The notes below the pieces were generated by a model. That model ran no database searches. It had not been told where the DNA came from and was given only the letters and a program-made list of their open reading frames with translations. The position numbers and the translations under genes are program-made. From Aurantiacibacter spongiae (lineage in GTDB: Bacteria; Pseudomonadota; Alphaproteobacteria; Sphingomonadales; Sphingomonadaceae), in contig NZ_RPFZ01000001.1 of NCBI RefSeq assembly GCF_003815535.1, forward strand, positions 1,984,001 through 2,048,000: a stretch of DNA of 64,000 nt, written 5' to 3'. This document shows positions 1-64,000 of this stretch, piece by piece (the first letter of the stretch is position 1; every line of letters begins with the position of its first letter).

Positions 1-1055
1 TGAAGCAGCTTCTGGTCGGCCAGCACCAGCGCCATCATCGCCTCGGCCACCGGCACGCCGCGAATGCCGACGCACGGATCGTGTCGCCCCTTGGTGCGGA
101 CCTGCGCCGCCTCGCCCGTGCGCGTGACCGAATCGACCGGCGTGAGGATCGAGCTGGTCGGCTTGAAGGCGATGCGGGTGCGCACCGGCTGCCCGGTGGA
201 AATGCCCCCCGCGATGCCGCCCGCGTGGTTCGCCGCGAAGTCTGGCCCTTCGCCAGCGACCCCTGGCCGCATGGGATCGGCATTGGCTTCTCCGCTCAGC
301 CGCGCTGCGTCGAAGCCGTCGCCGATCTCCACGCCCTTGACCGCGTTGATGCCCATCATGGCGCTCGCCAGCTCGGCATCGAGCTTGGCATAGACCGGCG
401 CGCCCCAGCCTGCCGGAACGCCGGTCGCCTCCACCACCACGGTCGCTCCGAGCGAGGAGCCGGCCTTGCGCGTCTCGTCGATGACGCCTTCCCACTCCCG
501 CGCAGCCTGCGGATCGGGACAGAAGAAGGGGTTATCGCCGATGGCCGAGCCGTCGAAGCGGTCGTAATCGATGGCGTGCGTGCCGATGGCCTCGACCCAT
601 CCGGTGATCGTCACCTCCGGCACGATCAGCCGCGCCACCGCGCCCGCCGCCACGCGCGCCGCCGTCTCCCGCGCCGAGGAGCGGCCGCCGCCGCGATAAT
701 CGCGCAGGCCGTATTTCGCGTCATAGGCATAGTCGGCATGGCCGGGCCGATAGGCTTTCGCGATGTCCGAATAATCCTTCGAACGCTGATCGGTGTTCTC
801 GATCATCAGGCTGATCGGCGTACCGGTCGTCCGGCCCTCGAACGTGCCGGAGAGGATCCGCACCTCGTCCGCCTCGCGTCGCTGCGTGGTGAAGCGGCTG
901 GTGCCCGGGCGCCGCGCGTCGAGAAAGGGCTGGATGTCGCCTTCGCTCAGGGCGATGCCCGGCGGACACCCGTCGACCACCACGCCCAGTGCCGGCCCGT
1001 GGCTTTCCCCCCAGGTGGTGAAGCGGAAGACCCGCCCGAAACTGTTCCAGCTCAT
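1..1055 (-). CDS. aroC: Chorismate synthase, 3' end cut by window edge
   Basis: The product converts 5-enolpyruvylshikimate-3-phosphate to chorismate with reduced FMN, the last shared step of aromatic amino acid synthesis. The protein begins [20 protein letters not shown], the usual N-terminus of the family, and later shows the R-P-G-H-A-D signature, the [10 protein letters not shown] stretch and the G-G-I-x-G-G-I-S motif. About 351 codons are present, close to the full family length of roughly 355-360, so only a few C-terminal residues lie outside the window. The start at 1055 is fixed by this conserved N-terminus. It is transcribed away from ruvA across a 384-base divergent gap. The identification is secure. 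Confidence 0.96.
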
Positions 1056-1439
1056 GCCTCCGCTCATAGCCGCGCTGGCTGGCGTGTCGAGCCGCCTTGC
1101 GTGCGGGGCCGGGGCCGGGTTGCCCTGCGATTGCCGCCCGGCCCTTTCCTACGCGATGACCGCGCGCCATGGGCGAATGGCGGATCGCGGTTCGGGGGGT
1201 GGGAAATTGCCATCGTCAGACCGTCAACTTCGCGAAACGCCAGTAAACTCTTCCGATAAAAGGGGAAATGTCCGGAAAACCTGGCTGACACAGTGTCAAC
1301 TTCGTCATTTTTCTGCCGCTTAAGACTGGCGCGCGGCGGCCAGGGCGGGCAGGGAACAAAACGCGCTCAAGGCCAAGCCGCGGGGCTTGCGGGACAAACC
1401 GCCCCCGCCGGGCAAGAACGGCAGTGCGAAAGGAACGGG
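1056..1439. other. Divergent intergenic region aroC / ruvA (384 bases)
   Basis: No convincing gene is seen here. The left 200 bases are very GC-rich. The right half has an AT-richer patch (about 1225-1320) that is the likely promoter zone for both flanking genes. It holds the perfect palindrome TGACACAGTGTCA at 1286-1298. I looked for the alphaproteobacterial LexA box (GTTC-N7-GTTC or its complement) expected if ruvAB were SOS-controlled and did not find one. Confidence 0.6.
1286..1298. promoter_or_regulatory. Perfect 6+1+6 palindrome, candidate operator upstream of ruvA
   Basis: TGACACAGTGTCA is an exact inverted repeat with a one-base centre, inside the AT-richer part of the aroC/ruvA divergent region. 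The form suits binding of a dimeric regulator. I cannot name the protein. It lies 142 bases upstream of the ruvA start, so it could act on either flanking gene or be chance. Confidence 0.3.
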
Positions 1440-2045
1440 ATGATCGCGAAACTGACCGGGACGCTCGACGAAGCCGGTGCCGACTGGGCGGTGATCGACG
1501 TGCGCGGCGTGGGCTATCTCGTCCACTGCTCGGTTCGGACGCTGGATGCGCTGGGATCGCGCGGCGATGCCTGCACCATTCACACCGACTTGCAGGTGAG
1601 CGAGAACGACATGCGTCTGCTGGGCTTCGCCGAGGCGGGCGAGCGCACCTGGTTCCGCATGCTGTCGGGCGTTCAGGGGGTGGGATCGAAGGTGGCGCTG
1701 GCCATCCTCTCCGCGCTCTCCACCGGCGAATTGCGCGATGCCTGCGCGGCCAGGGACGCGGCCAGCGTGGCGCGGGCGCAAGGCGTCGGTCCGAAGCTGG
1801 CTGGACGGATCGTTAGCGAACTGGCGGAAAAGGCCGGCGCGCTTCCCGGTGGCGGTGCAATCGGCGGCACCAGGGGCGTGGCTCCGGCCGGCGGGGCGAG
1901 CGCGGACGCGGTAGCGGCCTTGCAGGGCCTCGGCTTCAAGCCCGCCGTCGCGGCGAGCGCGGTCGCCCATGCGACCGCCGAACTGGGCGAGGGCGCGGGC
2001 GAAGCGGACCTGATCCGCATGGCATTGAGGAAGGCGGGCGGATGA
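1440..2045 (+). CDS. ruvA: Holliday junction branch migration protein RuvA
   Basis: RuvA binds four-way DNA junctions and loads the RuvB motor onto them during recombinational repair. The 201-residue product matches the family size (E. coli 203). It starts [13 protein letters not shown], the expected OB-fold N-terminus, followed by the helix-hairpin-helix region ([18 protein letters not shown], then [14 protein letters not shown]) and a C-terminal three-helix RuvB-contact domain ending [13 protein letters not shown] 1440 is preceded by GAAAGGAAC, a reasonable ribosome site; the frame is open further upstream but without family homology. The stop overlaps the next start (ATGA). Confidence 0.97.
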
Positions 2046-2575
2046 TGAGATGCATTGCAGCGGCCTGCACCGCGTTGCTCCTGACCTTCCCGGCCGGGGC
2101 GCAGGATTTCGCCAACGGCCCGGTTTTCGCCGATTTCGGCCCGCACGCCGCGGTCGAGGGGGTGGACCTGCCCGCCGACACCGAACTGGCGGTGGATTTC
2201 GACGTTTCGCAGCCCGCCGACGCGGGAAGCCGCAATCGCGGTATCGAGAGCGCGGCGCGCTTCATCAACATGCATGTGGCGAACGGGGTCGACCCCGACA
2301 ACATCCGCGTCGCCATCGTCGTTCACGGCGCCGCCTTGCGCGACCTGCTGACCGACGAGGCCTACGCCGCGCACGATTTCGGGGAGGCGAACGCGTCCGC
2401 TCCGATGGTCCGCGCGATGCTGGACGAGGAGGTGCGTGTCATCGTCTGCGGTCAGAGCGCCGCCGGATCGGGCCTCTCGCGGGAAGAATTCTTGGATGGC
2501 GTGGAGATCAGCCTGTCCGCCATGACCGCCCACGCCCTCCTGCAACAGCGCGGCTATCCGGTGAATCCGTTTTGA
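2042..2575 (+). CDS. DsrE-like secreted protein between ruvA and ruvB
   Basis: A 177-residue protein with an apparent signal peptide ([20 protein letters not shown], cleavage near residue 20). The mature part resembles the DsrE/DsrF-like fold: a V-A-I-V-V-H-G strand near residues 95-102, then a late strand carrying a single cysteine in R-V-I-V-C-G-Q. In sulfur-relay DsrE proteins such a cysteine carries sulfur; whether it does so here is unknown. Its ATG overlaps the ruvA stop (ATGA) and its TGA overlaps the ruvB TTG start, so the three genes look translationally coupled although this one is predicted to be exported. The family assignment is moderate. Confidence 0.7.
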
Positions 2576-3609
2576 CCGATCAACCCCTCCATACCCCCGA
2601 CCGCCAGCCGGACGATCCCGACGCCGCGCTGCGCCCGAAATCGCTGGCCGAATTCGTCGGTCAGGAAGCGGCGCGGGAGAATCTGCGCGTCTTCGTCGAG
2701 GCGGCGAAGGGCCGGGGCGAGGCGATGGACCACGTGCTGTTCTTCGGCCCGCCCGGCCTCGGCAAGACCACGCTGGCGCAGATCGTGGCGAAGGAACTGG
2801 GCGTCGGCTTTCGCGCCACCAGCGGGCCGGTAATCGCCAAGGCGGGCGACCTTGCCGCGCTGCTCACCAATCTCGAGCCGAACGACGTGTTGTTCATCGA
2901 CGAGATCCACCGGCTCAATCCGGTGGTGGAGGAGGTGCTCTACCCGGCGATGGAGGACCGCGCGCTCGACATCATCATCGGCGAGGGACCGTCGGCGCGC
3001 AGCGTGCGGATCGACCTGCCGCCCTTCACGCTGGTCGGCGCGACCACGCGGCAGGGCCTGCTGACGACGCCGCTGCGCGACCGGTTCGGTATCCCGGTGC
3101 GGCTGGTGTTCTATACCGAGGACGAACTGATGTGCGTCGTCAGTCGCGGGGCGCGCCTTCTGGGCATGGAGATCGCGCCCGATGGCGCGCGCGAGATCGC
3201 CCGTCGCAGCCGGGGAACCCCGCGGGTCGCCGGTCGCCTGCTGCGCCGGGTGCGCGATTTCGCGCAGGTGCAGGGCCAGGCCCGCGTGACCGATGCCATC
3301 GCCGACCGCGCGCTGACCATGCTGGAAATCGATTCGCTCGGTCTCGACGCGATGGATCGTCGCTACCTCTCGATGATCGCCAACACCTACGGGGGCGGGC
3401 CGGTCGGCGTGGAGACGCTGGCCGCGGGCCTCGCCGAGCCGCGCGACACGGTGGAGGAGGTGATCGAACCCTACCTCATCCAGCTCGGCCTGGTCGCCCG
3501 CACGGCGCGCGGCCGGTGCCTCAACGATGCGGGCTGGCGCCATCTCGGCCTGCCGGCGCCTACCGATGGGCATGGCGGTCAGGGGGGCTTGTTCGACGCG
3601 GGCGGGTGA
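2572..3609 (+). CDS. ruvB: Holliday junction branch migration ATPase RuvB
   Basis: RuvB is the hexameric AAA+ motor of branch migration. The product has 345 residues (E. coli 336). It shows the N-terminal [15 protein letters not shown] motif, Walker [10 protein letters not shown], Walker [10 protein letters not shown], the [18 protein letters not shown] sensor region, and a winged-helix C-terminus ending in the QGGLF region. The start is TTG 2572, overlapping the stop of the upstream gene; it gives [10 protein letters not shown], which fits the family, and no ATG or GTG occurs nearby in frame. The TTG start and overlap imply coupled translation with the DsrE-like gene. Confidence 0.96.
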
Positions 3610-3752
3610 TGGTTAAGGCCGATGCCGGCTCGATTCGGTTCCATATCGGGACAGAACCGGGCAAAGGCCCGAAAATCTGCCATTTTTCTTGTCTCGAACG
3701 ATCGGAATCAGGGTTAACGGCATTGCGATTTGCCGTGCGGGACGTCTCTCTA

Positions 3753-3787
3753 GCAGGAACGGGGAAAGCCCCCGGCAACCTGCCGGG
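3753..3787 (+). other. Structured leader upstream of the PEP-CTERM-like gene
   Basis: Two pairings can be drawn by eye. One is a 7-bp hairpin, CCCGGCA (3771-3777) with TGCCGGG (3781-3787). The alternative pairs GCAGG (3753-3757) with CCTGC (3779-3783), closing over an inner GGGG-AAAG-CCCC hairpin (3761-3772). The two share bases and cannot form together. It ends 39 bases before the ATG of the next gene. I do not recognise a known riboswitch. Confidence 0.3.
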
Positions 3788-3826
3788 CGAATCTTTTCCG
3801 CCAAGGTTGAAGAGAGAGACAAGCGC

Positions 3827-4861
3827 ATGTCGGTACGCACGGCCATCGCCAAACTGACCGCCGCCGCGGCGGGAGCGGCCGCCGTCGGCGGCGGCGCCGT
3901 CCACGTCGCCGAACCGCAATCCGCGCAGGTCCGCTACAAGGGCGACAAGGTCGAGGGCGGCGAGCTGGTCGATGTCAAGACGCAGCGGGTCGCACAGCGC
4001 ACCATCGCGCCCCGGCCGCGTGCCGAACGCCGCCTGCGCCGCACGATAGAGCGCGAATGCTGCGAGCAGGAAGTCGCGGTCGCGGCGCCGATGCCGTTGC
4101 CGTTGCCGCCCCTTCCCGCCGCCCCGGTGCGCGGGGGCGGAGGCGGCGTGGCGCCTGTCGTGGTCGGGGGTTCCGGGGGTTTCGGCGGAGGCTTCTTCGG
4201 CGGCTTCTTCGGCGGCAGCGGAGGCGGCGGCAGCGCCTCGGCGGTGGTCGATCTCAGCACCACCACGACGACGAGCGGATCGTCCTCCGGATCGAGTACC
4301 GGCGGCGATACCGTCATCGATATCGACATCGACAATTCGAGCACCGGGTCGTCGACCTCGACATCCACCTCGTCGGGCGGTTCCTCTACCTCGACCTCCA
4401 GCGGCGGATCGTCGACCTCGACCAGTTCGGGAAATGTCGACATCGACAATTCGAACTCGAGCGAGAACACCAACACCAACGACAATTCGAGCAACAACTC
4501 GAACAACAACAGCAACGACAATTCCAGCAACAACTCGAACGAGAACAACAACTCGAACGAGCAGAGCCAGAATCAGGACCAGAGCCAGGAACAGAACCAG
4601 CAGCAACAGCAGCAACAGCAGCAGACGAGCACGACCTCGACGTCGTCGAGCACGTCGAGTTCGACAAGCTCCTCGACATCGACGTCGACGAGTACGTCCA
4701 CCAGTTCGTCATCGGGTGAAATGCCGCCGAGCAGCACGGGTACACAGGTCCCGGCACCGGGAATGCTGCTGCTGTTCGGCGCGGGCGCGGGAGCCGTGTT
4801 CATGCGGCGCCGGCGCAAGGATGACCGGAACGGCGATCGCGGGGCGGCCACCGCCGCCTGA
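3827..4861 (+). CDS. Ser/Thr/Asn/Gln-rich surface protein with PEP-CTERM-like sorting tail
   Basis: The 344-residue protein starts with an Ala/Gly-rich hydrophobic stretch (about residues 10-27). It continues with a basic segment containing a vicinal Cys pair (R-E-C-C-E-Q-E, near residue 80), a Pro-rich and then Gly/Phe-rich linker (about 90-135), and a long low-complexity tract of Ser/Thr/Asp followed by Asn/Ser, Gln and again Ser/Thr (about 140-300). The C-terminus is a tripartite PEP-CTERM-type signal: V-P-A-P-G, a short hydrophobic helix, then RRRRK. Such tails are processed by exosortases and often mark exopolysaccharide-associated proteins; no exosortase is in the window. ATG 3827 follows AGAGAGAGA. 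Function is otherwise unknown. Confidence 0.75.
   Translation: MSVRTAIAKLTAAAAGAAAVGGGAVHVAEPQSAQVRYKGDKVEGGELVDVKTQRVAQRTIAPRPRAERRLRRTIERECCEQEVAVAAPMPLPLPPLPAAPVRGGGGGVAPVVVGGSGGFGGGFFGGFFGGSGGGGSASAVVDLSTTTTTSGSSSGSSTGGDTVIDIDIDNSSTGSSTSTSTSSGGSSTSTSSGGSSTSTSSGNVDIDNSNSSENTNTNDNSSNNSNNNSNDNSSNNSNENNNSNEQSQNQDQSQEQNQQQQQQQQQTSTTSTSSSTSSSTSSSTSTSTSTSTSSSSGEMPPSSTGTQVPAPGMLLLFGAGAGAVFMRRRRKDDRNGDRGAATAA
4240..4720 (+). repeat. Low-complexity codon repeat tract inside the PEP-CTERM-like gene
   Basis: Degenerate tandem runs of tcg/acg/agc, aac and cag codons encode Ser/Thr, Asn and Gln homopolymer-like segments. The repeat units are short and imperfect with no spacers, so this is slippage-prone coding sequence, not a CRISPR array. 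Copy number is likely to vary between strains. Confidence 0.8.
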
Positions 4862-4940
4862 TCGGCCCGCCGGATTGAGCAAGGGGGGAGGGGCGGCCTG
4901 GGGGCAGGTCGCCCCACTTTGCGTTCGGGGCCGCCAATGG

Positions 4941-4971
4941 CGGGCGCGTCTCGATCGCGGAAACGCGCCCG
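4941..4971. terminator. Inverted repeat between convergent genes, possible bidirectional terminator
   Basis: CGGGCGCGT (4941-4949) pairs with ACGCGCCCG (4963-4971) around a 13-base loop. It lies between the 3' ends of the PEP-CTERM-like gene and acnA. Neither side has a T-run, so termination is inferred from position only. Confidence 0.4.
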
Positions 4972-4982
4972 CCGGCATTGCG

Positions 4983-7655
4983 TCAGGCGGCGAGCTTGCG
5001 CAGCACGTAGTGCAGGATCCCGCCGTTCTTGTAGTATTCCATCTCGTTCTCGGTATCGATCCGGCACAACGCGGTGAAGCTGTCGGTCGAACCGTCGGGG
5101 CGGGTGACTTCGACCTCGACATCCTGCCGCGGCTTGAGGTCGCCAAGGCCCTTGATGGTGAACGTGTCCTCGCCCGACAGTCCCAGCGTCTTGCGGGTGT
5201 CGCCATCCCTGAACTGCAACGGCAGCACGCCCATGCCGATGAGATTGGAGCGGTGGATGCGTTCGTAGCTTTCCACGATGGTCGCCTTGACGCCCAGCAG
5301 GATCGTGCCCTTCGCCGCCCAGTCGCGGCTGGAACCGGTGCCGTATTCCTTGCCGGCGACGACCACCAGCGGGGTTCCGTCGGCCTGGTGCTTCATGGCG
5401 GCGTCGTAGATCGCCATCTGCTCGCCCTTGTAGGTCGTGTAGCCACCCTCCACTCCCGGAACCATCTCGTTCTTGATGCGAATGTTGGCGAAGGTGCCAC
5501 GCATCATCACCTCGTGATTGCCGCGCCGGGAACCGTAGGAGTTGAAGTCCTTGCGGGGCACCTGGTGATCGAGCAGGTAGCGGCCCGCCGGGCTGTCCTC
5601 CTTGATCGAACCCGCCGGGCTGATGTGGTCGGTCGTGACCGAATCGCCCAGCACCGCGAGCGGCTTCGCTCCCACGATATCGCCGATCGGATCGGGTTCG
5701 TTGCCCATCCCGTCGAAGAAGGGCGGGTTGGCGATATAGGTGCTGGACGGGTTCCAGCTGTACGTGTCGGACGCGGTCACGTCGATCGCCTGCCAGTCGG
5801 CGTCGCCCTTGTAGACGTCGGCATAGCGTGCCTCGAACATCCCCCGATCGATGTTGGCGGCCCGCAGGTCCGCGATTTCCTCGCTGGACGGCCACAGGTC
5901 GGCGAGCATGACGTCCCGGCCGTCACGGTCCTGGCCGATGGGCGTTTCGGTAATATCCTGCGTTACCGTGCCTTTCAGCGCATAGGCGACCACCAGCGGC
6001 GGGCTGGCGAGGAAGTTCGCGCGCACGTCGGGCGAGATGCGCCCCTCGAAATTGCGATTGCCCGACAACACCGACGCCGCGACCAGATCGTTGCTGTTGA
6101 TCGCGTCGCTGATCGGCGGGGCCAGCGGGCCGGAGTTGCCGATGCAGGTCGTGCAGCCGTAGCCGACGAGGTCGAAGCCGATGGCGTCGAGATCGTCCTG
6201 CAGCCCGCTCTTTTCCAAATAGTCGGTGACGACCTGCGAGCCGGGGGCGAGGCTGGTCTTTACCCACGGCTTGGGCGCCAGACCCTTCTCGCGCGCCTTG
6301 CGAGCGACGAGACCGGCGGCGATCAGCACGTCCGGGTTCGAGGTGTTGGTACAGCTGGTGATGGCGGCGATGACCACGTCGCCATCGCCCACGTCGTGAT
6401 CGGTTCCCGCGACGGGGGCGCGTTCGGGCGCATCCTTGTCGTACAGACGCTTGAGGTCCGCATTGAACAGTTCGTCGACCTGGGGCAGGGCGACCTTGTC
6501 CTGCGGACGCTTGGGTCCGGCGAGGCTCGGCACGACCTGCGCCATGTCGAGTTGCAGCGTGCTGGAAAAGACCGGCTCGGCCTCGGGATCGAACCACATG
6601 CCCTGTTCGCGCGCATAGGCCTCGACAAGGGCGATGCTTTCCTCGTCGCGCCCGGTCAGGCGCAGGTAGTCCATCGTCTTGTCGTCGATGCCGAATATCC
6701 CGCAGGTCGCGCCGTATTCGGGCGCCATGTTGGCGATGGTCGCGCGGTCGGCGAGCGAGAGGTTCGAGACGCCCGGCCCGTAGAATTCGACGAATCGACC
6801 GACCACGCCGTGTTCGCGCAGCATCTGCACGCAGGTCAGCACCAGGTCGGTAGCGGTCACCCCCTCGGCCATCTTGCCGTCGAGACGGAAGCCGACGACT
6901 TCGGGGATCAGCATGGAGATAGGCTGACCGAGCATTGCGGCTTCGGCTTCGATCCCGCCGACGCCCCAGCCCAGTACGCCGAGGCCGTTGATCATGGTTG
7001 TATGGCTGTCGGTGCCCACGCAGGTATCGGGATAGGCGGTGAGCTCACCATTCTGGTCCTCGCTGGACCATACCCCGCGGGCGATGTGTTCGAGGTTGAC
7101 CTGGTGGCAGATGCCGGTGCCCGGGGGCACGGCCATGAAGTTCTCGAGACTCTTGGCGCCCCATTTGAGAAAATCGTACCGCTCGGCGTTGCGCTGGTAT
7201 TCGAGCGCCTTGTTATGTTCGAACGCCTGCGGCGTGCCGAATTCGTCGACCATCACCGAGTGGTCGATGACAAGGTTGACGGGAACCTGCGGATTGATCT
7301 TCTGCGTGTCGCCGCCCAGCGCCTTGATGGCATCGCGCATCGCGGCGAGATCGACGACGCAGGGCACACCCGTGAAATCCTGCAGAAGCACGCGCGCCGG
7401 GCGATATTGAATCTCGTTTCCCGTCACCGGGTTCTTCGCCCAGTCGGCGATCGCGCGCACGTGCTCCTCGCCGACGGTGAAACCCTCGTCCTCGAAGCGC
7501 AGCATGTTCTCCAGCAGCACTTTCATGCTGAAGGGCAGACGGGAAACATCGCCGATCTTCTCCGCCGCCGCAGCCAGCGAGTAATAGGCGTATGTCTTTC
7601 CGTTGACGTCGAGATGCTTGCGGGTATCGAGCGAGTTGGCGCCGACCTGGGTCAT
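4983..7655 (-). CDS. acnA: Aconitate hydratase A
   Basis: Aconitase interconverts citrate and isocitrate in the TCA cycle using a [4Fe-4S] cluster. The 890-residue length is that of AcnA (E. coli 891), not AcnB. Cluster-ligand motifs are visible: [11 protein letters not shown], then [13 protein letters not shown], and the swivel-domain [11 protein letters not shown] motif near the C-terminus. I chose the ATG at 7655 ([15 protein letters not shown]) because it has AGGA about 10 bases upstream and matches the family N-terminus; the frame stays open 19 codons further up. It is convergent with the PEP-CTERM-like gene and divergent from a small membrane protein gene. Confidence 0.96.
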
Positions 7656-7781
7656 GGGTGTGATCGTCCTGTTGCTGACTGTTGTGCCTGATATCGTCCT
7701 GCCAGCCCGCATCGGAATGCGGCGGGCCGGTTTTGCCGCGGACCTGCGCGTTCGGCGGGGTTAGGTCAAGTGGTCGAAAGG

Positions 7782-7807
7782 GGAACGGACCGGACGCTGC
7801 GCTTGTT
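7782..7807 (+). promoter_or_regulatory. Near-match to an EcfG-type promoter upstream of a small membrane protein
   Basis: GGAAC at 7782-7786 is followed after 17 bases by TGTT (7804-7807), one base off the alphaproteobacterial EcfG pattern GGAAC-N16/17-CGTT. The ATG of the 58-residue membrane protein is 35 bases downstream, a normal leader length. With one mismatch this could be chance. Confidence 0.25.
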
Positions 7808-7841
7808 CCATTCCCGCAAACAGCCTTGGAAAGGAATAGGC

Positions 7842-8018
7842 ATGCCGCTGGGCAATCCTGACAGGAGACAGCCTCCACTCAATGTCTGGGTAATGGCCAT
7901 CGCGCTGGCGCTGGCTTCGGCTATCGGTGCGGGCGCGGGCATGCTCTGGCTCAACAGCGACTGGTTCGGGCACGAGCCGGAAACCGAGACCGTTACCGTC
8001 GATTCGCCCGACGCCTGA
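7842..8018 (+). CDS. Small single-span membrane protein, 58 residues
   Basis: An orphan small protein. It starts MPLGNPDRRQPPLN, continues with one hydrophobic helix (about residues 15-37, VWVMAIALALASAIGAGAGM), and ends in a short acidic tail (E-P-E-T-E-T-V-T-V-D-S-P-D-A). ATG 7842 is chosen over an in-frame ATG 24 codons upstream because AAAGGAAT lies just before it. The last 26 bases overlap the 3' end of the convergent transporter gene. I do not recognise a family. Small proteins of this build are often stress-induced, and a near-match to an EcfG promoter sits upstream. Confidence 0.6.
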   Translation: MPLGNPDRRQPPLNVWVMAIALALASAIGAGAGMLWLNSDWFGHEPETETVTVDSPDA

Positions 8019-8922
8019 TAGGCCGCATCGGCGGCTGGATCGCGTCGAGCGCAGGTGGCTTGCGCGGTGCACCGATCCAGCATCCCCCCACGATGAGCGC
8101 GGCCCCTGCAACGGTCTCGGGGTCGACGCCTTCCGAGAAAAACAGCCAGCCCAGCAGCGCAGCCCAGACGAGGCCGCTGTATTCGAGCGGGACCAGCACC
8201 TGCGCCTCCGCCCGCGCATAGGCCCAGGCGAGCAGCATCAACGCGCAGACCGAAAGGAACGCTGCGATCGTGATGTCGGCAAGCACGGGCCAGGCGGGAA
8301 CGGTAAGGGCGAAAGGCGCGGCGACGCCGAGGACGAGCGTCACGACGATGTTCTGGAATGTTGCGATTTCTACCGGTCCGGCCAGCAAAGCCTGCTGCCG
8401 TTGCAGCACCAGGTTCCAGGCATACAGCAGCGCCGATGCCAACAAGGCGAGAAGTCCCGGAAGGGTCTGCAAGGTCAGACGCGCTTGCGTCAACTGGCCG
8501 GCGACAATCACGCCGGTGCCGGCGAGGCCGAGAAGTGACGCAGAGATCGCGCGCCGACCGATGCTTTCGCCGAGCAGGATCGCTGCGAGGAACAGGGCAA
8601 TGATCGGAGCGACAAAGGACAAGGCGATGGCTACGGCAAGCGGCAGGACGGTCAGTGAATGGAAGAACAGGACCATCATGAACGCCGCCACCGTTCCGCG
8701 AATGCAATGGACCCGCAGAACCACGCGAACGGGCCAGCGCCCGCCCCTTGCGAGGAAGAAGGGCGCGGAAGCCGCTGCACCGATCACCGAGCGCAGGGTC
8801 GCGGCGCTATAGGCGCCGACCGCAAGCGAGGCGCCTTTCATGAACGCGTCCATCAGGCTCATCAGGGCGACCGCGAAGATCGTGATTAGCAACGGAATCA
8901 GGACGGAACCTCGGTGCAACAC
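7993..8922 (-). CDS. DMT-superfamily (EamA) transporter
   Basis: An inner-membrane protein of about 309 residues with some ten hydrophobic helices in two repeats (first helix LIPLLITIFAVALMSLM, last repeat ending at a G-G-C-W-I-G motif), typical of EamA-domain drug/metabolite exporters. The substrate cannot be told from sequence. The start is uncertain: GTG 8922 (VLHRGSVLIPLL) fits the first helix and leaves room for a divergent promoter towards the L,D-transpeptidase gene. TTG 8919 is the next codon, and the open frame runs further upstream into that gene without homology. The Arg-rich C-terminus overlaps the convergent small ORF. Confidence 0.85.
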   Translation of the reverse strand: MLHRGSVLIPLLITIFAVALMSLMDAFMKGASLAVGAYSAATLRSVIGAAASAPFFLARGGRWPVRVVLRVHCIRGTVAAFMMVLFFHSLTVLPLAVAIALSFVAPIIALFLAAILLGESIGRRAISASLLGLAGTGVIVAGQLTQARLTLQTLPGLLALLASALLYAWNLVLQRQQALLAGPVEIATFQNIVVTLVLGVAAPFALTVPAWPVLADITIAAFLSVCALMLLAWAYARAEAQVLVPLEYSGLVWAALLGWLFFSEGVDPETVAGAALIVGGCWIGAPRKPPALDAIQPPMRPIRRRANRR

Positions 8923-9040
8923 CTGGCCGCCATTAGTCTCGCGAACGATATTCAGCCATGCGAAAGCGCGCGAATTTGATATATGCGGCAGGCATTCCCC
9001 GAACCGGGGATTGCCGCAGGTCATCAGGGATACGATTTTC

Positions 9041-10396
9041 ATGCGCGTGGCGCTTACCTTCACCGGACTCGCAACCGTCCTTTTCGCGCCGGCGTCGCCA
9101 GGCGCGCAAACGGTCTTCGCGGAAGATACTTTGCAGGACGAGGACGCTGCGATCGTCACCAGCGGGGACACCGCATTCCAATCCGCGCCGGTCGTGCAGG
9201 ACGATCCGCGTATCCCGCAGGTCATGGAATGGTCGCCGCGCAATGCGGAAAGGCTGGCAGCGGTTATCGAGGGAATCGCTTCGGAAGGCCTCGATCCCGC
9301 GGATTACCGGCCCGACCTTTTGCGCGCGGAGATCGCGCGCGGACCGGGTGAAGCCCTGAACCGGCGGGCGAGCGGCGTATTCGCATGGCTTGTGGAGGAC
9401 CTGCGCGACGGGCGCACGCCGATGGAAGCGCGTCGCCAATGGTTCGTGGTCGACCCCGATCCCGATCTTCTCCCCACCAACGACATCATGGTCGAGGCGC
9501 TGGAAACAGGCGACGTGGCGGGCGTTCTGCGCGCCCTCAACCCCACCCATCCCGATTATGCCAAGCTGCGCGCAGCGCTCGCCGAGACGCCCGCCAGCCA
9601 GCGAGACAAGCGGCGGATCATTCGAGCCAACATGGATCGCTGGCGGTGGCTGGCGCGAGACCTCGGCGGTCAGTATCTCATTACCAACGTGCCCGAATAC
9701 CAGCTTCGCCTGACCGTGAACGACCAGATTATCCGCACCTATCGCACCATTGTCGGCGCGCCAGGGCGCACCGCCACTCCGCAACTGGCCGAGACGGTGC
9801 AGGGTGTGATCTTCAATCCCACCTGGACCGTTCCGCAAAGCATCGTGCAGGGAGAGGGGCTGGGGAACCGGGTGCTTGGCAATCCCGCATGGGCGCGGCG
9901 CAACGGCTACACCGCGACACGGGCCGAGAACGGCACCATAACCGTGGTTCAGCAACCCGGGCCGGGCAATTCCCTGGGCGTGATGAAGCTCGACATGCCC
10001 AATCCCCACGCGATCTTCCTGCATGACACGCCCGGGAAGGCCGCGTTCCAGCGTGACGAACGCGCACTCAGCCACGGTTGCATACGGACCGAGCGCGCAC
10101 TGGAACTCGCCATGACTGTCGCGATCCTCGGGGGCGGGGCCACGCGCGACGAGGCCGTGGAGATTTCCACCAGCGGTGAATATACCCGCGTTCCGGTCGA
10201 ACGGACGATGCCGGTGTACATCACCTATTTCACTTTCGGCACCGATATCGACGGCACGCTGCGCCGCTTCGACGACATCTACGATCGTGACGCCCCGGTC
10301 CTGGCCGCCCTCGATGCCCCCAGGGTCGGCAATCGCGCACGGGAAACTAGCGAGGACGTGATCGAGATCGTAGACGACCTCGGCCCGATCACGTAG
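9041..10396 (+). CDS. YcbB-type L,D-transpeptidase (YkuD domain)
   Basis: A periplasmic enzyme forming 3-3 peptidoglycan cross-links or attaching ligands to stem peptides. The 451-residue product has a signal peptide (MRVALTFTGLATVLFAPASPGA). An N-terminal scaffold domain follows (roughly 60-200), with the R-I-I-R-A-N-M-D-R-W-R-W-L segment that precedes the catalytic domain in YcbB-like proteins. The YkuD domain runs from about 205 and contains I-F-L-H-D-T-P and the catalytic S-H-G-C-I-R-T-E motif, with Cys at about residue 347. ATG 9041 was chosen for its signal peptide. It is divergent from the DMT transporter gene. A second, unrelated L,D-transpeptidase-type gene lies about 300 bases downstream on the other strand. 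Confidence 0.9.
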   Translation: MRVALTFTGLATVLFAPASPGAQTVFAEDTLQDEDAAIVTSGDTAFQSAPVVQDDPRIPQVMEWSPRNAERLAAVIEGIASEGLDPADYRPDLLRAEIARGPGEALNRRASGVFAWLVEDLRDGRTPMEARRQWFVVDPDPDLLPTNDIMVEALETGDVAGVLRALNPTHPDYAKLRAALAETPASQRDKRRIIRANMDRWRWLARDLGGQYLITNVPEYQLRLTVNDQIIRTYRTIVGAPGRTATPQLAETVQGVIFNPTWTVPQSIVQGEGLGNRVLGNPAWARRNGYTATRAENGTITVVQQPGPGNSLGVMKLDMPNPHAIFLHDTPGKAAFQRDERALSHGCIRTERALELAMTVAILGGGATRDEAVEISTSGEYTRVPVERTMPVYITYFTFGTDIDGTLRRFDDIYDRDAPVLAALDAPRVGNRARETSEDVIEIVDDLGPIT

Positions 10397-10519
10397 ATGC
10401 GCTCACCGCCGCGGTCGCAGCGAACGCCCCCCGGGGCGCCGCTATGGCCCTGCTCAGTCAATGTTAACCGAATGCGGGTAGGAAACGACCCAAGGTTCAA
10501 CCCACGAAAGATCATAGAA

Positions 10520-10663
10520 ATGCATGCATCTACCCGCCCTGCCTCGTCCAGCAAGAAGGCCTGGACCGCGCCTCGCCTGATCCATTGCGACACCATCGGA
10601 AACGTCGAAGCCAATATCGGCGTCATTTCCGAGGGCATATTCCCGTTCAGCACGACCAGCTAG
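10520..10663 (+). CDS. Orphan 47-residue peptide with RiPP-leader-like motif
   Basis: A small reading frame between two convergent cell-wall genes. Start ATG 10520 is preceded by GAAAG about 9 bases upstream. The first 14 residues are Ser/Ala/Lys-rich; then K-K-A-W-T-A-P-R-L-I-H-C-D-T-I-G recalls the K-x-W-x-x-P-x-L leader signature of some lasso-peptide precursors, including a Thr two residues before a Gly. The tail (G-N-V-E-A-N-I-G-V-I-S-E-G, ending FPFSTTS) lacks an acidic residue at position 7-9 after that Gly, so it is not a canonical lasso core. No asparagine-synthetase-like cyclase, B-protein protease or recognition protein is in the window. It may be a precursor peptide acting with enzymes elsewhere, or a chance ORF. 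Confidence 0.45.
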   Translation: MHASTRPASSSKKAWTAPRLIHCDTIGNVEANIGVISEGIFPFSTTS

Positions 10664-10685
10664 GCTTCGCGGCGCACGGATCAGA

Positions 10686-11453
10686 TCAGAAAACGACCGC
10701 CGGATTAGCCTGACGATAGGTGTCGGCGACCTCTTGAGCGTCGGGAGAAGTCTGCCAGCCGTTCTCGCGCGATGCGTTCCTGGCTGCGACGGTTTCGAAA
10801 TTGACTGGCGCCTGCGGAGGCATCGTAACGTCTTCTCCGGCGGGCCCGATCCCGAGCGTATCGGCGAAGAGGAGCCGCCCCCCCATCAGACGGGTCAGCG
10901 CCTGCGGGAAAACCTCCGGACCGAAGGCGAAGCAGCCGTTCGAACGACCGCAGCGACCCCATTCGGCGACGTGGGCCGGTGTGACGTAGTCGGCCGGATG
11001 CATGACGATGGCGCGGGGGAAGGCGTTGTCGTTGGTAGGGTCCAGTCCGCCGAGCCGTACCGAGGTGCCGTAGCGCCCTTCGTACCATTCCCAGGTTATG
11101 TAGGCGCCCTTACTCGTCGCCCAGCTGCTCGGCAGATTAGAAAAGCCGTTCAGCCAGCCATCATGCTCCGGATCGGAGCCGCTGCCGTGGGCGACGAGGA
11201 CGCTCTCGACGCGGCCCCCTTCCAGATCGACGAAATGGAAGCGCGGCAGGGACGAATGGAGACCGAAATCGGCGATTCCGACCATATCGCTCCGCCAGAG
11301 CGTCGCGGCATTGCGCTCCACCTCGCGCCGGGCAACGTCCAGCAGGCGCCGCGTCCGAACATCGGGCGCAGCCTGCGCGAAGACGGTGCGCGGGGCGGCG
11401 GCCAGTGCCGCGCCGGCGACGCAGGTACGGTTCAGGAAGTTTCGTCGGTTCAC
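10686..11453 (-). CDS. YkuD_2-type murein L,D-transpeptidase catalytic-domain protein, Tat-exported
   Basis: A 255-residue protein with an Arg-Arg signal (N-R-R-N-F-L-N-R-T-C, then an Ala-rich hydrophobic run ending V-F-A-Q-A). The catalytic region shows V-L-V-A-H-G-S-G-S-D-P-E-H-D-G, S-S-W-A-T-S-K-G-A-Y-I-T, A-I-V-M-H-P-A-D-Y-V and G-R-S-N-G-C-F-A-F, the His and Ser/Gly-Cys layout of the YkuD_2 family. GTG 11453 is the start because AAAGG precedes it and the RR motif follows at once. It is probably co-transcribed with the two genes upstream (47-base gap). The exact reaction, cross-linking or lipoprotein attachment, is not determinable. Confidence 0.82.
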   Translation of the reverse strand: MNRRNFLNRTCVAGAALAAAPRTVFAQAAPDVRTRRLLDVARREVERNAATLWRSDMVGIADFGLHSSLPRFHFVDLEGGRVESVLVAHGSGSDPEHDGWLNGFSNLPSSWATSKGAYITWEWYEGRYGTSVRLGGLDPTNDNAFPRAIVMHPADYVTPAHVAEWGRCGRSNGCFAFGPEVFPQALTRLMGGRLLFADTLGIGPAGEDVTMPPQAPVNFETVAARNASRENGWQTSPDAQEVADTYRQANPAVVF

Positions 11454-11500
11454 GCGAACCTTTCTACCGTCGGGCGGATGAATGGTGCCCGTATGGTCGC

Positions 11501-12433
11501 TCAAATCCGCGCCTTCAACCGGCAGATGGCGGAACGGCTCGCCTCGGTATAGGCGCCGTTGTCGTAGCGATGGGTGCCGACGAAATGCACGAAGGCGGCT
11601 TTCGCGCTCAATTTTTCGGCCCAGTAATTCAGGTAGCGGTCGTACGGTAGCAAGACGGGCTGCGGTTCGTTGGCGATGTGAAAATTGCTCGCGATCTGCT
11701 CCGTGCCCCAAATTGCGATTCCGTCGGCACCGACAAGCGCCGACATTCTGGCGAGGAAGGCGGCGGCAAGGCCTCGCCCCGGTCCGCCGGCGGCGAACCC
11801 GGCAAAGCCCGCACAACCCCGTACGTAGCGCCAATCGCTCCTGTCGATCTGGCCGAGCCGGCTTTCCATCCGCGTCTGCACATGCCCGTCCTCGGGTCCG
11901 CGGGGGTAGCGGCTTGTCGCAAATTCCTCGAGGGGGAGCGGGGTCTTGCCTGCATCCGCGCCGCCGAGGAGCGTGAAGCTGCGATTCGACGTCACTGCCT
12001 GCATCACTTCGGGCACGGAACCGAGCGTCACCGTATCGCTGTCGAGTTGGATCCAGTACTCGCCTGCGCGGTGATCGAGGATGGTCAGAAACCGCTCCCA
12101 ACACCCGCCGCGCGGAAAAGACCCGGTATCGACGGAGCCGATCGAGACGATCTGCGGGTCGCCGCAGTGATGCGCCAGCACCGCCCGATCCTGCGCGGTA
12201 AGCGAACCGTCGTCGAGCAGCGCGACGCGACCGCGACCCAGCTCCTGCCAGAGCGATTTGACTGCGACCAGATAGGGCAGCAGCACGCCCGTTCCGATCA
12301 TCGAGAAGAGGACGAGGCCGTCCTCGCGCGGGGCGATGGGCGGGGTGTCGAGTATGCCGGCGATGGCGTCGGCATGACGTGCGGCGTCCTTCTTGGTGCG
12401 CCAGCGCTGCGGCAGGAAGCTCATCCGCGTCAT
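11501..12433 (-). CDS. Hypothetical protein with GT-A glycosyltransferase-like features
   Basis: A 310-residue cytoplasmic protein with no signal peptide. The middle contains Y-W-I-Q-L-D-S-D-T-V-T-L-G, a D-x-D motif at the end of a strand as in GT-A glycosyltransferases. Before it lies a segment ending V-A-L-L-D-D-G-S-L-T, and later W-G-T-E-Q-I-A-S-N-F. These suggest a nucleotide-sugar transferase, but I cannot place it in a family. Its stop-to-start spacing with the upstream aspartic protease gene is 2 bases, so the two are surely co-transcribed. The sugar donor, acceptor and pathway are unknown. Confidence 0.6.
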   Translation of the reverse strand: MTRMSFLPQRWRTKKDAARHADAIAGILDTPPIAPREDGLVLFSMIGTGVLLPYLVAVKSLWQELGRGRVALLDDGSLTAQDRAVLAHHCGDPQIVSIGSVDTGSFPRGGCWERFLTILDHRAGEYWIQLDSDTVTLGSVPEVMQAVTSNRSFTLLGGADAGKTPLPLEEFATSRYPRGPEDGHVQTRMESRLGQIDRSDWRYVRGCAGFAGFAAGGPGRGLAAAFLARMSALVGADGIAIWGTEQIASNFHIANEPQPVLLPYDRYLNYWAEKLSAKAAFVHFVGTHRYDNGAYTEASRSAICRLKARI

Positions 12434-12435
12434 CG

Positions 12436-12975
12436 CTACTGGCCGAGAATCATGCGATCGTCGGCGATCTCGACCCTGTCTACCGTCGACAGGAAGGATT
12501 GACCGAGCAGCGATATGGCGAGACCGTCCGGCACCACGATGGCGTCGACATCCGTAGCCTCGAACGCGCCCAGCGAAACGCGTGGCAGCATGACGGGCAC
12601 GCCAAACACCGGGCCGCTGGCACCCTGCGCAACCGGCGCGATGGCGTGATCATCCCAGTAGATGCCGGCGGCGGACGCGTCCTCTCCGGTCAGGGCGACG
12701 ATCGAGGCGCCAGTATCGACGAGCATCCGGCTCGGAACGCCGTCTATGCTGACTTCGGCGTAGAAATGACCGTCGACCTGGCGTTGGAGCGTGAATTCCT
12801 CGTTCCAACGAACCTGGCCGTCCCCGAGCGCGGCAAGCATCGCATCCGGAGAAGCAGTGGGCGAAGGTTCTACCGTCGTGCTGGCAAGTCCGTCCTCCAG
12901 GGCGAACATCGGCACGGCGAGACCAACCGCGCCGCCCGCAATCAGGACACAGGCGAGGGGTATGCGATAGTCCAT
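12436..12975 (-). CDS. Membrane-anchored retropepsin-like aspartic protease
   Basis: A 179-residue protein with an N-terminal hydrophobic anchor (IPLACVLIAGGAVGLAVPMF), a short linker and one retropepsin-like domain with the catalytic L-V-D-T-G-A-S motif near residue 105 and the late hydrophobic L-L-G-Q-S-F-L motif. A single domain implies that it works as a dimer. Bacterial clan AA proteases of this type face the periplasm; substrates are mostly unknown. It sits 11 bases downstream of the deacetylase-family gene and 2 bases upstream of the glycosyltransferase-like gene, within a minus-strand run. Confidence 0.85.
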   Translation of the reverse strand: MDYRIPLACVLIAGGAVGLAVPMFALEDGLASTTVEPSPTASPDAMLAALGDGQVRWNEEFTLQRQVDGHFYAEVSIDGVPSRMLVDTGASIVALTGEDASAAGIYWDDHAIAPVAQGASGPVFGVPVMLPRVSLGAFEATDVDAIVVPDGLAISLLGQSFLSTVDRVEIADDRMILGQ

Positions 12976-12986
12976 CGCCCGCGAAT

Positions 12987-13910
12987 CTAGCGGCCAAGAC
13001 TTTCCACCGGGTAAAGGGCGTTGGCTTTCGCGCAGGCGAGCATGGAGGCGGCGTGGCGGTCTGCGACCTCGCGCTGATCCGTACCGTATCCCCCACCCAG
13101 CGCACTGGCGATAGGCAAACCTCGCGACCGCGCTTCTCCGATGACGAGGCGGTCGCGCGCGGCGAGCCCTTGCGAGGTCAGCGCCAGGCGACCCAGCCTG
13201 TCGCCCTCATGCGCGTCGATACCGGCCTGGTACAGCACGATGTCGGGTTCGAAATCGTCGATGATTGCGGGAAGATAATCGCGCAGAGCAGCGAGGTAAT
13301 CTGCATCGCCCGTCCCGTCCGGCAGCGCGATATCGCAGCACGAGCGTGCCTTGCGGGCCGGAAAGTTCTTCTCCGCGTGGATGGACAGTGTGAAGATATC
13401 CTCGCGCCCGGCGCACAGGCTTGCGGTGCCGTCACCCTGATGCACATCGCAATCGACGATCAGCACGTGGCCCGCATCGCCCTGCGCGATCAGGCGATTG
13501 GCGGTTACCGCGAGATCGTTGAACACGCAGTACCCGGCTCCGGTATCGTGGAGCGCGTGGTGACTTCCGGCAGCGGAATTGGCAGCGTAGCCGTGCTTCA
13601 TCGCCAGTTGCGCGGCGAGCCAGGTTCCGCCGTTCGTGTGCCGTACGCGCGCAGCGATGCGCTGCGTGACAGGGAAACCGATGCTTCGCTCCTTCTCCCG
13701 TGGGACGCTGGCGGTGAAAACCTGCTCGACGTACCGGGGATCGTGAACCGCCTCGAGCCATTCGCGCGGGCATGGATCGGGTGCGTGCTCGGTCAGAGGA
13801 TATCCGCTTTCGCGCAGTGCGATCATCACCAGCTGATACTTGTCGAACCTGAACGTGCCGCGCTCTGGCGTCGGCGCCATATAATCCACGTGATGAACGA
13901 CGTGCAGCAT
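12987..13910 (-). CDS. Histone-deacetylase-family amidohydrolase
   Basis: A 307-residue zinc amidohydrolase of the arginase/deacetylase fold. Family marks are G-S-H-H-A-L-H-D-T-G-A-G-Y-C-V-F-N-D, the metal-site D-C-D-V-H-Q-G-D-G-T and Y-Q-A-G-I-D-A-H. Bacterial members deacetylate polyamines or acetylated proteins (AcuC-like); the substrate is not evident. It begins MLHVVHHVDYMAPTPERGTF. The gene lies 6 bases downstream of the pyrophosphatase gene and is probably in the same transcript. Confidence 0.9.
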   Translation of the reverse strand: MLHVVHHVDYMAPTPERGTFRFDKYQLVMIALRESGYPLTEHAPDPCPREWLEAVHDPRYVEQVFTASVPREKERSIGFPVTQRIAARVRHTNGGTWLAAQLAMKHGYAANSAAGSHHALHDTGAGYCVFNDLAVTANRLIAQGDAGHVLIVDCDVHQGDGTASLCAGREDIFTLSIHAEKNFPARKARSCCDIALPDGTGDADYLAALRDYLPAIIDDFEPDIVLYQAGIDAHEGDRLGRLALTSQGLAARDRLVIGEARSRGLPIASALGGGYGTDQREVADRHAASMLACAKANALYPVESLGR

Positions 13911-13916
13911 GTCTGC

Positions 13917-14462
13917 TCAGTCGCTGGCGTCTGCCTTGGCGGCGATGGCCTTTTCGGCAAGTTCCTCGGCCTCGAGCTCGTTGCCTGGCTCCAGTATTTC
14001 GATCCTGCGATCGATGAGCTGGTTGTAGGTACGGAAGAACACGCCCAGCTCCCACATCATCGTGTCGCGCAGCTGGTCGAGCCGCTTCACCCCGCCGAAT
14101 GTCTGGCTCAACGGAGGCACGCCCACGAGCCGGTCGTTGCGGACCATTTCCCCGTCTTCCTCCTGCGCCATCCGCAGGATCGCCACCGGTCGGACCGATA
14201 CCAGCGTACCCGACGGGAGGGCGCCCCCGGTCAGCACCATCACGTCGAGCGCATCGCCATCCTCTGCCAGCGTGGCGGGTACGAAGCCGAAATTGGCCGG
14301 GAAGGCCAGACCCTCGGGCAGTTCGATCGCCCATCGAAATATGCCAAGCTTCTTGTCGAGATCGATCTTGTGCGTGTTACCCTTCGGACATTCGATGAAG
14401 GCGTGCAGCAGTCCTTCATCGTCGCGCGCGGGCAGGGCAGCCAGATGTTCGGCATCGATCAT
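13917..14462 (-). CDS. Inorganic pyrophosphatase family protein, divergent
   Basis: A 181-residue protein of the soluble family I pyrophosphatase type, which hydrolyses PPi to drive biosynthesis. Visible are I-E-C-P-K-G-N-T-H-K-I-D, F-P-A-N-F-G-F-V-P and the acidic metal-binding signature E-D-G-D-A-L-D-V-M-V-L. Compared with E. coli Ppa, two active-site region tyrosines (Y-G-Y) read F-G-F and the usual Pro in D-G-D-P-x-D is Ala, so it belongs to a divergent branch whose activity deserves a test. The Ala/Glu/Lys-rich C-terminal helix is longer than usual. ATG 14462 gives MIDAEHLAALPARDDEG; an in-frame extension upstream has no homology. Confidence 0.82.
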   Translation of the reverse strand: MIDAEHLAALPARDDEGLLHAFIECPKGNTHKIDLDKKLGIFRWAIELPEGLAFPANFGFVPATLAEDGDALDVMVLTGGALPSGTLVSVRPVAILRMAQEEDGEMVRNDRLVGVPPLSQTFGGVKRLDQLRDTMMWELGVFFRTYNQLIDRRIEILEPGNELEAEELAEKAIAAKADASD

Positions 14463-14524
14463 GTCAGTGTTCCGCTTTTGTTGGCGACCTGACAACCTAC
14501 GGTATCGGACCGGAGGCGTTCCGC

Positions 14525-15679
14525 CTATTCGGCTGCTTCGGCATGGGGATCGAAGGCAATGGCGGTGCCGGCCTCGATCTCGGCGGCCTTCTTTTCCACC
14601 AGTGCAACGATGTGGTCGAGCATGTCGTCGGATTGCACGTGATGGTCGGTGACGCCCGAAAGGTAGACCATGTGCTTGCCCGCGCCGCCTCCAGTGATGC
14701 CGATATCGGTCTCGCGCGCTTCGCCCGGGCCGTTGACCACGCAACCGAGTACCGAAAGGCTCATCGGCGTCTTGATATGTTCGAGCCGCTTCTCAAGAGC
14801 CTCGACCGTGCGAATGACGTCGAAACCCTGGCGCGAACAGCTGGGGCACGACACGACGCGAACCCCCCGGGTCCGCAGACCGAGCGCCTTCAGCATCTCG
14901 AACCCGACGCGCACTTCGGTTTCCGGCTCCGCGGACAGCGATACGCGGATCGTATCGCCGATACCCGCCCACAGCAGGCTGCCCATGCCGATCGAGGATT
15001 TGACCGTGCCGCCGATCAGCCCTCCGGCCTCTGTAATGCCGAGATGCAGCGGACAATCGACCGCCTCTGCCAGCCCCTGATAGGCGGCGACAGCGAGGAA
15101 CACGTCGGATGCCTTCACCGCCACCTTGTATTCGTGAAAGTCGTGGTCCTGCAGCAGCTTGATGTGATCGAGCGCGCTCTCGATCAGCGCCTCCGGGCAA
15201 GGTTCGCCGTACTTTTCCAGCAGGTCGCGTTCCAGCGAGCCGGCATTGACACCGATGCGAATGGCGCAGCCATTGGCCTTCGCTGCCCGCACGACCTCGG
15301 CGACGCGCTTGTCGTTGCCGATATTGCCCGGATTGATGCGCAGGCAAGCGGCGCCCTTGTCCGCTGCCTCGAGCGCGCGCTTGTAGTGGAAGTGGATGTC
15401 GGCGACGATCGGCACGTTCGCGGCCCGAGTGATCTCGTCGAAGCGAGCGGTCGCTTCCTCCGTCGGACAGGAGACGCGCACGATGTCCGCACCCGCGTCC
15501 TCGCAGCGACGGATCTGGTCGATTGTCGCGCCCACGTCCTGCGTCGGCGTGTTGGTCATGGTCTGCACGCTGATCGGCGCATCGCCGCCGACAGCGACGG
15601 ATCCCACCATGATCTGGCGGGACGGCCGGCGCTCTATCGTGCGCCAGGGGCGGATGCTGGTGATCGCGTCTGCTGACAT
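14525..15679 (-). CDS. ispG: (E)-4-hydroxy-3-methylbut-2-enyl-diphosphate synthase
   Basis: IspG (GcpE) performs the penultimate step of the MEP isoprenoid pathway with a [4Fe-4S] cluster. The 384-residue protein shows the TIM-barrel N-terminus (I-S-V-Q-T-M-T-N-T), [15 protein letters not shown], and the cluster ligands S-C-P-S-C-S-R plus [11 protein letters not shown] chose ATG 15679 ([12 protein letters not shown]); the frame is open 14 codons upstream but that overlaps the divergent promoter zone. The pyrophosphatase gene follows 62 bases downstream on the same strand. Confidence 0.96.
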
Positions 15680-15822
15680 GGCGCTCGATATAGGCCGCGC
15701 ATGATGAAGGGGCAATGACAAGGCCGTTGATCGAGGCCCGAGCGTTGCCGGTCGGTAAACAGTGTCGGGATCGCTTCCGTCGTATGCAAAGGGGAAATCG
15801 GGACCGCTGTGAAAGTTGCCTC

Positions 15823-16905
15823 ATGTTCAGACCGCTCGCTCTCGCCGCCCTCCTTGCCAGCACGGCCGGGGTCCACGCCGCCGCCCAGGAACAGGTTCAG
15901 CGAGCCGGACCTGATTGCGAAGCGCTAGTCGATGGCAATGATGGCGCCGCCTGCGTGCTGGCGCGAACTCTCGAAAGTGATTTCATCTTTCCGGAAGCAG
16001 GGGCACGCTATGCCGCCATGTTACGCGCCGCAATCGCGGAGGGTCGCTATCGCGGGTTGGCGAGCGAAGATGCTGCACGGCGGATGACCGCGGACCTGCA
16101 GGCCGTTGCGCCCGATGGTCATCTCCGTGTCCAGCCCGCCCCCGAGCGGGGTGAAGGTGGCGCACGGAATTTCGCCAGCGACATCCCGTTGCTCGAACAG
16201 GGTGACTGGATAGCCCCGGGCATCGGCTACCTGCGTATCAACGAGTTTACCCGAGACCCTGCCACCATCGCAGAGGTATCACGGTTCATGGCCGATCACG
16301 CCGATGCCGAGGCATTGATCTTCGACCTTCGGACCCACCACGGCGGCGGGCTGGAGGAAATGGACGCCATCCTCGAATGGCTGTTCGCCGAACCGACCCC
16401 GCTGGTGCGGATGGAGATGCGGCGATCGGTGGCGGACGAGCACGGTGTACCCGAAGAGGAACTCGCCACCCTGCGACGCATCGAAACGCCGGACATGGCT
16501 ACAGCCGAGCACTGGGCACTGCCGAACGGCGATTCGCGGCTTTGGGATGCGCGCGTCATCCTGCTGACCGGTCCGCGCACCGCGTCGGCAGCGGAGCATT
16601 TCGCGCTTGCGATGAAGGCGACGGGGCGGGCCACGCTGATAGGTTCGGCCACGGCCGGCGCCAACCATTTCGGCGGCGGCATGGATCTGCCCGGCGGGCT
16701 CGCCGCATTCATCCCCATCGGGCGAACCTATGATCCGGCGACCGGGGAGGATTGGGAGGGTCATGGCGTTCAACCCGATATTGCGACCGACCCTGCCGAC
16801 GCGCTGGCCCGTGCCTTGATCGAACTCGGCGTCGAACCTGCCGAATCCGCCCGTCTCGCGCGGGTCTACGCGCCAACGCTGCCCATGACCCGGCGCGAGG
16901 GATGA
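15823..16905 (+). CDS. S41-family (tail-specific protease-like) periplasmic peptidase
   Basis: The 360-residue product has a signal peptide (MFRPLALAALLASTAGVHAAAQ), an N-terminal helical domain of the interphotoreceptor-retinoid-binding/tricorn type (about 30-115) and an S41 catalytic core. Marks are G-I-G-Y-L-R-I-N-E-F, A-L-I-F-D-L-R-T-H-H-G-G-G, and the nucleophile region L-L-T-G-P-R-T-A-S-A-A-E-H-F with the Ser before A-A-E. No PDZ domain is evident. The ATG at 15823 starts the signal peptide; the longer open frame has no homology. It is divergent from ispG. The substrate is unknown. Confidence 0.85.
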   Translation: MFRPLALAALLASTAGVHAAAQEQVQRAGPDCEALVDGNDGAACVLARTLESDFIFPEAGARYAAMLRAAIAEGRYRGLASEDAARRMTADLQAVAPDGHLRVQPAPERGEGGARNFASDIPLLEQGDWIAPGIGYLRINEFTRDPATIAEVSRFMADHADAEALIFDLRTHHGGGLEEMDAILEWLFAEPTPLVRMEMRRSVADEHGVPEEELATLRRIETPDMATAEHWALPNGDSRLWDARVILLTGPRTASAAEHFALAMKATGRATLIGSATAGANHFGGGMDLPGGLAAFIPIGRTYDPATGEDWEGHGVQPDIATDPADALARALIELGVEPAESARLARVYAPTLPMTRREG

Positions 16906-16959
16906 GAGCAGCAATGCCCCACTAGGCAAGCCCGCCGCGGCACGCCATGATCGCGTGCG

Positions 16960-17958
16960 ATGGAACAAACGGACGACGTGAAGCTGGACGGCCCGTTGCT
17001 TTTCGGGCGCGTGCTCGATGGGCGGGGCGGGGCGCGCCCTATCGGTTGGGATGAGGCCAGAACATGGCGGCGCGCTGAAGATGGCGAGGTTATGTGGCTG
17101 CACCTGTGTCGCAACAAGCCGGGCATCGAGGAATGGCTGGAAAAGCAGGACATTCCCGAACCCACCGCCGAACTGCTCACCTCCGACAGCACCCGTCCGC
17201 GCGCTTTTCGGGAAGGGACCGCGCTTGTCGCCACGTTGCGCGGTATCAATTTCAACCCCGGTGCCGAACCCGAGGATATGGTCGCGCTACAGGTGTGGAG
17301 CGACGGCGAGCGCGTGCTGACCCTTCGCCGCCATCGTCTGCAAAGCCCGCGTGACGTTCTCGCGAGCCTGGACGAGGGCCACGGACCGGTCGATGCGGGA
17401 CGCATCATCACCGAACTGGTCGAGGCGCTCATCAACCGCATGAACGCTTCCATCGTCGACATGAACGAAGCGATCGACGACATGGACGAGACCGGCGCGC
17501 AGGACGGCGATCCGGAAAAGACGCTCGCCCGCATCGCCTCCATTCGGCGCAACTGCCTCGCTCTACAGCGCCACATGGCACCGCAGCACGAGGCGCTGGA
17601 GACGATTTCGCGCACCGCTCCGTCTTGGTTCGAGGCGGACGACAGGCGCGAGATCGCCGAGAGCATAGACCGGCTGCGCCGCTATCTGGAGGATATCAAC
17701 ATCTCCAAGGAAAGCGCGCTGGTCATTCAGGACGATATTCGCGCCCGCGCCGCCTCTCGCGCGGAGCGGACGAACTACCTGCTCACCATCGTTGCCGCCA
17801 TCTTCCTCCCGCTCGGCTTCATCACCGGACTGCTCGGCATCAATGTCGGCGGAATGCCTGGCGTAAACGATGGCGATGCGTTCTGGATCGTCGTCGGCCT
17901 GTGCAGCGCGATCCTGTGCGTGCAACTGGCCCTGTTCTGGAAGTGGAAGTGGCTGTGA
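16960..17958 (+). CDS. CorA/ZntB-family divalent metal transporter
   Basis: A 332-residue protein with a large cytoplasmic N-terminal domain, a long coiled helix (about 150-270) and two C-terminal membrane helices (about 275-295 and 308-328). CorA has a G-M-N signature at the end of the first helix; here it reads L-L-G-I-N-V-G-G-M-P-G, typical of the ZntB branch, which moves Zn2+. Metal specificity is therefore only inferred. The CPA2 antiporter gene follows 38 bases downstream and is likely in the same transcript. Confidence 0.88.
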   Translation: MEQTDDVKLDGPLLFGRVLDGRGGARPIGWDEARTWRRAEDGEVMWLHLCRNKPGIEEWLEKQDIPEPTAELLTSDSTRPRAFREGTALVATLRGINFNPGAEPEDMVALQVWSDGERVLTLRRHRLQSPRDVLASLDEGHGPVDAGRIITELVEALINRMNASIVDMNEAIDDMDETGAQDGDPEKTLARIASIRRNCLALQRHMAPQHEALETISRTAPSWFEADDRREIAESIDRLRRYLEDINISKESALVIQDDIRARAASRAERTNYLLTIVAAIFLPLGFITGLLGINVGGMPGVNDGDAFWIVVGLCSAILCVQLALFWKWKWL

Positions 17959-17996
17959 GACTGGCGGCACTTCGCCGGCGGTAGGAGAGGGCGGAC

Positions 17997-19757
17997 ATGG
18001 AAGAACACGGTGCCGGCCTGGTGCTTCGCGACGGGTTGCTGATGCTCGGTTTCGCGATGGTCGCCGTGCTTGCCTTTCGCCGTGCCGGACTGGGCGCGAC
18101 GCTCGGCTATCTCGTGGCCGGCGCGCTGCTCGGGCCGGATGTTCTGGGCCTGGTCGGCAATGCGGAGGAAATGGCGGCGGTCGCGGAACTGGGTATCGTG
18201 ATGCTGCTGTTCATCGTCGGCCTCGAACTCAGTCCGGCGCGGCTATGGCGCCTTAAAGGCGCGATCTTCGGTCTTGGCCTGACGCAGGTGATAGCCTGCG
18301 GGCTGGCGGTTACGGCGACGGTCCTGGCCCTGACCGGATACACCTGGCAGGCCGCGCTTGCCATCGGCCTGCCGCTCGGCCTGTCTTCCACCGCGCAGGT
18401 CCTGCCCATGCTGCAATCGGCGGGGCGGCTGCGAACGCCGTTCGGCGAACGCGCCTTTTCCATCCTGCTGTTCCAGGATCTCTCGATCATTCCGCTGCTC
18501 ACGATCGTTTCGGCGATGAGCCGCAATCCGGCGGCGGAGGAAGGTCCGTCGGGCTGGGTTCTCGGCCTGCTGACGATCGGCGCGATCATCGGGCTGATTG
18601 CCGCGGGGCGGCTCCTGATTCGCCCGTTGTTCCGCCTGATCGGGGGGCTGGGAGAGCGTGAACTGTTCATTGTGGCGGCGCTGTTCACCGTCACCGCAAG
18701 CGCCTTCGTCATGCAGGCGCTCGGCCTTTCGGCGGCGCTTGGGGCCTTCGTGGCGGGCGTGATGCTGGCCGATACCCCCTACCGGCACGAGCTGGAAGCC
18801 GACATCGAACCGTTTCGCGCCGTGCTGCTCGGGCTGTTCTTCGTCTCGGTCGGAATGATGCTGGACCTGAATGTCATCGCCGACAATCCGAACTTCGTGA
18901 TCGGGTTTGCCGCCATGCTCATCGTGGTGAAGACGGCGATCATAACCGGGCTGGGAATGCTCTTGAGGATGTCGTGGCGTTCTGCCCTCGCGCTCGGCCT
19001 GCTGCTGAGCCAGGGGGGCGAGTTCGCCTTCGTCCTCTACAGCCAGGCGGAATCCGCGTTGCTGATCGAAGATGCGTCCTCCAGCCTGTTCGGCGCCATC
19101 GTTACCCTGTCGATGGCCTCGACCCCGTTCCTGATGATGGCCACCCGTCGCATCCGCCGCGAGCCCGCGTCCAGCGAAGAAGCCCGCGAGGAACCCGATG
19201 GCGAAACCGCCGGTGCGCTCATCGTCGGCTTCGGACGCTTCGGACAGACGGTAGCGCAGACGCTGCTGGCAGGCGGACTGACGGTCACGCTGATCGACAA
19301 CAAGGCAAGCCAGATCGACGTTGCGGAAGAGTTCGGCAGCAAGGTCTATTTCGGGGACGGCCTCAGGCTCGACATGCTGCGCCAGGCCGGCGGGGCGGAG
19401 GCGCAGCTCATCATGTTCTGCCTTGATTCCGTTCCCGATGCAGACTTCGTCGCGTCGGTCCACGACGCCTTCCCCGAAGCCGCCATCTACGTTCGCGGCT
19501 ATGATCGGCGGAGTGTCATCGACCTTGCTGGCGGTCCGGCACGCTATATCATGCGCGAAGTGTTCGAATCCGCAATCCGCATGGCATTGATGGCACTGGA
19601 AGAGGTCGGTGTCAGCGAAGAGGAGATGGACGAGGCCGAGGCGACCTACCGGGAAAACGATCGCAAGCGAATGCAGGTACAAATCGAGGGCGGCGACATC
19701 TACGCGGCGAAGGAAATGACGCGCGAGCAGCAACGCGCGCTCCGGGGCGAGGCTTGA
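17997..19757 (+). CDS. CPA2-family K+/H+ antiporter with RCK domain (KefB/KefC-like)
   Basis: A 586-residue protein: about 12 membrane helices (residues 10-385) of the sodium/hydrogen exchanger fold, then a linker and a TrkA-N/RCK domain beginning G-A-L-I-V-G-F-G-R-F-G-Q-T-V-A and including V-T-L-I-D-N-K-A and Y-F-G-D-G-L-R-L-D. Such RCK domains bind NAD(H) or glutathione adducts to gate K+ efflux. No separate TrkA-C domain is clear; the C-terminus is a Glu-rich helix. GTAGGAGAGG precedes the ATG. No KefF/KefG partner is adjacent. Confidence 0.9.
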   Translation: MEEHGAGLVLRDGLLMLGFAMVAVLAFRRAGLGATLGYLVAGALLGPDVLGLVGNAEEMAAVAELGIVMLLFIVGLELSPARLWRLKGAIFGLGLTQVIACGLAVTATVLALTGYTWQAALAIGLPLGLSSTAQVLPMLQSAGRLRTPFGERAFSILLFQDLSIIPLLTIVSAMSRNPAAEEGPSGWVLGLLTIGAIIGLIAAGRLLIRPLFRLIGGLGERELFIVAALFTVTASAFVMQALGLSAALGAFVAGVMLADTPYRHELEADIEPFRAVLLGLFFVSVGMMLDLNVIADNPNFVIGFAAMLIVVKTAIITGLGMLLRMSWRSALALGLLLSQGGEFAFVLYSQAESALLIEDASSSLFGAIVTLSMASTPFLMMATRRIRREPASSEEAREEPDGETAGALIVGFGRFGQTVAQTLLAGGLTVTLIDNKASQIDVAEEFGSKVYFGDGLRLDMLRQAGGAEAQLIMFCLDSVPDADFVASVHDAFPEAAIYVRGYDRRSVIDLAGGPARYIMREVFESAIRMALMALEEVGVSEEEMDEAEATYRENDRKRMQVQIEGGDIYAAKEMTREQQRALRGEA

Positions 19758-19764
19758 GGCGCCG

Positions 19765-21042
19765 TCAGTCGGAGGCACGACCGGCGCCGAGCAGATATTG
19801 CTGTGCCGCCACCACGGGCAGCGGGCGCGAGAAATAATAACCCTGCCCGCAATCGACCCCGAGCGATTTCATCACGTCCAGTTCTTCTGCCGTTTCGATA
19901 CCTTCCGCCACCAGCGTGCAGCCGATATCGCCGGCGAATTGCACCATCGCGGCTGTCATCGCACGCCGCGCGGGATCCATGTGTATGTCCCGCGTCAGCA
20001 CCATGTCCATCTTGAGGATATCGGGTTGCAGGTCGACGATGTGGCGCAGGCCGGAATAGCCTGTGCCGACATCGTCGATGGCGATTTTCGCATGGGCCTT
20101 GATCGCCTCTATCTCGCGCCGGAGCGCGGCAAAGTCGGCGACCTGGCAGTGCTCGGTAATTTCGACGACAAGGTTCGCCGGCTCACACTGTTCCAGTTCG
20201 GCGCGCAGCGTGCCGCTCGCAACCGTTTCGGGAGAGACGTTGACGGCGGCATACACACCTTCCGGAATATGCGGCAGGGTTTCCAGGGCGCAGCGCACGG
20301 CGGTCATTTCCAGCTGGGTGCCAAGGCCAACCAGTTCGGCATCCTCGAACCACGCGTCGGGCCCGCGCTTGGTAACATCGGGGAAGCGTGACAGGCATTC
20401 CACACCCCTCGGCCGCCCGGTGTCGAGCGCGACTATCGGTTGCTGGAAAATAGTCACCGCATGCCCGTCCAGCATCGCCTCGACGCGGGAGCGGGCCTGT
20501 TCGTGCGTCATTTCCCTTTCGAGAGACGACTGAATCCGTTCGCCTACCAGCCCGGCAAAACTGCGCAGGATGTCGAGGTCGCGCTGCGTCATCGAACGGT
20601 CGGGCTTACGGCCCAGTGCACAGAAGCTTCCCCAGACCGTGCCGTCCGCCAGTCGCAAAGGGGTGTTGATATGGCAGCCGACCGGCAGGAAATCGGTGAT
20701 GTCCATGGTCGCGCAGAGCGGATGATCGGCGGGATCCTGGATCAGTTCGGGCAGGCGCCCATTCAGGATGTGCCAGCAATAGCCTTCCTCGCGCGGGTTG
20801 CGATATCCGGGCCCCATCGGCAGGTCGAGATCGCTGCTGACATGGGTCAGCTCGCGCTGCTCGCCTTCGACATACCGGGCGACGAACGCGATATCGACGC
20901 CAAGATGTCCGCGCACGGTGTTGAGGATGCGATCGATGCCCGGATCGTTCACGAGTTCGTCGGCCAGCGGTCGGGCGGGCGCCTCGAAATCGGGCAGTTG
21001 AGGTGCGAGTTCTCCCATCGGCTTCCGCATATGCGCAGGCAA
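19765..21042 (-). CDS. GAF-EAL protein, probable cyclic-di-GMP phosphodiesterase
   Basis: The 425-residue protein has a GAF-type sensor domain (about 30-165, including G-Y-C-W-H-I-L-N-G-R and G-C-H-I-N-T-P-L-R) and a C-terminal EAL domain (about 175-415). The EAL signature itself reads E-C-L. The catalytic set looks kept: A-V-N-V-S, V-V-E-I-T-E-H, A-I-D-D-V-G-T-G-Y-S-G-L, L-K-M-D, V-A-E-G-I-E-T and G-Q-G-Y-Y-F-S-R-P, so hydrolysis of c-di-GMP is expected. No GGDEF domain is present. The start may be ATG 21042 or the Met five codons later. It is convergent with the antiporter gene. Confidence 0.88.
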   Translation of the reverse strand: MPAHMRKPMGELAPQLPDFEAPARPLADELVNDPGIDRILNTVRGHLGVDIAFVARYVEGEQRELTHVSSDLDLPMGPGYRNPREEGYCWHILNGRLPELIQDPADHPLCATMDITDFLPVGCHINTPLRLADGTVWGSFCALGRKPDRSMTQRDLDILRSFAGLVGERIQSSLEREMTHEQARSRVEAMLDGHAVTIFQQPIVALDTGRPRGVECLSRFPDVTKRGPDAWFEDAELVGLGTQLEMTAVRCALETLPHIPEGVYAAVNVSPETVASGTLRAELEQCEPANLVVEITEHCQVADFAALRREIEAIKAHAKIAIDDVGTGYSGLRHIVDLQPDILKMDMVLTRDIHMDPARRAMTAAMVQFAGDIGCTLVAEGIETAEELDVMKSLGVDCGQGYYFSRPLPVVAAQQYLLGAGRASD

Positions 21043-21078
21043 TCGCTAAGGTCGTCTTAACCAGCGGGGCTTTTGCCC

Positions 21079-21597
21079 TCAGAGCTCTAGTTCGAGCAGA
21101 AATTCTTCGTCGAGCTGGTCGCCCACGCGAAAGGTGATGTCGGCGATCTTGCTAAAACCATAACGCGCGTAGAACCGCTGCGCCCCGTCATTCTCGCTCC
21201 ATACCGACAACTGGATGGCGTCGTGATCGTGTTGCCGGGCGAACGTGATCGCCCAGTCCATCAGCGCCGCGCCGATGCCCTCTCCGGTCCGTGCCGGATC
21301 GGTATAGAGCTGACCCAGCCCCATTGGCCTTGCCGCATCGGAATGATGGGCATACCAGCTCGGCTGACGGACCTTGACGAAACCGGTGAGACCGTCGCCC
21401 ACGGCGTCCTCGGCGAGACGATGGGTAATGGCCGGATCGGCGATCTCGTCGGCGATGACCGACCGCGCGTAGACGTCCTGGAGGAAGACGCGAAGATCTG
21501 CGGGTCTATACAGATGTTCGAAGGCCGCGCAGAAGCTCTCTTTTCCGAGGCGGGAGAGGGCGTCCGCATCGTCGGGCGTGGCGGGGCGAAGGATCAT
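21079..21597 (-). CDS. GNAT-family N-acetyltransferase
   Basis: A 172-residue single-domain acetyltransferase. It begins MILRPATPDDADALSRL, shows the acetyl-CoA loop region G-Q-L-Y-T-D-P-A-R-T-G-E-G-I-G-A-A-L-M and the C-terminal N-D-G-A-Q-R-F-Y-A-R-Y-G-F motif. The substrate is unknown; the family includes RimI-like and antibiotic or polyamine acetyltransferases. ATG 21597 is chosen because it starts the domain directly. Confidence 0.86.
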   Translation of the reverse strand: MILRPATPDDADALSRLGKESFCAAFEHLYRPADLRVFLQDVYARSVIADEIADPAITHRLAEDAVGDGLTGFVKVRQPSWYAHHSDAARPMGLGQLYTDPARTGEGIGAALMDWAITFARQHDHDAIQLSVWSENDGAQRFYARYGFSKIADITFRVGDQLDEEFLLELEL

Positions 21598-21656
21598 CGC
21601 GCTCTCGTTAGGTGTGCACGCGCACCAAGGCAATTGCGCAGGTTTGGTGACATGAG

Positions 21657-21688
21657 AAAGGGGCGCGGATCCGGCTGATCCGCGCCCC
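21657..21688 (-). terminator. Rho-independent-like terminator after the mechanosensitive-channel-like gene
   Basis: A 12-bp perfect stem, GGGGCGCGGATC (21660-21671) with GATCCGCGCCCC (21677-21688), has a 5-base loop. Read on the minus strand the stem is followed by TTTCTC. It lies 19 bases past the stop of the gene ending at 21707. Confidence 0.7.
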
Positions 21689-21706
21689 CTTCGCGTCTCC
21701 GGTCGA

Positions 21707-22963
21707 TCAGGCGCCTGGCGGCAGATCCTTCGGATCGGCCTTGGCGTCGCGACCCTCGACCCGCGCGGAAACCGGCCCGCTGGTGGTCGTCGGTGAGCGG
21801 TTCTCGAGGTGGTTGTCCACCTGCTCCAGCTTGCGACCGGCCCATTCGCGTCCGCCGAGGCCGAAGGCCAGCGCCGCCGCTACCGCGCCGCCGATAACCA
21901 GGGCGGTGAACGCTGTCTGCACGATATCGTCGCCCACTTCCATGAACTCCAGGCCCATGAAGGTGAACAGTATGATTGCCGCCCACTTGACGATGGACGC
22001 CGCCATGCCGCCGCCCGTACCGCCGATGAGATTGGCGAGTAGTCGCGCGACGAAGAAGCCGGCGACGATGACGACCGCGCCGAACACTACGCGTCCGCCA
22101 AGTTCGAGAACCGCGTCCAGGATGCGGGTCAGTTCCGGGAAGTTCAGTAGGCGCGTTGCCGCGATGGCGAAGAACAGCACGATGGCGACCTGCGCGATGC
22201 GCGCGATGATCGAGGATGCGCTGGTGGTGCTCGGGAGCAGTTCGCTGCTGGTCATCGCGCGATCGACGCCAAGGCCGGGAAGCACCTCCTTGATGAGTTG
22301 CGCCACAAAGCGGCCTACCAGATAGCCGATGCCGAGCAGGATAGCCGCACCGATCACTCGCGGAATGGCGTTGAGGATCATCGCCAGCATGTCGCTCGCG
22401 GGTTCGGACACGCTTTCCAGACTCAACGCGTCGAGCGCGAGGATAGAGACGAAGATCACGATGATCGCGTAGACGATCGTGCCGATCGTGCTGGACAGGC
22501 GCGAATTGCCGGTGAGCGTTTCCGCCCCGCCGCGATTGATCCACTTGTCGAAATCGACCGTCTGGAGTGCCGTGACGGTCAGATCGCGCACGATCTTGGC
22601 CACCATCAACCCGATGAAGAAGATGAGCCCGGCGCCGATCAGGTTCGGAATGAAGCTCATGATATCGTCGAGCAGGGTCGTCACCGGCCGCATCACGCCG
22701 CCCAGGTTGAAGACCTGCAGGATGGCCAGCAGGCCGAGCAGCCAGATCAGCAGGCTGACGATCTTGCCAAGTTGCAGCCCGAGGCTATCGCCCGACGACG
22801 TGCTGTGCTGGAGGAAGGATACCTTGTCGACCAGCTTGGCGAAGGCCCATTTGGCGGCGCGCGCCAGCAGCCAGGTGACGACGAGGATCACGGCGGCGAT
22901 GATGATTTTTTCCAGGATTTCCATCGCCAACTGTTCGTTGAATCTCCAGTTTCCCATCCGCAT
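21707..22963 (-). CDS. Mechanosensitive-channel-like membrane protein (conserved TM-helix repeats)
   Basis: A 418-residue inner-membrane protein with repeated hydrophobic helices, several carrying the G-x-x-L-x-x-G-I-G-Y/L-L-V-x-K/R pattern (F-I-P-N-L-I-G-A-G-L-I-F-F-I-G and I-P-R-V-I-G-A-A-I-L-L-G-I-G-Y). These are the conserved TM-helix repeats found in small-conductance channel relatives. No MscS beta domain is clear. The tail after about residue 375 is hydrophilic. The function as an osmotic channel is inferred from family only. It stands alone, with its own terminator. Confidence 0.78.
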   Translation of the reverse strand: MRMGNWRFNEQLAMEILEKIIIAAVILVVTWLLARAAKWAFAKLVDKVSFLQHSTSSGDSLGLQLGKIVSLLIWLLGLLAILQVFNLGGVMRPVTTLLDDIMSFIPNLIGAGLIFFIGLMVAKIVRDLTVTALQTVDFDKWINRGGAETLTGNSRLSSTIGTIVYAIIVIFVSILALDALSLESVSEPASDMLAMILNAIPRVIGAAILLGIGYLVGRFVAQLIKEVLPGLGVDRAMTSSELLPSTTSASSIIARIAQVAIVLFFAIAATRLLNFPELTRILDAVLELGGRVVFGAVVIVAGFFVARLLANLIGGTGGGMAASIVKWAAIILFTFMGLEFMEVGDDIVQTAFTALVIGGAVAAALAFGLGGREWAGRKLEQVDNHLENRSPTTTSGPVSARVEGRDAKADPKDLPPGA

Positions 22964-23074
22964 GGGTCAGCTCCCTGTTTCTAGCTCTGCGTCTCTTGCG
23001 ACTTGTTGCACTCGTATCACGACGAGCCGTGAAACCTCAAATGCGCTCCGAATCGTAAAAGTTCCTGATCGGGG

Positions 23075-23965
23075 TCAGGAGTACTTGTCGACCTTGCGCC
23101 GACCGAAGCGCAGCCCGCTTTCCAGATGTCCACGCAAGGCGGCATAGAAAGCTTCGAGGAATTCGCGCTGGTCATCGTATCCCGGTTCCCAGCCGATCTT
23201 GCGGGCTATGGCAGCGGCAACATCGTTCATGGCCGCGTCGTCGCCTTGACGAAGGACATTCTCGAGAACCTGCAGTTCATGCTCGCCGTAAACGGCGAGT
23301 TCCGCCTCGCCGAAACGGTATTCGCGCGACCGGTCCGGCGCCAGCGACATGGCCGCGGCGAGCGTTGCCCGACGCGCCTCGACCACCCAGGTGCCTGCCA
23401 CGAGGTCGCCCGCGCGCATGGCATCGCGATTGAAGAACGGAAACAGGACGAATACAGCGAGCCATACGAACGCGGCGAAACCGGCTATGCCAAGCCCCTT
23501 TCCCCCGCCTCCGAACATGAAAAAGGCCGGCAGGAACACCTCGACATCACGCACCAGGTTGCGGGCAATCACCATCTCCGCGGTCAGCCGACCGCCATCG
23601 CGCGCCGCGACGCGCAGTCCCAAGAGGCGCTTTCCCGGCGTGGCGGCTCGCGGCCCCAGCTCGAACCACAGGAAATAGCCGTATCGAGCGAGGAACAGCA
23701 GCAGGATGATGAGCACGACCAGCGCTTCCACCAGCGGTCCGGCTCCTTCCATGTCGCCCAGACCCAGCACGCCGATGCCCAGATAGCCGAGAACCACGAA
23801 GAACAGGATGGTGCCGACGATTATGAACGTCAGGTCGAGAAGCAACGCTCCGGCCCGCGCCCCGCGACTGCCTACGCGCAGCGGAAGGGCGAGCCCCTCC
23901 GGCGTCACGAGTTGACGGTCGCGTCCGGTCTTCTCCCGGCTTCTTGCGGGAACGCCTGCGGTCAC
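23075..23965 (-). CDS. RDD-family membrane protein
   Basis: The 296-residue protein carries an RDD-type membrane domain (L-R-V-G-S-R-G-A-R-A-G-A-L-L-L-D-L at about residue 30, three or more helices, then A-T-P-G-K-R-L-L-G-L-R-V) and a soluble C-terminal region of about 120 residues. GTG 23965 overlaps the TGA of the SpoIIM-like gene (GTGA), which fixes the start and indicates translational coupling. It is the last gene of the MoxR/DUF58 operon. The biochemical role is unknown; RDD proteins are often listed as transporters. Confidence 0.85.
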   Translation of the reverse strand: MTAGVPARSREKTGRDRQLVTPEGLALPLRVGSRGARAGALLLDLTFIIVGTILFFVVLGYLGIGVLGLGDMEGAGPLVEALVVLIILLLFLARYGYFLWFELGPRAATPGKRLLGLRVAARDGGRLTAEMVIARNLVRDVEVFLPAFFMFGGGGKGLGIAGFAAFVWLAVFVLFPFFNRDAMRAGDLVAGTWVVEARRATLAAAMSLAPDRSREYRFGEAELAVYGEHELQVLENVLRQGDDAAMNDVAAAIARKIGWEPGYDDQREFLEAFYAALRGHLESGLRFGRRKVDKYS

Positions 23966-25014
23966 GTCTCGCGCTCTCGCGGAGGGCGCGACAGGATGAA
24001 ATATCCGAGCCAGAAAAGCAGCATTCCCGTTCCGATCGCGGCGCGTGCGGCTGCGTCGCCGACGAGTTGCCGGACATAGCCTTCGAGCACACCGGCGACG
24101 ATCAGCATGATCGTGCAACCTGCCATCACCTGCGCCGCACGAACCCCCGCGGCCTGCATCGCGGCAAGGATCGAGCGGTCTCCCGGAAAGGCCATGGTGC
24201 GCCCGACATGCAGGCCAGCGGCACCCGCCAGCATGATCGCCCCGAGTTCCGTCGTGCCGTGAACGCTCAGCCAGGCGGCGAATTCCCACCCGAGGCCGGC
24301 ATCGGCGAATACCCACAGCATCGCCCCCAGAAGCGCCATGTTGTAGAGCAGTAGCAACAGGGTCGGAACGCCGAAGGCGAAACCCAGCGCGAAGGCCATA
24401 ATGGCGACGCCGGTATTGTTGGAGAACAGCGAGGCGGCAAAAATCGAGAGACCGTCCGATCCGGGCTTCGTTCCCAGGCTCTCGCGCAGCGCCGCCGCTC
24501 CCGCTCCGGGTGTACGGCCGCCGGCCATCCCGCCGGGAACGAGGGCGTAGAACCAGTCGGGCTCACGGCTTACCAGCAGCCAGCCTACCAGAGTCCCGGC
24601 CGCCATGACGGCGAGGGCGATGCAGATGTCGAGCCAGATGGCCCGCACTGCCGCGCTCCAGCCGCCCCCGACGAACCGGCGCAACCAGCCGGTAAAGCCC
24701 ATCCGGGGGCCGTAGACCTGAAACCAGGCGCGCTGAACGAGCGCCTCGAGATAGGCGAGGGTGGCGGCGTCGAGCGATGTCTCGCGAGCCACGGCGAGAC
24801 CGGACGCGGTCTTGCGGTAGAGCACCGGCAGATCAAGCAGATCCTCGTCGCTGATGCGCCGGGGCCGTCCATTTTCCAGCGCGGTGACGATGGAATCGAG
24901 ACGTTGCCAGTCGACCTGCCTTTGCAGCCTGAAGCGATCCGAGCGCAGCGACGCGGCCTCGATCTCCGCCGGTGTCTCGATCTCGGGCGTCCTGAAGAAC
25001 GGCAGGCCCATCAT
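23962..25014 (-). CDS. SpoIIM-family (stage II sporulation protein M-like) membrane protein
   Basis: A 350-residue protein with a soluble helical N-terminus (about 1-130) and five or six C-terminal membrane helices including the family's F-S-N-N-T-G-V-A-I-M-A-F-A-L-G and V-H-G-T-T-E-L-G-A-I motifs. Despite the name it is common in non-sporulating bacteria within MoxR-DUF58 operons. The start overlaps the stop of the DUF58 gene (ATGA) and its own stop overlaps the RDD start. Function unknown. Confidence 0.86.
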   Translation of the reverse strand: MMGLPFFRTPEIETPAEIEAASLRSDRFRLQRQVDWQRLDSIVTALENGRPRRISDEDLLDLPVLYRKTASGLAVARETSLDAATLAYLEALVQRAWFQVYGPRMGFTGWLRRFVGGGWSAAVRAIWLDICIALAVMAAGTLVGWLLVSREPDWFYALVPGGMAGGRTPGAGAAALRESLGTKPGSDGLSIFAASLFSNNTGVAIMAFALGFAFGVPTLLLLLYNMALLGAMLWVFADAGLGWEFAAWLSVHGTTELGAIMLAGAAGLHVGRTMAFPGDRSILAAMQAAGVRAAQVMAGCTIMLIVAGVLEGYVRQLVGDAAARAAIGTGMLLFWLGYFILSRPPRERET

Positions 25015-26360
25015 CCGATCGCCTCTGCCGCCCTGGTTTGCAGATAGCGATCGATCACCTGGTAGCCTATCCGGTCATGCGCGGCCTCGATTACGGCGAC
25101 GCCCAACCGTTGCAGCCGTTGCAGCACGATGGATCGCTGCCGGGCGAGGGAGTCGGCGCTGACTGCCACGGCGATGTCGGTCATCGTATCGGGATCGACG
25201 TCCGCGAGTTCATCGAGTTCGGTATCGGTGAAGGTGACGAAGATCACCAGATGATGACGGACCAGTCGCTCGACGCTTTCCACCATGAGTTCGGCCGATG
25301 TCGGATCGGAAAAGTCGGAGAACAGGACGATCAGCGACCGTCGCTGCAGACGCGCGGCAAGCGTAGCCAAGGCGAGCGTGAAGTTCGGCTCGCCTACGCT
25401 GTAATCGAGGTCGGCGGCCGCACTCTGCAAGCGGTGGAAGGCCCGCGTATCGGTGACGAAGGGGGTCATCAATCGTGGTTGCTGGGCGAAACCGAAAAGC
25501 GCGACGCGGTCCCCGCCTTTCAGCGCGACATAGGCGGCGGTCAGCGCGGCGGAAACGGCGCGGTCTATACGGGGTAGGCCATCCACCGGTTCGCACATGG
25601 CCTGACCGCAATCGAAGGCGAAGACGATCTGGTTGTCGCGCTCCGCCTCGTTCTCGCGGGCGTAGAGCGCGGTATGCCGCGCACTCGCCTTCCAGTCGAT
25701 GCGGCGGCGGTCCATGCCGGGTTCGTATTCGGAAAGAGCCTCGAACTGCGTTCCCTCGCCGCGGATACGCCGGGCGACGGTCCCGAACTGGCTGTCCCGC
25801 AGGAAATGCTGGAGAACCGGAGATCGCACCGGGGAGAGATCGGGCCAGACGCGGATGGCCGCGTCGAGCGCGACGTGCCTCTGCCGCGCCGCGAGACGCA
25901 GCGGCCCTGGCCAGCGCAACCAGAGGTCGGTGAGTTCGCCCGTTCCGCGCCGCAGCGGTACGGCGGGTGCGCTGCCGGCGAAGCGGCCCGGAACGTCGGT
26001 CGGCAGGAGCGGAAAGGTCAGCTTGCCGTGTTCTCCCAGGCGGGGATCGAAACCGATGGACGCTTCCGGATGCGCCGGTCCGGCCCCCGCCAGTTCCACC
26101 TCGACGCGCAGCTGGGCGGCCTGCCCGACCTCTGCATCGGGTGGCGCGTGAAAATCGAAGCGTGACAGGCCGCCCGCCAGCCATCCGTCGATCATCGCAA
26201 CCAGCAGCACTGTCAGCGTGGCTGCGGGCGCTACGGTCCACGCACCAGGCGCGGTTGCCGCGATGACGACCGCGACGGGCGCCAGCAGCGTCAACAGCAC
26301 GAGTGTTCGCGCTGTCGGCACGATGGGCGCGGGCGGCAGCGAGATGCGTGGAAGCTTCAA
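25011..26360 (-). CDS. DUF58-domain (von Willebrand A-like) protein
   Basis: A 449-residue protein with two N-terminal membrane helices (about 18-60), a beta-rich middle and the DUF58 core around residue 220 (F-E-A-L-S-E-Y-E-P-G-M-D-R-R-R-I-D-W-K-A-S-A-R). This core leads into a VWA-like fold that starts I-V-F-A-F-D-C-G-Q-A-M; the MIDAS-type D-x-S-x-S is degenerate (D-C-G-Q-A). Partner MoxR ATPases act on such proteins. It lies 34 bases downstream of moxR and overlaps the SpoIIM-like gene by four bases. Confidence 0.87.
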   Translation of the reverse strand: MKLPRISLPPAPIVPTARTLVLLTLLAPVAVVIAATAPGAWTVAPAATLTVLLVAMIDGWLAGGLSRFDFHAPPDAEVGQAAQLRVEVELAGAGPAHPEASIGFDPRLGEHGKLTFPLLPTDVPGRFAGSAPAVPLRRGTGELTDLWLRWPGPLRLAARQRHVALDAAIRVWPDLSPVRSPVLQHFLRDSQFGTVARRIRGEGTQFEALSEYEPGMDRRRIDWKASARHTALYARENEAERDNQIVFAFDCGQAMCEPVDGLPRIDRAVSAALTAAYVALKGGDRVALFGFAQQPRLMTPFVTDTRAFHRLQSAAADLDYSVGEPNFTLALATLAARLQRRSLIVLFSDFSDPTSAELMVESVERLVRHHLVIFVTFTDTELDELADVDPDTMTDIAVAVSADSLARQRSIVLQRLQRLGVAVIEAAHDRIGYQVIDRYLQTRAAEAIG

Positions 26361-26394
26361 GGAGTCTCCCGCTCGAGTGAGGAGCCGGTCATTA

Positions 26395-27353
<959 letters not shown>

Positions 27354-27357
<4 letters not shown>

Positions 27358-28598
27358 TTGCGAACCGTCCTTTCGAGTGATTTTAGGGCACCGGCGGACC
27401 GAATGATCTCGCGGGGGTGGCGGGCGTTGCGCAGATCGTGCGCCGTTCTTGCAAAACCGGGGCCATCGTGTCCTGCGCCCTGCAAGGCCTCGTCGATGGC
27501 TCCTTCGCGTGCCTCGCGGTCGGCGGCGTGGATGCCGAGATCGCGGGCGATGCGATTTCCGACCAGCGCTGCGTAGGGTTCGGCGAGCAAGTGAAAGCGC
27601 TTCACCCGCGCGACCAGCGCTGCGCCGTTGCGGGCAAGCTGCCGCTTGCCCCGCGCCATCCCCGGCAGTTCCGCGCGCGGCGGGCCGAAGCGGTTGAAGG
27701 CGCGCCATCCGATCACCAGCGCTGCCAGAAGCAGGCAAAGGGTCGCGGCCAGGAATGGCGGTGAGAACGCGAGCGTAAGCAGATTTTCGCTCGCCCCGAG
27801 GCCAGCCAGGGTCAAGTCGAAGACCACGGGCATGTCTTCCCCGTCCATCGCCTCGTCGATCAGCGAGACCGCGACCCAGGCGCGGGTAGGCGCGGCGAGA
27901 CCGTAATTGTTCATGAGGTCGGGTTCGAAGACGATGATGAGGGGCCAGGCATCGTCGCTGTGCGGCCGCACGATACCTGCAAGGATATCGCCCTCTCCGT
28001 CCCTCACCAGAGGTTCGATCCCGGACGCTCCCCCCTCCAGCAAGGCTTGCGCCTGTTCCGGATCGGGGAGGCTTCCCGAAAGACCGAAGCCTCGCCAGCC
28101 GCGCGTCGGACCCGTGGCCAGACGGGCATCGCCGGTCAGCTCCGTTTGCGCGAACCAACCCGGGCTGATGGCGGTGTCGATGAACACCCAGCCATCCTTA
28201 GCCTCCACGCCGGCGTCTTCGGGTATCGCGCCCGCCTGCCATTTGGGCAGGACCAAGATCGTCGGCCCCCAATTGCCCGATTGGCGATGCGCGATGATTT
28301 CGCCGATCTTCTCGCCATCGCTCCAAAGCGGCGGGGTAAGGATGGTGAGGTTGTAGTCCGCGAAACCGCCCGGATTGCGCGATAGCGACACGTCGTGCCC
28401 GGTTCCCTCGAGCAGACTGACCAGCCCCGCAAATCCCGTCAAGCCGTTGGAGGCCGCGTGTTCGCCCCCGTTGCGATCTTCGCTGCCGGTCCAGCCTTGC
28501 CCGATGGAATAGAGAAGCAGGAGGAAAGCGAGCGCGCCTGTCGTCAGCACGGCCAGCACCGCGCCCGGGCGAAAAGGGTTGGCGGGGCGGCCGGTCAT
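27354..28598 (-). CDS. DUF4350-domain membrane protein
   Basis: A 414-residue protein with an N-terminal membrane helix (about 12-32), an extracytoplasmic domain with the start pattern G-L-T-G-F-A-G-L-V-S-L-L-E-G-T-G-H-D-V (about 55-75) and a second helix near residue 285. A cytoplasmic tail then follows. Proteins of this type are standard members of MoxR-DUF58 operons. Both ends overlap neighbours by four bases. The reaction is unknown. Confidence 0.8.
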
Positions 28599-29254
28599 GC
28601 GGAGGCTCGGCCATTCGCCAGGGCGAAATCGGCATAGGCGGCGCGGGCGGCGTGCCAGTCTTCCGCCGTCAGCCGGGTCAGTGCGAACAGGCTGCGCTCG
28701 ACGCGCCCCGCGATGATGGCAAAGGCATTCCGGGCGGCGGCGGGCAAGCGGGGTTCTGCGGCGATTTCACGTGCGGTGCTCGACGGTTCGACGAGGTGCG
28801 GACGCGCCTCGGCGATCTGGCCGACCGAACGTTGCAGCAGAAGGTGGGTCGCCTCGTCGAAGCGCCCCTCTCTCGCCAGCCGGTCCGCTTCTTCGAGCAG
28901 AGCGAGCGCGACACCTTCTTCAGGTGCCCAGTCCTCCATCTGCTCCGGCCTGGCGCGCCGCGCCCCCAGATCCGGGCCGAACAGTCGCCACACGATGAAA
29001 AGCGCCGCGGCTATCGCAAGCGCCAGCAGCACCCAGGACAAGACAGGCCAGATCCCGGCGAGGAACCGGGCGAGCGGAGCGAACACCTCGGCAAGCCAGT
29101 CCTGCAGGCGCACGAGCCAGTCGGGCGGTTCAGGCGCGGCGGGCATGTCCACCGGCGCGAACTGGAGGCTGTCATCGGCACGCATGTGCCGCCATGCCCG
29201 CGCGAAGTCATCCCCGCCTGCGACCGCCGCGCCGTTCCCCTGTTCCCTCGTCAC
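28595..29254 (-). CDS. DUF4129-domain membrane protein
   Basis: About 219 residues with one membrane helix (I-W-P-V-L-S-W-V-L-L-A-L-A-I-A-A-A-L) and a C-terminal helical region bearing A-E-D-W-H-A-A-R-A-A-Y-A, the DUF4129 mark. The start is uncertain. GTG 29254 has AAGG nine bases upstream; TTG 29290 is also possible. It overlaps the DUF4350 gene and begins 46 bases after pheA ends, so it may be read through from pheA. Confidence 0.72.
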   Translation of the reverse strand: MTREQGNGAAVAGGDDFARAWRHMRADDSLQFAPVDMPAAPEPPDWLVRLQDWLAEVFAPLARFLAGIWPVLSWVLLALAIAAALFIVWRLFGPDLGARRARPEQMEDWAPEEGVALALLEEADRLAREGRFDEATHLLLQRSVGQIAEARPHLVEPSSTAREIAAEPRLPAAARNAFAIIAGRVERSLFALTRLTAEDWHAARAAYADFALANGRASA

Positions 29255-29300
29255 CCGGTCATGCCTTGCACGGGCTTGGTTACGAAGCAATGACCTCGCA

Positions 29301-30209
29301 TCACCCCCGCTTGCGGGCGAGCGGGTATGATCCGAACATGGTCAGGGTCTTGCAGTGGAATTCCAGTTCCGCCAGCGCGCGGTCCACTGCAGGATCGCCG
29401 GGAGCGCCGATGATGTCGGCGTAGAACTTGGTCGCGGCAAAACTGGCTCCGTCCTGGTAGCTTTCCAGCTTGGTCATGTTGACACCGTTGGTGGCGAACC
29501 CGCCCAGCGCCTTGTAGAGCGAGGCGGGCACGTTGTTCGTCTCGAACACGAATGTCGTCAACGCATCCTGCCCGGCCAGTGTCGCCGGATCGAGCGCTTC
29601 GCGCGCCAGCACCACGAAACGGGTGGTATTGTCGGCTGCGTCCTCGACATTGTTCTCGACGATCTGCAAGCCATAGAGATCAGCGGCGAGCGCCGGAGCG
29701 ATGGCGGCGAGCGCAGGATCGCCCTTCTGCGCGATGAACGCCGCGGCACCAGCCGTATCGGCATGGCTGAGGGGCACGATCCCGCGTCGGCGCAGGAACT
29801 CGCGGCTCTGGCCGAGCGCCTGGGGATGGCTGTAGGCCGCGGCGAACGGCCCCAACGAACCGTCGGTACCGGGCAGCGCCATCAGCGCATGGCGAATGGG
29901 CATGAAATGCTCCGCCACGATGGACAGGCCGCTGCCCGGAAGCAGGAAGTGCATGTCGGCGACGCGGCCATGCTGCGAATTTTCGATTGGAATTATGGCC
30001 GCGCCGGCGGTGCCGCTTGTTACTGCATCCAGCGCGTCCTCGAACGCGAAACATGGCAGCGGAAGGCATTCCGGCGCGAATTCCATCGCCGCGCGATGAG
30101 AGTTCGCGCCCGGAGCGCCCTGAAAGGCGATCGCGCGCATCGGTTCGCCGGCGGCCGCGTCGCGCATGATCGCGACCTTTTCCAGGGCGGGTTCGGGGAA
30201 GGACTGCAT
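29301..30209 (-). CDS. pheA: Prephenate dehydratase
   Basis: Makes phenylpyruvate from prephenate for phenylalanine synthesis. The 302-residue, single-function protein has a catalytic domain (I-A-F-Q-G-A-P-G-A-N-S-H at about 27, I-P-I-E-N-S-Q-H-G, and the D-N-T-T-R-F motif near 195). It also has a C-terminal ACT regulatory domain (about 210-290, G-V-N-M-T-K-L-E-S-Y) for feedback by phenylalanine. There is no chorismate mutase domain. It is divergent from the cytochrome c gene. Confidence 0.94.
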   Translation of the reverse strand: MQSFPEPALEKVAIMRDAAAGEPMRAIAFQGAPGANSHRAAMEFAPECLPLPCFAFEDALDAVTSGTAGAAIIPIENSQHGRVADMHFLLPGSGLSIVAEHFMPIRHALMALPGTDGSLGPFAAAYSHPQALGQSREFLRRRGIVPLSHADTAGAAAFIAQKGDPALAAIAPALAADLYGLQIVENNVEDAADNTTRFVVLAREALDPATLAGQDALTTFVFETNNVPASLYKALGGFATNGVNMTKLESYQDGASFAATKFYADIIGAPGDPAVDRALAELEFHCKTLTMFGSYPLARKRG

Positions 30210-30355
30210 GGTTCGTGCCGCCTAGCGCCGGGTCGTTACCTCGACAAGCGCGATGCATCCGTTACCGCGGCGACTGGCCCCTTGCGCGCGAGGGCCACCG
30301 CCATTAGAGCGCGTCGCCAGAACCATTTCCCCTTCAAAGCAGAACGTCTGTTGTC

Positions 30356-31033
30356 ATGAACGATCGCATGAATACCATTTTCGGCTGGGTGCTGGCTTGC
30401 CTCATCGTGGGGTGGGGGCTTTCTGCCATCAGTTCACGGGTCTTCCATGCCGACGATCCGGAATCTCCCGAAGAACCGGGCTATGTGATCGAGGCCGCGG
30501 AAGAAGGGGAGGCGGATGCCGGTCCGTCCTTCGCGACGCTGCTCGCCAGCGGCTCGGCCGAAGCGGGCGAGGCGATTTTCCAGAAATGCACTGCCTGCCA
30601 TTCCATCGCGCAGGGCGGTTCGAACGGCATCGGCCCGAACCTGTGGGGCGTGCTCGGCAAGCCGATCGGACAGCACGCGGCGGGTTTCGCCTATTCCAGT
30701 GACCTGTCGGGTCATGGCGGTGTCTGGGATTACGAGAACATCAACGATTGGCTGAAGAGCCCGCGCGCCTTCGCCTCCGGCACGAAGATGAGCTTCGCGG
30801 GTCTTTCGAGCGCCGAGGACCGTGCCAACGTAGCCCTGTATCTGCGTGCGAACGGGGGCGGCCCGCCGCTGCCCGAGCCCGAAGCCGAGGAACCGGCCGA
30901 GGGGGCGGAACAGGTGGACGGCGCCGGCGAAGGTCCGGGTCCGGCCGACGGTGCGGAAGCCGACGAGATGGAAGCCGTTGGCGCGATGGGTGCCGAACAG
31001 CCCACTACGGGTGAGCAGCGCAGCGTCGACTGA
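30356..31033 (+). CDS. Membrane-anchored class I cytochrome c
   Basis: A 225-residue electron carrier. An uncleaved N-terminal anchor (about 8-26), a short acidic linker and a class I cytochrome c domain are visible, with heme site C-T-A-C-H (Cys78, Cys81, His82) and distal ligand T-K-M-S-F-A-G. It resembles CycM-type cytochromes that link complex III and the oxidase in alphaproteobacteria. Unusual is the C-terminal extension of about 55 residues, almost all Glu, Ala, Gly, Pro and Asp, which is disordered and strongly negative. ATG 30356 is used; Met5 is an alternative. Confidence 0.9.
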   Translation: MNDRMNTIFGWVLACLIVGWGLSAISSRVFHADDPESPEEPGYVIEAAEEGEADAGPSFATLLASGSAEAGEAIFQKCTACHSIAQGGSNGIGPNLWGVLGKPIGQHAAGFAYSSDLSGHGGVWDYENINDWLKSPRAFASGTKMSFAGLSSAEDRANVALYLRANGGGPPLPEPEAEEPAEGAEQVDGAGEGPGPADGAEADEMEAVGAMGAEQPTTGEQRSVD

Positions 31034-31069
31034 CCCGGCGCCGGTTCGCGCCGGCGCTGCTGCATGGCG

Positions 31070-31759
31070 TCAGGCTTCGTCCCCGTAACGGGACGGCTCG
31101 CGTCCCTTGAACCCTTGCGCGACGACATACCATTCCGAACTGCCCTTGCGGCTGGCCGGTGGCTTGGCATGCTTCACGCTGGCGAAGTGCCGCTTCAGCA
31201 AGTCGAGCAGATCCTTGTCGGTGCCACCGGCAAAGCCCTTTGCGACGAATGCGCCCCTGGGTTCGAGAACCTCTACCGCGAACCACGCCGCCGCTTCCAC
31301 CAGCGCCATGGTGCGCAGGTGATCGGTCTGCTTGTGTCCGACCGTGTTGGCCGCCATGTCCGACAGGACGAGATCCGGTGCGCCGCCCAGCGCGGAGATC
31401 AGGGTATCGGGCGCGGCGTCGTCCATGAAATCCATCTGCAGGATCTCGACGCCCTCGATCGGCTCGGTTTCCAGGATGTCGATGCCGACGATCGCCGCCT
31501 TCGGCGCGCGCCTCCGCACCACTTGCGCCCAGCCGCCCGGAGCGATGCCGAGGTCGACCACCCGCCGCGCGCCCTTCACCAGGCCGAAGCGGTCGTCCAG
31601 CTCGGTGAGCTTGAACGCCGCCCGACTGCGATAGTCCTCGTCCTTTGCCCGCTTGACGTAAGGATCGTTGAGCTGGCGTTCGAGCCAGCGCTGGCTGCTT
31701 GCCTTGCGCTTCTTCGCGGTCTTCAGCCGCCTGTCCGAATCGCGGCCAGAGCGTGCCAT
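31070..31759 (-). CDS. rlmE: 23S rRNA (uridine-2'-O-)-methyltransferase RlmE
   Basis: RlmE (FtsJ/RrmJ) methylates U2552 of 23S rRNA late in 50S assembly. The 229-residue protein starts with a basic tail and S-S-Q-R-W-L-E-R-Q-L-N-D-P-Y, then Y-R-S-R-A-A-F-K-L-T-E-L, the SAM motif V-V-D-L-G-I-A-P-G-G-W-A-Q and V-L-S-D-M-A-A-N. The catalytic K-D-K-E tetrad positions look kept. ATG 31759 shares its A with the TGA of the upstream phosphatase gene (TGATG), a coupled junction that fixes the start. Confidence 0.95.
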   Translation of the reverse strand: MARSGRDSDRRLKTAKKRKASSQRWLERQLNDPYVKRAKDEDYRSRAAFKLTELDDRFGLVKGARRVVDLGIAPGGWAQVVRRRAPKAAIVGIDILETEPIEGVEILQMDFMDDAAPDTLISALGGAPDLVLSDMAANTVGHKQTDHLRTMALVEAAAWFAVEVLEPRGAFVAKGFAGGTDKDLLDLLKRHFASVKHAKPPASRKGSSEWYVVAQGFKGREPSRYGDEA

Positions 31760-32994
31760 CAGACGCCGTGCCCCGCATCGCGCAGGCGGCGCAGCGCGGC
31801 CTGCGCCTGCTGGCCTTCCGCGTCGGCCGACATCAGCGAACGCAGGATACCCTCGCGAATCCCCCGGTCGGCGACGCCCAGACGCGGGGCGGACCAGATA
31901 TCCAGGATGGATTCGAGGATCGCGCATCCGGCCACCACCAGATCGGCACGCTCATGCCCGATGCAATCGAGCTCGCGTCGCTCCTCGGGTGACATGGCGG
32001 ACAAACGAGCGGAAATGTCGCGCATGGACTGCATGGGCACCATCAGGCCGTCCACCGCCTTGCGGTCGTATTGCGGCAGGCCGAGGTGGACCGAGGCGAG
32101 CGTCGTTACGGTACCGCTGGTGCCGAGAAGGCGCTGATCGGGCGAACGGTAGGGATCGATGCGTTCCGCGAATTCGGCGAAGCTGTCGGTCACGCGGCGC
32201 TTCATCTCGGCATAACGCGCCAGCCGTCCCTCTCGCGTTTCGCCCTCCGGGCCGACGGTCTCGGTCAACGAGACGACGCCCCACGGTACGCTTTGCCAGT
32301 CGATGATGCGCGGGACCGGGGCGCCCGGCTCGATCAGCACGAGCTCGGTCGAGCCGCCGCCGATATCGAAGATGATAGCCGGGCCGATGCCGTCCTCCAG
32401 CAGGATATGACAGCCAAGGACCGCAAGACGCGCTTCCTCCTGCGCGCTGATGATGTCGAGGACGATGCCGGTTTCTTCCTGCACCCGCTCTATGAACGTC
32501 TCGCCGTTCGACGCCCGGCGACACGCTTCCGTGGCGACCGAGCGGGCAAGGTGGACGTTGCGCTTCTTGAGCTTGTCCGAACACACTTTCAGCGCACCCA
32601 GTGCCCGGTCCATAGCCTCATCCGACAGCCGACCGGTTTGGGCCAGGCCTTCGCCGAGGCGGACGACGCGGCTGAAGGCGTCGATCACGACGAAGTTCTC
32701 GTCGGCGGGGCGGGCGATCAGGAGCCGGCAATTGTTGGTGCCGAGGTCGATCGCGGCATAGGACTGGCGGTAGGAGCGATGCGGCGGACGGCGCCAGTTG
32801 CGGTTCTCGCCAGCGTGGCCGTTGCCGCCGTTTGCCGATCCGACGGACTTCGTTTCCGTCTTCTTGCCGTTGCCGGGAGCGCGGGCCGAGCTGGGCTTCG
32901 TCTGGCGGCGCCGAGCCCTGTCATTCGGCGCCGATCGCTCGGTTTCGTCGCGTCCTTCCGGCGGCTGTATCTCCGCCATGCTGGGACTTTCCAA
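31759..32994 (-). CDS. Ppx/GppA-family phosphatase
   Basis: An exopolyphosphatase or pppGpp phosphatase of the actin-like ATPase fold, 411 residues. The first 75 or so residues are a low-complexity, charged, Arg/Gly/Asn-rich extension not found in E. coli Ppx/GppA. The core then begins Y-A-A-I-D-L-G-T-N-N-C-R-L-L-I, with I-I-F-D-I-G-G-G-S-T-E-L and L-G-T-S-G-T-V-T-T-L-A. It lacks the C-terminal HD-like domain of long Ppx. The start could be ATG 32994 or Met6. It is coupled with rlmE. Confidence 0.9.
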   Translation of the reverse strand: MESPSMAEIQPPEGRDETERSAPNDRARRRQTKPSSARAPGNGKKTETKSVGSANGGNGHAGENRNWRRPPHRSYRQSYAAIDLGTNNCRLLIARPADENFVVIDAFSRVVRLGEGLAQTGRLSDEAMDRALGALKVCSDKLKKRNVHLARSVATEACRRASNGETFIERVQEETGIVLDIISAQEEARLAVLGCHILLEDGIGPAIIFDIGGGSTELVLIEPGAPVPRIIDWQSVPWGVVSLTETVGPEGETREGRLARYAEMKRRVTDSFAEFAERIDPYRSPDQRLLGTSGTVTTLASVHLGLPQYDRKAVDGLMVPMQSMRDISARLSAMSPEERRELDCIGHERADLVVAGCAILESILDIWSAPRLGVADRGIREGILRSLMSADAEGQQAQAALRRLRDAGHGV

Positions 32995-33090
32995 AAAACC
33001 ATCACCGCCGGCAGTTCGGCGGAACCTGCCTTCTAGGTAGGCCGACGGGGGGAAAATTACAAGCGAATGGCCAATTCGTGCGGTTCTGGA

Positions 33091-33897
33091 TCAGGTTTTG
33101 CGATCGCCGGCCATGCGAAACGGGGCAAGGTGCGCCGGCAGAATCGGCACGTCCCGGTCTGACTGTGCATCGTCGACGCCGATGGCGATGGCATACTGCG
33201 GCGGTCGCGCGCGATAGGTGCGATGCAGGTAATCCCACCACGAAATCCCGCTCGACCAGTTGCTGTCCATTTCGGCGCGGACCTGGCTGTGATGAATACC
33301 GTGCATGCGCGGGGTCGTGACGATACGCGACAGGGCCGCGTCGATGTTGCGCGGCAGGCGCAGGTTCGAATGGTGGAACAGGATCGAGGCGAGGAAGAAC
33401 CGTCGCCACCATTGCAGCGTCGGCCGGTCGATTCCGGCGATGCGGACCTGAACCAGGCGCCAGGGTGTCGAGAGAACCATGTCGAGGAAGTGGAAGCGCA
33501 CCGCGGTCGAGGCGTCGAGGTCGGGGTCGACGTGATGAACCCTGTGAAATCGCCACAGGAACGGCGCTTTATGCGTGGCGACGTGCCACAGATAGAAGCC
33601 GTAATCCATCGCCAGAAAGGCCGCGATCCGTCCCGGAATGCCGCCCCCCAGCCCATGTTGCAGGCCCCGCCGCCTGCGTGCATTGCGCTGCGCGACGGCG
33701 TTCGAGAGCGGCGCCTCGCTCACCATGATAGCCGCCTGACAGGCCGCGCCCATCGCGGCGTTGCGGATCAGTCGGGGTAGCTGCTTGCGGGTCCGGCGGC
33801 GCAGGGGCGCGAGGCGTTCGGCCAGCAGCAGTCCGCCGATCGCAGCCGTTGCGAAGGCGAAAAGGGCGGTTCGTCGCAGGGTCACGCGAAACAACAT
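33091..33897 (-). CDS. Fatty acid hydroxylase / sterol desaturase family protein
   Basis: A 268-residue di-iron membrane enzyme. Membrane helices flank the histidine boxes H-V-A-T-H, H-R-V-H-H, F-H-H-S-N-L and H-G-I-H-H-S that bind the metals. The family hydroxylates or desaturates sterols, carotenoids, fatty acids or sphingolipids, so the substrate is open. ATG 33897 begins the first helix; the longer upstream frame lies over the glycosyltransferase gene and is not homologous. It is divergent (42-base gap) from the arsenosugar-type gene pair, so a link to that cassette is possible but unproven. Confidence 0.87.
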   Translation of the reverse strand: MLFRVTLRRTALFAFATAAIGGLLLAERLAPLRRRTRKQLPRLIRNAAMGAACQAAIMVSEAPLSNAVAQRNARRRRGLQHGLGGGIPGRIAAFLAMDYGFYLWHVATHKAPFLWRFHRVHHVDPDLDASTAVRFHFLDMVLSTPWRLVQVRIAGIDRPTLQWWRRFFLASILFHHSNLRLPRNIDAALSRIVTTPRMHGIHHSQVRAEMDSNWSSGISWWDYLHRTYRARPPQYAIAIGVDDAQSDRDVPILPAHLAPFRMAGDRKT

Positions 33898-33939
33898 GGT
33901 CCGTCGCCAGCGCGATTGCCATAGGCTAGGACCGGGAGG

Positions 33940-34518
33940 ATGCGCGTTCCCACCGTCAATCTGTTCGCGAAGTTCCCGGTGCCGGGAAAGGCGAAGACGC
34001 GGCTGATCCCGGCCCTGGGGCCGGAGGGCGCGGCGGCGCTGCATCGCCGTCTGACGGAGCGGACATTGGCAAGGGTGCGAGCGAGCGGACTGCCCTTCGC
34101 AGTCCGTTACACCGGCGCGAGTGCTGGGGATTTCGCCGCCTGGCTTGGCGGGGACGTGCCGTTGACGGAGCAGGGCGAAGGCGATCTCGGGGAACGGCTG
34201 GCGCGCGTCGAGGCCCCCGCTATCCTGCTCGGAGCGGATATCCCGGACCTGTCCGAACGCCATCTCGCCGAAGCGGCGAGGGCATTGCGCGATCACGACA
34301 CGGTCATCGGTCCGGCAGCCGATGGCGGCTATTATCTGCTTGGTTTTACGACAGAATGCCCCGCGCTCTTCACCGGAATCGCGTGGGGCACGAAGACGGT
34401 CAGGAAAGGGACGATGAAGGCCATATCGGGCGCGGGACTGTCCTGCGCGGTCCTGCAAACCCTCCACGACTGCGACCGGCCGGAGGATCTGGCGCGCTGG
34501 CCGGACCTGACCGCGTGA
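33940..34518 (+). CDS. TIGR04282-type (arsenosugar-associated) glycosyltransferase
   Basis: A 192-residue GT-A-like transferase related to CofC-type nucleotidyltransferases. Marks are V-N-L-F-A-K-F-P-V-P-G-K-A-K-T-R-L at the N-terminus, L-L-G-A-D-I-P-D-L in the middle and G-P-A-A-D-G-G-Y-Y-L-L-G-F. Members are found with radical SAM proteins and ArsM in arsenosugar loci, which agrees with the genes that follow. Its TGA overlaps the GTG start of the next gene. The family call is strong; the reaction is unproven. Confidence 0.88.
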   Translation: MRVPTVNLFAKFPVPGKAKTRLIPALGPEGAAALHRRLTERTLARVRASGLPFAVRYTGASAGDFAAWLGGDVPLTEQGEGDLGERLARVEAPAILLGADIPDLSERHLAEAARALRDHDTVIGPAADGGYYLLGFTTECPALFTGIAWGTKTVRKGTMKAISGAGLSCAVLQTLHDCDRPEDLARWPDLTA

Positions 34519-35240
34519 AACCAGTCTCGGTCGTCATTCCGATGCTCGACGAGGAAGCGGCGTTGCCGAACCTCGTGGCGCGCCTCTCCCGGCTCGATCC
34601 GCCGCCGCTGGAAGTGATCGCGGTGGATGGCGGCAGCGGGGATGCCTCTGTGCTGGTGGCCGAGATCGCCGGCTGGCGCGTGGTGCGGTGCGAGCGTGGC
34701 AGGGGGCGGCAGATCAATGCCGGGGTCGCGGCAGCGCGCGCGGAGCATGTCGTGGTGCTGCATGCCGACACCCTGCCGCCGCGCGACATGGTGCGCGTGA
34801 TCGATGCCACGCTGGCGAATGGCAGGGTGGCGCTGGCCGGTTTCACGCCCGTCATTCGCGGCCGGGACAAGACGCGATGGGGAACCACGGCGCACAATTT
34901 CGCGAAGACCTGGTACGCGCCGCTCCTGTTTCGCCCGCACCTCTTCGTCCGGGGCGTGCGGCTCCTGTTCGGCGACCATGCGATGTTCTTCCGCCGCGAC
35001 CAGTTTCTCGAATGCGGCGGATGCGAGGACGGGGCCATGGTTATGGAGGAAGCCGACCTGTGCGTGCGGCTGGCGCGTTTCGGCAGGGTTCGCCTGCTGC
35101 GCCGGACCATCGTTACCTCGGACCGGCGGATCGCCGAGTGGGGCGCGCTGAAGGCAAACTGGATTTACCTCAAGGTCGGCGCGTTATGGGGTCTGGGCCT
35201 GCGCAACCGGCTGGAGCGGTACTATCCCGATATCCGCTAG
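34515..35240 (+). CDS. TIGR04283-type (arsenosugar-associated) glycosyltransferase
   Basis: A 241-residue family 2-like glycosyltransferase. It begins V-S-V-V-I-P-M-L-D-E-E, with V-D-G-G-S-G-D, G-R-G-R-Q-I-N-A-G, V-L-H-A-D-T (D-x-D type), F-G-D-H-A-M-F-F-R-R and E-E-A-D-L-C-V-R-L. The GTG start at 34515 overlaps the stop of the TIGR04282-type gene, so the pair is coupled. Convergent with the SDR gene, whose stop overlaps this one by four bases. Confidence 0.9.
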   Translation: MKPVSVVIPMLDEEAALPNLVARLSRLDPPPLEVIAVDGGSGDASVLVAEIAGWRVVRCERGRGRQINAGVAAARAEHVVVLHADTLPPRDMVRVIDATLANGRVALAGFTPVIRGRDKTRWGTTAHNFAKTWYAPLLFRPHLFVRGVRLLFGDHAMFFRRDQFLECGGCEDGAMVMEEADLCVRLARFGRVRLLRRTIVTSDRRIAEWGALKANWIYLKVGALWGLGLRNRLERYYPDIR

Positions 35241-36238
35241 GCCGGTTGGGGCAAGTATCCGCGCTCCACCCCGTACGCGATGAGCCGATCCAGCCAGGCG
35301 TTATCGGTGGCGGGGCAGGAAAGGCCCGTCACCTCGCGAAGGCGGGTGTCGTCGAAGCGGGGCGAGCGGGTGAAATAGGGGCCGAACGTGGCCAGCATCC
35401 GTCCCGCCAGCAGCCGTTCCGCCGGGGACAGCGCGGCGGGGTCGTAATCCGCCGGCCGCACGACCACCGGATCGGGCAGGTGCGCGGCTCGCGCTACGCC
35501 GTGGGCGAGTTCGGCAGCGGGTAGCGGGTCGGCGGCGACGAGATGGTAATGTCCGCCCGCTGCGGCATCGAACCGCTCGGCGAGGGCGACGATGGATGCG
35601 GCGACGTGATCGATGGGTACGAGATCGAGCGAGGCGGTCCCGGCGGCGGGAAAGCGCGTGACCTTGCCCCGCGCCATCAGGCGGAAGACATTGCACAACG
35701 AGGGAAACTGACGGATCCGACCGGTCGCGCTGTCGCCCAGCACGATCGAGGGGCGGGCGATGGCGAAGGCGGTTCCACCCTCCTCGATCACCCGCTCTCC
35801 CGCGGCCTTGCTCGCCTCGTAGCGATTGGTGAACCGCGTGCCCTCGGGCACCGGTCCTTCGGCGATAGGTCCGTCGCGCTGGCCGCAGACATAGGCGGTG
35901 CTGACATGCAGGAAGCCGGCTTCGGCGGCCTTCGCGAAGTCCATGGCGTTGCGCGTGCCCTCGACATTGACCGCGCTCAGTTCCTCCTGCGGCGCATCGA
36001 ATTCGAGCGAGGCGGCGCAATGGATGACGAGGTCGAACGCCGCGGGCTCGAGCCCCATCAGCGGCTGCCTGACATCGCCAGCGACCACGGTAACGCCGTT
36101 CACCGGCGCGCCGTCATTGCCGCGAATGTCCGGCGTTCGGCGCACCATCCCGATCATCCGGTGTCCCCGCTTCGCCAGACGCGCGCAGACCTCGCCGCCG
36201 ATCAGACCGGCTGCCCCGGTGACGAGAATCGTCAGCAA
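35237..36238 (-). CDS. Extended SDR / thioester-reductase-like NAD(P)-dependent protein
   Basis: A 333-residue Rossmann protein. It has the N-terminal L-V-T-G-A-A-G-L-I-G-G (G-x-x-G-x-x-G), V-I-H-C-A-A-S-L-E-F-D-A-P, V-N-V-E-G-T-R-N, H-V-S-T-A-Y-V and the catalytic Y-E-A-S-K. The A-A-S-L-x-F, V-N-V-x-G-T and R-P-S-I-V motifs are those of the NAD-binding-4 branch (fatty acyl-CoA and thioester reductases). The most likely start is TTG 36238, overlapping the ArsM gene end by seven bases, because the Rossmann motif begins right there. The frame is open to 36307. The role in the cassette is unknown. Confidence 0.8.
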   Translation of the reverse strand: MLTILVTGAAGLIGGEVCARLAKRGHRMIGMVRRTPDIRGNDGAPVNGVTVVAGDVRQPLMGLEPAAFDLVIHCAASLEFDAPQEELSAVNVEGTRNAMDFAKAAEAGFLHVSTAYVCGQRDGPIAEGPVPEGTRFTNRYEASKAAGERVIEEGGTAFAIARPSIVLGDSATGRIRQFPSLCNVFRLMARGKVTRFPAAGTASLDLVPIDHVAASIVALAERFDAAAGGHYHLVAADPLPAAELAHGVARAAHLPDPVVVRPADYDPAALSPAERLLAGRMLATFGPYFTRSPRFDDTRLREVTGLSCPATDNAWLDRLIAYGVERGYLPQPA

Positions 36239-37287
36239 CAGGCTGCGCCCGGCGCCCCCGACTGCGTGTTCGCCCTCGTCTGTCCGAAGGGCGTAGTCGC
36301 GCCGCAACCGGGAAAGACGCCGTAATGGTTTTGAAAATCGCCGATGAAGTCGAAATGCGGGGCAAAGCGCGTGTCGGCGAGCATTGTCCAGCTATTCCCG
36401 CAGACCGGGAAGACCCGCCCCGCCTCTATGGAATGGTGCGCGTCCAGATCGAACACGCGCCGCGCGCCGGGGACGGTTCCGCGATAGACGACGGCCTGCC
36501 CGTAATCCTCGCACTGCGGTTCCAGATCGCCGAGCCGGAACAGCCGGTAGGTGGCGGAGACGAAGGCGATACTGCCAAGCTTCGCCGCCACGTCGGCGTC
36601 CCCGATAGCGAGCGGCCGGTCGGTCACTAGGCGCGGGTCGGCGAAGCCGGCAGCCTTGGCGATCCGGTCGAAATCGCCCCAGTAGAGCGCGCCCGAAAGA
36701 CATTCCCCGTGCAGCACCGGATCGTCCCGAAGATGCGCGGGTACGCGGCGGTCGGCATAGACGTCCGAGAAATACAGTTCCCCGCCCGGCTTCAGCAACC
36801 GATGGGCAGCCGCGAAGACGGCCGGCTTGTCGGCAACGAGGTTGATGACGCAGTTGGAGACAATGACATCGAAACTCGCAGGTTCGAGCCCCAGCTCGTC
36901 CAGCCGTTCGATATCGCCTTCGACGAAATCGACATTGGCGTAGCCGAAGCGGTCGGCGTGCCAATCGAGATGGGCGCGGGCGACGGCGAGCTGTTCGGGG
37001 GTGGCGTCGACACCGGTGACGTGACCGTCCGGCCCGACGAGTTGCGCCAGCAGGTAGGCATCCTGCCCGCTGCCCGATCCCAGGTCGAGCACGCGGCATC
37101 CGTCCAGCAGTTGCGGCACCACCAGGCCGCAGCCGTAATAGCGGGCCTTCACCTCCTCGTGCACGTTGGCGAGCGCGTTGCGCACCGCGTCGGGCGGCGT
37201 TTCGAACGTGCAGCAGGCATCGGTGCGCAGGTCCGCCGATCCGCCCAGCACCTTGCCGTAATAGCGGCGCGAATTTTCCAGGTTCAT
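36232..37287 (-). CDS. arsM: ArsM-type arsenite S-adenosylmethionine methyltransferase
   Basis: Methylates As(III) stepwise to mono-, di- and trimethyl species. The 351-residue protein starts MNLENSRRYYGKVLGGSADL and has the SAM motif D-L-G-S-G-S-G-Q-D-A-Y (68-78). Cysteines at 25, 53 (Y-Y-G-C-G), 146 (S-N-C-V-I-N-L) and 196 (G-E-C-L-S-G-A-L-Y-W) match in context and largely in spacing the four conserved cysteines of characterised ArsM. The last two residues are a Cys pair. It is divergent from the flavoprotein gene (93-base gap) and coupled to the SDR gene. No ArsR gene is seen nearby. Confidence 0.92.
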   Translation of the reverse strand: MNLENSRRYYGKVLGGSADLRTDACCTFETPPDAVRNALANVHEEVKARYYGCGLVVPQLLDGCRVLDLGSGSGQDAYLLAQLVGPDGHVTGVDATPEQLAVARAHLDWHADRFGYANVDFVEGDIERLDELGLEPASFDVIVSNCVINLVADKPAVFAAAHRLLKPGGELYFSDVYADRRVPAHLRDDPVLHGECLSGALYWGDFDRIAKAAGFADPRLVTDRPLAIGDADVAAKLGSIAFVSATYRLFRLGDLEPQCEDYGQAVVYRGTVPGARRVFDLDAHHSIEAGRVFPVCGNSWTMLADTRFAPHFDFIGDFQNHYGVFPGCGATTPFGQTRANTQSGAPGAACC

Positions 37288-37380
37288 GCGGCGTCTCGCA
37301 TCCTCGATGGGGGGTTTCCCGGAATACATGCCAAGGTTCGGGTTCGTTTCCCAGCCCCGATCCGGTATCGCGTCTGGCGA

Positions 37381-38796
37381 ATGGACTATTCCCATGACGT
37401 TATCGTGATCGGCGGCGGCGCGGCGGGCCTGACCGCGGCGGGCGGGTGCGCGCTGTTCGGCCTGCGTGTGGCGCTGATCGAAAGCGGGGCGATGGGCGGG
37501 GAATGCCTCAATACCGGCTGCGTGCCGTCCAAGGCCCTGATCGCCGCAGCCGCCCGCGCGGCGGAGGCCCGCGTCGAGGAGCGGGCGGGCGTCACCATTG
37601 CCGCGCCCGACATCGACTGGCGGGGCGTGCGCGCCTTCGTCCGGCGCGCCATCGCCGACATCGCCCCGCATGACAGCCAGGACCGGTTTGAGGACATGGG
37701 CTGCGAGGTCATCCGCGAGCATGCGCGCCTGACCGGGCCGAAGACGGTCGAAGCCGGCGGACGCACACTGTGCGCGCCGCGCATCGTGGTCGCCACCGGC
37801 AGCGAGCCGGCGGTGCCGCCGGTCGAGGGGCTGGCGCAGGTGCCCTACCTGACGAACGAGACCCTGTTCGACCTGGACGAACGGCCCGAACACCTCGTGA
37901 TCCTGGGCGGAGGCAATGTCGGCATGGAGATGGCGCAGGCCTTTCGCCGGCTGGGCAGCGACGTGACCGTGATCGAGGCGAACGCCATCATGGGCCGCGA
38001 CGACCGCGATTCGGTCGCCGTCCTTGTCGCAGCGATGAAAGCCGAGGGCGTCGCCTTCGTGCAGGGCAAGGTGAACCGGGTATCGCGCCAGGGCGGCGGC
38101 GTGTCCGTGGAAGTCGGGGGCGGGACAACTCTCCTGGCGAGGCACCTGCTCGTCGCAACGGGTCGCCGGGCGCGGACCGGCGGGCTCGGGCTGGAGGAGC
38201 TCGGGATCGCGATGGGCGACAACGGCATTGCGGTCGATGCACGCCGCCGGTCCAGTCTGAAGCACATCTACGCCATCGGCGATTGCCGCGACGGACCCCG
38301 GCTGACGCACGTATCGGCGTACGAGGGATCGAACGTCGCGCTCGAGATCGCGCTGGGTGTTCCTGCCCGGGTCGACTGGCGCGCCCTGCCGTGGTGCACC
38401 TACACCTCTCCCGAGGTGGCGCAGGTTGGCCTGACCGAAAGCGAGGCGCGCAAGCGCTATGGCGACAGGGTGACGGTGGTGCGCGAACCCTTCGACGATA
38501 ACGAGCGCGCGATTGCGGAAGGGCGCACGAGGGGCCACATCAAGCTGATGCTGAAGGGGAAAAAGGTCGTCGGTGCCAGCATTTGCGGAGAGCGGGCCGG
38601 CGAGTTGCTGCTGCCCATCGGTCAGCTTATCACCGGCAAGGCCAGCACGTTCGCGCTGGGAAGCGCGGTCGTCGCCTATCCGACGCGCGCCGAGATCCTG
38701 AAGGCCGCCGCGTTCAGCGCATGGGAGCCGACCGTCTTCGGCACCTGCCCCCGCCGCTGGGCCGGACTGGTGCAGAAAATGCGGCGGGCGCGCTGA
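37381..38796 (+). CDS. MerA-like FAD pyridine-nucleotide disulfide oxidoreductase
   Basis: A 471-residue class I flavoprotein: FAD motif I-G-G-G-A-A-G (10-16), redox-active Cys42 and Cys47 in G-G-E-C-L-N-T-G-C-V-P-S-K, NAD(P) motif I-L-G-G-G-N-V-G-M-E and second FAD motif Y-A-I-G-D-C. In the dimerisation domain the usual H-P-T-x-x-E dyad reads A-Y-P-T-R-A-E, with Tyr replacing the catalytic His, as in mercuric-reductase-like members. It lacks the N-terminal HMA domain and a C-terminal Cys pair of MerA. Its TGA overlaps the radical SAM start, so the two act together. An arsenic-related reduction is inferred from context. Confidence 0.88.
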   Translation: MDYSHDVIVIGGGAAGLTAAGGCALFGLRVALIESGAMGGECLNTGCVPSKALIAAAARAAEARVEERAGVTIAAPDIDWRGVRAFVRRAIADIAPHDSQDRFEDMGCEVIREHARLTGPKTVEAGGRTLCAPRIVVATGSEPAVPPVEGLAQVPYLTNETLFDLDERPEHLVILGGGNVGMEMAQAFRRLGSDVTVIEANAIMGRDDRDSVAVLVAAMKAEGVAFVQGKVNRVSRQGGGVSVEVGGGTTLLARHLLVATGRRARTGGLGLEELGIAMGDNGIAVDARRRSSLKHIYAIGDCRDGPRLTHVSAYEGSNVALEIALGVPARVDWRALPWCTYTSPEVAQVGLTESEARKRYGDRVTVVREPFDDNERAIAEGRTRGHIKLMLKGKKVVGASICGERAGELLLPIGQLITGKASTFALGSAVVAYPTRAEILKAAAFSAWEPTVFGTCPRRWAGLVQKMRRAR

Positions 38797-39788
38797 TGGC
38801 AAACCGATCGAAAGCTCGCAACAAGCCTGCCGGCGCTTCCCCTTTCGCGGTGGAAGGGCAGCGGCTGGGCCGCGCCAAGTTCGCCGATCCGGACGTGACC
38901 GCGGACGGTTCGGCGCGCGCCAGCGTCTCGCTGCGCAAACTCGACACGCTGTGGTTCGCCACCGGCACGCTGTGCAACCTCGCCTGCGCCAACTGCTATA
39001 TCGAAAGCAGCCCGACCAACGACGCGCTGATCTACATGGAGGGCCGCCACGTCTCGCATTTCCTCGACGAGATCGAGGCCGAGGGCCGACCGTTGCGTGA
39101 AATCGGGTTCACCGGCGGCGAGCCGTTCATGAATCCCGACATCGTCGCGATGCTGGAGGAAGGGCTGGAGCGCGGATACGAGGTTCTCGTTCTCACCAAC
39201 GCGATGAAACCGATGCGCCGTCACGAGGCCGCGCTGATCGATCTGCGCCGGCGGTTCGGCGACCGGCTGACCCTGCGCGTCTCCATCGATCACCATACCC
39301 GCGCCGTGCATGAGGCGGAGCGCGGACCGGGAACGTGGGAGATCATGCTGGACGGGCTGCGCTGGTTGTCGGCAAACGGCTTTTCGATCGCCGCTGCAGG
39401 GCGCAGCGTGGCGGGCGAAACCGCCGAGCTGGCGCGACGCGCCTACGGCCTGCTGTTCGCGCGCGAAGGCATCGCGATCGACGCCGCCGACCCGTCGCGC
39501 CTGGTCCTGTTTCCGGAAATGGACGCGGATGCCGACGTGCCGGAAATCACCACCGAGTGCTGGTCCATCCTGGGCAAGTCGCCGGACGCGGTGATGTGTT
39601 CCAGCAGCCGCATGGTCGTGCACCGCAAGGGCGAGCCGGCCCCGCGCGTCGTCGCCTGCACGCTTCTGCCCTACGATCCGCAGTTCGATCTGGGAGCCAG
39701 CGTCGCCGAGGCGGACCGCGAAGTGCCGCTCAACCATCCGCACTGCGCGCGCTTCTGCGTGCTCGGCGGGGCAAGTTGTTCGGCATGA
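38796..39788 (+). CDS. Radical SAM protein of the arsenic cassette
   Basis: A 330-residue radical SAM enzyme. The [4Fe-4S] motif C-N-L-A-C-A-N-C has Cys60, 64 and 67, followed by Y-I-E-S-S-P-T-N-D and F-T-G-G-E-P (105-110). The C-terminus is cysteine-rich (V-V-A-C-T-L-L-P-Y-D, H-P-H-C-A-R-F-C-V-L-G-G-A-S-C-S), suggesting a second cluster. Arsenosugar ArsS transfers 5'-deoxyadenosine to dimethylarsenite; this protein holds the same genomic place but its C-x3-C-x2-C context (C-Y-I-E-S-S-P) differs from the C-H-V-D-A-G/S-P context I recall for ArsS, so it may be a different subfamily. The ATG overlaps the upstream TGA. Confidence 0.82.
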   Translation: MANRSKARNKPAGASPFAVEGQRLGRAKFADPDVTADGSARASVSLRKLDTLWFATGTLCNLACANCYIESSPTNDALIYMEGRHVSHFLDEIEAEGRPLREIGFTGGEPFMNPDIVAMLEEGLERGYEVLVLTNAMKPMRRHEAALIDLRRRFGDRLTLRVSIDHHTRAVHEAERGPGTWEIMLDGLRWLSANGFSIAAAGRSVAGETAELARRAYGLLFAREGIAIDAADPSRLVLFPEMDADADVPEITTECWSILGKSPDAVMCSSSRMVVHRKGEPAPRVVACTLLPYDPQFDLGASVAEADREVPLNHPHCARFCVLGGASCSA

Positions 39789-39825
39789 GCCGGACCTTTT
39801 GCGTTCGCCGGCGCGTTTGGCCTGC

Positions 39826-40260
39826 ATGACTGCTTCCAGAACGCTCGCCCCTCTCGCTCCTCTCGCCGCGGCGGCCATCGCCCTGTCGCCTGCCGCCGCG
39901 CTCGCCCAGACCAGCATAGACGGCGTCTACCGCGACCAGGATGGCTATACCGAGATCACGGTGGCGCCGTGCGGCAACGCCCGCTGCGGCACGATCGCGC
40001 GGATCATCCGCATGAAGGAAGGCGAAACGAACCGCGATCGGCACAACGACGATCCGGCGCTCAGGGACCGCCCGATCACGGGCATCAAGGTGCTGAAGAA
40101 CCTGCGCTGGGACGATGGCGCCTGGCGCGGCCAGGTCTATAATCCGGAAGATGGCGGCACCTACCGCGCCGTCGTCAATCCCGGCGACGATGGCGGGCTG
40201 GAGGTGAAGGGCTGCGTCACGCTGTTCTGCCGCACGGTCGACTGGCCGCGAGCTCGCTGA
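39826..40260 (+). CDS. DUF2147-domain secreted protein
   Basis: A 144-residue protein with a signal peptide (MTASRTLAPLAPLAAAAIAL, ending A-A-A-L-A-Q) and a DUF2147 beta-barrel-like domain (I-D-G-V-Y-R-D-Q-D-G-Y-T-E-I-T-V, G-K/R-I-Y-N-P-E-D-G-x-T-Y type motif seen as V-Y-N-P-E-D-G-G-T-Y, and the late L-E-V-K-G-C). Two Cys pairs may form disulfides. ATG 39826 begins the signal. Function unknown. Confidence 0.85.
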   Translation: MTASRTLAPLAPLAAAAIALSPAAALAQTSIDGVYRDQDGYTEITVAPCGNARCGTIARIIRMKEGETNRDRHNDDPALRDRPITGIKVLKNLRWDDGAWRGQVYNPEDGGTYRAVVNPGDDGGLEVKGCVTLFCRTVDWPRAR

Positions 40261-40309
40261 CACCCTCTTGACCGGCCGGAACGCGCCGTCTAGAGGCGCG
40301 GCCCTGCAT

Positions 40310-40383
40310 TGCCCCGTCGTCTAATGGTAAGACTACGGACTCTGACTCCGTCAATTGAGGTTCGAATCCTCACGGGGCATCCA
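40310..40383 (+). tRNA. tRNA-Gln (CTG anticodon)
   Basis: A complete cloverleaf. Acceptor TGCCCCG pairs with CGGGGCA, then discriminator T and encoded CCA (40381-40383). The anticodon stem ACGGA/TCCGT encloses loop CTCTGAC, giving anticodon CTG. The T arm carries GGTTCGAATCC. It lies between the DUF2147 and LOG-family genes. Confidence 0.97.
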
Positions 40384-40458
40384 GCATCCATCGCAGGCTT
40401 TGCGGCGGGCGCGCTTCGCTCGCGGGACCGGCTGCCTGCGCCGGACAGGAGAGAGACG

Positions 40459-41397
40459 CTGAGCGCGAAGACCGACCAAGATCCCGCCACACCGGACCAG
40501 CCGGACAAGGATCTGACCGACCACAAGTTCTACCACGCCGACATGGAGGCAGGGTTCGCCGACAAGTCGGACCCGGGCACGCCGCAGACGCGCCATCCGG
40601 CCTATCGCCTGGCGTTTCGCGACCAGGATTTCCTGCTGCGCGAGGAACTGCGTCCGGTCCGCTTCCAGCTCGAATTGCTGAAGCCCGAAATGGTGCTGGA
40701 CGAGGCCCGCGTCGGGTCCACGCTGGTGATGTACGGTTCCGCCCGCATCCCCCCGCCCGAAGCGCAGGAGGAAGCGCTCAAGCAGGCCGAGCAGCTACCC
40801 GAGGACGAGGCGCTGGTGGTCCGCAACCTCGTCGCCAAGAGCAAGTACTACGCCGAAGCCTACCGTCTTTCGCGCATGGTCAGCGAGAAGAGCATCGTGG
40901 AGGACGGCAAGCGGCAATTCGTGATCTGTTCGGGCGGCGGGCCGTCGATCATGGAGGCCGCCAATCGCGGCGCCAGCGACGCGGGTGCCGAAAGCATCGG
41001 CCTCAACATCATCCTGCCCCACGAACAGGCACCCAATACCTACGTCACGCCCTATCTGTCGCTGAACTTCCACTATTTCGCCCTGCGCAAGATGCACTTC
41101 CTGCTGCGTGCCCGGGCGGTGGCGGCGTTCCCGGGCGGGTTCGGCACGTTCGACGAACTGTTCGAACTGCTGACCCTGGTGCAGACCGGCAAGATGAAAC
41201 CCATTCCCATCCTGCTCTACGGCAAGGATTTCTGGAACCGTGTGATCGATTTCGAGGCTTTGGCCGAGGAAGGCACGGTCAGCCGCCGCGATCTCGATCT
41301 CATCACCTGGTGCGAAACGGCCGAGGAAGGATGGCAGGCGATCCGCGACTTCTACGAGATCGAGGACGGCAACGGCGAGATGCAGGCCGGCGACTGA
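40459..41397 (+). CDS. LOG-family protein (TIGR00730-like), probable CTG start
   Basis: A Rossmann-fold protein with the nucleotide motifs C-S-G-G-G-P-S-I-M-E-A-A-N-R-G and P-G-G-F-G-T-F-D-E, the mark of LOG proteins that release nucleobases from nucleotide monophosphates. No ATG, GTG or TTG lies in frame between the tRNA-Gln gene and 40543. CTG 40459 has AGGAG exactly seven bases upstream, whereas ATG 40543 has no ribosome site. I therefore call the CTG start, giving 312 residues with a polar N-terminal extension (S-A-K-T-D-Q-D-P-A-T). With ATG 40543 it would have 284. Confidence 0.82.
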   Translation: MSAKTDQDPATPDQPDKDLTDHKFYHADMEAGFADKSDPGTPQTRHPAYRLAFRDQDFLLREELRPVRFQLELLKPEMVLDEARVGSTLVMYGSARIPPPEAQEEALKQAEQLPEDEALVVRNLVAKSKYYAEAYRLSRMVSEKSIVEDGKRQFVICSGGGPSIMEAANRGASDAGAESIGLNIILPHEQAPNTYVTPYLSLNFHYFALRKMHFLLRARAVAAFPGGFGTFDELFELLTLVQTGKMKPIPILLYGKDFWNRVIDFEALAEEGTVSRRDLDLITWCETAEEGWQAIRDFYEIEDGNGEMQAGD

Positions 41398-41474
41398 CCC
41401 GCGATCGCTACCCGGTTTGCGCAGCGGACCGCCTGCCGGTAAGGGCGGAGCGGGACAGGCGGGAAGGGTAGCGA

Positions 41475-42629
41475 ATGGACGGGTCGGGCTCAGCGCGCAT
41501 CAACCGGGGCGGCTTCCTGCTGTTCGCCGCGCTCGTCTCGGCAGCGCTGCTCTATACCGTATGGCCGTTCGTCTGGGCGCTGTTCTGGGCGGCGCTGGCG
41601 GCTATCATGTTCCGCCCGCTGGTCGATGCGGTGCGCCCCGTCGTGGGCGGAGAGAACCGCGCGACCCTGCTCACGCTCCTCATCATCACCTTTGCCGTGG
41701 TCGTGCCGGCGATCGTGATCGGATCCATCGTCGTGAGGCAGGCGACGCAGGTCTATGTGCTGCTGCGCGATGGCGGAGGGATCGACGCCGCCGGCTGGTT
41801 CGACCGCGCGCACGCCTTCCTGCCCGAACAGGCGCGTGTCGCGCTCGACCGGTCGGGCTATGGCGACTACGCCGTAATCGAGGCGCGCCTATCGGAATTC
41901 CTGCGCGATTCGCTGGGTCTGATCGCCCGCAGGGCGGTCGATATCGGCGGTAATGTCTTCGCCTTCGTGCTGACCTTCATCGTGGGGTTTTACACCAGCT
42001 ATTTCCTGCTTCGCGACGCGCCGCGCCTCGGCCGCGCGATCCGGGATGCGCTGCCACTCGACCCCGCCGCCTCGATGCGGCTGTGCGACAGCTTTCTTTC
42101 CGTCGTGCGCGCGACGATCAAGGGGTCGGTGGTGGTGGGCGTGGTGCAGGGGTTTCTTGGCGCGATCACCTTCTGGATCGTCGACCTGCCGTCGGTCGCG
42201 CTGTTCGGCGTCCTCATGGCGATCCTCTCGCTGGTTCCCGCTCTGGGTCCGGCGATCGTCTGGATACCCGCCGCGGCCTACCTGCTGCTGAGCGGAGCGG
42301 TATGGCAGGGACTGGTGGTCATCGCCTCGGGTGTTCTGGTGATCGGCATGGCCGACAACATCCTGCGTCCGATTCTGGTGGGCCGCGATACCGGCCTGCC
42401 CGACTGGGTCGTGCTCGTCACCACGCTGGGCGGCATCGCCATGTTCGGCCTGTCGGGAATCGTCATAGGCCCGGTGGTGGCGGCGCTGTTCCTCGTCAGC
42501 GTGTCGATCCTGGGAGAAATGCGCGGAATCGCCTCCGGCGAAGCCGTGCGCGAAGGCGATTTCAAAGCGGCGGAGGAAGGCGCGTCAGCGGAAGCCGCGA
42601 CGGTCGAGCCAGGTCCGGAAACGACCTAG
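41475..42629 (+). CDS. AI-2E-family transporter (first copy)
   Basis: A 384-residue inner-membrane protein with about eight helices: paired N-terminal helices, a soluble segment (about 95-155), then the conserved D-N-I-L-R-P-I-L-V-G-R and a final G-P-V-V-A-A-L-F helix. AI-2E proteins include Na+/H+ antiporters and exporters of unclear substrate. ATG 41475 is used. The 3' end overlaps the convergent thiD by four bases. Confidence 0.88.
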   Translation: MDGSGSARINRGGFLLFAALVSAALLYTVWPFVWALFWAALAAIMFRPLVDAVRPVVGGENRATLLTLLIITFAVVVPAIVIGSIVVRQATQVYVLLRDGGGIDAAGWFDRAHAFLPEQARVALDRSGYGDYAVIEARLSEFLRDSLGLIARRAVDIGGNVFAFVLTFIVGFYTSYFLLRDAPRLGRAIRDALPLDPAASMRLCDSFLSVVRATIKGSVVVGVVQGFLGAITFWIVDLPSVALFGVLMAILSLVPALGPAIVWIPAAAYLLLSGAVWQGLVVIASGVLVIGMADNILRPILVGRDTGLPDWVVLVTTLGGIAMFGLSGIVIGPVVAALFLVSVSILGEMRGIASGEAVREGDFKAAEEGASAEAATVEPGPETT

Positions 42630-43378
42630 CGCACCGCCTGATGGCCGAGCGGCCCGTTGCCGCCGCCAAAGCCCGGCGCACGCTTCATCGCCTCGCGCAC
42701 GAAGGTCCGCGCCGCGCCGACGGCCTTGTCCAGTGGCAGACCACGGGCGAGGTGGAAGGCAATCGCGCTCGACAAGGTACAGCCGGTGCCATGCGTATGG
42801 CGCGTGACGATGCGGGCATCGGACCACACCTCGTCGGGCATTCCGGGGCGCACGAGTCTGTCCTCGACCATCGGTCCGTCGGCATCGCCGCCCTTGGCGA
42901 GATAGGCAACGCCGCGCGCAACCATCGCGGACGGACCGCCCAGCGCCGCCAGTTCGGGCACGTTGGGCGTGGTCAGCGTGCCGAGTTCCATCAGCCATTC
43001 GAACACCTCCACGGTGGCCGCATCGGCCAGCACCGCTCCGCTGGTGGCGACCATGACTGGGTCGAACACGATCGGAGCGCCGCAATCCTCCAGCCTGTCG
43101 GCCACGACTTCCGCGATATCAGCGCTTCCCAGCATGCCGATCTTCACGGCCTCGACGCCGATATCTTCCACGCAGGCATCGATCTGGGCGGCGACGAAAT
43201 CGGGCGAGCACGGCGCCACGCCGCGCACGCCGTGCGTATTCTGGGCTGTCAGGGCGGTGATCGCGGTCATCGCGTAGCCACCCAGCATGGTGATCGTCTT
43301 GATGTCCGCCTGAACGCCCGCGCCGCCCGATGAATCGGACCCGGCTATGGCAAGGATGCGGGGCGGGCGGCTCGTCAT
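42626..43378 (-). CDS. thiD: Hydroxymethylpyrimidine/phosphomethylpyrimidine kinase
   Basis: Phosphorylates HMP and HMP-P for thiamine synthesis. The 250-residue ribokinase-fold protein shows I-A-G-S-D-S-S-G-G-A-G-V-Q-A-D-I-K-T at the N-terminus, D-P-V-M-V-A-T-S-G, and the catalytic G-T-G-C-T-L-S-S-A-I-A. No ThiE fusion is present. It lies 18 bases downstream of glmM on the same strand. Confidence 0.95.
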   Translation of the reverse strand: MTSRPPRILAIAGSDSSGGAGVQADIKTITMLGGYAMTAITALTAQNTHGVRGVAPCSPDFVAAQIDACVEDIGVEAVKIGMLGSADIAEVVADRLEDCGAPIVFDPVMVATSGAVLADAATVEVFEWLMELGTLTTPNVPELAALGGPSAMVARGVAYLAKGGDADGPMVEDRLVRPGMPDEVWSDARIVTRHTHGTGCTLSSAIAFHLARGLPLDKAVGAARTFVREAMKRAPGFGGGNGPLGHQAVR

Positions 43379-43396
43379 CGCACTGGCCCTGTCCGC

Positions 43397-44734
43397 TCAG
43401 ACCGCCGCCCGCACCGCGTCGCAGACGTGATCGACCACGCGCTCCACCTCGGCCTCGTCGTCACCTTCCGCCATGACACGGATCAGCGGCTCGGTGCCGG
43501 ACTTGCGGATGACCAGGCGACCGTTCGCACCAAGCTCCCCCTTGGCCGAAGCGATGGCGTCCTGCACGCCGTCCGTTTCCAGCGGGTCGCCCCCGTCGTA
43601 GCGAACGTTCTTGAGCAGTTGCGGCACCGGGTCGAACAGGTGCAGCATCTCGCTTGCCGGGCGGCCGGTCCGCACCAGCGCGGCGAGCACCTGCAACGCG
43701 GCGACCGTGCCATCGCCGGTCGTCGCGTGATCGAGCAGGATCATGTGACCCGACTGCTCCCCGCCGACATTGTAGCCGCCCGATTTCATTGCTTCGAGCA
43801 CGTAGCGGTCGCCGACCTTGGTTCGCACGAGGTCCAGCCCCTCGCCCTTCAGGAAGCGTTCCAGGCCGAGATTGGACATGACCGTGGCGACCACGCCGCC
43901 CCCCGTCAGCCGTCCGTCCTTCGCCCAGCGGCTGCCGATCAGGGCCATGATCTGGTCGCCGTCGACTGGCCGCCCCTTCTCGTCGATGACGATGAGCCGG
44001 TCGGCATCTCCGTCGAGCGCGATCCCGAGATCGGCGCTTTCCTCGACCACGCGGGCCTGCACGGCGGCGAGCGAGGTGGAGCCGACGCCGTCATTGATGT
44101 TGAGCCCGTCCGGCGCGACGCCCATCGCCACGACTTCCGCGCCAAGTTCCCAGATCGCGGTCGGGGTGACGTTGTAGGCAGCGCCGTGTGCGCAATCGAC
44201 GACGATCTTTAGTCCGTCGAGCCGGCAATCGGGCGGTAGCGATTGCTTGACCGCGTGGATGTAGCGACCGCGCGCGTCCTCGATCCGCCTGGCGCGGCCG
44301 ATGGCATCGCCCTCGGCCAGCTTCTGGCTTTGCGCCATCCGCGCCTCGATCCGCTCCTCGTCCTCGTCGGACAGCTTGAAGCCGTCGGGACCGAACAGCT
44401 TGATGCCGTTGTCGGCATAGGCGTTGTGGCTGGCGGAGATCATGACCCCGATATCGGCACGCATCTCGCGCGTCAGCAGGGCGACGGCGGGGGTGGGGAG
44501 CGGGCCGGTCATGATGACGTCCATGCCCACGCTGGTGAAGCCGGCGACCAGCGCATTTTCCATCATGTAGCCGGACAGGCGCGTATCCTTGCCGATGACG
44601 ACCCGATGCTTGTGCTCGCCGCGCAGGAAATGCGTGCCCGCCGCCTGCCCGACGCGCATCGCGGTATCGGCGTTGAGCTTGCCGGCGTTGGCGCGGCCGC
44701 GAATGCCGTCCGTGCCGAAATAGGTGCGTCCCAT
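43397..44734 (-). CDS. glmM: Phosphoglucosamine mutase
   Basis: Converts glucosamine-6-phosphate to glucosamine-1-phosphate for peptidoglycan and LPS precursors. The 445-residue length is exactly typical. It starts [13 protein letters not shown], with the phosphoserine loop M-I-S-A-S-H-N, the metal loop D-G-D-A-D-R, G-G-E-Q-S-G-H and R-K-S-G-T-E-P near the end. ATG 44734 fits the family N-terminus. Divergent from sodB. Confidence 0.97.
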
Positions 44735-44880
44735 GTCGTGATTGGCCCTTCTGTCCGGTCTGATCTGCGGCCTGCTCAATGCCCGCCCGGACCGGCAAAG
44801 TCACGCGTGGACCCGGTACAGTGGTGACTCGCCGCGAAAATACGCGGATCGTGCAACTTGTGGGGTATCTCGCGCATTGG

Positions 44881-44895
44881 TTGGGTGACACCCAA
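44881..44895. promoter_or_regulatory. Perfect 7+1+7 palindrome just upstream of sodB
   Basis: TTGGGTGACACCCAA is an exact inverted repeat with a single-base centre, ending 23 bases before the sodB ATG and 6 bases before its AGGAAGG ribosome site. A one-base loop cannot make a stable RNA hairpin, so it reads better as a protein-binding operator controlling sodB. The regulator is unknown. Confidence 0.45.
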
Positions 44896-44918
44896 TCAAC
44901 AGGAAGGACGAAACCGAC

Positions 44919-45530
44919 ATGGCATTCAAGCTGACCCCGCTGCCGTTCGACAAGGAAGCGCTGGCTCCGGCGATCTCCGCCGAGACGTTCAGCTATCACC
45001 ACGGCAAGCACCACCAGGCCTATATCGACAAGACCAACAAGGCGATCGAAGGGACCGATCACGAAGGCAAGGCGCTGGTCGAGGTCATTTCCGCTGCCCG
45101 GGGCAGCGACCAGGGATTGTTCAATAACTCGGCGCAGAGCTGGAACCACGGTTTCTACTGGCATTCGCTGACCCCCAAGACCAACGGACCGAGCGGCGAC
45201 CTCGCGAGCAAGATCGACGAGGCCTTCGGTTCGCTCGACGATCTCAAGTCCAAGCTGAAGGAGAAGGGCGCGGGCCATTTTGCCAGCGGCTGGGTCTGGC
45301 TGGCGGAAAAGGACGGCAAGCTGGCGATCATGGAAACCCATGACGGCGATACGCTGGCGGACCAAGACGCCAACCCGCTGCTCACCATCGATCTATGGGA
45401 GCACGCCTACTACCTCGATCACCAGAACGCGCGGCCGAGCTATCTCGACGCGGTGCTCGATGACCATATCAACTGGGAATTCGCGGCGGACAACCTCGCC
45501 CGCGGCAATACCTGGTCGTACCCCTCCTGA
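44919..45530 (+). CDS. sodB: Iron superoxide dismutase
   Basis: Dismutates superoxide in the cytoplasm. The 203-residue protein has F-S-Y-H-H-G-K-H-H, the N-N-S-A-Q-S-W-N-H segment whose Gln is the iron-type hallmark, G-S-G-W-V-W-like A-S-G-W-V-W-L and the metal site D-L-W-E-H-A-Y-Y-L-D. A strong ribosome site (AGGAAGG) precedes the ATG. The palindrome upstream and a terminator downstream make it a single-gene unit. Confidence 0.96.
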   Translation: MAFKLTPLPFDKEALAPAISAETFSYHHGKHHQAYIDKTNKAIEGTDHEGKALVEVISAARGSDQGLFNNSAQSWNHGFYWHSLTPKTNGPSGDLASKIDEAFGSLDDLKSKLKEKGAGHFASGWVWLAEKDGKLAIMETHDGDTLADQDANPLLTIDLWEHAYYLDHQNARPSYLDAVLDDHINWEFAADNLARGNTWSYPS

Positions 45531-45549
45531 ACCGAACGAAGCTGTCCGA

Positions 45550-45585
45550 AAGGCCCGCCCGCCGGCACGGCGTGGCGGGCCTTTT
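45550..45585. terminator. Bidirectional terminator between sodB and an AI-2E transporter
   Basis: AAGGCCCGCC (45550-45559) pairs with GGCGGGCCTT (45574-45583), followed by TT on the plus strand and preceded by GA-A on the other. It sits between two convergent stops. Confidence 0.8.
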
Positions 45586-45590
45586 GCTGC

Positions 45591-46805
45591 TCAGGGTTCG
45601 GGTTCGCTCGACAGCGGATCGCTGGCGAACAGGGGTTCGCCGAAGATGAAGCCGATGAGGTTGGGACGACCGAGATGGTCGATCAGCGCGGTCAGCGTCA
45701 GCAGGATCGGGACCGACAGCAGCGCGCCGGCCACCCCCCATATCCAGCCGAAATAGGTAAGCGCCAGCAGGATCAGCACCGGGTTCATGGTGAAGCGCGC
45801 GCCAAGAATGGACGGCGTGATGACGTTCGCCTCGATCGTGTGCAGGCTCAGATAGGCCGCCGCCGGGATCATGCCGACAAAGGGTGATGCCGACGTACCC
45901 AGCCCGAACAGGCCGAGCAGCGCGATCATCGCAATGGGGCCGACATAGGGCACGAAATTCAAGAGGGTGGCAAGGCCGCCCCACATGATCGGCGCATCCA
46001 TGCCCATCGCCCATGCCGCGACGGCCACCACCACGCCGACACCGACATTGATCAGCGCGACGGTGAGGATGTAGGCGGCCACCCGGTCCTGCACCTCGCG
46101 AATGGCGCGGGCGGCCTTCAGGCTCGCCCCCACCTGCTGCCGGTCGAGCAGCAGGCGCCGGCGAAGGCGGATGCGGGCCTCGATCATGAAGAACGCCATG
46201 AGGAAGGTCAGCAGCGTCTCGAGCAGGACGGTCGGCGTGGCGAAGGCGACCTGTTCGAGCATCGAGGGCGAGGCGATGACCACCTGCTGCCCCTCGTCAG
46301 TGCCGGCCAGGTCGACGATCTGGTCGTTGATGTCGGCGACCCAGTCGAAATTGTCCTGGAGGGCGGCGAAGTGCCGCCCGACCTGTTCGACCATGGCCGG
46401 AACCCTATCGAGGAGGACGGCGGCGGGGCTGAAGACAGCCGTCAGAGCAAGCGCGACGATACCGAGGAACACCAGCAGCGACAGCAGCGAGGACAGGTAG
46501 TTGGGCACCCCCCAGATGGCCAGCTTGTCCGCGAGCGGCGAGAGGATGATCGTGAGGATCAGCGCCGCGACCAGCGGCAGGAACACCACCGAGCCGATGG
46601 ACAGGACGAAGGGCAGGGCAAGAAACAGGCCGATCGCGATCAGCACCACGAGCGAGGAGATGAGCCGCACCTCCTGCGCCGCGAAGGTCAGGCGCCGGTG
46701 CCGGAGAAGACCGGGTGTGCCGGCGCCGGCAGGCGGTTCGGCCGATGCCGTGGCCGGTCGGTCTTCGGTGCGATCATTGCCGGCGGCGGCGTCGGAACCG
46801 ATCAC
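45591..46805 (-). CDS. AI-2E-family transporter (second copy)
   Basis: About 404 residues with eight membrane helices. The core shows A-L-I-L-T-I-I-L-S-P-L-A-D-K-L, the helical soluble segment, and N-F-V-P-Y-V-G-P and L-S-L-H-T-I-E-A-N-V-I-T-P motifs. It differs clearly from the copy at 41475 and is closer to the PerM-like branch. The start is uncertain: GTG 46805 leaves an approximately 45-residue hydrophilic Ala/Pro/Asp-rich N-terminus and does not overlap ecfG. It follows ecfG by 61 bases on the same strand, so it could belong to the stress regulon. Confidence 0.82.
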   Translation of the reverse strand: MIGSDAAAGNDRTEDRPATASAEPPAGAGTPGLLRHRRLTFAAQEVRLISSLVVLIAIGLFLALPFVLSIGSVVFLPLVAALILTIILSPLADKLAIWGVPNYLSSLLSLLVFLGIVALALTAVFSPAAVLLDRVPAMVEQVGRHFAALQDNFDWVADINDQIVDLAGTDEGQQVVIASPSMLEQVAFATPTVLLETLLTFLMAFFMIEARIRLRRRLLLDRQQVGASLKAARAIREVQDRVAAYILTVALINVGVGVVVAVAAWAMGMDAPIMWGGLATLLNFVPYVGPIAMIALLGLFGLGTSASPFVGMIPAAAYLSLHTIEANVITPSILGARFTMNPVLILLALTYFGWIWGVAGALLSVPILLTLTALIDHLGRPNLIGFIFGEPLFASDPLSSEPEP

Positions 46806-46866
46806 CGGCTCGCTCCGCGAATGGCAGGCTCGCCTCCGTCGCCCGGGCGAGTCGCTGGCGCCGGGT

Positions 46867-47499
46867 TCACTTCGTCGCCGCGGCTTCGCCCCGGCCGGCG
46901 GCCACCTCGTCCAGTTCTTCAAGGATGGCGCGGTGGGCGGTGGGATCGTCGATCTTGCGGTCGGGGATGTCGCCATCCTGGATCATGCTGGACAGGGCGG
47001 CACGGGCGCGGCCCACCCGGCTCTTGATCGTGCCGACGGCGCAACCGCAGATGTTGGCCGCTTCCTCGTAGGAGAAGCCGCCCGCGCCGACCAGCAACAG
47101 CGCCTCGCGCCGCTCCGGCGGCAGGGTCAGCAAGGCGCGGTGCAAATCCGACAGGTGCAGCGGTTCCTCCTGCCCGGCGGGCGCGGTCAGAATGCGCTCG
47201 GCGACAGTCTCGTCATATTCGCCGCGGAAGCGGTTGCGACGCATGTCGGTGAGATAGGCGTTGCGAAGGATGACGAAGGTCCAGGCGCGCATGGACGTGC
47301 CCGGTTCGAACCGCTCCTGCGCCGCCCAGGCCTTGAGCAGCGTCTCCTGCACCAGATCGTCCGCCATGTCGGGACGACCGCACAGACCGCGGGCGAACGC
47401 GCGCAGGTGCGGGACGACCTCGGTCAGTTCCCGCTTGAAGGCGCGCTTGTCGTCCGCACTGCGCTTGGGCAGTTCGCGCTTTTCCTTTGCCTGACTCAT
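46867..47499 (-). CDS. ecfG: General stress response ECF sigma factor EcfG
   Basis: A 210-residue ECF15-type sigma factor. Region 2 runs from L-R-A-F-A-R-G-L-C-G-R to D-D-L-V-Q-E-T-L-L-K-A-W and T-F-V-I-L-R-N-A-Y-L; region 4 contains S-Y-E-E-A-A-N-I-C-G-C-A-V-G-T-I-K-S-R-V-G-R-A-R. EcfG drives the alphaproteobacterial general stress response and is held by NepR until phosphorylated PhyR releases it. Its ATG overlaps the nepR stop (ATGA). An EcfG-type promoter lies upstream of nepR, indicating autoregulation. Confidence 0.93.
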   Translation of the reverse strand: MSQAKEKRELPKRSADDKRAFKRELTEVVPHLRAFARGLCGRPDMADDLVQETLLKAWAAQERFEPGTSMRAWTFVILRNAYLTDMRRNRFRGEYDETVAERILTAPAGQEEPLHLSDLHRALLTLPPERREALLLVGAGGFSYEEAANICGCAVGTIKSRVGRARAALSSMIQDGDIPDRKIDDPTAHRAILEELDEVAAGRGEAAATK

Positions 47500-47717
47500 T
47501 TACCCTCGTTTTTGTCCAGCTTGGACAACAGTTCGTTGAACGAATCCGGCAGGGGTTCGTCGACGACCTGATCGTACAGCCGCTTGAGGCCGGAGGTCCA
47601 GTCCGGTTCCTTCCGCTTGCCCTTCTCGGCCTTGCCACCTTCGGACTTGTGCGAGGCGGGGGCAAGCTTCTTTTCGTGCTCGGACGATGACATCAGATTC
47701 AAGGTTCCCGTCGTCAC
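47496..47717 (-). CDS. nepR: Anti-sigma factor NepR
   Basis: A 73-residue helical anti-sigma factor. After a charged Lys/Glu-rich N-terminus comes the conserved core L-Y-D-Q-V-V-D-E-P-L-P-D-S-F-N-E-L-L-S-K-L-D, diagnostic of NepR. It binds either EcfG or phospho-PhyR. It is the first gene of the nepR-ecfG operon; no phyR is found in the window. Confidence 0.93.
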   Translation of the reverse strand: MTTGTLNLMSSSEHEKKLAPASHKSEGGKAEKGKRKEPDWTSGLKRLYDQVVDEPLPDSFNELLSKLDKNEGK

Positions 47718-47792
47718 TTAAATGTTCTCCCGTCATCTGACTCGCGATTTCGGCGGGCGGTCATTGCGGACGTTCGATATGTGTTGGTCCGG

Positions 47793-47817
47793 AACGAAAC
47801 GTCCCGGTTCCGGTTCC
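47793..47817 (-). promoter_or_regulatory. EcfG-type promoter of nepR-ecfG
   Basis: On the minus strand GGAAC (47817-47813) is followed after exactly 16 bases by CGTT (47796-47793), the full alphaproteobacterial EcfG consensus. It is 76 bases upstream of the nepR start, with a normal-length leader, so the sigma factor probably activates its own operon. Confidence 0.75.
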
Positions 47818-47920
47818 CCGGATGATCGCTCATCATGTAAACGTATGTTGCAACAGGGCAACAGGCGATGCATGGGACCAGACAAATGCGGGTCGCCAGC
47901 CGGTCCGCCGAGGAGTAGTT

Positions 47921-49609
47921 TTGCAACAGCAGACCGGCCGGCGCAGCAGGACGAGGAGGTGGCTCCTGCGCTATCCGCGCGCGATGCCTCTCGGCATCTT
48001 CGCGCTGATCTTCGGCATCACCCTCCTGTCGATGTACGCCATCGAGCGGGGGCAGGCACAGCGCGAGGAAGCGCAGCTCAACGCGCGCGCGACGGCCATC
48101 GCCGGCGCGCTGGAGCGCAGGGCCAACGCCAGCAGCGCCTATCTGCGTGCCGGCGCGGCACTGCTGTCGACGATGCAGACCGTTCCGGCGGACGATTTCC
48201 GCCGCTTCGTGTCGGAACTGCGCCTGGATGCCGATTACCGCGGGGCGGAGGGCATAGGCTGGGCGAAGGTCGTGCTGCCGGGCGAGATCGACGAATTCGA
48301 CGCGATGATGGAAGCGCAGCGACCCAACGTCCATCTCAATCCACGTCCCGACGGCAGCCAGCCCTTCGCCGTTCCGGTGACGTACCTCCAGCCCGATACC
48401 GAGCGCAACCGGCGTGCGCTCGGCTTCGACATGTATTCCGAAACAACCCGCCGGGAGGCCATGATCGAGGCGGAGCGCACGTCGCGCCCGACGGCGACCG
48501 GGCGCGTGGTGCTGCAACAGGAAGGATCTGGCGAGGCGCCGGGCTTTCTCATCTACATGCCGGTGTTCGAGCCCGCGGGCGGCGGACGCGTTCTGAAGGG
48601 CTTCATCTACAGCCCCTTCAACGCGCAGGATTTCCTCCAGAGCGCACTCGAGCTGGAGGATGCGGGCGCCTATGGCGTACGGCTCTATGACGAGGGCGAG
48701 AACGGCCGGCAGTTGCTGGCGGGCACGTTCGATGGCGACATGAACGACCGCGAGGGCATCATCAAGACGGTGACGATCGCCAACAACCCGTCGAAACTGG
48801 TCATCTCGAAGAAATCTTCAGGCGGGCTCTCGGGGTTGTCGATGGCGACGCTGATCTTCGGCCTGCTGGTCGCCAGCCTGCTCATGCTCCTGGTGCAGAT
48901 GCTGACCCAGCAGGCGCAGGAGGACGAGGCTTCGCTCGCCTGGTTCGAAGAACAGGCCTCCATCCGCAATTCGCTGACGCGCGAACTCAATCACCGGGTC
49001 AAGAACACGCTCGCCAACGTCCTGTCCATCATCGCGCTCACGCGGCGGCGCGCGGACAATGTCGAGGAATTTGCCAACGGCCTCGACGGGCGGGTGCGCG
49101 CGCTCTCGGCGACGCACGACCTGCTCACGCAGTCGGACTGGGGATCGACCCCGGTTCGGGCGGTGATCGATGCCGAACTGCTCCCTTACGCCGACGATAG
49201 CGAACACCATGTCGACATGCGCGGGCCGGACGTGGAACTGGCGCCCAACGATGCGCTCTCGCTTGGCCTGGCGACCCATGAACTGGCGACCAACGCCGCG
49301 AAATACGGTGCGCTGAGCACGCCGGGGGGCGAGGTCAAGGTGCACTGGAAGCTGGTCAGCGAAGCGCTCGTGCGCGTCGAATGGCTCGAACGCGGCGGCC
49401 CGCCGGTCAAGACCAAGCGCACGCGCGGCTTCGGCATGGACCTGATCGAACGGATCGTGGCGCATGAATTAAAGAACCCGGTCGAACTGGATTTCGAAGA
49501 GGAGGGCGTGCGCTGCGTGTTGCTGATACCCGTGCGCCGGGCGACGGAATTCCTCATCCGCGCCAATCGTCCCGAACCTTCGGCCAGGCCGGCACCGTCC
49601 GGCAAGTAG
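47921..49609 (+). CDS. CHASE-domain HWE/HisKA_2 sensor histidine kinase
   Basis: A 562-residue membrane kinase with one N-terminal helix (about 20-40), a periplasmic CHASE domain (about 50-285, with G-A-E-G-I-G-W-A and R-N-R-R-A-L-G-F-D-M) and a second helix (about 300-325). The HWE kinase core follows: H-box E-L-N-H-R-V-K-N (His358), H-E-L-A-T-N-A-A-K-Y-G-A-L-S and E-W-L-E-R-G-G, then G-F-G-M-D-L-I. HWE kinases of this build phosphorylate PhyR. I place the start at TTG 47921, five bases after AGGAG. It is divergent from nepR-ecfG, which fits a role in general stress signalling. Confidence 0.88.
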   Translation: MQQQTGRRSRTRRWLLRYPRAMPLGIFALIFGITLLSMYAIERGQAQREEAQLNARATAIAGALERRANASSAYLRAGAALLSTMQTVPADDFRRFVSELRLDADYRGAEGIGWAKVVLPGEIDEFDAMMEAQRPNVHLNPRPDGSQPFAVPVTYLQPDTERNRRALGFDMYSETTRREAMIEAERTSRPTATGRVVLQQEGSGEAPGFLIYMPVFEPAGGGRVLKGFIYSPFNAQDFLQSALELEDAGAYGVRLYDEGENGRQLLAGTFDGDMNDREGIIKTVTIANNPSKLVISKKSSGGLSGLSMATLIFGLLVASLLMLLVQMLTQQAQEDEASLAWFEEQASIRNSLTRELNHRVKNTLANVLSIIALTRRRADNVEEFANGLDGRVRALSATHDLLTQSDWGSTPVRAVIDAELLPYADDSEHHVDMRGPDVELAPNDALSLGLATHELATNAAKYGALSTPGGEVKVHWKLVSEALVRVEWLERGGPPVKTKRTRGFGMDLIERIVAHELKNPVELDFEEEGVRCVLLIPVRRATEFLIRANRPEPSARPAPSGK

Positions 49610-49617
49610 GCGCACGG

Positions 49618-50436
49618 GTGACATTGCCCGCGCTTGCTCTTGTCCGGCGTCCGGTCGCCCTCCCGCTCGGCAGACTTCTGACAACGATGGCCAACGCGCT
49701 GCTGGCGGGCCTTCTCGCAGCCTGTACGCCTGTTGCCGACGACGGGCCGGTGGTGCTTGCCGCATCGAGCATGCAGGACGCGATGGAAGACGCGGCCGAC
49801 CGCTGGGCCGCGAGTGGGCACGAGCGGCCGGTTCTCTCTTTCGCCTCCAGCGCTTCCGTCGCCCGGCAGGTGGGGGAGGGGGCGCCGGCGGATCTGGTGA
49901 TAACCTCCGACAGTCAGTGGATGGACTGGCTGGCGGGGCAGGGCGCGCTTGACGGAAACCCGCGCCCGCTGGTGGCGAACGCGCTCGTCGTGGTGGCCCC
50001 GGCCAGCGCGCGAACCCCTCCTTCGCTTTCGGCCTTCGCCGCAGATCCGGACGGCGGGCGGCTGGCTATCGCGGAGCCGGAAAGCGTGCCGGCGGGCCAG
50101 TTCGCCCGGCAGGCGCTCGAAAGCCTGGATCTGTGGAAACTGGTCCGATCGCGCATCGTGCCGGCGGAGAACGTGCGCGCCGCCCTCGCGCTGGTCGAGC
50201 GCGGCGAGGTGCCGCTGGGCATCGTCTATGCGACCGACGCCAATGCCTCCCGCAAGGTCCGCATCGTTCAACGTCTCGCTCCCGCCACGCACGATGCCAT
50301 CGTCTATTACGTCGCCCGTACCGGGGTGTCGGACCACGCCGAAGCGCCGGCCCTGCTCGAATTCCTTCTCGGCGCCCGGGGGCAGGCGGCTTTCGCCGCG
50401 CAGGGATTCACCCCCGCACCCGCTGCGGAGCGCTGA
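49618..50436 (+). CDS. modA: Molybdate ABC transporter substrate-binding lipoprotein
   Basis: ModA captures molybdate in the periplasm. The 272-residue product has a signal with lipobox L-A-A-C near residue 36, then V-V-L-A-A-S-S-M-Q-D-A-M, S-F-A-S-S-A-S-V-A-R-Q-V and G-A-P-A-D-L-V-I-T-S-D, the oxyanion-site segments, and G-I-V-Y-A-T-D-A. GTG 49618 has AGG seven bases upstream and gives a normal n-region; ATG 49687 is an alternative. It starts eight bases after the kinase stop and three bases before modB. Confidence 0.9.
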   Translation: MTLPALALVRRPVALPLGRLLTTMANALLAGLLAACTPVADDGPVVLAASSMQDAMEDAADRWAASGHERPVLSFASSASVARQVGEGAPADLVITSDSQWMDWLAGQGALDGNPRPLVANALVVVAPASARTPPSLSAFAADPDGGRLAIAEPESVPAGQFARQALESLDLWKLVRSRIVPAENVRAALALVERGEVPLGIVYATDANASRKVRIVQRLAPATHDAIVYYVARTGVSDHAEAPALLEFLLGARGQAAFAAQGFTPAPAAER

Positions 50437-50439
50437 GGC

Positions 50440-51150
50440 GTGGGCTGGCTGACCCCGGCGGAATGGACCGTCATCGCCCTGTCGCTGAAGGTGAGCGTGG
50501 TCGCGGTGCTGGTGACGATGCCCGTCGCCTATGCTCTCGCATGGGTCATTGCGCGGCGGCGCTTCCCGGGGCGCATGCTGCTCGACGCGGCGATCCATCT
50601 GCCGCTCGTGCTGCCACCGGTCGTTACCGGTTGGCTGTTGCTCCTGCTGCTGGGGCGCGGCGGCGTCATTGGCGCGTGGCTGTACGACCGGTTCGGCATC
50701 ACCTTCGTGTTCGAATGGACAGGTGCGGCGATCGCCGCGGGGGTGATGGCCTTGCCGCTGATGGTGCGCGCGATGCGGCTCTCGATCGAGGCGGTCGACC
50801 GGCGGCTGGTGGAAGCCGCCCGCACGCTGGGCGCGTCCCCCTGGCGTGCCTTCGCGACCGTCACCCTGCCGCTGAGCGTGCCGGGCGTCGCGGCAGGCGC
50901 GATGCTCGGCTTCGCCCGGTCGCTGGGGGAGTTCGGGGCGACCATCACCTTTGCTTCCAACATTGCGGGACAGACCCGCACCCTGCCGCTGGCGATCTAT
51001 ACCGGGCTGCAGGTTCCGGGGTCGGAGGCGGCCGTGGCCCGGCTGGCGGTCATGGCGATCGTGCTCTCGCTGGGAGCCCTGCTCGCGTCCGAATGGCTGG
51101 TGCGGCGATCGGTCCACCGTTCCTCGCAGGGGCGCGCGCATGTCCTTTGA
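50440..51150 (+). CDS. modB: Molybdate ABC transporter permease
   Basis: A 236-residue permease with five or six helices and the EAA loop E-A-A-R-T-L-G-A-S-P-W-R-A-F that contacts the ATPase. L-P-L-V-L-P-P-V-V-T-G is typical of ModB. It starts with GTG 50440 three bases after modA and overlaps modC by eleven bases. Confidence 0.93.
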   Translation: MGWLTPAEWTVIALSLKVSVVAVLVTMPVAYALAWVIARRRFPGRMLLDAAIHLPLVLPPVVTGWLLLLLLGRGGVIGAWLYDRFGITFVFEWTGAAIAAGVMALPLMVRAMRLSIEAVDRRLVEAARTLGASPWRAFATVTLPLSVPGVAAGAMLGFARSLGEFGATITFASNIAGQTRTLPLAIYTGLQVPGSEAAVARLAVMAIVLSLGALLASEWLVRRSVHRSSQGRAHVL

Positions 51151-51763
51151 CGTCGATATTGCCCTGGACGTCGGGGAACGGCGGATCGTCCTGCGGTTCC
51201 GATCCGATGCCCGGCTGACGGCGCTGGTCGGGCCATCGGGCGTCGGCAAGACGAGCGTGCTCGACGCGATCGCCGGCCTGCGCCGACCGGCTACAGGGCA
51301 CATCACCGTCGCGCACGAGACGCTGTTCGACGCGCCGCGCGGCGTCGATCTTCCGCCCGAAAGGCGGCGGTCGGGCTACGTGTTCCAGGACACGCGCCTG
51401 TTTCCGCATCGCCGCGTCGCGGCCAATCTCGCCTATGGAGAGCGCCACGCGCACGGCGAGCGGCGCATCATCTCGTACGAGGACGTGGCCCGCCTGCTCG
51501 ACATCGGGCACCTGCTCGATCGCTGGCCCGCGACGCTGTCCGGCGGCGAAACGCGCCGGGTGGCGATCGGACGCGCTTTGCTTTCCGCACCCCGTTTCCT
51601 GCTGCTCGACGAACCGCTCGCCTCGCTCGACCCGGCACGCGCGGAACGCCTGCTGCGGCTGATCGAGCGGCTGCGCGACGAGCTGGACCTGCCGATCCTG
51701 CTCGTCAGCCATTCTGCGAACGAGGTCGATCGGCTTGCCGGCCATGTCGTCACACTGGCCTAG
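51140..51763 (+). CDS. modC: Molybdate ABC transporter ATPase, short form without MOP domain
   Basis: A 207-residue ATPase with Walker A G-P-S-G-V-G-K-T-S, Q-loop Y-V-F-Q-D-T-R-L-F-P-H, signature L-S-G-G-E-T-R-R-V-A, Walker B L-L-L-D-E-P-L-A-S-L-D and H-loop S-H-S. Typical ModC has about 350 residues with a C-terminal MOP/TOBE domain that senses molybdate; here the protein ends right after the ATPase core. It is read to a normal stop with no sign of a frameshifted tail in the 101 bases before paoA. So import may lack that feedback. Confidence 0.92.
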   Translation: MSFDVDIALDVGERRIVLRFRSDARLTALVGPSGVGKTSVLDAIAGLRRPATGHITVAHETLFDAPRGVDLPPERRRSGYVFQDTRLFPHRRVAANLAYGERHAHGERRIISYEDVARLLDIGHLLDRWPATLSGGETRRVAIGRALLSAPRFLLLDEPLASLDPARAERLLRLIERLRDELDLPILLVSHSANEVDRLAGHVVTLA

Positions 51764-51864
51764 GGAAGCGCGCGACACCCTGCGGCAAAATCATGCATTG
51801 CGCTTTGCAACGCAAAGCTGCGATAACGCCTGACCGGGTTGCACGCTGACGGGGATCGCGCAGG

Positions 51865-52515
51865 ATGGATGACGGAATTTTCAACGTGTCGCGCCGCGGC
51901 GTCCTGGCGGGCGGTGTGGCCTCGGTCGCCATTGGCCAGGCATCGGTGGCACTGGCGCAGGAGGCCGAAGATGGGCGCCCGGCTGGAGACGTGGAGCGCA
52001 TGAATGTCGATCTGACGGTGAACGGGACGGCCCACTCGCTCGATCTCGACACGCGCACGACGCTGCTCGATACGCTACGCGAGCATCTGCGACTGACCGG
52101 AACCAAGAAGGGCTGCGATCACGGTCAATGCGGTGCCTGTACGGTGCTGGTCAACGGAGAGCGGGTGAACAGTTGCCTCAGCCTCGCGGTGATGCACCAG
52201 GGCGACCAGGTCACGACAATCGAGGGGCTTGGTCAGCCCGGCAACCTGCACCCCATGCAGGATGCCTTCGTCGAGCATGACGGATATCAGTGCGGGTACT
52301 GCACGCCGGGACAGATATGTTCCGCCGTCGCCACGCTGGCGGAAATCCGCAAGGGCATTCCCAGCCATGTCACCGAAGACCTGACCGGGCCGATGCGGGC
52401 GACCAACATGGAAATGCGCGAGCGCATGAGCGGCAATATCTGCCGCTGCGGCGCCTATTCCAACATCGCCGATGCCATGGCGCAAGTGGCCGCGGCCGAC
52501 GGACAGGGGGGCTGA
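51865..52515 (+). CDS. paoA: Aldehyde oxidoreductase [2Fe-2S] subunit, PaoA/YagT-like
   Basis: The small subunit of a periplasmic xanthine-oxidase-family molybdoenzyme. A Tat signal (S-R-R-G-V-L-A-G-G, about 9-33) precedes two [2Fe-2S] domains: G-C-D-H-G-Q-C-G-A-C-T-V plus N-S-C-L (plant-type), and Q-C-G-Y-C-T-P-G-Q and C-R-C-G-A-Y (helical). The 216-residue length fits PaoA. It is the first of three contiguous subunit genes directly downstream of modABC, which supplies the molybdenum. Confidence 0.9.
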   Translation: MDDGIFNVSRRGVLAGGVASVAIGQASVALAQEAEDGRPAGDVERMNVDLTVNGTAHSLDLDTRTTLLDTLREHLRLTGTKKGCDHGQCGACTVLVNGERVNSCLSLAVMHQGDQVTTIEGLGQPGNLHPMQDAFVEHDGYQCGYCTPGQICSAVATLAEIRKGIPSHVTEDLTGPMRATNMEMRERMSGNICRCGAYSNIADAMAQVAAADGQGG

Positions 52516-52518
52516 GCA

Positions 52519-53469
52519 GTGCGAAGCTTCACCTACGAACGCGCGCGAACGCCGGCCGAGGCCGCGGCATCGGTGGCCCGCCACCCCGACGCCAAGTTCA
52601 TCGCCGGCGGCACCAACCTCCTCGATCTGATGAAGCTGGAGATCGAGACGCCCGCGCATCTCGTCGACGTGCAGGATCTTGCCCTTGGCGAGATCGAGGA
52701 TACCGACGATGGCGGCCTTCGCATCGGTACCCTCGTCAGCAATACCGCGCTTTCGGCCCATCCAAGGGTGCGCCGCGACTACGCCGTGCTTACCCGGGCC
52801 ATCCAGGCGGGGGCATCGGGCCAGCTGCGCAACAAGGCGACGACGGGCGGCAACATGCTTCAGCGCACGCGCTGCGCTTATTTCTACGATACCAACATGC
52901 CGTGCAACAAGCGCAAGCCCGGTAGCGGCTGCGCGGCCATCGGCGGCGTGTCACGACAACTGGGCGTGATCGGCACGTCGGACAGCTGCATCGCCACCTA
53001 TCCCGGCGACATGGCCGTCGCCATGCGGGTGCTGGACGCGGTGGTCGAGACGGTCAGGCCCGGTGGCGACACGCGCGCCATCGCGGCGGCGGACTTCCAC
53101 CGCCTGTGGGGCGATACGCCGCATATCGAGACCGCGCTGGAGCCGGGGGAGATGATCACCCATGTCCGCCTGCCCCGGCCCGTCGGTGGAAGGCATTTCT
53201 ACCACAAGGTGCGCGATCGCCGGTCCTACGCCTTCGCACTGGTTTCGGTCGCGGCGATCATCCAGCCGGACGGGACGGGGCGGGTCGCTTTCGGCGGCAT
53301 GGCCCCCCGGCCCTGGCGCACCCCGGAAGCCGACGCGCAGTTGCCCGGCGGGGCGAGTGCGGTCATCGCCGCGGCCTTCGCCGATGCCCGGCCTACCGAG
53401 GACAACCGCTTCAAGATCCCGCTGGCCGAACGCACGCTGGCGGGCATTCTGGCCGAGGCGAGGAGCTGA
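52519..53469 (+). CDS. paoB: Aldehyde oxidoreductase FAD subunit, PaoB/YagS-like
   Basis: A 316-residue FAD-binding subunit: [13 protein letters not shown] and the [14 protein letters not shown] loop. A short insert with Cys residues in R-C-A-Y-F-Y, P-C-N-K-R-K and S-G-C-A-A matches the extra [4Fe-4S] cluster of PaoB, absent from eukaryotic xanthine oxidase. The GTG start at 52519 follows paoA by three bases. Confidence 0.9.
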
Positions 53470-53474
53470 GCATC

Positions 53475-55667
53475 ATGGAATTCACCGCACCTGCCGGAAC
53501 CAACCTGTTCGACGACGCGAAAATCGTCGGCACATCCACTCGTCGCATCGATGGCCCCCTGAAGGTGACGGGCACCGCCCCCTACGCCTACGAACGGCAC
53601 GGCGTCGTCCCCGGCCAGGCCTATGGCTGGATCGTGGGCGCGGGTATCGCCAAGGGCCGCATCGCGAGTATGACCCTCGACGATGCGCGCCGCGCTCCCG
53701 GCGTGCTGGCGATCGTGGCCGCTACCGAACACGAGCCGGTCGGAACCAGCGATTTCAACCACGCCCCGCTGTTCGGCGGGCGGGACATCGCCCATTACCA
53801 CCAGGCCGTGGCCGTGGTGGTGGCCGAGACGTTCGAGCAGGCGCGCGCTGCCGCCGGCCTCATCCGCACCGATTACGACCGGGCGGACGGTGCCTACGAT
53901 CTCGCGGAGGTGGCGCCCGGCGCCCCGCTCGAAAGCGAGCGGATGCCCAACCGGCAATCGCTGGGCGATTTCGAAGCGGCTTTCGGCGCGGCGGCGGTGA
54001 AGCTCGATGCGCGCTACACCACCCCGGACGAGGCCCACGCGATGATGGAGCCTTTCGCGACCATCGCCGCATGGGACGGCGACAGGCTGACGCTGTGGAC
54101 CTCCAACCAGATGATCAACTGGTCGAAGCTGGCGCTCGGCTCGATCCTGAAGATGCCGCCCGACAACATCCGTGTCGATTCGCCCTTCATCGGCGGCGGG
54201 TTCGGCGGCAAGCTGTTCGTGCGCGCCGACGCCGTGCTGGCGGCGCTGGGCGCGAAGGCAGCGGGCCGACCGGTCAAGATCGCCATGCAGCGCCCGCTGA
54301 TGTTCAACAACTCGACCCACCGCCACGCCACGATGCAACGCCTGCGCATCGGGGCCGAAAGTGACGGCCGCATCACCGCTATCTCGCACGAGAACTGGTC
54401 AGGTAATATCACCGGGACAGATGGCGAGAACGCCACGCTGCAGACGCCCAAGCTCTATACCGGCGCGAACCGCGTCATCGCCAACCACACCGCGCAGCTC
54501 GATCTGCCCGAAGGCAACGCCATGCGCGCACCAGGAGAGACGCCCGGGCACATGGCGCTCGAAGTCGCGATGGACGAGCTGGCCGAGAAGCTGGGCATGG
54601 ACCCGGTGGAGCTGCGTATCCGCAACGATGCCAGCGGTACGGTGCCCGGCCTGCCGGACAAGCGGATTTCCGACCGCAACCTGGTGCGCGCCCTTCGCGA
54701 AGGGGTGGACCGTTTCGGCTGGGCAGCGCGAGAGGCGACGCCCGGTTCCGTGCGGGAGGGACGCTGGCTGAAAGGTCTGGGCGTCGCCGCCGGCTACCGC
54801 GCGGCACCGACGATGACATCCGCCGCCCGCGTGCGTTCGAGCGGTGACGGTCGCATCGCGGTAGAAACCGACATGACCGATATCGGCACCGGCAGCTACA
54901 CCATCATCGCCCAGACCGCCGCCGAGGTGATGGGCGTTCCGCTCGATTCCGTGACGGTCGAGCTCGGCGATTCGGCCTATCCCGCCGCCGCCGGTTCGGG
55001 CGGGCAGTGGGGTGCGGCAAGCAGCACGGCGGGCGTCTATGCCGCTTGCGTCAACCTGCGCCGCGCCATCGGGGAGCGGCTGGGCTTCGACGGCGATGCG
55101 GCGACCTTTGCCGACGGCAGTGCCTCGCTTGGCGGCGAAAGCTGGGCGATCGCCGATGCGGGCGAGCTATCCGCCGATGGCAAGATGACCTTCGGCGATT
55201 TCCAGCGCGGATACGATGTCGGCACCTACGCCGGTCATTTCGCGGAAGTGCGCGTCGACGCCTATACCGGGCAGGTGAAGATCGAGCGGATGCTGGCGGT
55301 GTGCGACGCGGGCCGCATCCTCAATCCGCTGTCCGCGCGCAGCCAGGTGATCGGCGGCATGGTGATGGCCGCCGGCGCCGCGCTGACCGAGGACCTGCAC
55401 GTCGACAAGCGCTTCGGCTTCTTCGCCAATCACGATCTGGCCGGTTACGAAGTGCCGGTCCACGCCGACATTCCGCACCAGGAGGTCGTCTTCCTCGATA
55501 CGCTCGATCCGGTGATCTCGCCGATGAAGGCCAAGGGCGTGGGCGAACTTGGCATCTGCGGGCCGGGCGCCGCCATCGCCAACGCCTTCTACAACGCCAC
55601 CGGTATCAGGGTGCGCGACTATCCGATCACGGTCGACAAGTATCTCGACCGGTTGCCGGCGGTGTGA
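53475..55667 (+). CDS. paoC: Aldehyde oxidoreductase molybdenum subunit, PaoC/YagR-like
   Basis: The 730-residue catalytic subunit that binds the molybdopterin cofactor. Motifs include G-G-G-F-G-G-K, N-A-M-R-A-P-G-E, the G-T-G-S-Y-T cofactor loop and the active-site Glu in G-V-G-E-L-G-I-C-G-P-G-A-A. Length fits PaoC (about 732). It likely oxidises aromatic aldehydes in the periplasm; substrate is inference. No PaoD/XdhC-type insertion chaperone gene follows: a tRNA on the other strand begins 12 bases downstream. Confidence 0.92.
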   Translation: MEFTAPAGTNLFDDAKIVGTSTRRIDGPLKVTGTAPYAYERHGVVPGQAYGWIVGAGIAKGRIASMTLDDARRAPGVLAIVAATEHEPVGTSDFNHAPLFGGRDIAHYHQAVAVVVAETFEQARAAAGLIRTDYDRADGAYDLAEVAPGAPLESERMPNRQSLGDFEAAFGAAAVKLDARYTTPDEAHAMMEPFATIAAWDGDRLTLWTSNQMINWSKLALGSILKMPPDNIRVDSPFIGGGFGGKLFVRADAVLAALGAKAAGRPVKIAMQRPLMFNNSTHRHATMQRLRIGAESDGRITAISHENWSGNITGTDGENATLQTPKLYTGANRVIANHTAQLDLPEGNAMRAPGETPGHMALEVAMDELAEKLGMDPVELRIRNDASGTVPGLPDKRISDRNLVRALREGVDRFGWAAREATPGSVREGRWLKGLGVAAGYRAAPTMTSAARVRSSGDGRIAVETDMTDIGTGSYTIIAQTAAEVMGVPLDSVTVELGDSAYPAAAGSGGQWGAASSTAGVYAACVNLRRAIGERLGFDGDAATFADGSASLGGESWAIADAGELSADGKMTFGDFQRGYDVGTYAGHFAEVRVDAYTGQVKIERMLAVCDAGRILNPLSARSQVIGGMVMAAGAALTEDLHVDKRFGFFANHDLAGYEVPVHADIPHQEVVFLDTLDPVISPMKAKGVGELGICGPGAAIANAFYNATGIRVRDYPITVDKYLDRLPAV

Positions 55668-55679
55668 GGGAAGGGGAGC

Positions 55680-55755
55680 TGGTGCCGCTTACTGGACTCG
55701 AACCAGTGACCCCATCATTACGAATGATGTGCTCTACCAACTGAGCTAAAGCGGC
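55680..55755 (-). tRNA. tRNA-Thr (CGT anticodon)
   Basis: A full cloverleaf on the minus strand. Acceptor GCCGCTT pairs with AAGCGGC; A discriminator and encoded CCA follow. The anticodon stem CATCA/TGATG has loop TTCGTAA, anticodon CGT. It lies 12 bases past the paoC stop. Confidence 0.97.
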
Positions 55756-55816
55756 TCCGGCGGTGCCCCTTAATGCGCCGGGGCGATGCTCGCAACGCCA
55801 ATTCGCACGAAAGGGG

Positions 55817-55890
55817 TGGAGGCCCGAGCCGGAATCGAACCGGCGTGCAAGGATTTGCAGTCCTCTGCGTAACCACTCCGCCATCGGGCC
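55817..55890 (-). tRNA. tRNA-Cys (GCA anticodon)
   Basis: Minus-strand cloverleaf. Acceptor GGCCCGA pairs with TCGGGCC, T discriminator and encoded CCA; the anticodon loop contains CTGCAAA, anticodon GCA; T arm CCGGTTCGATTCCGG. It is 61 bases upstream of tRNA-Thr on the same strand, so both may come from one transcript. Confidence 0.97.
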
Positions 55891-56090
55891 GGACCCGGGC
55901 TCTCGCACCGGGAAGCGGCGGGGTAGCGACTGATCGGGCGGCGCGCAACGGTTTCTTGCCGGCTCGGCCCCGGTGCGCGGCTCGCGGAGTTGGCTCCGTA
56001 TGACAAAGGTTGTCGGCCCCATTCCTCCGCCTTGCGCATTGACTATCCGGACAGGACGCCGCCCGTCGCCGGATCGCCGAAGGAGACTGC

Positions 56091-57791
56091 ATGGCCGGAG
56101 AAGCGCTGATTCCCCGCTTTGGCTGGCTGGGGCGCTACGGCGGCTCGGCGCTGGTCAGGGATGTCATAGCCGGGCTGATCCTGTCGATCCTCCTCGTCCC
56201 GCAGGCTATGGCCTATGCCCAGCTGGCCGGCCTGCCCCCGGAAACCGGCCTGTTCGCGGCCATCCTTCCGCCGGTTCTGTACCTGCTGTTCGGCACCAGC
56301 GCCTTCGTCTCGATGGGGCCGGTCGCCTTGGTTTCCCTGATCGTGGGCGAGGCGATCGCCGCGAATGGCGGGCCCGGGGGCGGGGCGGTCCTGATCATCG
56401 CGGTGGAGGCCGGGCTGATCCTGCTGGCGGTCGGCGCGGCCGGCCTGGGACGACTGGTGAACTTCGTGTCGGAACCCGCTCTGCTCGGCTTTACCGCAGG
56501 CGCCGCCTTCCTGATCGCCGACAGCCAATTGCCCACGCTGATGGGCATGGAGGTCGCGCGCGCCGGGGATCTGCCGACCGGATTGTCGCATCTGCTTTCC
56601 GGCATGAACCAGTTCAGCTGGCCGGCGACGATCATCGGCGGGGCGGCGCTGACGGCGCTGATCGTGATCGGCAAGCTCGCTCCCCCTTTGCTGTGGAAGC
56701 TGGGCGTTCATCCACCCTACCGGCAGGCCATCGCCAAGTCGCTGCCGCTCGCGATCATCGTTGCCGCCGCGCTGGCCGCGACCCATTATCCCCCCGCCGC
56801 GGTGCCGCGCGTCGAACCGGTCGCGGCCGGTCTTCCAGGCCTGCCCGTCCTCGCCGGGGGCTGGTCGCTGTGGCTCACGCTGCTGCCGAGCGCGTTGGCC
56901 GTCGCGGTCATCATCTTCGTGACGGCGACCGCGGTGGCCAAGTCGCTGGCCGGCAGCGACCGCTCCAGTCTCGATACCAGCCGGGAAGCGGTGGCGCTGG
57001 GCGCGGCCAATATCGGTGCGGCCCTGACGGGCGGCTATGCCGTGGGCGCGAGTCTCAGCCGGTCGGCGCTGATCGAGGATAGCGGCGCGCGATCGCCCGT
57101 CGCGTCGGTCGTCGCCTCGGGTATCGTGGTGCTCACCCTTTTGCTGCTGGCGCCGCTGCTCGCCTTCCTGCCCAAGACCGCGCTGGCCGCGCTCGTCATC
57201 AGCGCGGTGTTCGGCCTCATTAAGCCCCGGGCAATCCGATTCGTCTGGCGCCACGACGTGCTGGAGGGGCTGATTGTGCTCATCTGCTTCCTCGCGACGC
57301 TGGCGCTTGGCGTGCGCTGGGGACTCGCCATCGGCGCGGGCGTCTCGATCCTGCATTTCCTGTGGTTCTCCTCCGTCCCCCGGGTCACGCGGGTGGGGAC
57401 CGACGATGGCGGGCAATCCTACCGCAGCGTCGACCGAGAGGATGTGGAGGTGCGAACGCTGCCGGCGCTGGTGGTGCGTATCGACCGTTCGATCTTTTTC
57501 GGTAACGAGGCGCATGTGGAGGACCAGGTTTTCAAGCGCATGGCACAGCACGAGGGGGTGGAATGCCTGGTGCTCGACATGCGCGCGGTGAACGACGTCG
57601 ATGCCAGCGGCGTCGCCATGCTGCGCCGGCTCGGCGAACGGCTGGAACGAATGGATATCGCCCTGCATTTCGCGGCCCTGCACGAGCCGGTCCACGAGAA
57701 GTTGCGGGCGCTCGACCAGACGATCTGCAACTATCATCGTACCGTCGGACAGGCCGTGGACAGCTGCGGCGTATGCCGGCAACCGGATTGA
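56091..57791 (+). CDS. SulP-family anion transporter with STAS domain
   Basis: A 566-residue inner-membrane protein: about 12-14 helices (residues 20-420, including the SulP mark L-V-P-Q-A-M-A-Y-A-Q-L-A-G-L-P-P-E-T-G-L) and a cytoplasmic STAS domain (about 455-555, L-V-L-D-M-R-A-V-N-D-V-D-A-S-G). Family members carry sulfate, bicarbonate or dicarboxylates. A Cys-x-x-Cys ends the protein (S-C-G-V-C-R). No carbonic anhydrase neighbours, so substrate is open. Confidence 0.9.
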   Translation: MAGEALIPRFGWLGRYGGSALVRDVIAGLILSILLVPQAMAYAQLAGLPPETGLFAAILPPVLYLLFGTSAFVSMGPVALVSLIVGEAIAANGGPGGGAVLIIAVEAGLILLAVGAAGLGRLVNFVSEPALLGFTAGAAFLIADSQLPTLMGMEVARAGDLPTGLSHLLSGMNQFSWPATIIGGAALTALIVIGKLAPPLLWKLGVHPPYRQAIAKSLPLAIIVAAALAATHYPPAAVPRVEPVAAGLPGLPVLAGGWSLWLTLLPSALAVAVIIFVTATAVAKSLAGSDRSSLDTSREAVALGAANIGAALTGGYAVGASLSRSALIEDSGARSPVASVVASGIVVLTLLLLAPLLAFLPKTALAALVISAVFGLIKPRAIRFVWRHDVLEGLIVLICFLATLALGVRWGLAIGAGVSILHFLWFSSVPRVTRVGTDDGGQSYRSVDREDVEVRTLPALVVRIDRSIFFGNEAHVEDQVFKRMAQHEGVECLVLDMRAVNDVDASGVAMLRRLGERLERMDIALHFAALHEPVHEKLRALDQTICNYHRTVGQAVDSCGVCRQPD

Positions 57792-57891
57792 AGCGCACGA
57801 TGCGCGATGCCTGCGGGGGGTACGGCGAAAGGATACGTTTACCCTTTGCCCGCTAGCCTGGCGCTTTCCAAGGCTGGAGACCGAATTCGCG

Positions 57892-58179
57892 ATGCAATCG
57901 CTGAAAGCGAAGGATGAGGATGCGCTGCGAATACGGTGCCGGGCCCGGTCGGGCATGAATGCCGATCTGGAAGTGCTCGATATTTCCGAAGGCGGCTGCA
58001 TGGTCGAATGCCGCGGCTGGTCCGCCTCGGAAGGCGAACGCGTGCTGGCGACGCTGCCGGGCCTCGCCGCCCAGCCGGCGACGCTGGTGTGGAAGGAGGA
58101 CGGCCGCGCCGGCATCGCCTTCGAACAGCCGCTGCACGAAGCGGTCTTCACCCATCTCAGTCGGCAGGTCGGTTCCTGA
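57892..58179 (+). CDS. PilZ-domain protein, 95 residues
   Basis: A single PilZ-like beta-barrel protein. An N-terminal R-I-R-C-R-A-R segment stands where c-di-GMP-binding R-x-x-x-R lies, followed by V-L-D-I-S-E-G-G-C-M-V-E, matching D/N-x-S-x-x-G. Binding of c-di-GMP is plausible. ATG 57892 is the first Met before the motif; a longer open frame overlaps the SulP gene without homology. The gap to SulP is 100 bases. Confidence 0.8.
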   Translation: MQSLKAKDEDALRIRCRARSGMNADLEVLDISEGGCMVECRGWSASEGERVLATLPGLAAQPATLVWKEDGRAGIAFEQPLHEAVFTHLSRQVGS

Positions 58180-58232
58180 CGAAATAAAGCTTGGCAGCGC
58201 CCGCCCGCGGGGCGGAGGGCGAATAGCCGGGT

Positions 58233-59432
58233 TCAGGGGGAGCCGGCGAGCGCGTCCATGTCCTGCAGATAGCGCTTCACGTTGCGCGCCGCCTGGCGCA
58301 GGCGCTGCTCGTTCTCGACCATTGCGATACGCACGAAGCCTTCGCCGTCCTCTCCGTAACCGACGCCCGGCGCGACCGCGACATGCGCCCTGGTCAGCAA
58401 CTGCTTGGAAAATTCGAGGCTGCCCATGCCTCGCAACGGTTCGGGCAGCGGCGCCCAGGCGAACATGGAAGCGGGCGGCGGCGGAATGTCCCACCCGGCG
58501 CGGCCGAACGCCTCCACCATCACGTCGCGCCGCTTGTGGTAGAGGGAGCGGTTCGTCTCGACGATGTCCTGCGGCCCCGTCAGCGCGGCGACGGCGGCGG
58601 CCTGAATCGGAGTGAAGGCGCCGTAGTCGATATAGCTTTTGACCCGCGTCAGCGCCGCGATCAGCGTCGGGTTGCCGACGGCGAAGCCCATCCGCCAGCC
58701 GGCCATCGAATAGGTCTTGGAGAGGCTGGTGAACTCCACCGCCACGTCCATCGCCCCATCCGCCTGAAGAATCGAGGGCGTCGGCCGGCCATCGTAATAA
58801 AGTTCGGAATAGGCGAGATCGGACAGGATCCAGACCTTGTGGGCCTTCGCCCAGTCGACCAGCTTGCGGTAGAATTCGAGATCGACAACCTCGGCGGTGG
58901 GGTTGCTGGGGTAGTTGACCACCAGTACCGTGGGCCGCGGAACGGTGAAGTTCATCGCCGTTTCCAGCGCCTCCCAGTACGTCTCGTCCGGCGTCGTGGG
59001 AACCGAACGGATCGAGGCACCGGCGATGATGAAGCCGAAGGTATGGATCGGATAGGAGGGGTTGGGCGCAAGGATGGTATCGCCCGGCGCGGTAATCGCG
59101 GTGGCGAGGCTCGCCAGCCCCTCCTTCGATCCCAGCGTGACGACCACCTCGCTGTCGGGATCGAGATCGACACCGAAGCGGGTCTTGTAGTAGCTCGCCT
59201 GCGCTCGACGCAGGCCGGGTATGCCCTTCGACTGCGAATAGCCGTGCGCATCGGGCTTCCTCGCCACCTCGCACAGCTTGTCGATGACGTGCGGCGGCGG
59301 GGGCAGGTCGGGATTGCCCATGCCGAGGTCGATGATGTCGCGTCCTTCCGCCCGGGCCGCCGCCCGCATCGCGTTCACTTCGGCGATGACGTAGGGCGGC
59401 AGGCGCTTGATGCGGTAGAAATCGTTGTCCAT
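58233..59432 (-). CDS. AlaC-type class I/II aminotransferase
   Basis: A 399-residue PLP enzyme. It starts MDNDFYRIKRLPPYVIAEVN, with D-L-G-M-G-N-P-D, V-V-N-Y-P-S-N-P-T-A, the PLP lysine in S-L-S-K-T-Y-S-M-A-G-W-R-M-G-F and the late R-I-A-M-V-E-N. The N-terminus and spacing fit the AlaC (glutamate-pyruvate) group, close to LL-diaminopimelate aminotransferases. It is divergent from phaC (166-base gap). Confidence 0.9.
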   Translation of the reverse strand: MDNDFYRIKRLPPYVIAEVNAMRAAARAEGRDIIDLGMGNPDLPPPPHVIDKLCEVARKPDAHGYSQSKGIPGLRRAQASYYKTRFGVDLDPDSEVVVTLGSKEGLASLATAITAPGDTILAPNPSYPIHTFGFIIAGASIRSVPTTPDETYWEALETAMNFTVPRPTVLVVNYPSNPTAEVVDLEFYRKLVDWAKAHKVWILSDLAYSELYYDGRPTPSILQADGAMDVAVEFTSLSKTYSMAGWRMGFAVGNPTLIAALTRVKSYIDYGAFTPIQAAAVAALTGPQDIVETNRSLYHKRRDVMVEAFGRAGWDIPPPPASMFAWAPLPEPLRGMGSLEFSKQLLTRAHVAVAPGVGYGEDGEGFVRIAMVENEQRLRQAARNVKRYLQDMDALAGSP

Positions 59433-59598
59433 CGTATCCTTCGGGTCAGGGTAAGCTGGTGACGCGGCATCCCGTCGCGCCGATCGGGCAACCTTGTTGC
59501 CGCAAGCGATGGGCAGACGCAACGCAATGCGGGCGGCCCCGTTGCCGATTGCCTTGCCGCGGATTGACCGGCATTCTGATCGCCGGAGAGAGGATGCC

Positions 59599-61506
59599 AT
59601 GACCGACGACGACCGAGATAGCGGCCCGGGGCCGGGCGAGAGCGAAGATCTGTTCATGCAGATGCTGCGCATGCAGGGCGAATCGGCGCGCGCGATGCTG
59701 GAAGCGTATGCGGTCGATCCGTGGGCCGAAGACACGGCGAAGGGGGATGTCGCCGGCCCGGTCGAGGCGATGGGCCAGGCAATGCTGGAGATGCAACGCA
59801 ACTGGCTTCGCGTCTGGCTGCCGGACGAAGGCGCGCCGCAGGACGCGCCGCCCGCCCCGCTGGCGGACCCGGCGGGCTGGATGAAGGCGATGCAGCAATG
59901 GACCGCCGCCATGCCCATGCTCGATCCGCTGGAACAGCAGCGCCTGTGGGCGGACGGGGTGCAGTTGTGGAGCGATGTTCTGTCGCAATACGCCCCCGGC
60001 GGCGAGACGGCGCCGCCGGCCGATCCCGACCTGCCGCGCCGGGACAAGCGCTTCGCCGACAAGGCATGGCGCGCGCAGCCGGTCTTTGCGCTTATCCACC
60101 AGACCTATCTGCTGTTTGCCGAGCGGCTGGCCGAGAGCATCGACACCGCGCGCGGCCTGACCGATGCGGAACGCGACAATCTGCGGTTCGCCACGACCGC
60201 CGTGCTCGATGCGATGAGCCCCGCGAATTTCCCGATGATGAACCCCGTCGTGCTGGAACGCACGATGGAAACCGGCGGCGAGAACCTCGTGCGCGGGATG
60301 GAGCGGCTGGCGACCGATCTCGACCGCGGCCAGCTGACCCACAGCGATTCGAGCCAGTTCGTGCTGGGCGAGAACGTCGCGGCGACACCGGGCAAGGTCA
60401 TCCACGAGACGCCGCTGTTCCAGCTGATCCAGTATTCGCCCACGACGGGGACGGTGCTGGAAACGCCGCTGGTGATCTTTCCGCCGTGGATCAACCGGTT
60501 CTACATTCTCGATCTCAATCCGAAGAAGAGCTTTGTGCGCTGGGCGGTAGAGAACGGCATTACCGTACTGATGGTGAGCTGGAAATCGGCGGACGAGAGC
60601 CTCGCCCATATCGAATGGGATGATTACATCGCCGCGCAGATGGAGGCGATCGACGTTACGCGCGAGCGGCTGGGCGTCGCGCGCGTCCATGCGATCGGCT
60701 ATTGCGTCGCCGGCACCACGCTCGCCGCGACGCTGGCGATCATGGCGCGGCGGGAAGAGGCGGAGAAGGTCGCCAGCGTAACCTTCTTCACCGCGCAGGT
60801 CGATTTCGAACATGCCGGCGATCTCAAGCTGTTCGTGGAGAACGGACGGCTCGAACTGGCGAGGCAGGCCGCGCGCGGCGGCTATCTGGACGGGCGCTAC
60901 ATGGCGGCAACGTTCAACATGCTGCGCGGCAGCGACCTCATCTGGAACACGGTCGTGAACCATTACCTGCTGGGGGAGGACTATCCGGCCTTCGACCTGC
61001 TCTACTGGAACGGCGACGTGACCAACCTGCCCTCGCGCTGGCACGACAGCTACCTGCGCGATCTGTACCGCGACAACAAGCTGGTGCAGCCGGACGCGCT
61101 GAGTGCGGGGGGGACACCGATCGACCTGTCGCTGATCGAGACGCCGGCCTATATCCAGGCGGGCCGGGAAGACCACATCGCGCCGCCCGAAAGCGTGTTC
61201 CGGTTGCTCGATCATCTGAATGGTCCGACGCGCTTCGTTCTGGCGGGGAGCGGCCATATTGCCGGCGTGGTCAATCCGCCCGATGCGAGGAAGTACCAGT
61301 ACTGGACGAATGACGGCGAGTTCGCCTCGCTGGAGGAGTTCGTCGAGGGCGCCGAAGAGCATCCGGGAAGCTGGTGGCCCGACTGGCTCGACTGGCTGCG
61401 CGGACAGGATGGGAATACGCTCGAGGCGACCGGTGCACGTTGCCCGGGCGGGAAGGAAAACCCCGCGCTGGAGGATGCGCCCGGACGTTACGTGGCGCAG
61501 CGCTGA
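59599..61506 (+). CDS. phaC: Class I poly(R)-hydroxyalkanoate synthase
   Basis: Polymerises hydroxyacyl-CoA into PHA granules. The 635-residue protein has an N-terminal helical domain, P-P-W-I-N-R-F-Y-I-L-D-L, a lipase-like box G-Y-C-V-A-G-T with nucleophile Cys369, the catalytic Asp in G-R-E-D-H-I-A-P and His in G-S-G-H-I-A-G. The second Gly of the usual G-x-C-x-G-G box is Ala. The first 100 residues are acidic. GGAGAGAGG precedes ATG 59599. The phasin gene follows after 150 bases. Confidence 0.94.
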   Translation: MTDDDRDSGPGPGESEDLFMQMLRMQGESARAMLEAYAVDPWAEDTAKGDVAGPVEAMGQAMLEMQRNWLRVWLPDEGAPQDAPPAPLADPAGWMKAMQQWTAAMPMLDPLEQQRLWADGVQLWSDVLSQYAPGGETAPPADPDLPRRDKRFADKAWRAQPVFALIHQTYLLFAERLAESIDTARGLTDAERDNLRFATTAVLDAMSPANFPMMNPVVLERTMETGGENLVRGMERLATDLDRGQLTHSDSSQFVLGENVAATPGKVIHETPLFQLIQYSPTTGTVLETPLVIFPPWINRFYILDLNPKKSFVRWAVENGITVLMVSWKSADESLAHIEWDDYIAAQMEAIDVTRERLGVARVHAIGYCVAGTTLAATLAIMARREEAEKVASVTFFTAQVDFEHAGDLKLFVENGRLELARQAARGGYLDGRYMAATFNMLRGSDLIWNTVVNHYLLGEDYPAFDLLYWNGDVTNLPSRWHDSYLRDLYRDNKLVQPDALSAGGTPIDLSLIETPAYIQAGREDHIAPPESVFRLLDHLNGPTRFVLAGSGHIAGVVNPPDARKYQYWTNDGEFASLEEFVEGAEEHPGSWWPDWLDWLRGQDGNTLEATGARCPGGKENPALEDAPGRYVAQR

Positions 61507-61554
61507 GCGCGTCATCCGCCGGCCAACGCGTTGAGATGACTTCCTGAATCTTCT

Positions 61555-61619
61555 ATTGTGCAGTGCACAATTTTCCTTGACGCTTTCTTTCGCCACACCT
61601 ATATTGTGCAGTGCAACAA
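61555..61619 (+). promoter_or_regulatory. Phasin promoter with two palindromic operators, PhaR-like
   Basis: A near-consensus sigma70-type promoter, TTGACG (61577-61582), 17-base spacer, TATATT (61600-61605). It is bracketed by two copies of one element: TTGTGCAGTGCACAA, a perfect 7+1+7 palindrome at 61556-61570, and TTGTGCAGTGCAACAA at 61604-61619, which overlaps the -10 box. The centres are 48 bases apart. PHA repressors of the PhaR type bind TGC-rich palindromes before phasin genes in alphaproteobacteria, so repression of the phasin is the likely function; the phaR gene is not in the window. Confidence 0.75.
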
Positions 61620-61656
61620 AAGGTCGCGTTCGATGCGACCGTAGCACGAGGATAGT

Positions 61657-62526
61657 ATGGCACAGTCAGAGTCGAAGACGGAAGACAGCGCCGACAAGGC
61701 TGCCGAGAAGGCTTACGCCGACGCGGCTGCCGAGAAGAAGTCCGCCGGGTCCGCGACGAAAGCGGCTGCGGCGAAGGTTGCCGACACGCCGGCTTACAAG
61801 CCGGATGCGGAGGCAACGACGTCAACGGGCAAGGCGCCTGCCGAATCCGCCGCAAAGGCACAGAAGGTCGGGACCGCGCCCGCTGAGGCTCGCTCGACCT
61901 CGACCGGCAAGACCGCGGCGAAGGAGCGCAGGCCTTCCTCCGCGAAGTCGACCGCCGGCAAGGCGAAGGCTAAGCCCGCGAAGAAATCTGCACCCCGGCG
62001 CGCGACCGCCAAGATCGCGAAGTCGGTGAAGGCAGACCCCACAACCCCCAGCGTTACCGAATTGAAGGAAAAGATCATGGCTACCAAGCAGACCGATTAC
62101 AGCACCCAGATGACCGATACGATGTCGCAGGCCGTCACGGAGATGCAGACCCGCGCGCAGGCCGCCTACGAGAAGGGCACTGCCTCGATGGGCGAGATGA
62201 CCGACTTCGCCAAGGGCAATGTCGAGGCGATGGTCGAGAGCGGCAAGATCCTGGCCGAGGGTATGCAGTCCATGTCCAAGACCTATGCCGACGAGGCGAA
62301 GACCGCCTACGAGACGGCGACCGCGGACATGAAGGAAATGGCCGCGATCAAGAGCCCGACCGAGTTGTTCCAGCTGCAGGGCAAGATCCTGCGTCGTAAT
62401 TTCGACATGCTCGTCGCCACCACGTCGAAGAACACCGACGCGGCGATGAAGCTGGCCAATGACGCGATGGCGCCGATTACCGGCCGCATCAACGTCGCCA
62501 CCGAAAAGATGTCCAAGGTCGCCTGA
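61657..62526 (+). CDS. Phasin with histone-H1-like N-terminal extension
   Basis: A 289-residue granule protein. The C-terminal half (about 141-289) is a phasin_2-type amphipathic helical domain (M-T-D-F-A-K-G-N-V-E-A-M-V-E-S-G-K, Q-L-Q-G-K-I-L-R-R-N-F-D). The first 140 residues are Ala/Lys/Thr/Pro-rich, with A-K-S-T-A-G-K-A-K-A-K-P-A-K-K-S near 105-120, resembling histone-H1-type DNA-binding tails such as that of PhaF (there C-terminal). A second ATG at 62077 has AAGGAA six bases upstream and would yield a 149-residue plain phasin. Codon use is continuous across the junction. The promoter with operators lies just upstream. Confidence 0.88.
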   Translation: MAQSESKTEDSADKAAEKAYADAAAEKKSAGSATKAAAAKVADTPAYKPDAEATTSTGKAPAESAAKAQKVGTAPAEARSTSTGKTAAKERRPSSAKSTAGKAKAKPAKKSAPRRATAKIAKSVKADPTTPSVTELKEKIMATKQTDYSTQMTDTMSQAVTEMQTRAQAAYEKGTASMGEMTDFAKGNVEAMVESGKILAEGMQSMSKTYADEAKTAYETATADMKEMAAIKSPTELFQLQGKILRRNFDMLVATTSKNTDAAMKLANDAMAPITGRINVATEKMSKVA

Positions 62527-62593
62527 TCGTACATCGAGCGACTGACGCTTTTTCCGGTCACCTCATCTCCTCTCCCGCAGGTGACCGATTAAG

Positions 62594-62624
62594 GGCCGGG
62601 CAGCGCAGGCTGCCCGGCCTTTTT
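62594..62624 (+). terminator. Rho-independent terminator of the phasin gene
   Basis: GGCCGGGCAGC (62594-62604) pairs with GCTGCCCGGCC (62609-62619) around a 4-base loop, followed by TTTTT. An 11-bp perfect GC-rich stem with T-run, 68 bases past the phasin stop. Confidence 0.93.
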
Positions 62625-62712
62625 GCGTCCGGCGACGGGAGGCGCCATCTCGCGGCGATTTGGTATCGGCACCCTTGCAGCCTGCCGATCCGATACGATA
62701 TTCCAGCCCACG

Positions 62713-63102
62713 ATGTCAGATTACCCCAGCCTCCGCAGTTCCGTTACCCTCCGTCCGTTCCGCTGCGGGAACGATGACGAGGCGGTCGGCGACGACAAGG
62801 ATGGCGAGGGACAGGTCGGCATCGCCACCAAGACCCGCACCCGTCCCAAAAAGCCCAGCCAGTACAAGGTGCTGCTGCTGAACGACGATTACACGCCGAT
62901 GGAATTCGTCGTCATGGTTCTCAAGCGCTTCTTCCGCATGGATTTGGAACAGGCGACCCGGGTGATGCTGCACGTTCACCAGAAGGGCGTCGGCGTATGC
63001 GGCATTTTCCCGTACGAGGTGGCGGAAACGAAGGTGAATCAGGTGATGGATTTCGCCCGCGAGAACCAGCACCCCCTGCAATGCACGCTGGAAAAGGCCT
63101 GA
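62713..63102 (+). CDS. clpS: ATP-dependent Clp protease adaptor ClpS
   Basis: ClpS delivers N-end-rule substrates to ClpAP. The 129-residue protein has a disordered 50-residue N-terminus, then [30 protein letters not shown] and the C-terminal H-P-L-Q-C-T-L-E. The N-D-D and hydrophobic pocket are kept. ATG 62713 has no clear ribosome site; an upstream in-frame start is possible. No clpA follows, unlike in many bacteria; a lipopolysaccharide export permease gene does. Confidence 0.92.
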
Positions 63103-63196
63103 TCCGCGCCGATCGATGACCGTTGGGGCATGACGGCATGGCGTTTACGCGCTAGAGCGGCAAACCAAGCCCCGCCATCCTCCGGACCCCCGCGAC

Positions 63197-64000
63197 TTGT
63201 CCCGCTTCTTCACCGCTCTCGACCGCTACATTCTCCGGCTGACGATCGTGCCGATGATCGGCGTGTTCGTTCTGGCAGCCAGCCTCCTGATGCTGGAAAA
63301 GATGCTGCGCCTGTTCGAATTCGTGAGTACCGAGGGCGGGCCGGTCAACGTCGTGTTTTCGATGATGCTGAACCTGGTGCCCGAATATGCGGGGCTGGCC
63401 ATTCCGCTCGGCCTGATGCTGGGGGTGCTGTTCGCCTTTCGCAAGCTGGCAGTCTCCAGCGAGCTCGACGTCATGCGCGCGGTAGGGTGGAGCTACCTGC
63501 GCCTGCTTCGCGTACCCTACCTCATCACGCTGCTGCTCGTCGGCCTGAACTTCGCCATCGTCTATTACATCCAGCCGCAATCACGCTTCGCCTACGAGGA
63601 AATGCAGTTCGATCTGCGCTCGGGCGCGCTTGGTGCGTCAATCAAGGTGGGCGAGTTCAACACGATCGAGGATCGCATGGCCCTGCGTATCGAGGAGAGC
63701 CGGGACGACGGGCGGCAGCTGATGGGCATCTTCGCCCGCGTCGCCGACGATAACGGGCAGACCCTTTCCATCACCGCGCGCGAGGGGCGCTTCCTCGCCA
63801 ATCAGGACGACCGCAACACGATCATCCTGCGCCTGCTCGACGGTACCCAGGTGCACGAGGTGCCGACGGGCACCCCGCGCGTGCTCAGTTTCAGTCAGCT
63901 CGATCTGCCGATCGACCTCCCGGCAATCGAGAACTTTCGCGGGCGCGGAGAGGACGAGCGCGAATACATCCTGCCCGAACTGCTCAAGATCGGCTGGAAC
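63197..64000 (+). CDS. lptF: LPS export permease LptF/LptG family, 3' end cut by window edge
   Basis: A YjgP/YjgQ-family permease that, with LptB, extracts LPS from the inner membrane. The visible 268 codons show the N-terminal pair of helices (L-T-I-V-P-M-I-G-V-F-V-L-A-A and the E-Y-A-G-L-A-I-P-L-G-L-M-L-G segment), E-L-D-V-M-R-A-V-G-W-S, a third helix and the start of the periplasmic beta-jellyroll (G-A-S-I-K-V-G-E-F). The start is TTG 63197 by N-terminal fit, with no strong ribosome site. LptF rather than LptG is my best guess. Confidence 0.85.
   Translation, partial: MSRFFTALDRYILRLTIVPMIGVFVLAASLLMLEKMLRLFEFVSTEGGPVNVVFSMMLNLVPEYAGLAIPLGLMLGVLFAFRKLAVSSELDVMRAVGWSYLRLLRVPYLITLLLVGLNFAIVYYIQPQSRFAYEEMQFDLRSGALGASIKVGEFNTIEDRMALRIEESRDDGRQLMGIFARVADDNGQTLSITAREGRFLANQDDRNTIILRLLDGTQVHEVPTGTPRVLSFSQLDLPIDLPAIENFRGRGEDEREYILPELLKIGWN

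Follow-up and report, generated by a model that had tools for sequence, protein, structure and literature searches.

The window analysed here, 64,000 nucleotides of the Aurantiacibacter spongiae genome, contains a cassette of six open genes in less than 6 kb (positions 33940-39788) that probably serves an arsenosugar-type biosynthesis, with a radical SAM enzyme (rSAM) of an unnamed family in place of ArsS. A passage of PMC12159101, citing the ArsS study, has a radical SAM enzyme adenosylate arsenic in arsenosugar synthesis. The gene content of the cassette, its recurrence and the company it shares with ArsS are established. Gene neighbourhoods suggest that the rSAM family takes the place of ArsS, and the related gene sets suggest enzymes for the unsolved later steps of arsenosugar synthesis. 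The cassette is more than a chance grouping, since the same gene set recurs in other genomes.

Open reading frames and profile searches bore out the first-pass annotation of the locus, including its gene overlaps. A CofC-like transferase of TIGR04282 (33940-34518, + strand; 180.9 bits against a cut-off of 134) overlaps by 4 bases a TIGR04283-type family 2 glycosyltransferase (34515-35240, + strand, GTG start; GT2 66.7 bits), whose TIGR04283 score of 167.3 bits spans the full length of the model, yet is below the cut-off of 182. On the - strand, an extended SDR of the NAD_binding_4 type (35237-36238, TTG start; 119.9 bits) overlaps by 7 bases the gene for the arsenite methyltransferase ArsM (36232-37287). 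A flavoprotein disulfide reductase resembling MerA and lipoamide dehydrogenase (37381-38796, + strand; C42-x4-C47) in turn overlaps the rSAM gene (38796-39788, + strand) by 1 base. The 93-base gap between the divergent arsM-SDR and flavoprotein-rSAM pairs (37288-37380) is likely their control region; a search of this gap for a sigma-70 consensus found none. A weak terminator-like hairpin lies at the 3′ end of the rSAM gene (39778-39795, + strand), the two such hairpins found in the region being at chance level (3.9 expected in shuffles). Outside the cassette and divergent from TIGR04282, a fatty-acid hydroxylase-like (OlsE-like) protein is encoded at 33091-33897 on the - strand (Pfam FA_hydroxylase 78.8 bits; NF052566 69.5 bits, below the cut-off of 475).

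The identification of rSAM as ArsS was rejected, as its TIGR04167 score was 54.9 bits against a cut-off of 300, with a match to the radical SAM core only. This agrees with the first-pass annotation, which had set the enzyme apart from ArsS by the YIESSP that follows its C-x3-C-x2-C motif and had also noted a Cys-rich tail. The residues concerned are C60, C64 and C67 (codons of residues 60-67 at 38973-38996, + strand), which are invariant in 50 sequences, and six further cysteines (255, 268, 288, 317, 321 and 328) in the C-terminal part, residues 255-328 (39558-39779, + strand). ArsS has the same CX3CX2C motif, usually followed by HVxAxP. The ArsS of locus L230 ends in a DUF3641 domain (PF12345, 187.9 bits), whereas a search of the window rSAM for this domain at E 0.001 gave no match. 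Among the best 25 of 40 NCBIfam matches, rSAM reached no cut-off. The best of those listed, the Rv1681 family (NF049973), was also rejected as an identification, at 85.4 bits against a cut-off of 380 and with a match that covers residues 51-212 only, the radical SAM core. We place rSAM in an unnamed family that splits into clade A, which includes the window enzyme, and clade B. In a tree with long branches, the family falls on the side of Rv1681-type radical SAM enzymes and not of ArsS. The AlphaFold2 model of rSAM (mean pLDDT 89.1) has a C-terminal part that aligns to twitch/SPASM-type radical SAM structures. The order of the C-terminal cysteines appears similar in rSAM and ArsS: the pattern MC...C...HC-x2/3-C...C, which was fitted to these same proteins and loosened once (earlier counts 88/110, 14/15 and 47/47), occurs in 108/110 clade A, 14/15 clade B and 47/47 ArsS proteins and in 0/1731 other open reading frames of at least 250 aa. 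A profile comparison of the rSAM and ArsS C-terminal parts gave 24% probability, which is weak as homology.

The best solved relative of the window ArsM is PDB 5evj (E = 6.8e-107 over residues 7-347), an ArsM from Chlamydomonas. Cys25, 53, 146 and 196 align in register with the same four cysteines of that structure, and their reading as the four conserved cysteines of ArsM therefore holds. ArsM scores 174.5 bits with NF008823, below the cut-off of 263, and is also below the cut-offs of NF040538 and NF038099. The flavoprotein likewise scores below the MerA cut-off (TIGR02053, 325.9 against 454.45 bits) and reaches no NCBIfam cut-off among the best 25 of 74 matches. The first-pass annotation had read it as a sign that the product goes further than a simple arsenosugar. 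This is not supported, because the same flavoprotein type neighbours canonical ArsS in 4 of 20 loci (L229, L230, L234 and L236) and ArsS on the Cupriavidus plasmid of L263; it thus belongs to operons of this kind and is no pointer to a novel product. The SDR may be extra to the cassette, since it lies within 7 kb of rSAM only in clade A loci (14/56, compared with 0/20 in clade B and 0/20 for ArsS). The fatty-acid hydroxylase gene recurs in 7/56 clade A and 2/20 ArsS loci, and genes of this type lie directly 5′ of canonical ArsS in L227 and L235. Together with a DedA/VTT protein of clade B it is compatible with a lipid link, without demonstrating one.

Both in the window and in related loci, rSAM keeps company with TIGR04282, TIGR04283 and ArsM, much as ArsS does. 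Clade B operons (L243 and L151-L165) resemble the canonical ArsS operons L230, L234 and L263, with ArsM, TIGR04282, TIGR04283, the MerA-like flavoprotein and methylthioadenosine (MTA) phosphorylase (MTAP) common to clade B and several canonical ArsS operons; among the ArsS loci that are clustered, the fatty-acid hydroxylase is a further partner in common. The genes are TIGR04282, TIGR04283, ArsM, rSAM and a VTT-flavoprotein in L243; ArsS, flavoprotein, TIGR04283, TIGR04282 and ArsM in L230; MTAP, ArsS, VTT, flavoprotein, TIGR04283 and TIGR04282 in L234; and ArsM, ArsS, flavoprotein, TIGR04283, TIGR04282 and MTAP, on one strand throughout, in L263 (Cupriavidus KK10 plasmid p1).

The first-pass annotation had read the genes as one pathway, and a comparison of gene neighbourhoods found that they do co-occur in other genomes. 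In 249 genomes of the phylum, ArsS (E to 1e-20) was present in 102, full-length rSAM in 17 and both in none, with TIGR04282 in 93 of the 102 and all 17, respectively; among 147 genomes of the order, 54 had rSAM, 56 TIGR04282 and 52 both. For these counts weak matches were dropped beforehand, and the Fisher tests ignore kinship. Counting against the proposed pathway, four order genomes retain TIGR04282 and the flavoprotein without rSAM. Of the genomes sampled from the window's family, eight have rSAM and TIGR04282 without ArsM, as was read in detail for three of them (L256-L258). None of the 147 order genomes has an ArsS above the TIGR04167 cut-off. This NCBI model is a natural genome marker for arsenosugar synthesis, and it misses the rSAM family in 147/147 sampled order genomes. 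If the rSAM family does the job of ArsS, many alphaproteobacteria that may be sources of arsenosugars have gone unnoticed.

The chemistry that we propose is inferred throughout, from the substrate and each single step to the end product. ArsM would convert arsenite to dimethylarsenite, and the flavoprotein disulfide reductase would provide the thiol reductant for the trivalent arsenic state. rSAM would then cleave SAM and couple the 5′-deoxyadenosyl group to arsenic, like ArsS. MTAP, encoded elsewhere in this genome and inside the operon in related cassettes, may remove the adenine to yield 5-dimethylarsinoyl-ribose-1-phosphate. The CofC-like TIGR04282 protein, as a putative nucleotidyltransferase, could convert this arsenoribose-1-phosphate to a nucleotide sugar. 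TIGR04283 would then pass the arsenoribosyl group on to an acceptor, which may be glycerol, glycerol phosphate or a lipid. MTAP recurs near both ArsS and the rSAM family, and this yields a concrete proposal, open to test, for the replacement of adenine in the ArsS product. MTAP is near rSAM and co-directional in 9/20 clade B loci; it is also near rSAM in 15/56 clade A loci, where its adjacency may be passive, as it is never on the rSAM strand in these 15. MTAP also adjoins TIGR04283 on a plasmid of Burkholderia glumae that carries an annotated arsS. The copy in the present genome lies 129 kb beyond the window, and 6/54 rSAM genomes are missing the gene. A search for papers joining ‘arsenosugar’ with ‘methylthioadenosine’ found none in a literature that leaves out most subscription papers.

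The MTAP neighbours could also be explained if rSAM made another C-As bond, for example by a 3-amino-3-carboxypropyl transfer like that of ArsL, with MTAP clearing the MTA. Such a transfer from SAM has MTA as its expected by-product. ArsL is likewise a CX3CX2C enzyme, which lies beside ArsM and forms a C-As bond according to the part of PMC8552651 that treats the arsinothricin cluster. That same part gives the cluster as three genes, arsQML, whereas rSAM is partnered by TIGR04282 and TIGR04283. No ArsL model is among the best 25 of 40 NCBIfam matches of rSAM, and the same MTAP occurs in the ArsS neighbourhoods L230, L234, L263 and L264, where an adenosyl group is transferred, and we therefore regard an ArsL-like reaction as quite improbable. 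A lineage-bound neighbourhood without a single pathway would account for the 32/56 clade A loci that have no TIGR04282 within 7 kb of rSAM. This is very improbable, however, given that the genes regroup in other orders and strands, in distant families as well as next to ArsS, which is of another radical SAM family, and that they co-occur even in genomes where they lie apart.

It is unlikely, though less so, that rSAM, TIGR04282 and TIGR04283 form a core whose substrate is something other than arsenic and that ArsM joined it in some lineages only. Recognisable ArsM (E to 1e-25) was found in 21 of the 49 genomes bearing clade A rSAM, and in none of the 15 from Rhodobacteraceae or its genera. The constancy of TIGR04282 in the phylum-sample rSAM genomes and the position of rSAM beside zwf-pgl-pgi in Rhodobacterales also fit such a core. 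However, window-type ArsM is accompanied by rSAM in 30/31 genomes of the order sample, and ArsM directly adjoins rSAM, in the same orientation, in L243, L244, L151-L153 and L155 (clade B) and in L073 (clade A). Methylated arsenicals could moreover be imported, and a PhnD/PhnE-type transporter lies 3′ of rSAM on a Roseomonas plasmid. Import of methylarsenicals, or a different substrate, may apply to some of the 28/49 genomes in which ArsM is not recognisable. In a broader view, which we hold to be unlikely, arsenosugar synthesis would be a single branch within a larger pathway that has not been described, served by three or more radical SAM types (ArsS, the rSAM family and possibly Rv1681-type enzymes). 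The core would then make a ribosyl metabolite derived from the adenosyl group, with a head atom that is not necessarily arsenic, and would work on another small substrate in the many ArsM-less Rhodobacterales. L241 has a true Rv1681 member (498 bits) at 3.3 kb from TIGR04282.

The window probably holds an arsenosugar-type cassette in which ArsS, the known arsenosugar radical SAM enzyme (TIGR04167), is replaced by a member of an unnamed radical SAM family (here rSAM; 38796-39788, + strand). The six open genes that the first-pass annotation had placed between 33940 and 39788 were recovered in agreement by reading frames and profile matches, as were the overlaps it claimed, which measure 4, 7 and 1 bases. 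They run TIGR04282 and TIGR04283 (+), SDR and arsM (-), then a MerA-like flavoprotein and rSAM (+), with 93 bases separating the divergent arsM and flavoprotein genes, and base composition is uniform over the region. Just beyond lie a fatty-acid hydroxylase gene (33091-33897), divergent from TIGR04282, and, after the cassette, a tRNA-Gln (40310-40383). Relatives of the hydroxylase stand directly before canonical ArsS in two fetched loci (L227 and L235).

The earlier view that the radical SAM protein is unlike known ArsS held in the NCBIfam search, where it scored 54.9 bits against a cut-off of 300, over the core only. Its best NCBIfam match, the Rv1681 family, was also restricted to the core (85.4 bits, cut-off 380). 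Pfam returned Radical_SAM and a 4Fe-4S domain and no other domain, whereas the ArsS of locus L230 has DUF3641. A tree placed ArsS on one side; opposite it were the close relatives of rSAM (clade A), its deeper relatives (clade B) and two proteins of Rv1681 type. Clade A and canonical ArsS profiles aligned over 144 core columns at 98.7%; comparison of the C-terminal ends alone was weak (24.3%, score 27.5, where the best of 20 column shuffles reached 21.1). The protein is therefore not a member of ArsS, though the two may share a near ancestor. An order of C-terminal cysteines is common to 108/110 clade A, 14/15 clade B and 47/47 ArsS proteins and to 0/1731 other ORFs, the pattern having been fitted to these same proteins and loosened once from an earlier 88/110, 14/15 and 47/47.

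Relatives of rSAM were found at 78 loci in the genome_contigs search, in records titled Sphingomonadales, Rhodobacteraceae, Hyphomicrobiales, Acetobacteraceae and others. Among 50 clade A sequences (the window plus 49 of these loci), C60, C64, C67, C268 and C288 are invariant, and C255, C317, C321 and C328 are kept in at least 90%. The clade A and B profiles align over 305 columns. The best structural matches of the rSAM AlphaFold2 model (mean pLDDT 89.1) are radical SAM enzymes whose C-terminal part is of the twitch/SPASM type.

The gene association of the cassette is strong. Among 147 genomes of the order, rSAM was counted in 54 (including the deeper clade at ~32-40% identity), TIGR04282 in 56 and both in 52 (Fisher p 2e-32, kinship ignored). 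These counts take full or long rSAM matches with E to 1e-18 and TIGR04282 with E to 1e-20; at E 0.001 they become 63 and 61, the other nine being weak core matches and the other five weak. Both rSAM genomes lacking a counted TIGR04282 (G040 and G089) show weak matches to it. The flavoprotein occurred at E below 1e-100 in 37/54 rSAM genomes vs 5/93 others (52/54 vs 20/93 at E to 1e-65), and MTA phosphorylase (MTAP; E to 1e-50) in 48/54 vs 33/93. Window-type ArsM (E to 1e-60) was present in 30 of the 54, or 38 when a second, split-matching type is included. Across 249 genomes of the phylum, ArsS was found in 102 at E 1e-20 (100 over cut-off), rSAM in 17 (E below 1e-30) and TIGR04282 in 129 (E 1e-20), with ArsS and rSAM together in none. 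TIGR04282 accompanied ArsS in 93/102 genomes and rSAM in 17/17, and stood in 19 having neither. The rSAM search gave 22 matches at E 1e-10, from which five partial core matches (28-34% identity) were dropped: three in ArsS genomes (G181, G205, G229), and two (G341, G357) corresponding to the Rv1681-type proteins in loci L242 and L241. All 102 ArsS genomes are labelled as of the same phylum and none as of the same class, though three Mesorhizobium records had some ArsS match in the plasmid search.

Neighbourhoods within 7 kb were counted at those 56 of the 78 clade A loci whose flanks extend 5 kb both ways, giving TIGR04282 at 24, TIGR04283 at 24, ArsM at 17, MTAP at 15, SDR at 14, flavoprotein at 12 and fatty-acid hydroxylase at 7. 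Near clade B rSAM (20 fetched loci, several on short contigs) the counts were TIGR04282 16, TIGR04283 13, flavoprotein 13, DedA/VTT protein 12, ArsM 11 and MTAP 9. In clade B, MTAP lies co-directionally between rSAM and TIGR04283 (L156, L157, L160-L165) or adjoins rSAM (L244); it is on rSAM's strand in none of the clade A loci having it nearby. Its identity was assessed by TIGR01694 (277.6 bits in L156 and 317.3 in L234; cut-off 274.85). Around 20 canonical ArsS loci, picked among the 102 genomes so that different families were represented, we counted TIGR04282 at 5, TIGR04283 at 5, flavoprotein at 4, fatty-acid hydroxylase at 2, MTAP at 2 and ArsM at 1. Since 13/20 had none of these partners at the thresholds used, canonical ArsS is often apart from the transferases; where clustered (L230, L234, L227, L235, L238), it keeps the same company as rSAM. 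On a Cupriavidus KK10 plasmid (L263), a single strand holds ArsM, ArsS, flavoprotein, TIGR04283, TIGR04282 and MTAP; on a Burkholderia glumae plasmid that has an annotated arsS, MTA phosphorylase adjoins TIGR04283. At 24/30 loci (L191-L220), the close surroundings of ArsS include an ArsM-like gene whose type differs (it scores 110-130 bits against the ArsM of the window).

PMC12159101, a paper citing the ArsS study, has a radical SAM enzyme adenosylating arsenic in arsenosugar synthesis. Because it shares gene company with ArsS, rSAM is assigned the same task: it may adenosylate arsenic, and its product would be MTA-like, with a dimethylarsinoyl group in place of the methylthio group. MTA phosphorylase could then yield a 5-substituted ribose-1-phosphate, to be activated by TIGR04282, which profile search relates to the nucleotidyltransferase CofC, and TIGR04283 would transfer the activated sugar. 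A literature search, with most subscription papers outside it, found no paper mentioning both arsenosugar and methylthioadenosine.

Several results go against this pathway. Among 49 clade A rSAM genomes searched, from a set of 50 of the 78 loci, 28 had no ArsM at E 1e-25, among them all 15 titled Rhodobacteraceae or its genera. Eight genomes sampled from the window's family have rSAM and TIGR04282 without ArsM (G050, G105, G118, G124, G129, G137, G139, G142), and in the three whose loci were inspected arsM is missing between SDR and flavoprotein (L257 and L258) or between SDR and rSAM (L256). TIGR04282 and flavoprotein occur without rSAM in four genomes (G013, G031, G032, G051), and six rSAM genomes of the order sample have no MTAP. 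The strand of MTAP in clade A loci, never that of rSAM, also weighs against the pathway. Import of methylated arsenicals would account for the lacking ArsM, and fits a single record, Roseomonas plasmid p546-1 (L261:5037-11997), where TIGR04282, DUF547, a second radical SAM and clade A rSAM are followed on the same strand by a PhnD/PhnE-type (phosphonate-type) transporter, possibly an importer of methylarsenicals, and a metallophosphoesterase. In Rhodobacterales loci (L023, L033, L037 and others), a conserved layout has rSAM and zwf-pgl-pgi diverging from each other, and those genomes searched had no ArsM.

The second radical SAM, mostly beside a DUF547 gene, recurs in ArsS and rSAM cassettes (L263:13413, L264:10045, L261:6595, L061:2). 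A clade B cassette (L156:6606-7523) and the surroundings of ArsS in Burkholderia glumae (L264:3685-4478) both include an ECF sigma factor accompanied by a zf-HC2 anti-sigma gene. In L241:5746-10847, and a like stretch in L242, about 3.3 kb separate TIGR04282 from an Rv1681-family radical SAM (the L241 protein is a true member, at 498 bits), and TIGR04283 and another radical SAM are nearby; the Rv1681-family enzyme is possibly a third stand-in for ArsS. On a Mycolicibacterium vanbaalenii plasmid (L265:4946-6762), the genes of a PhnD/SsuA-type binding protein and of a distantly related radical SAM overlap, and CcdA, a thiol oxidoreductase and another radical SAM lie nearby. Finally, Marinobacter adhaerens HP15 plasmid pHP-187 (L262:8818-9874) bears an unannotated clade B rSAM that, spread over two reading frames, looks broken.
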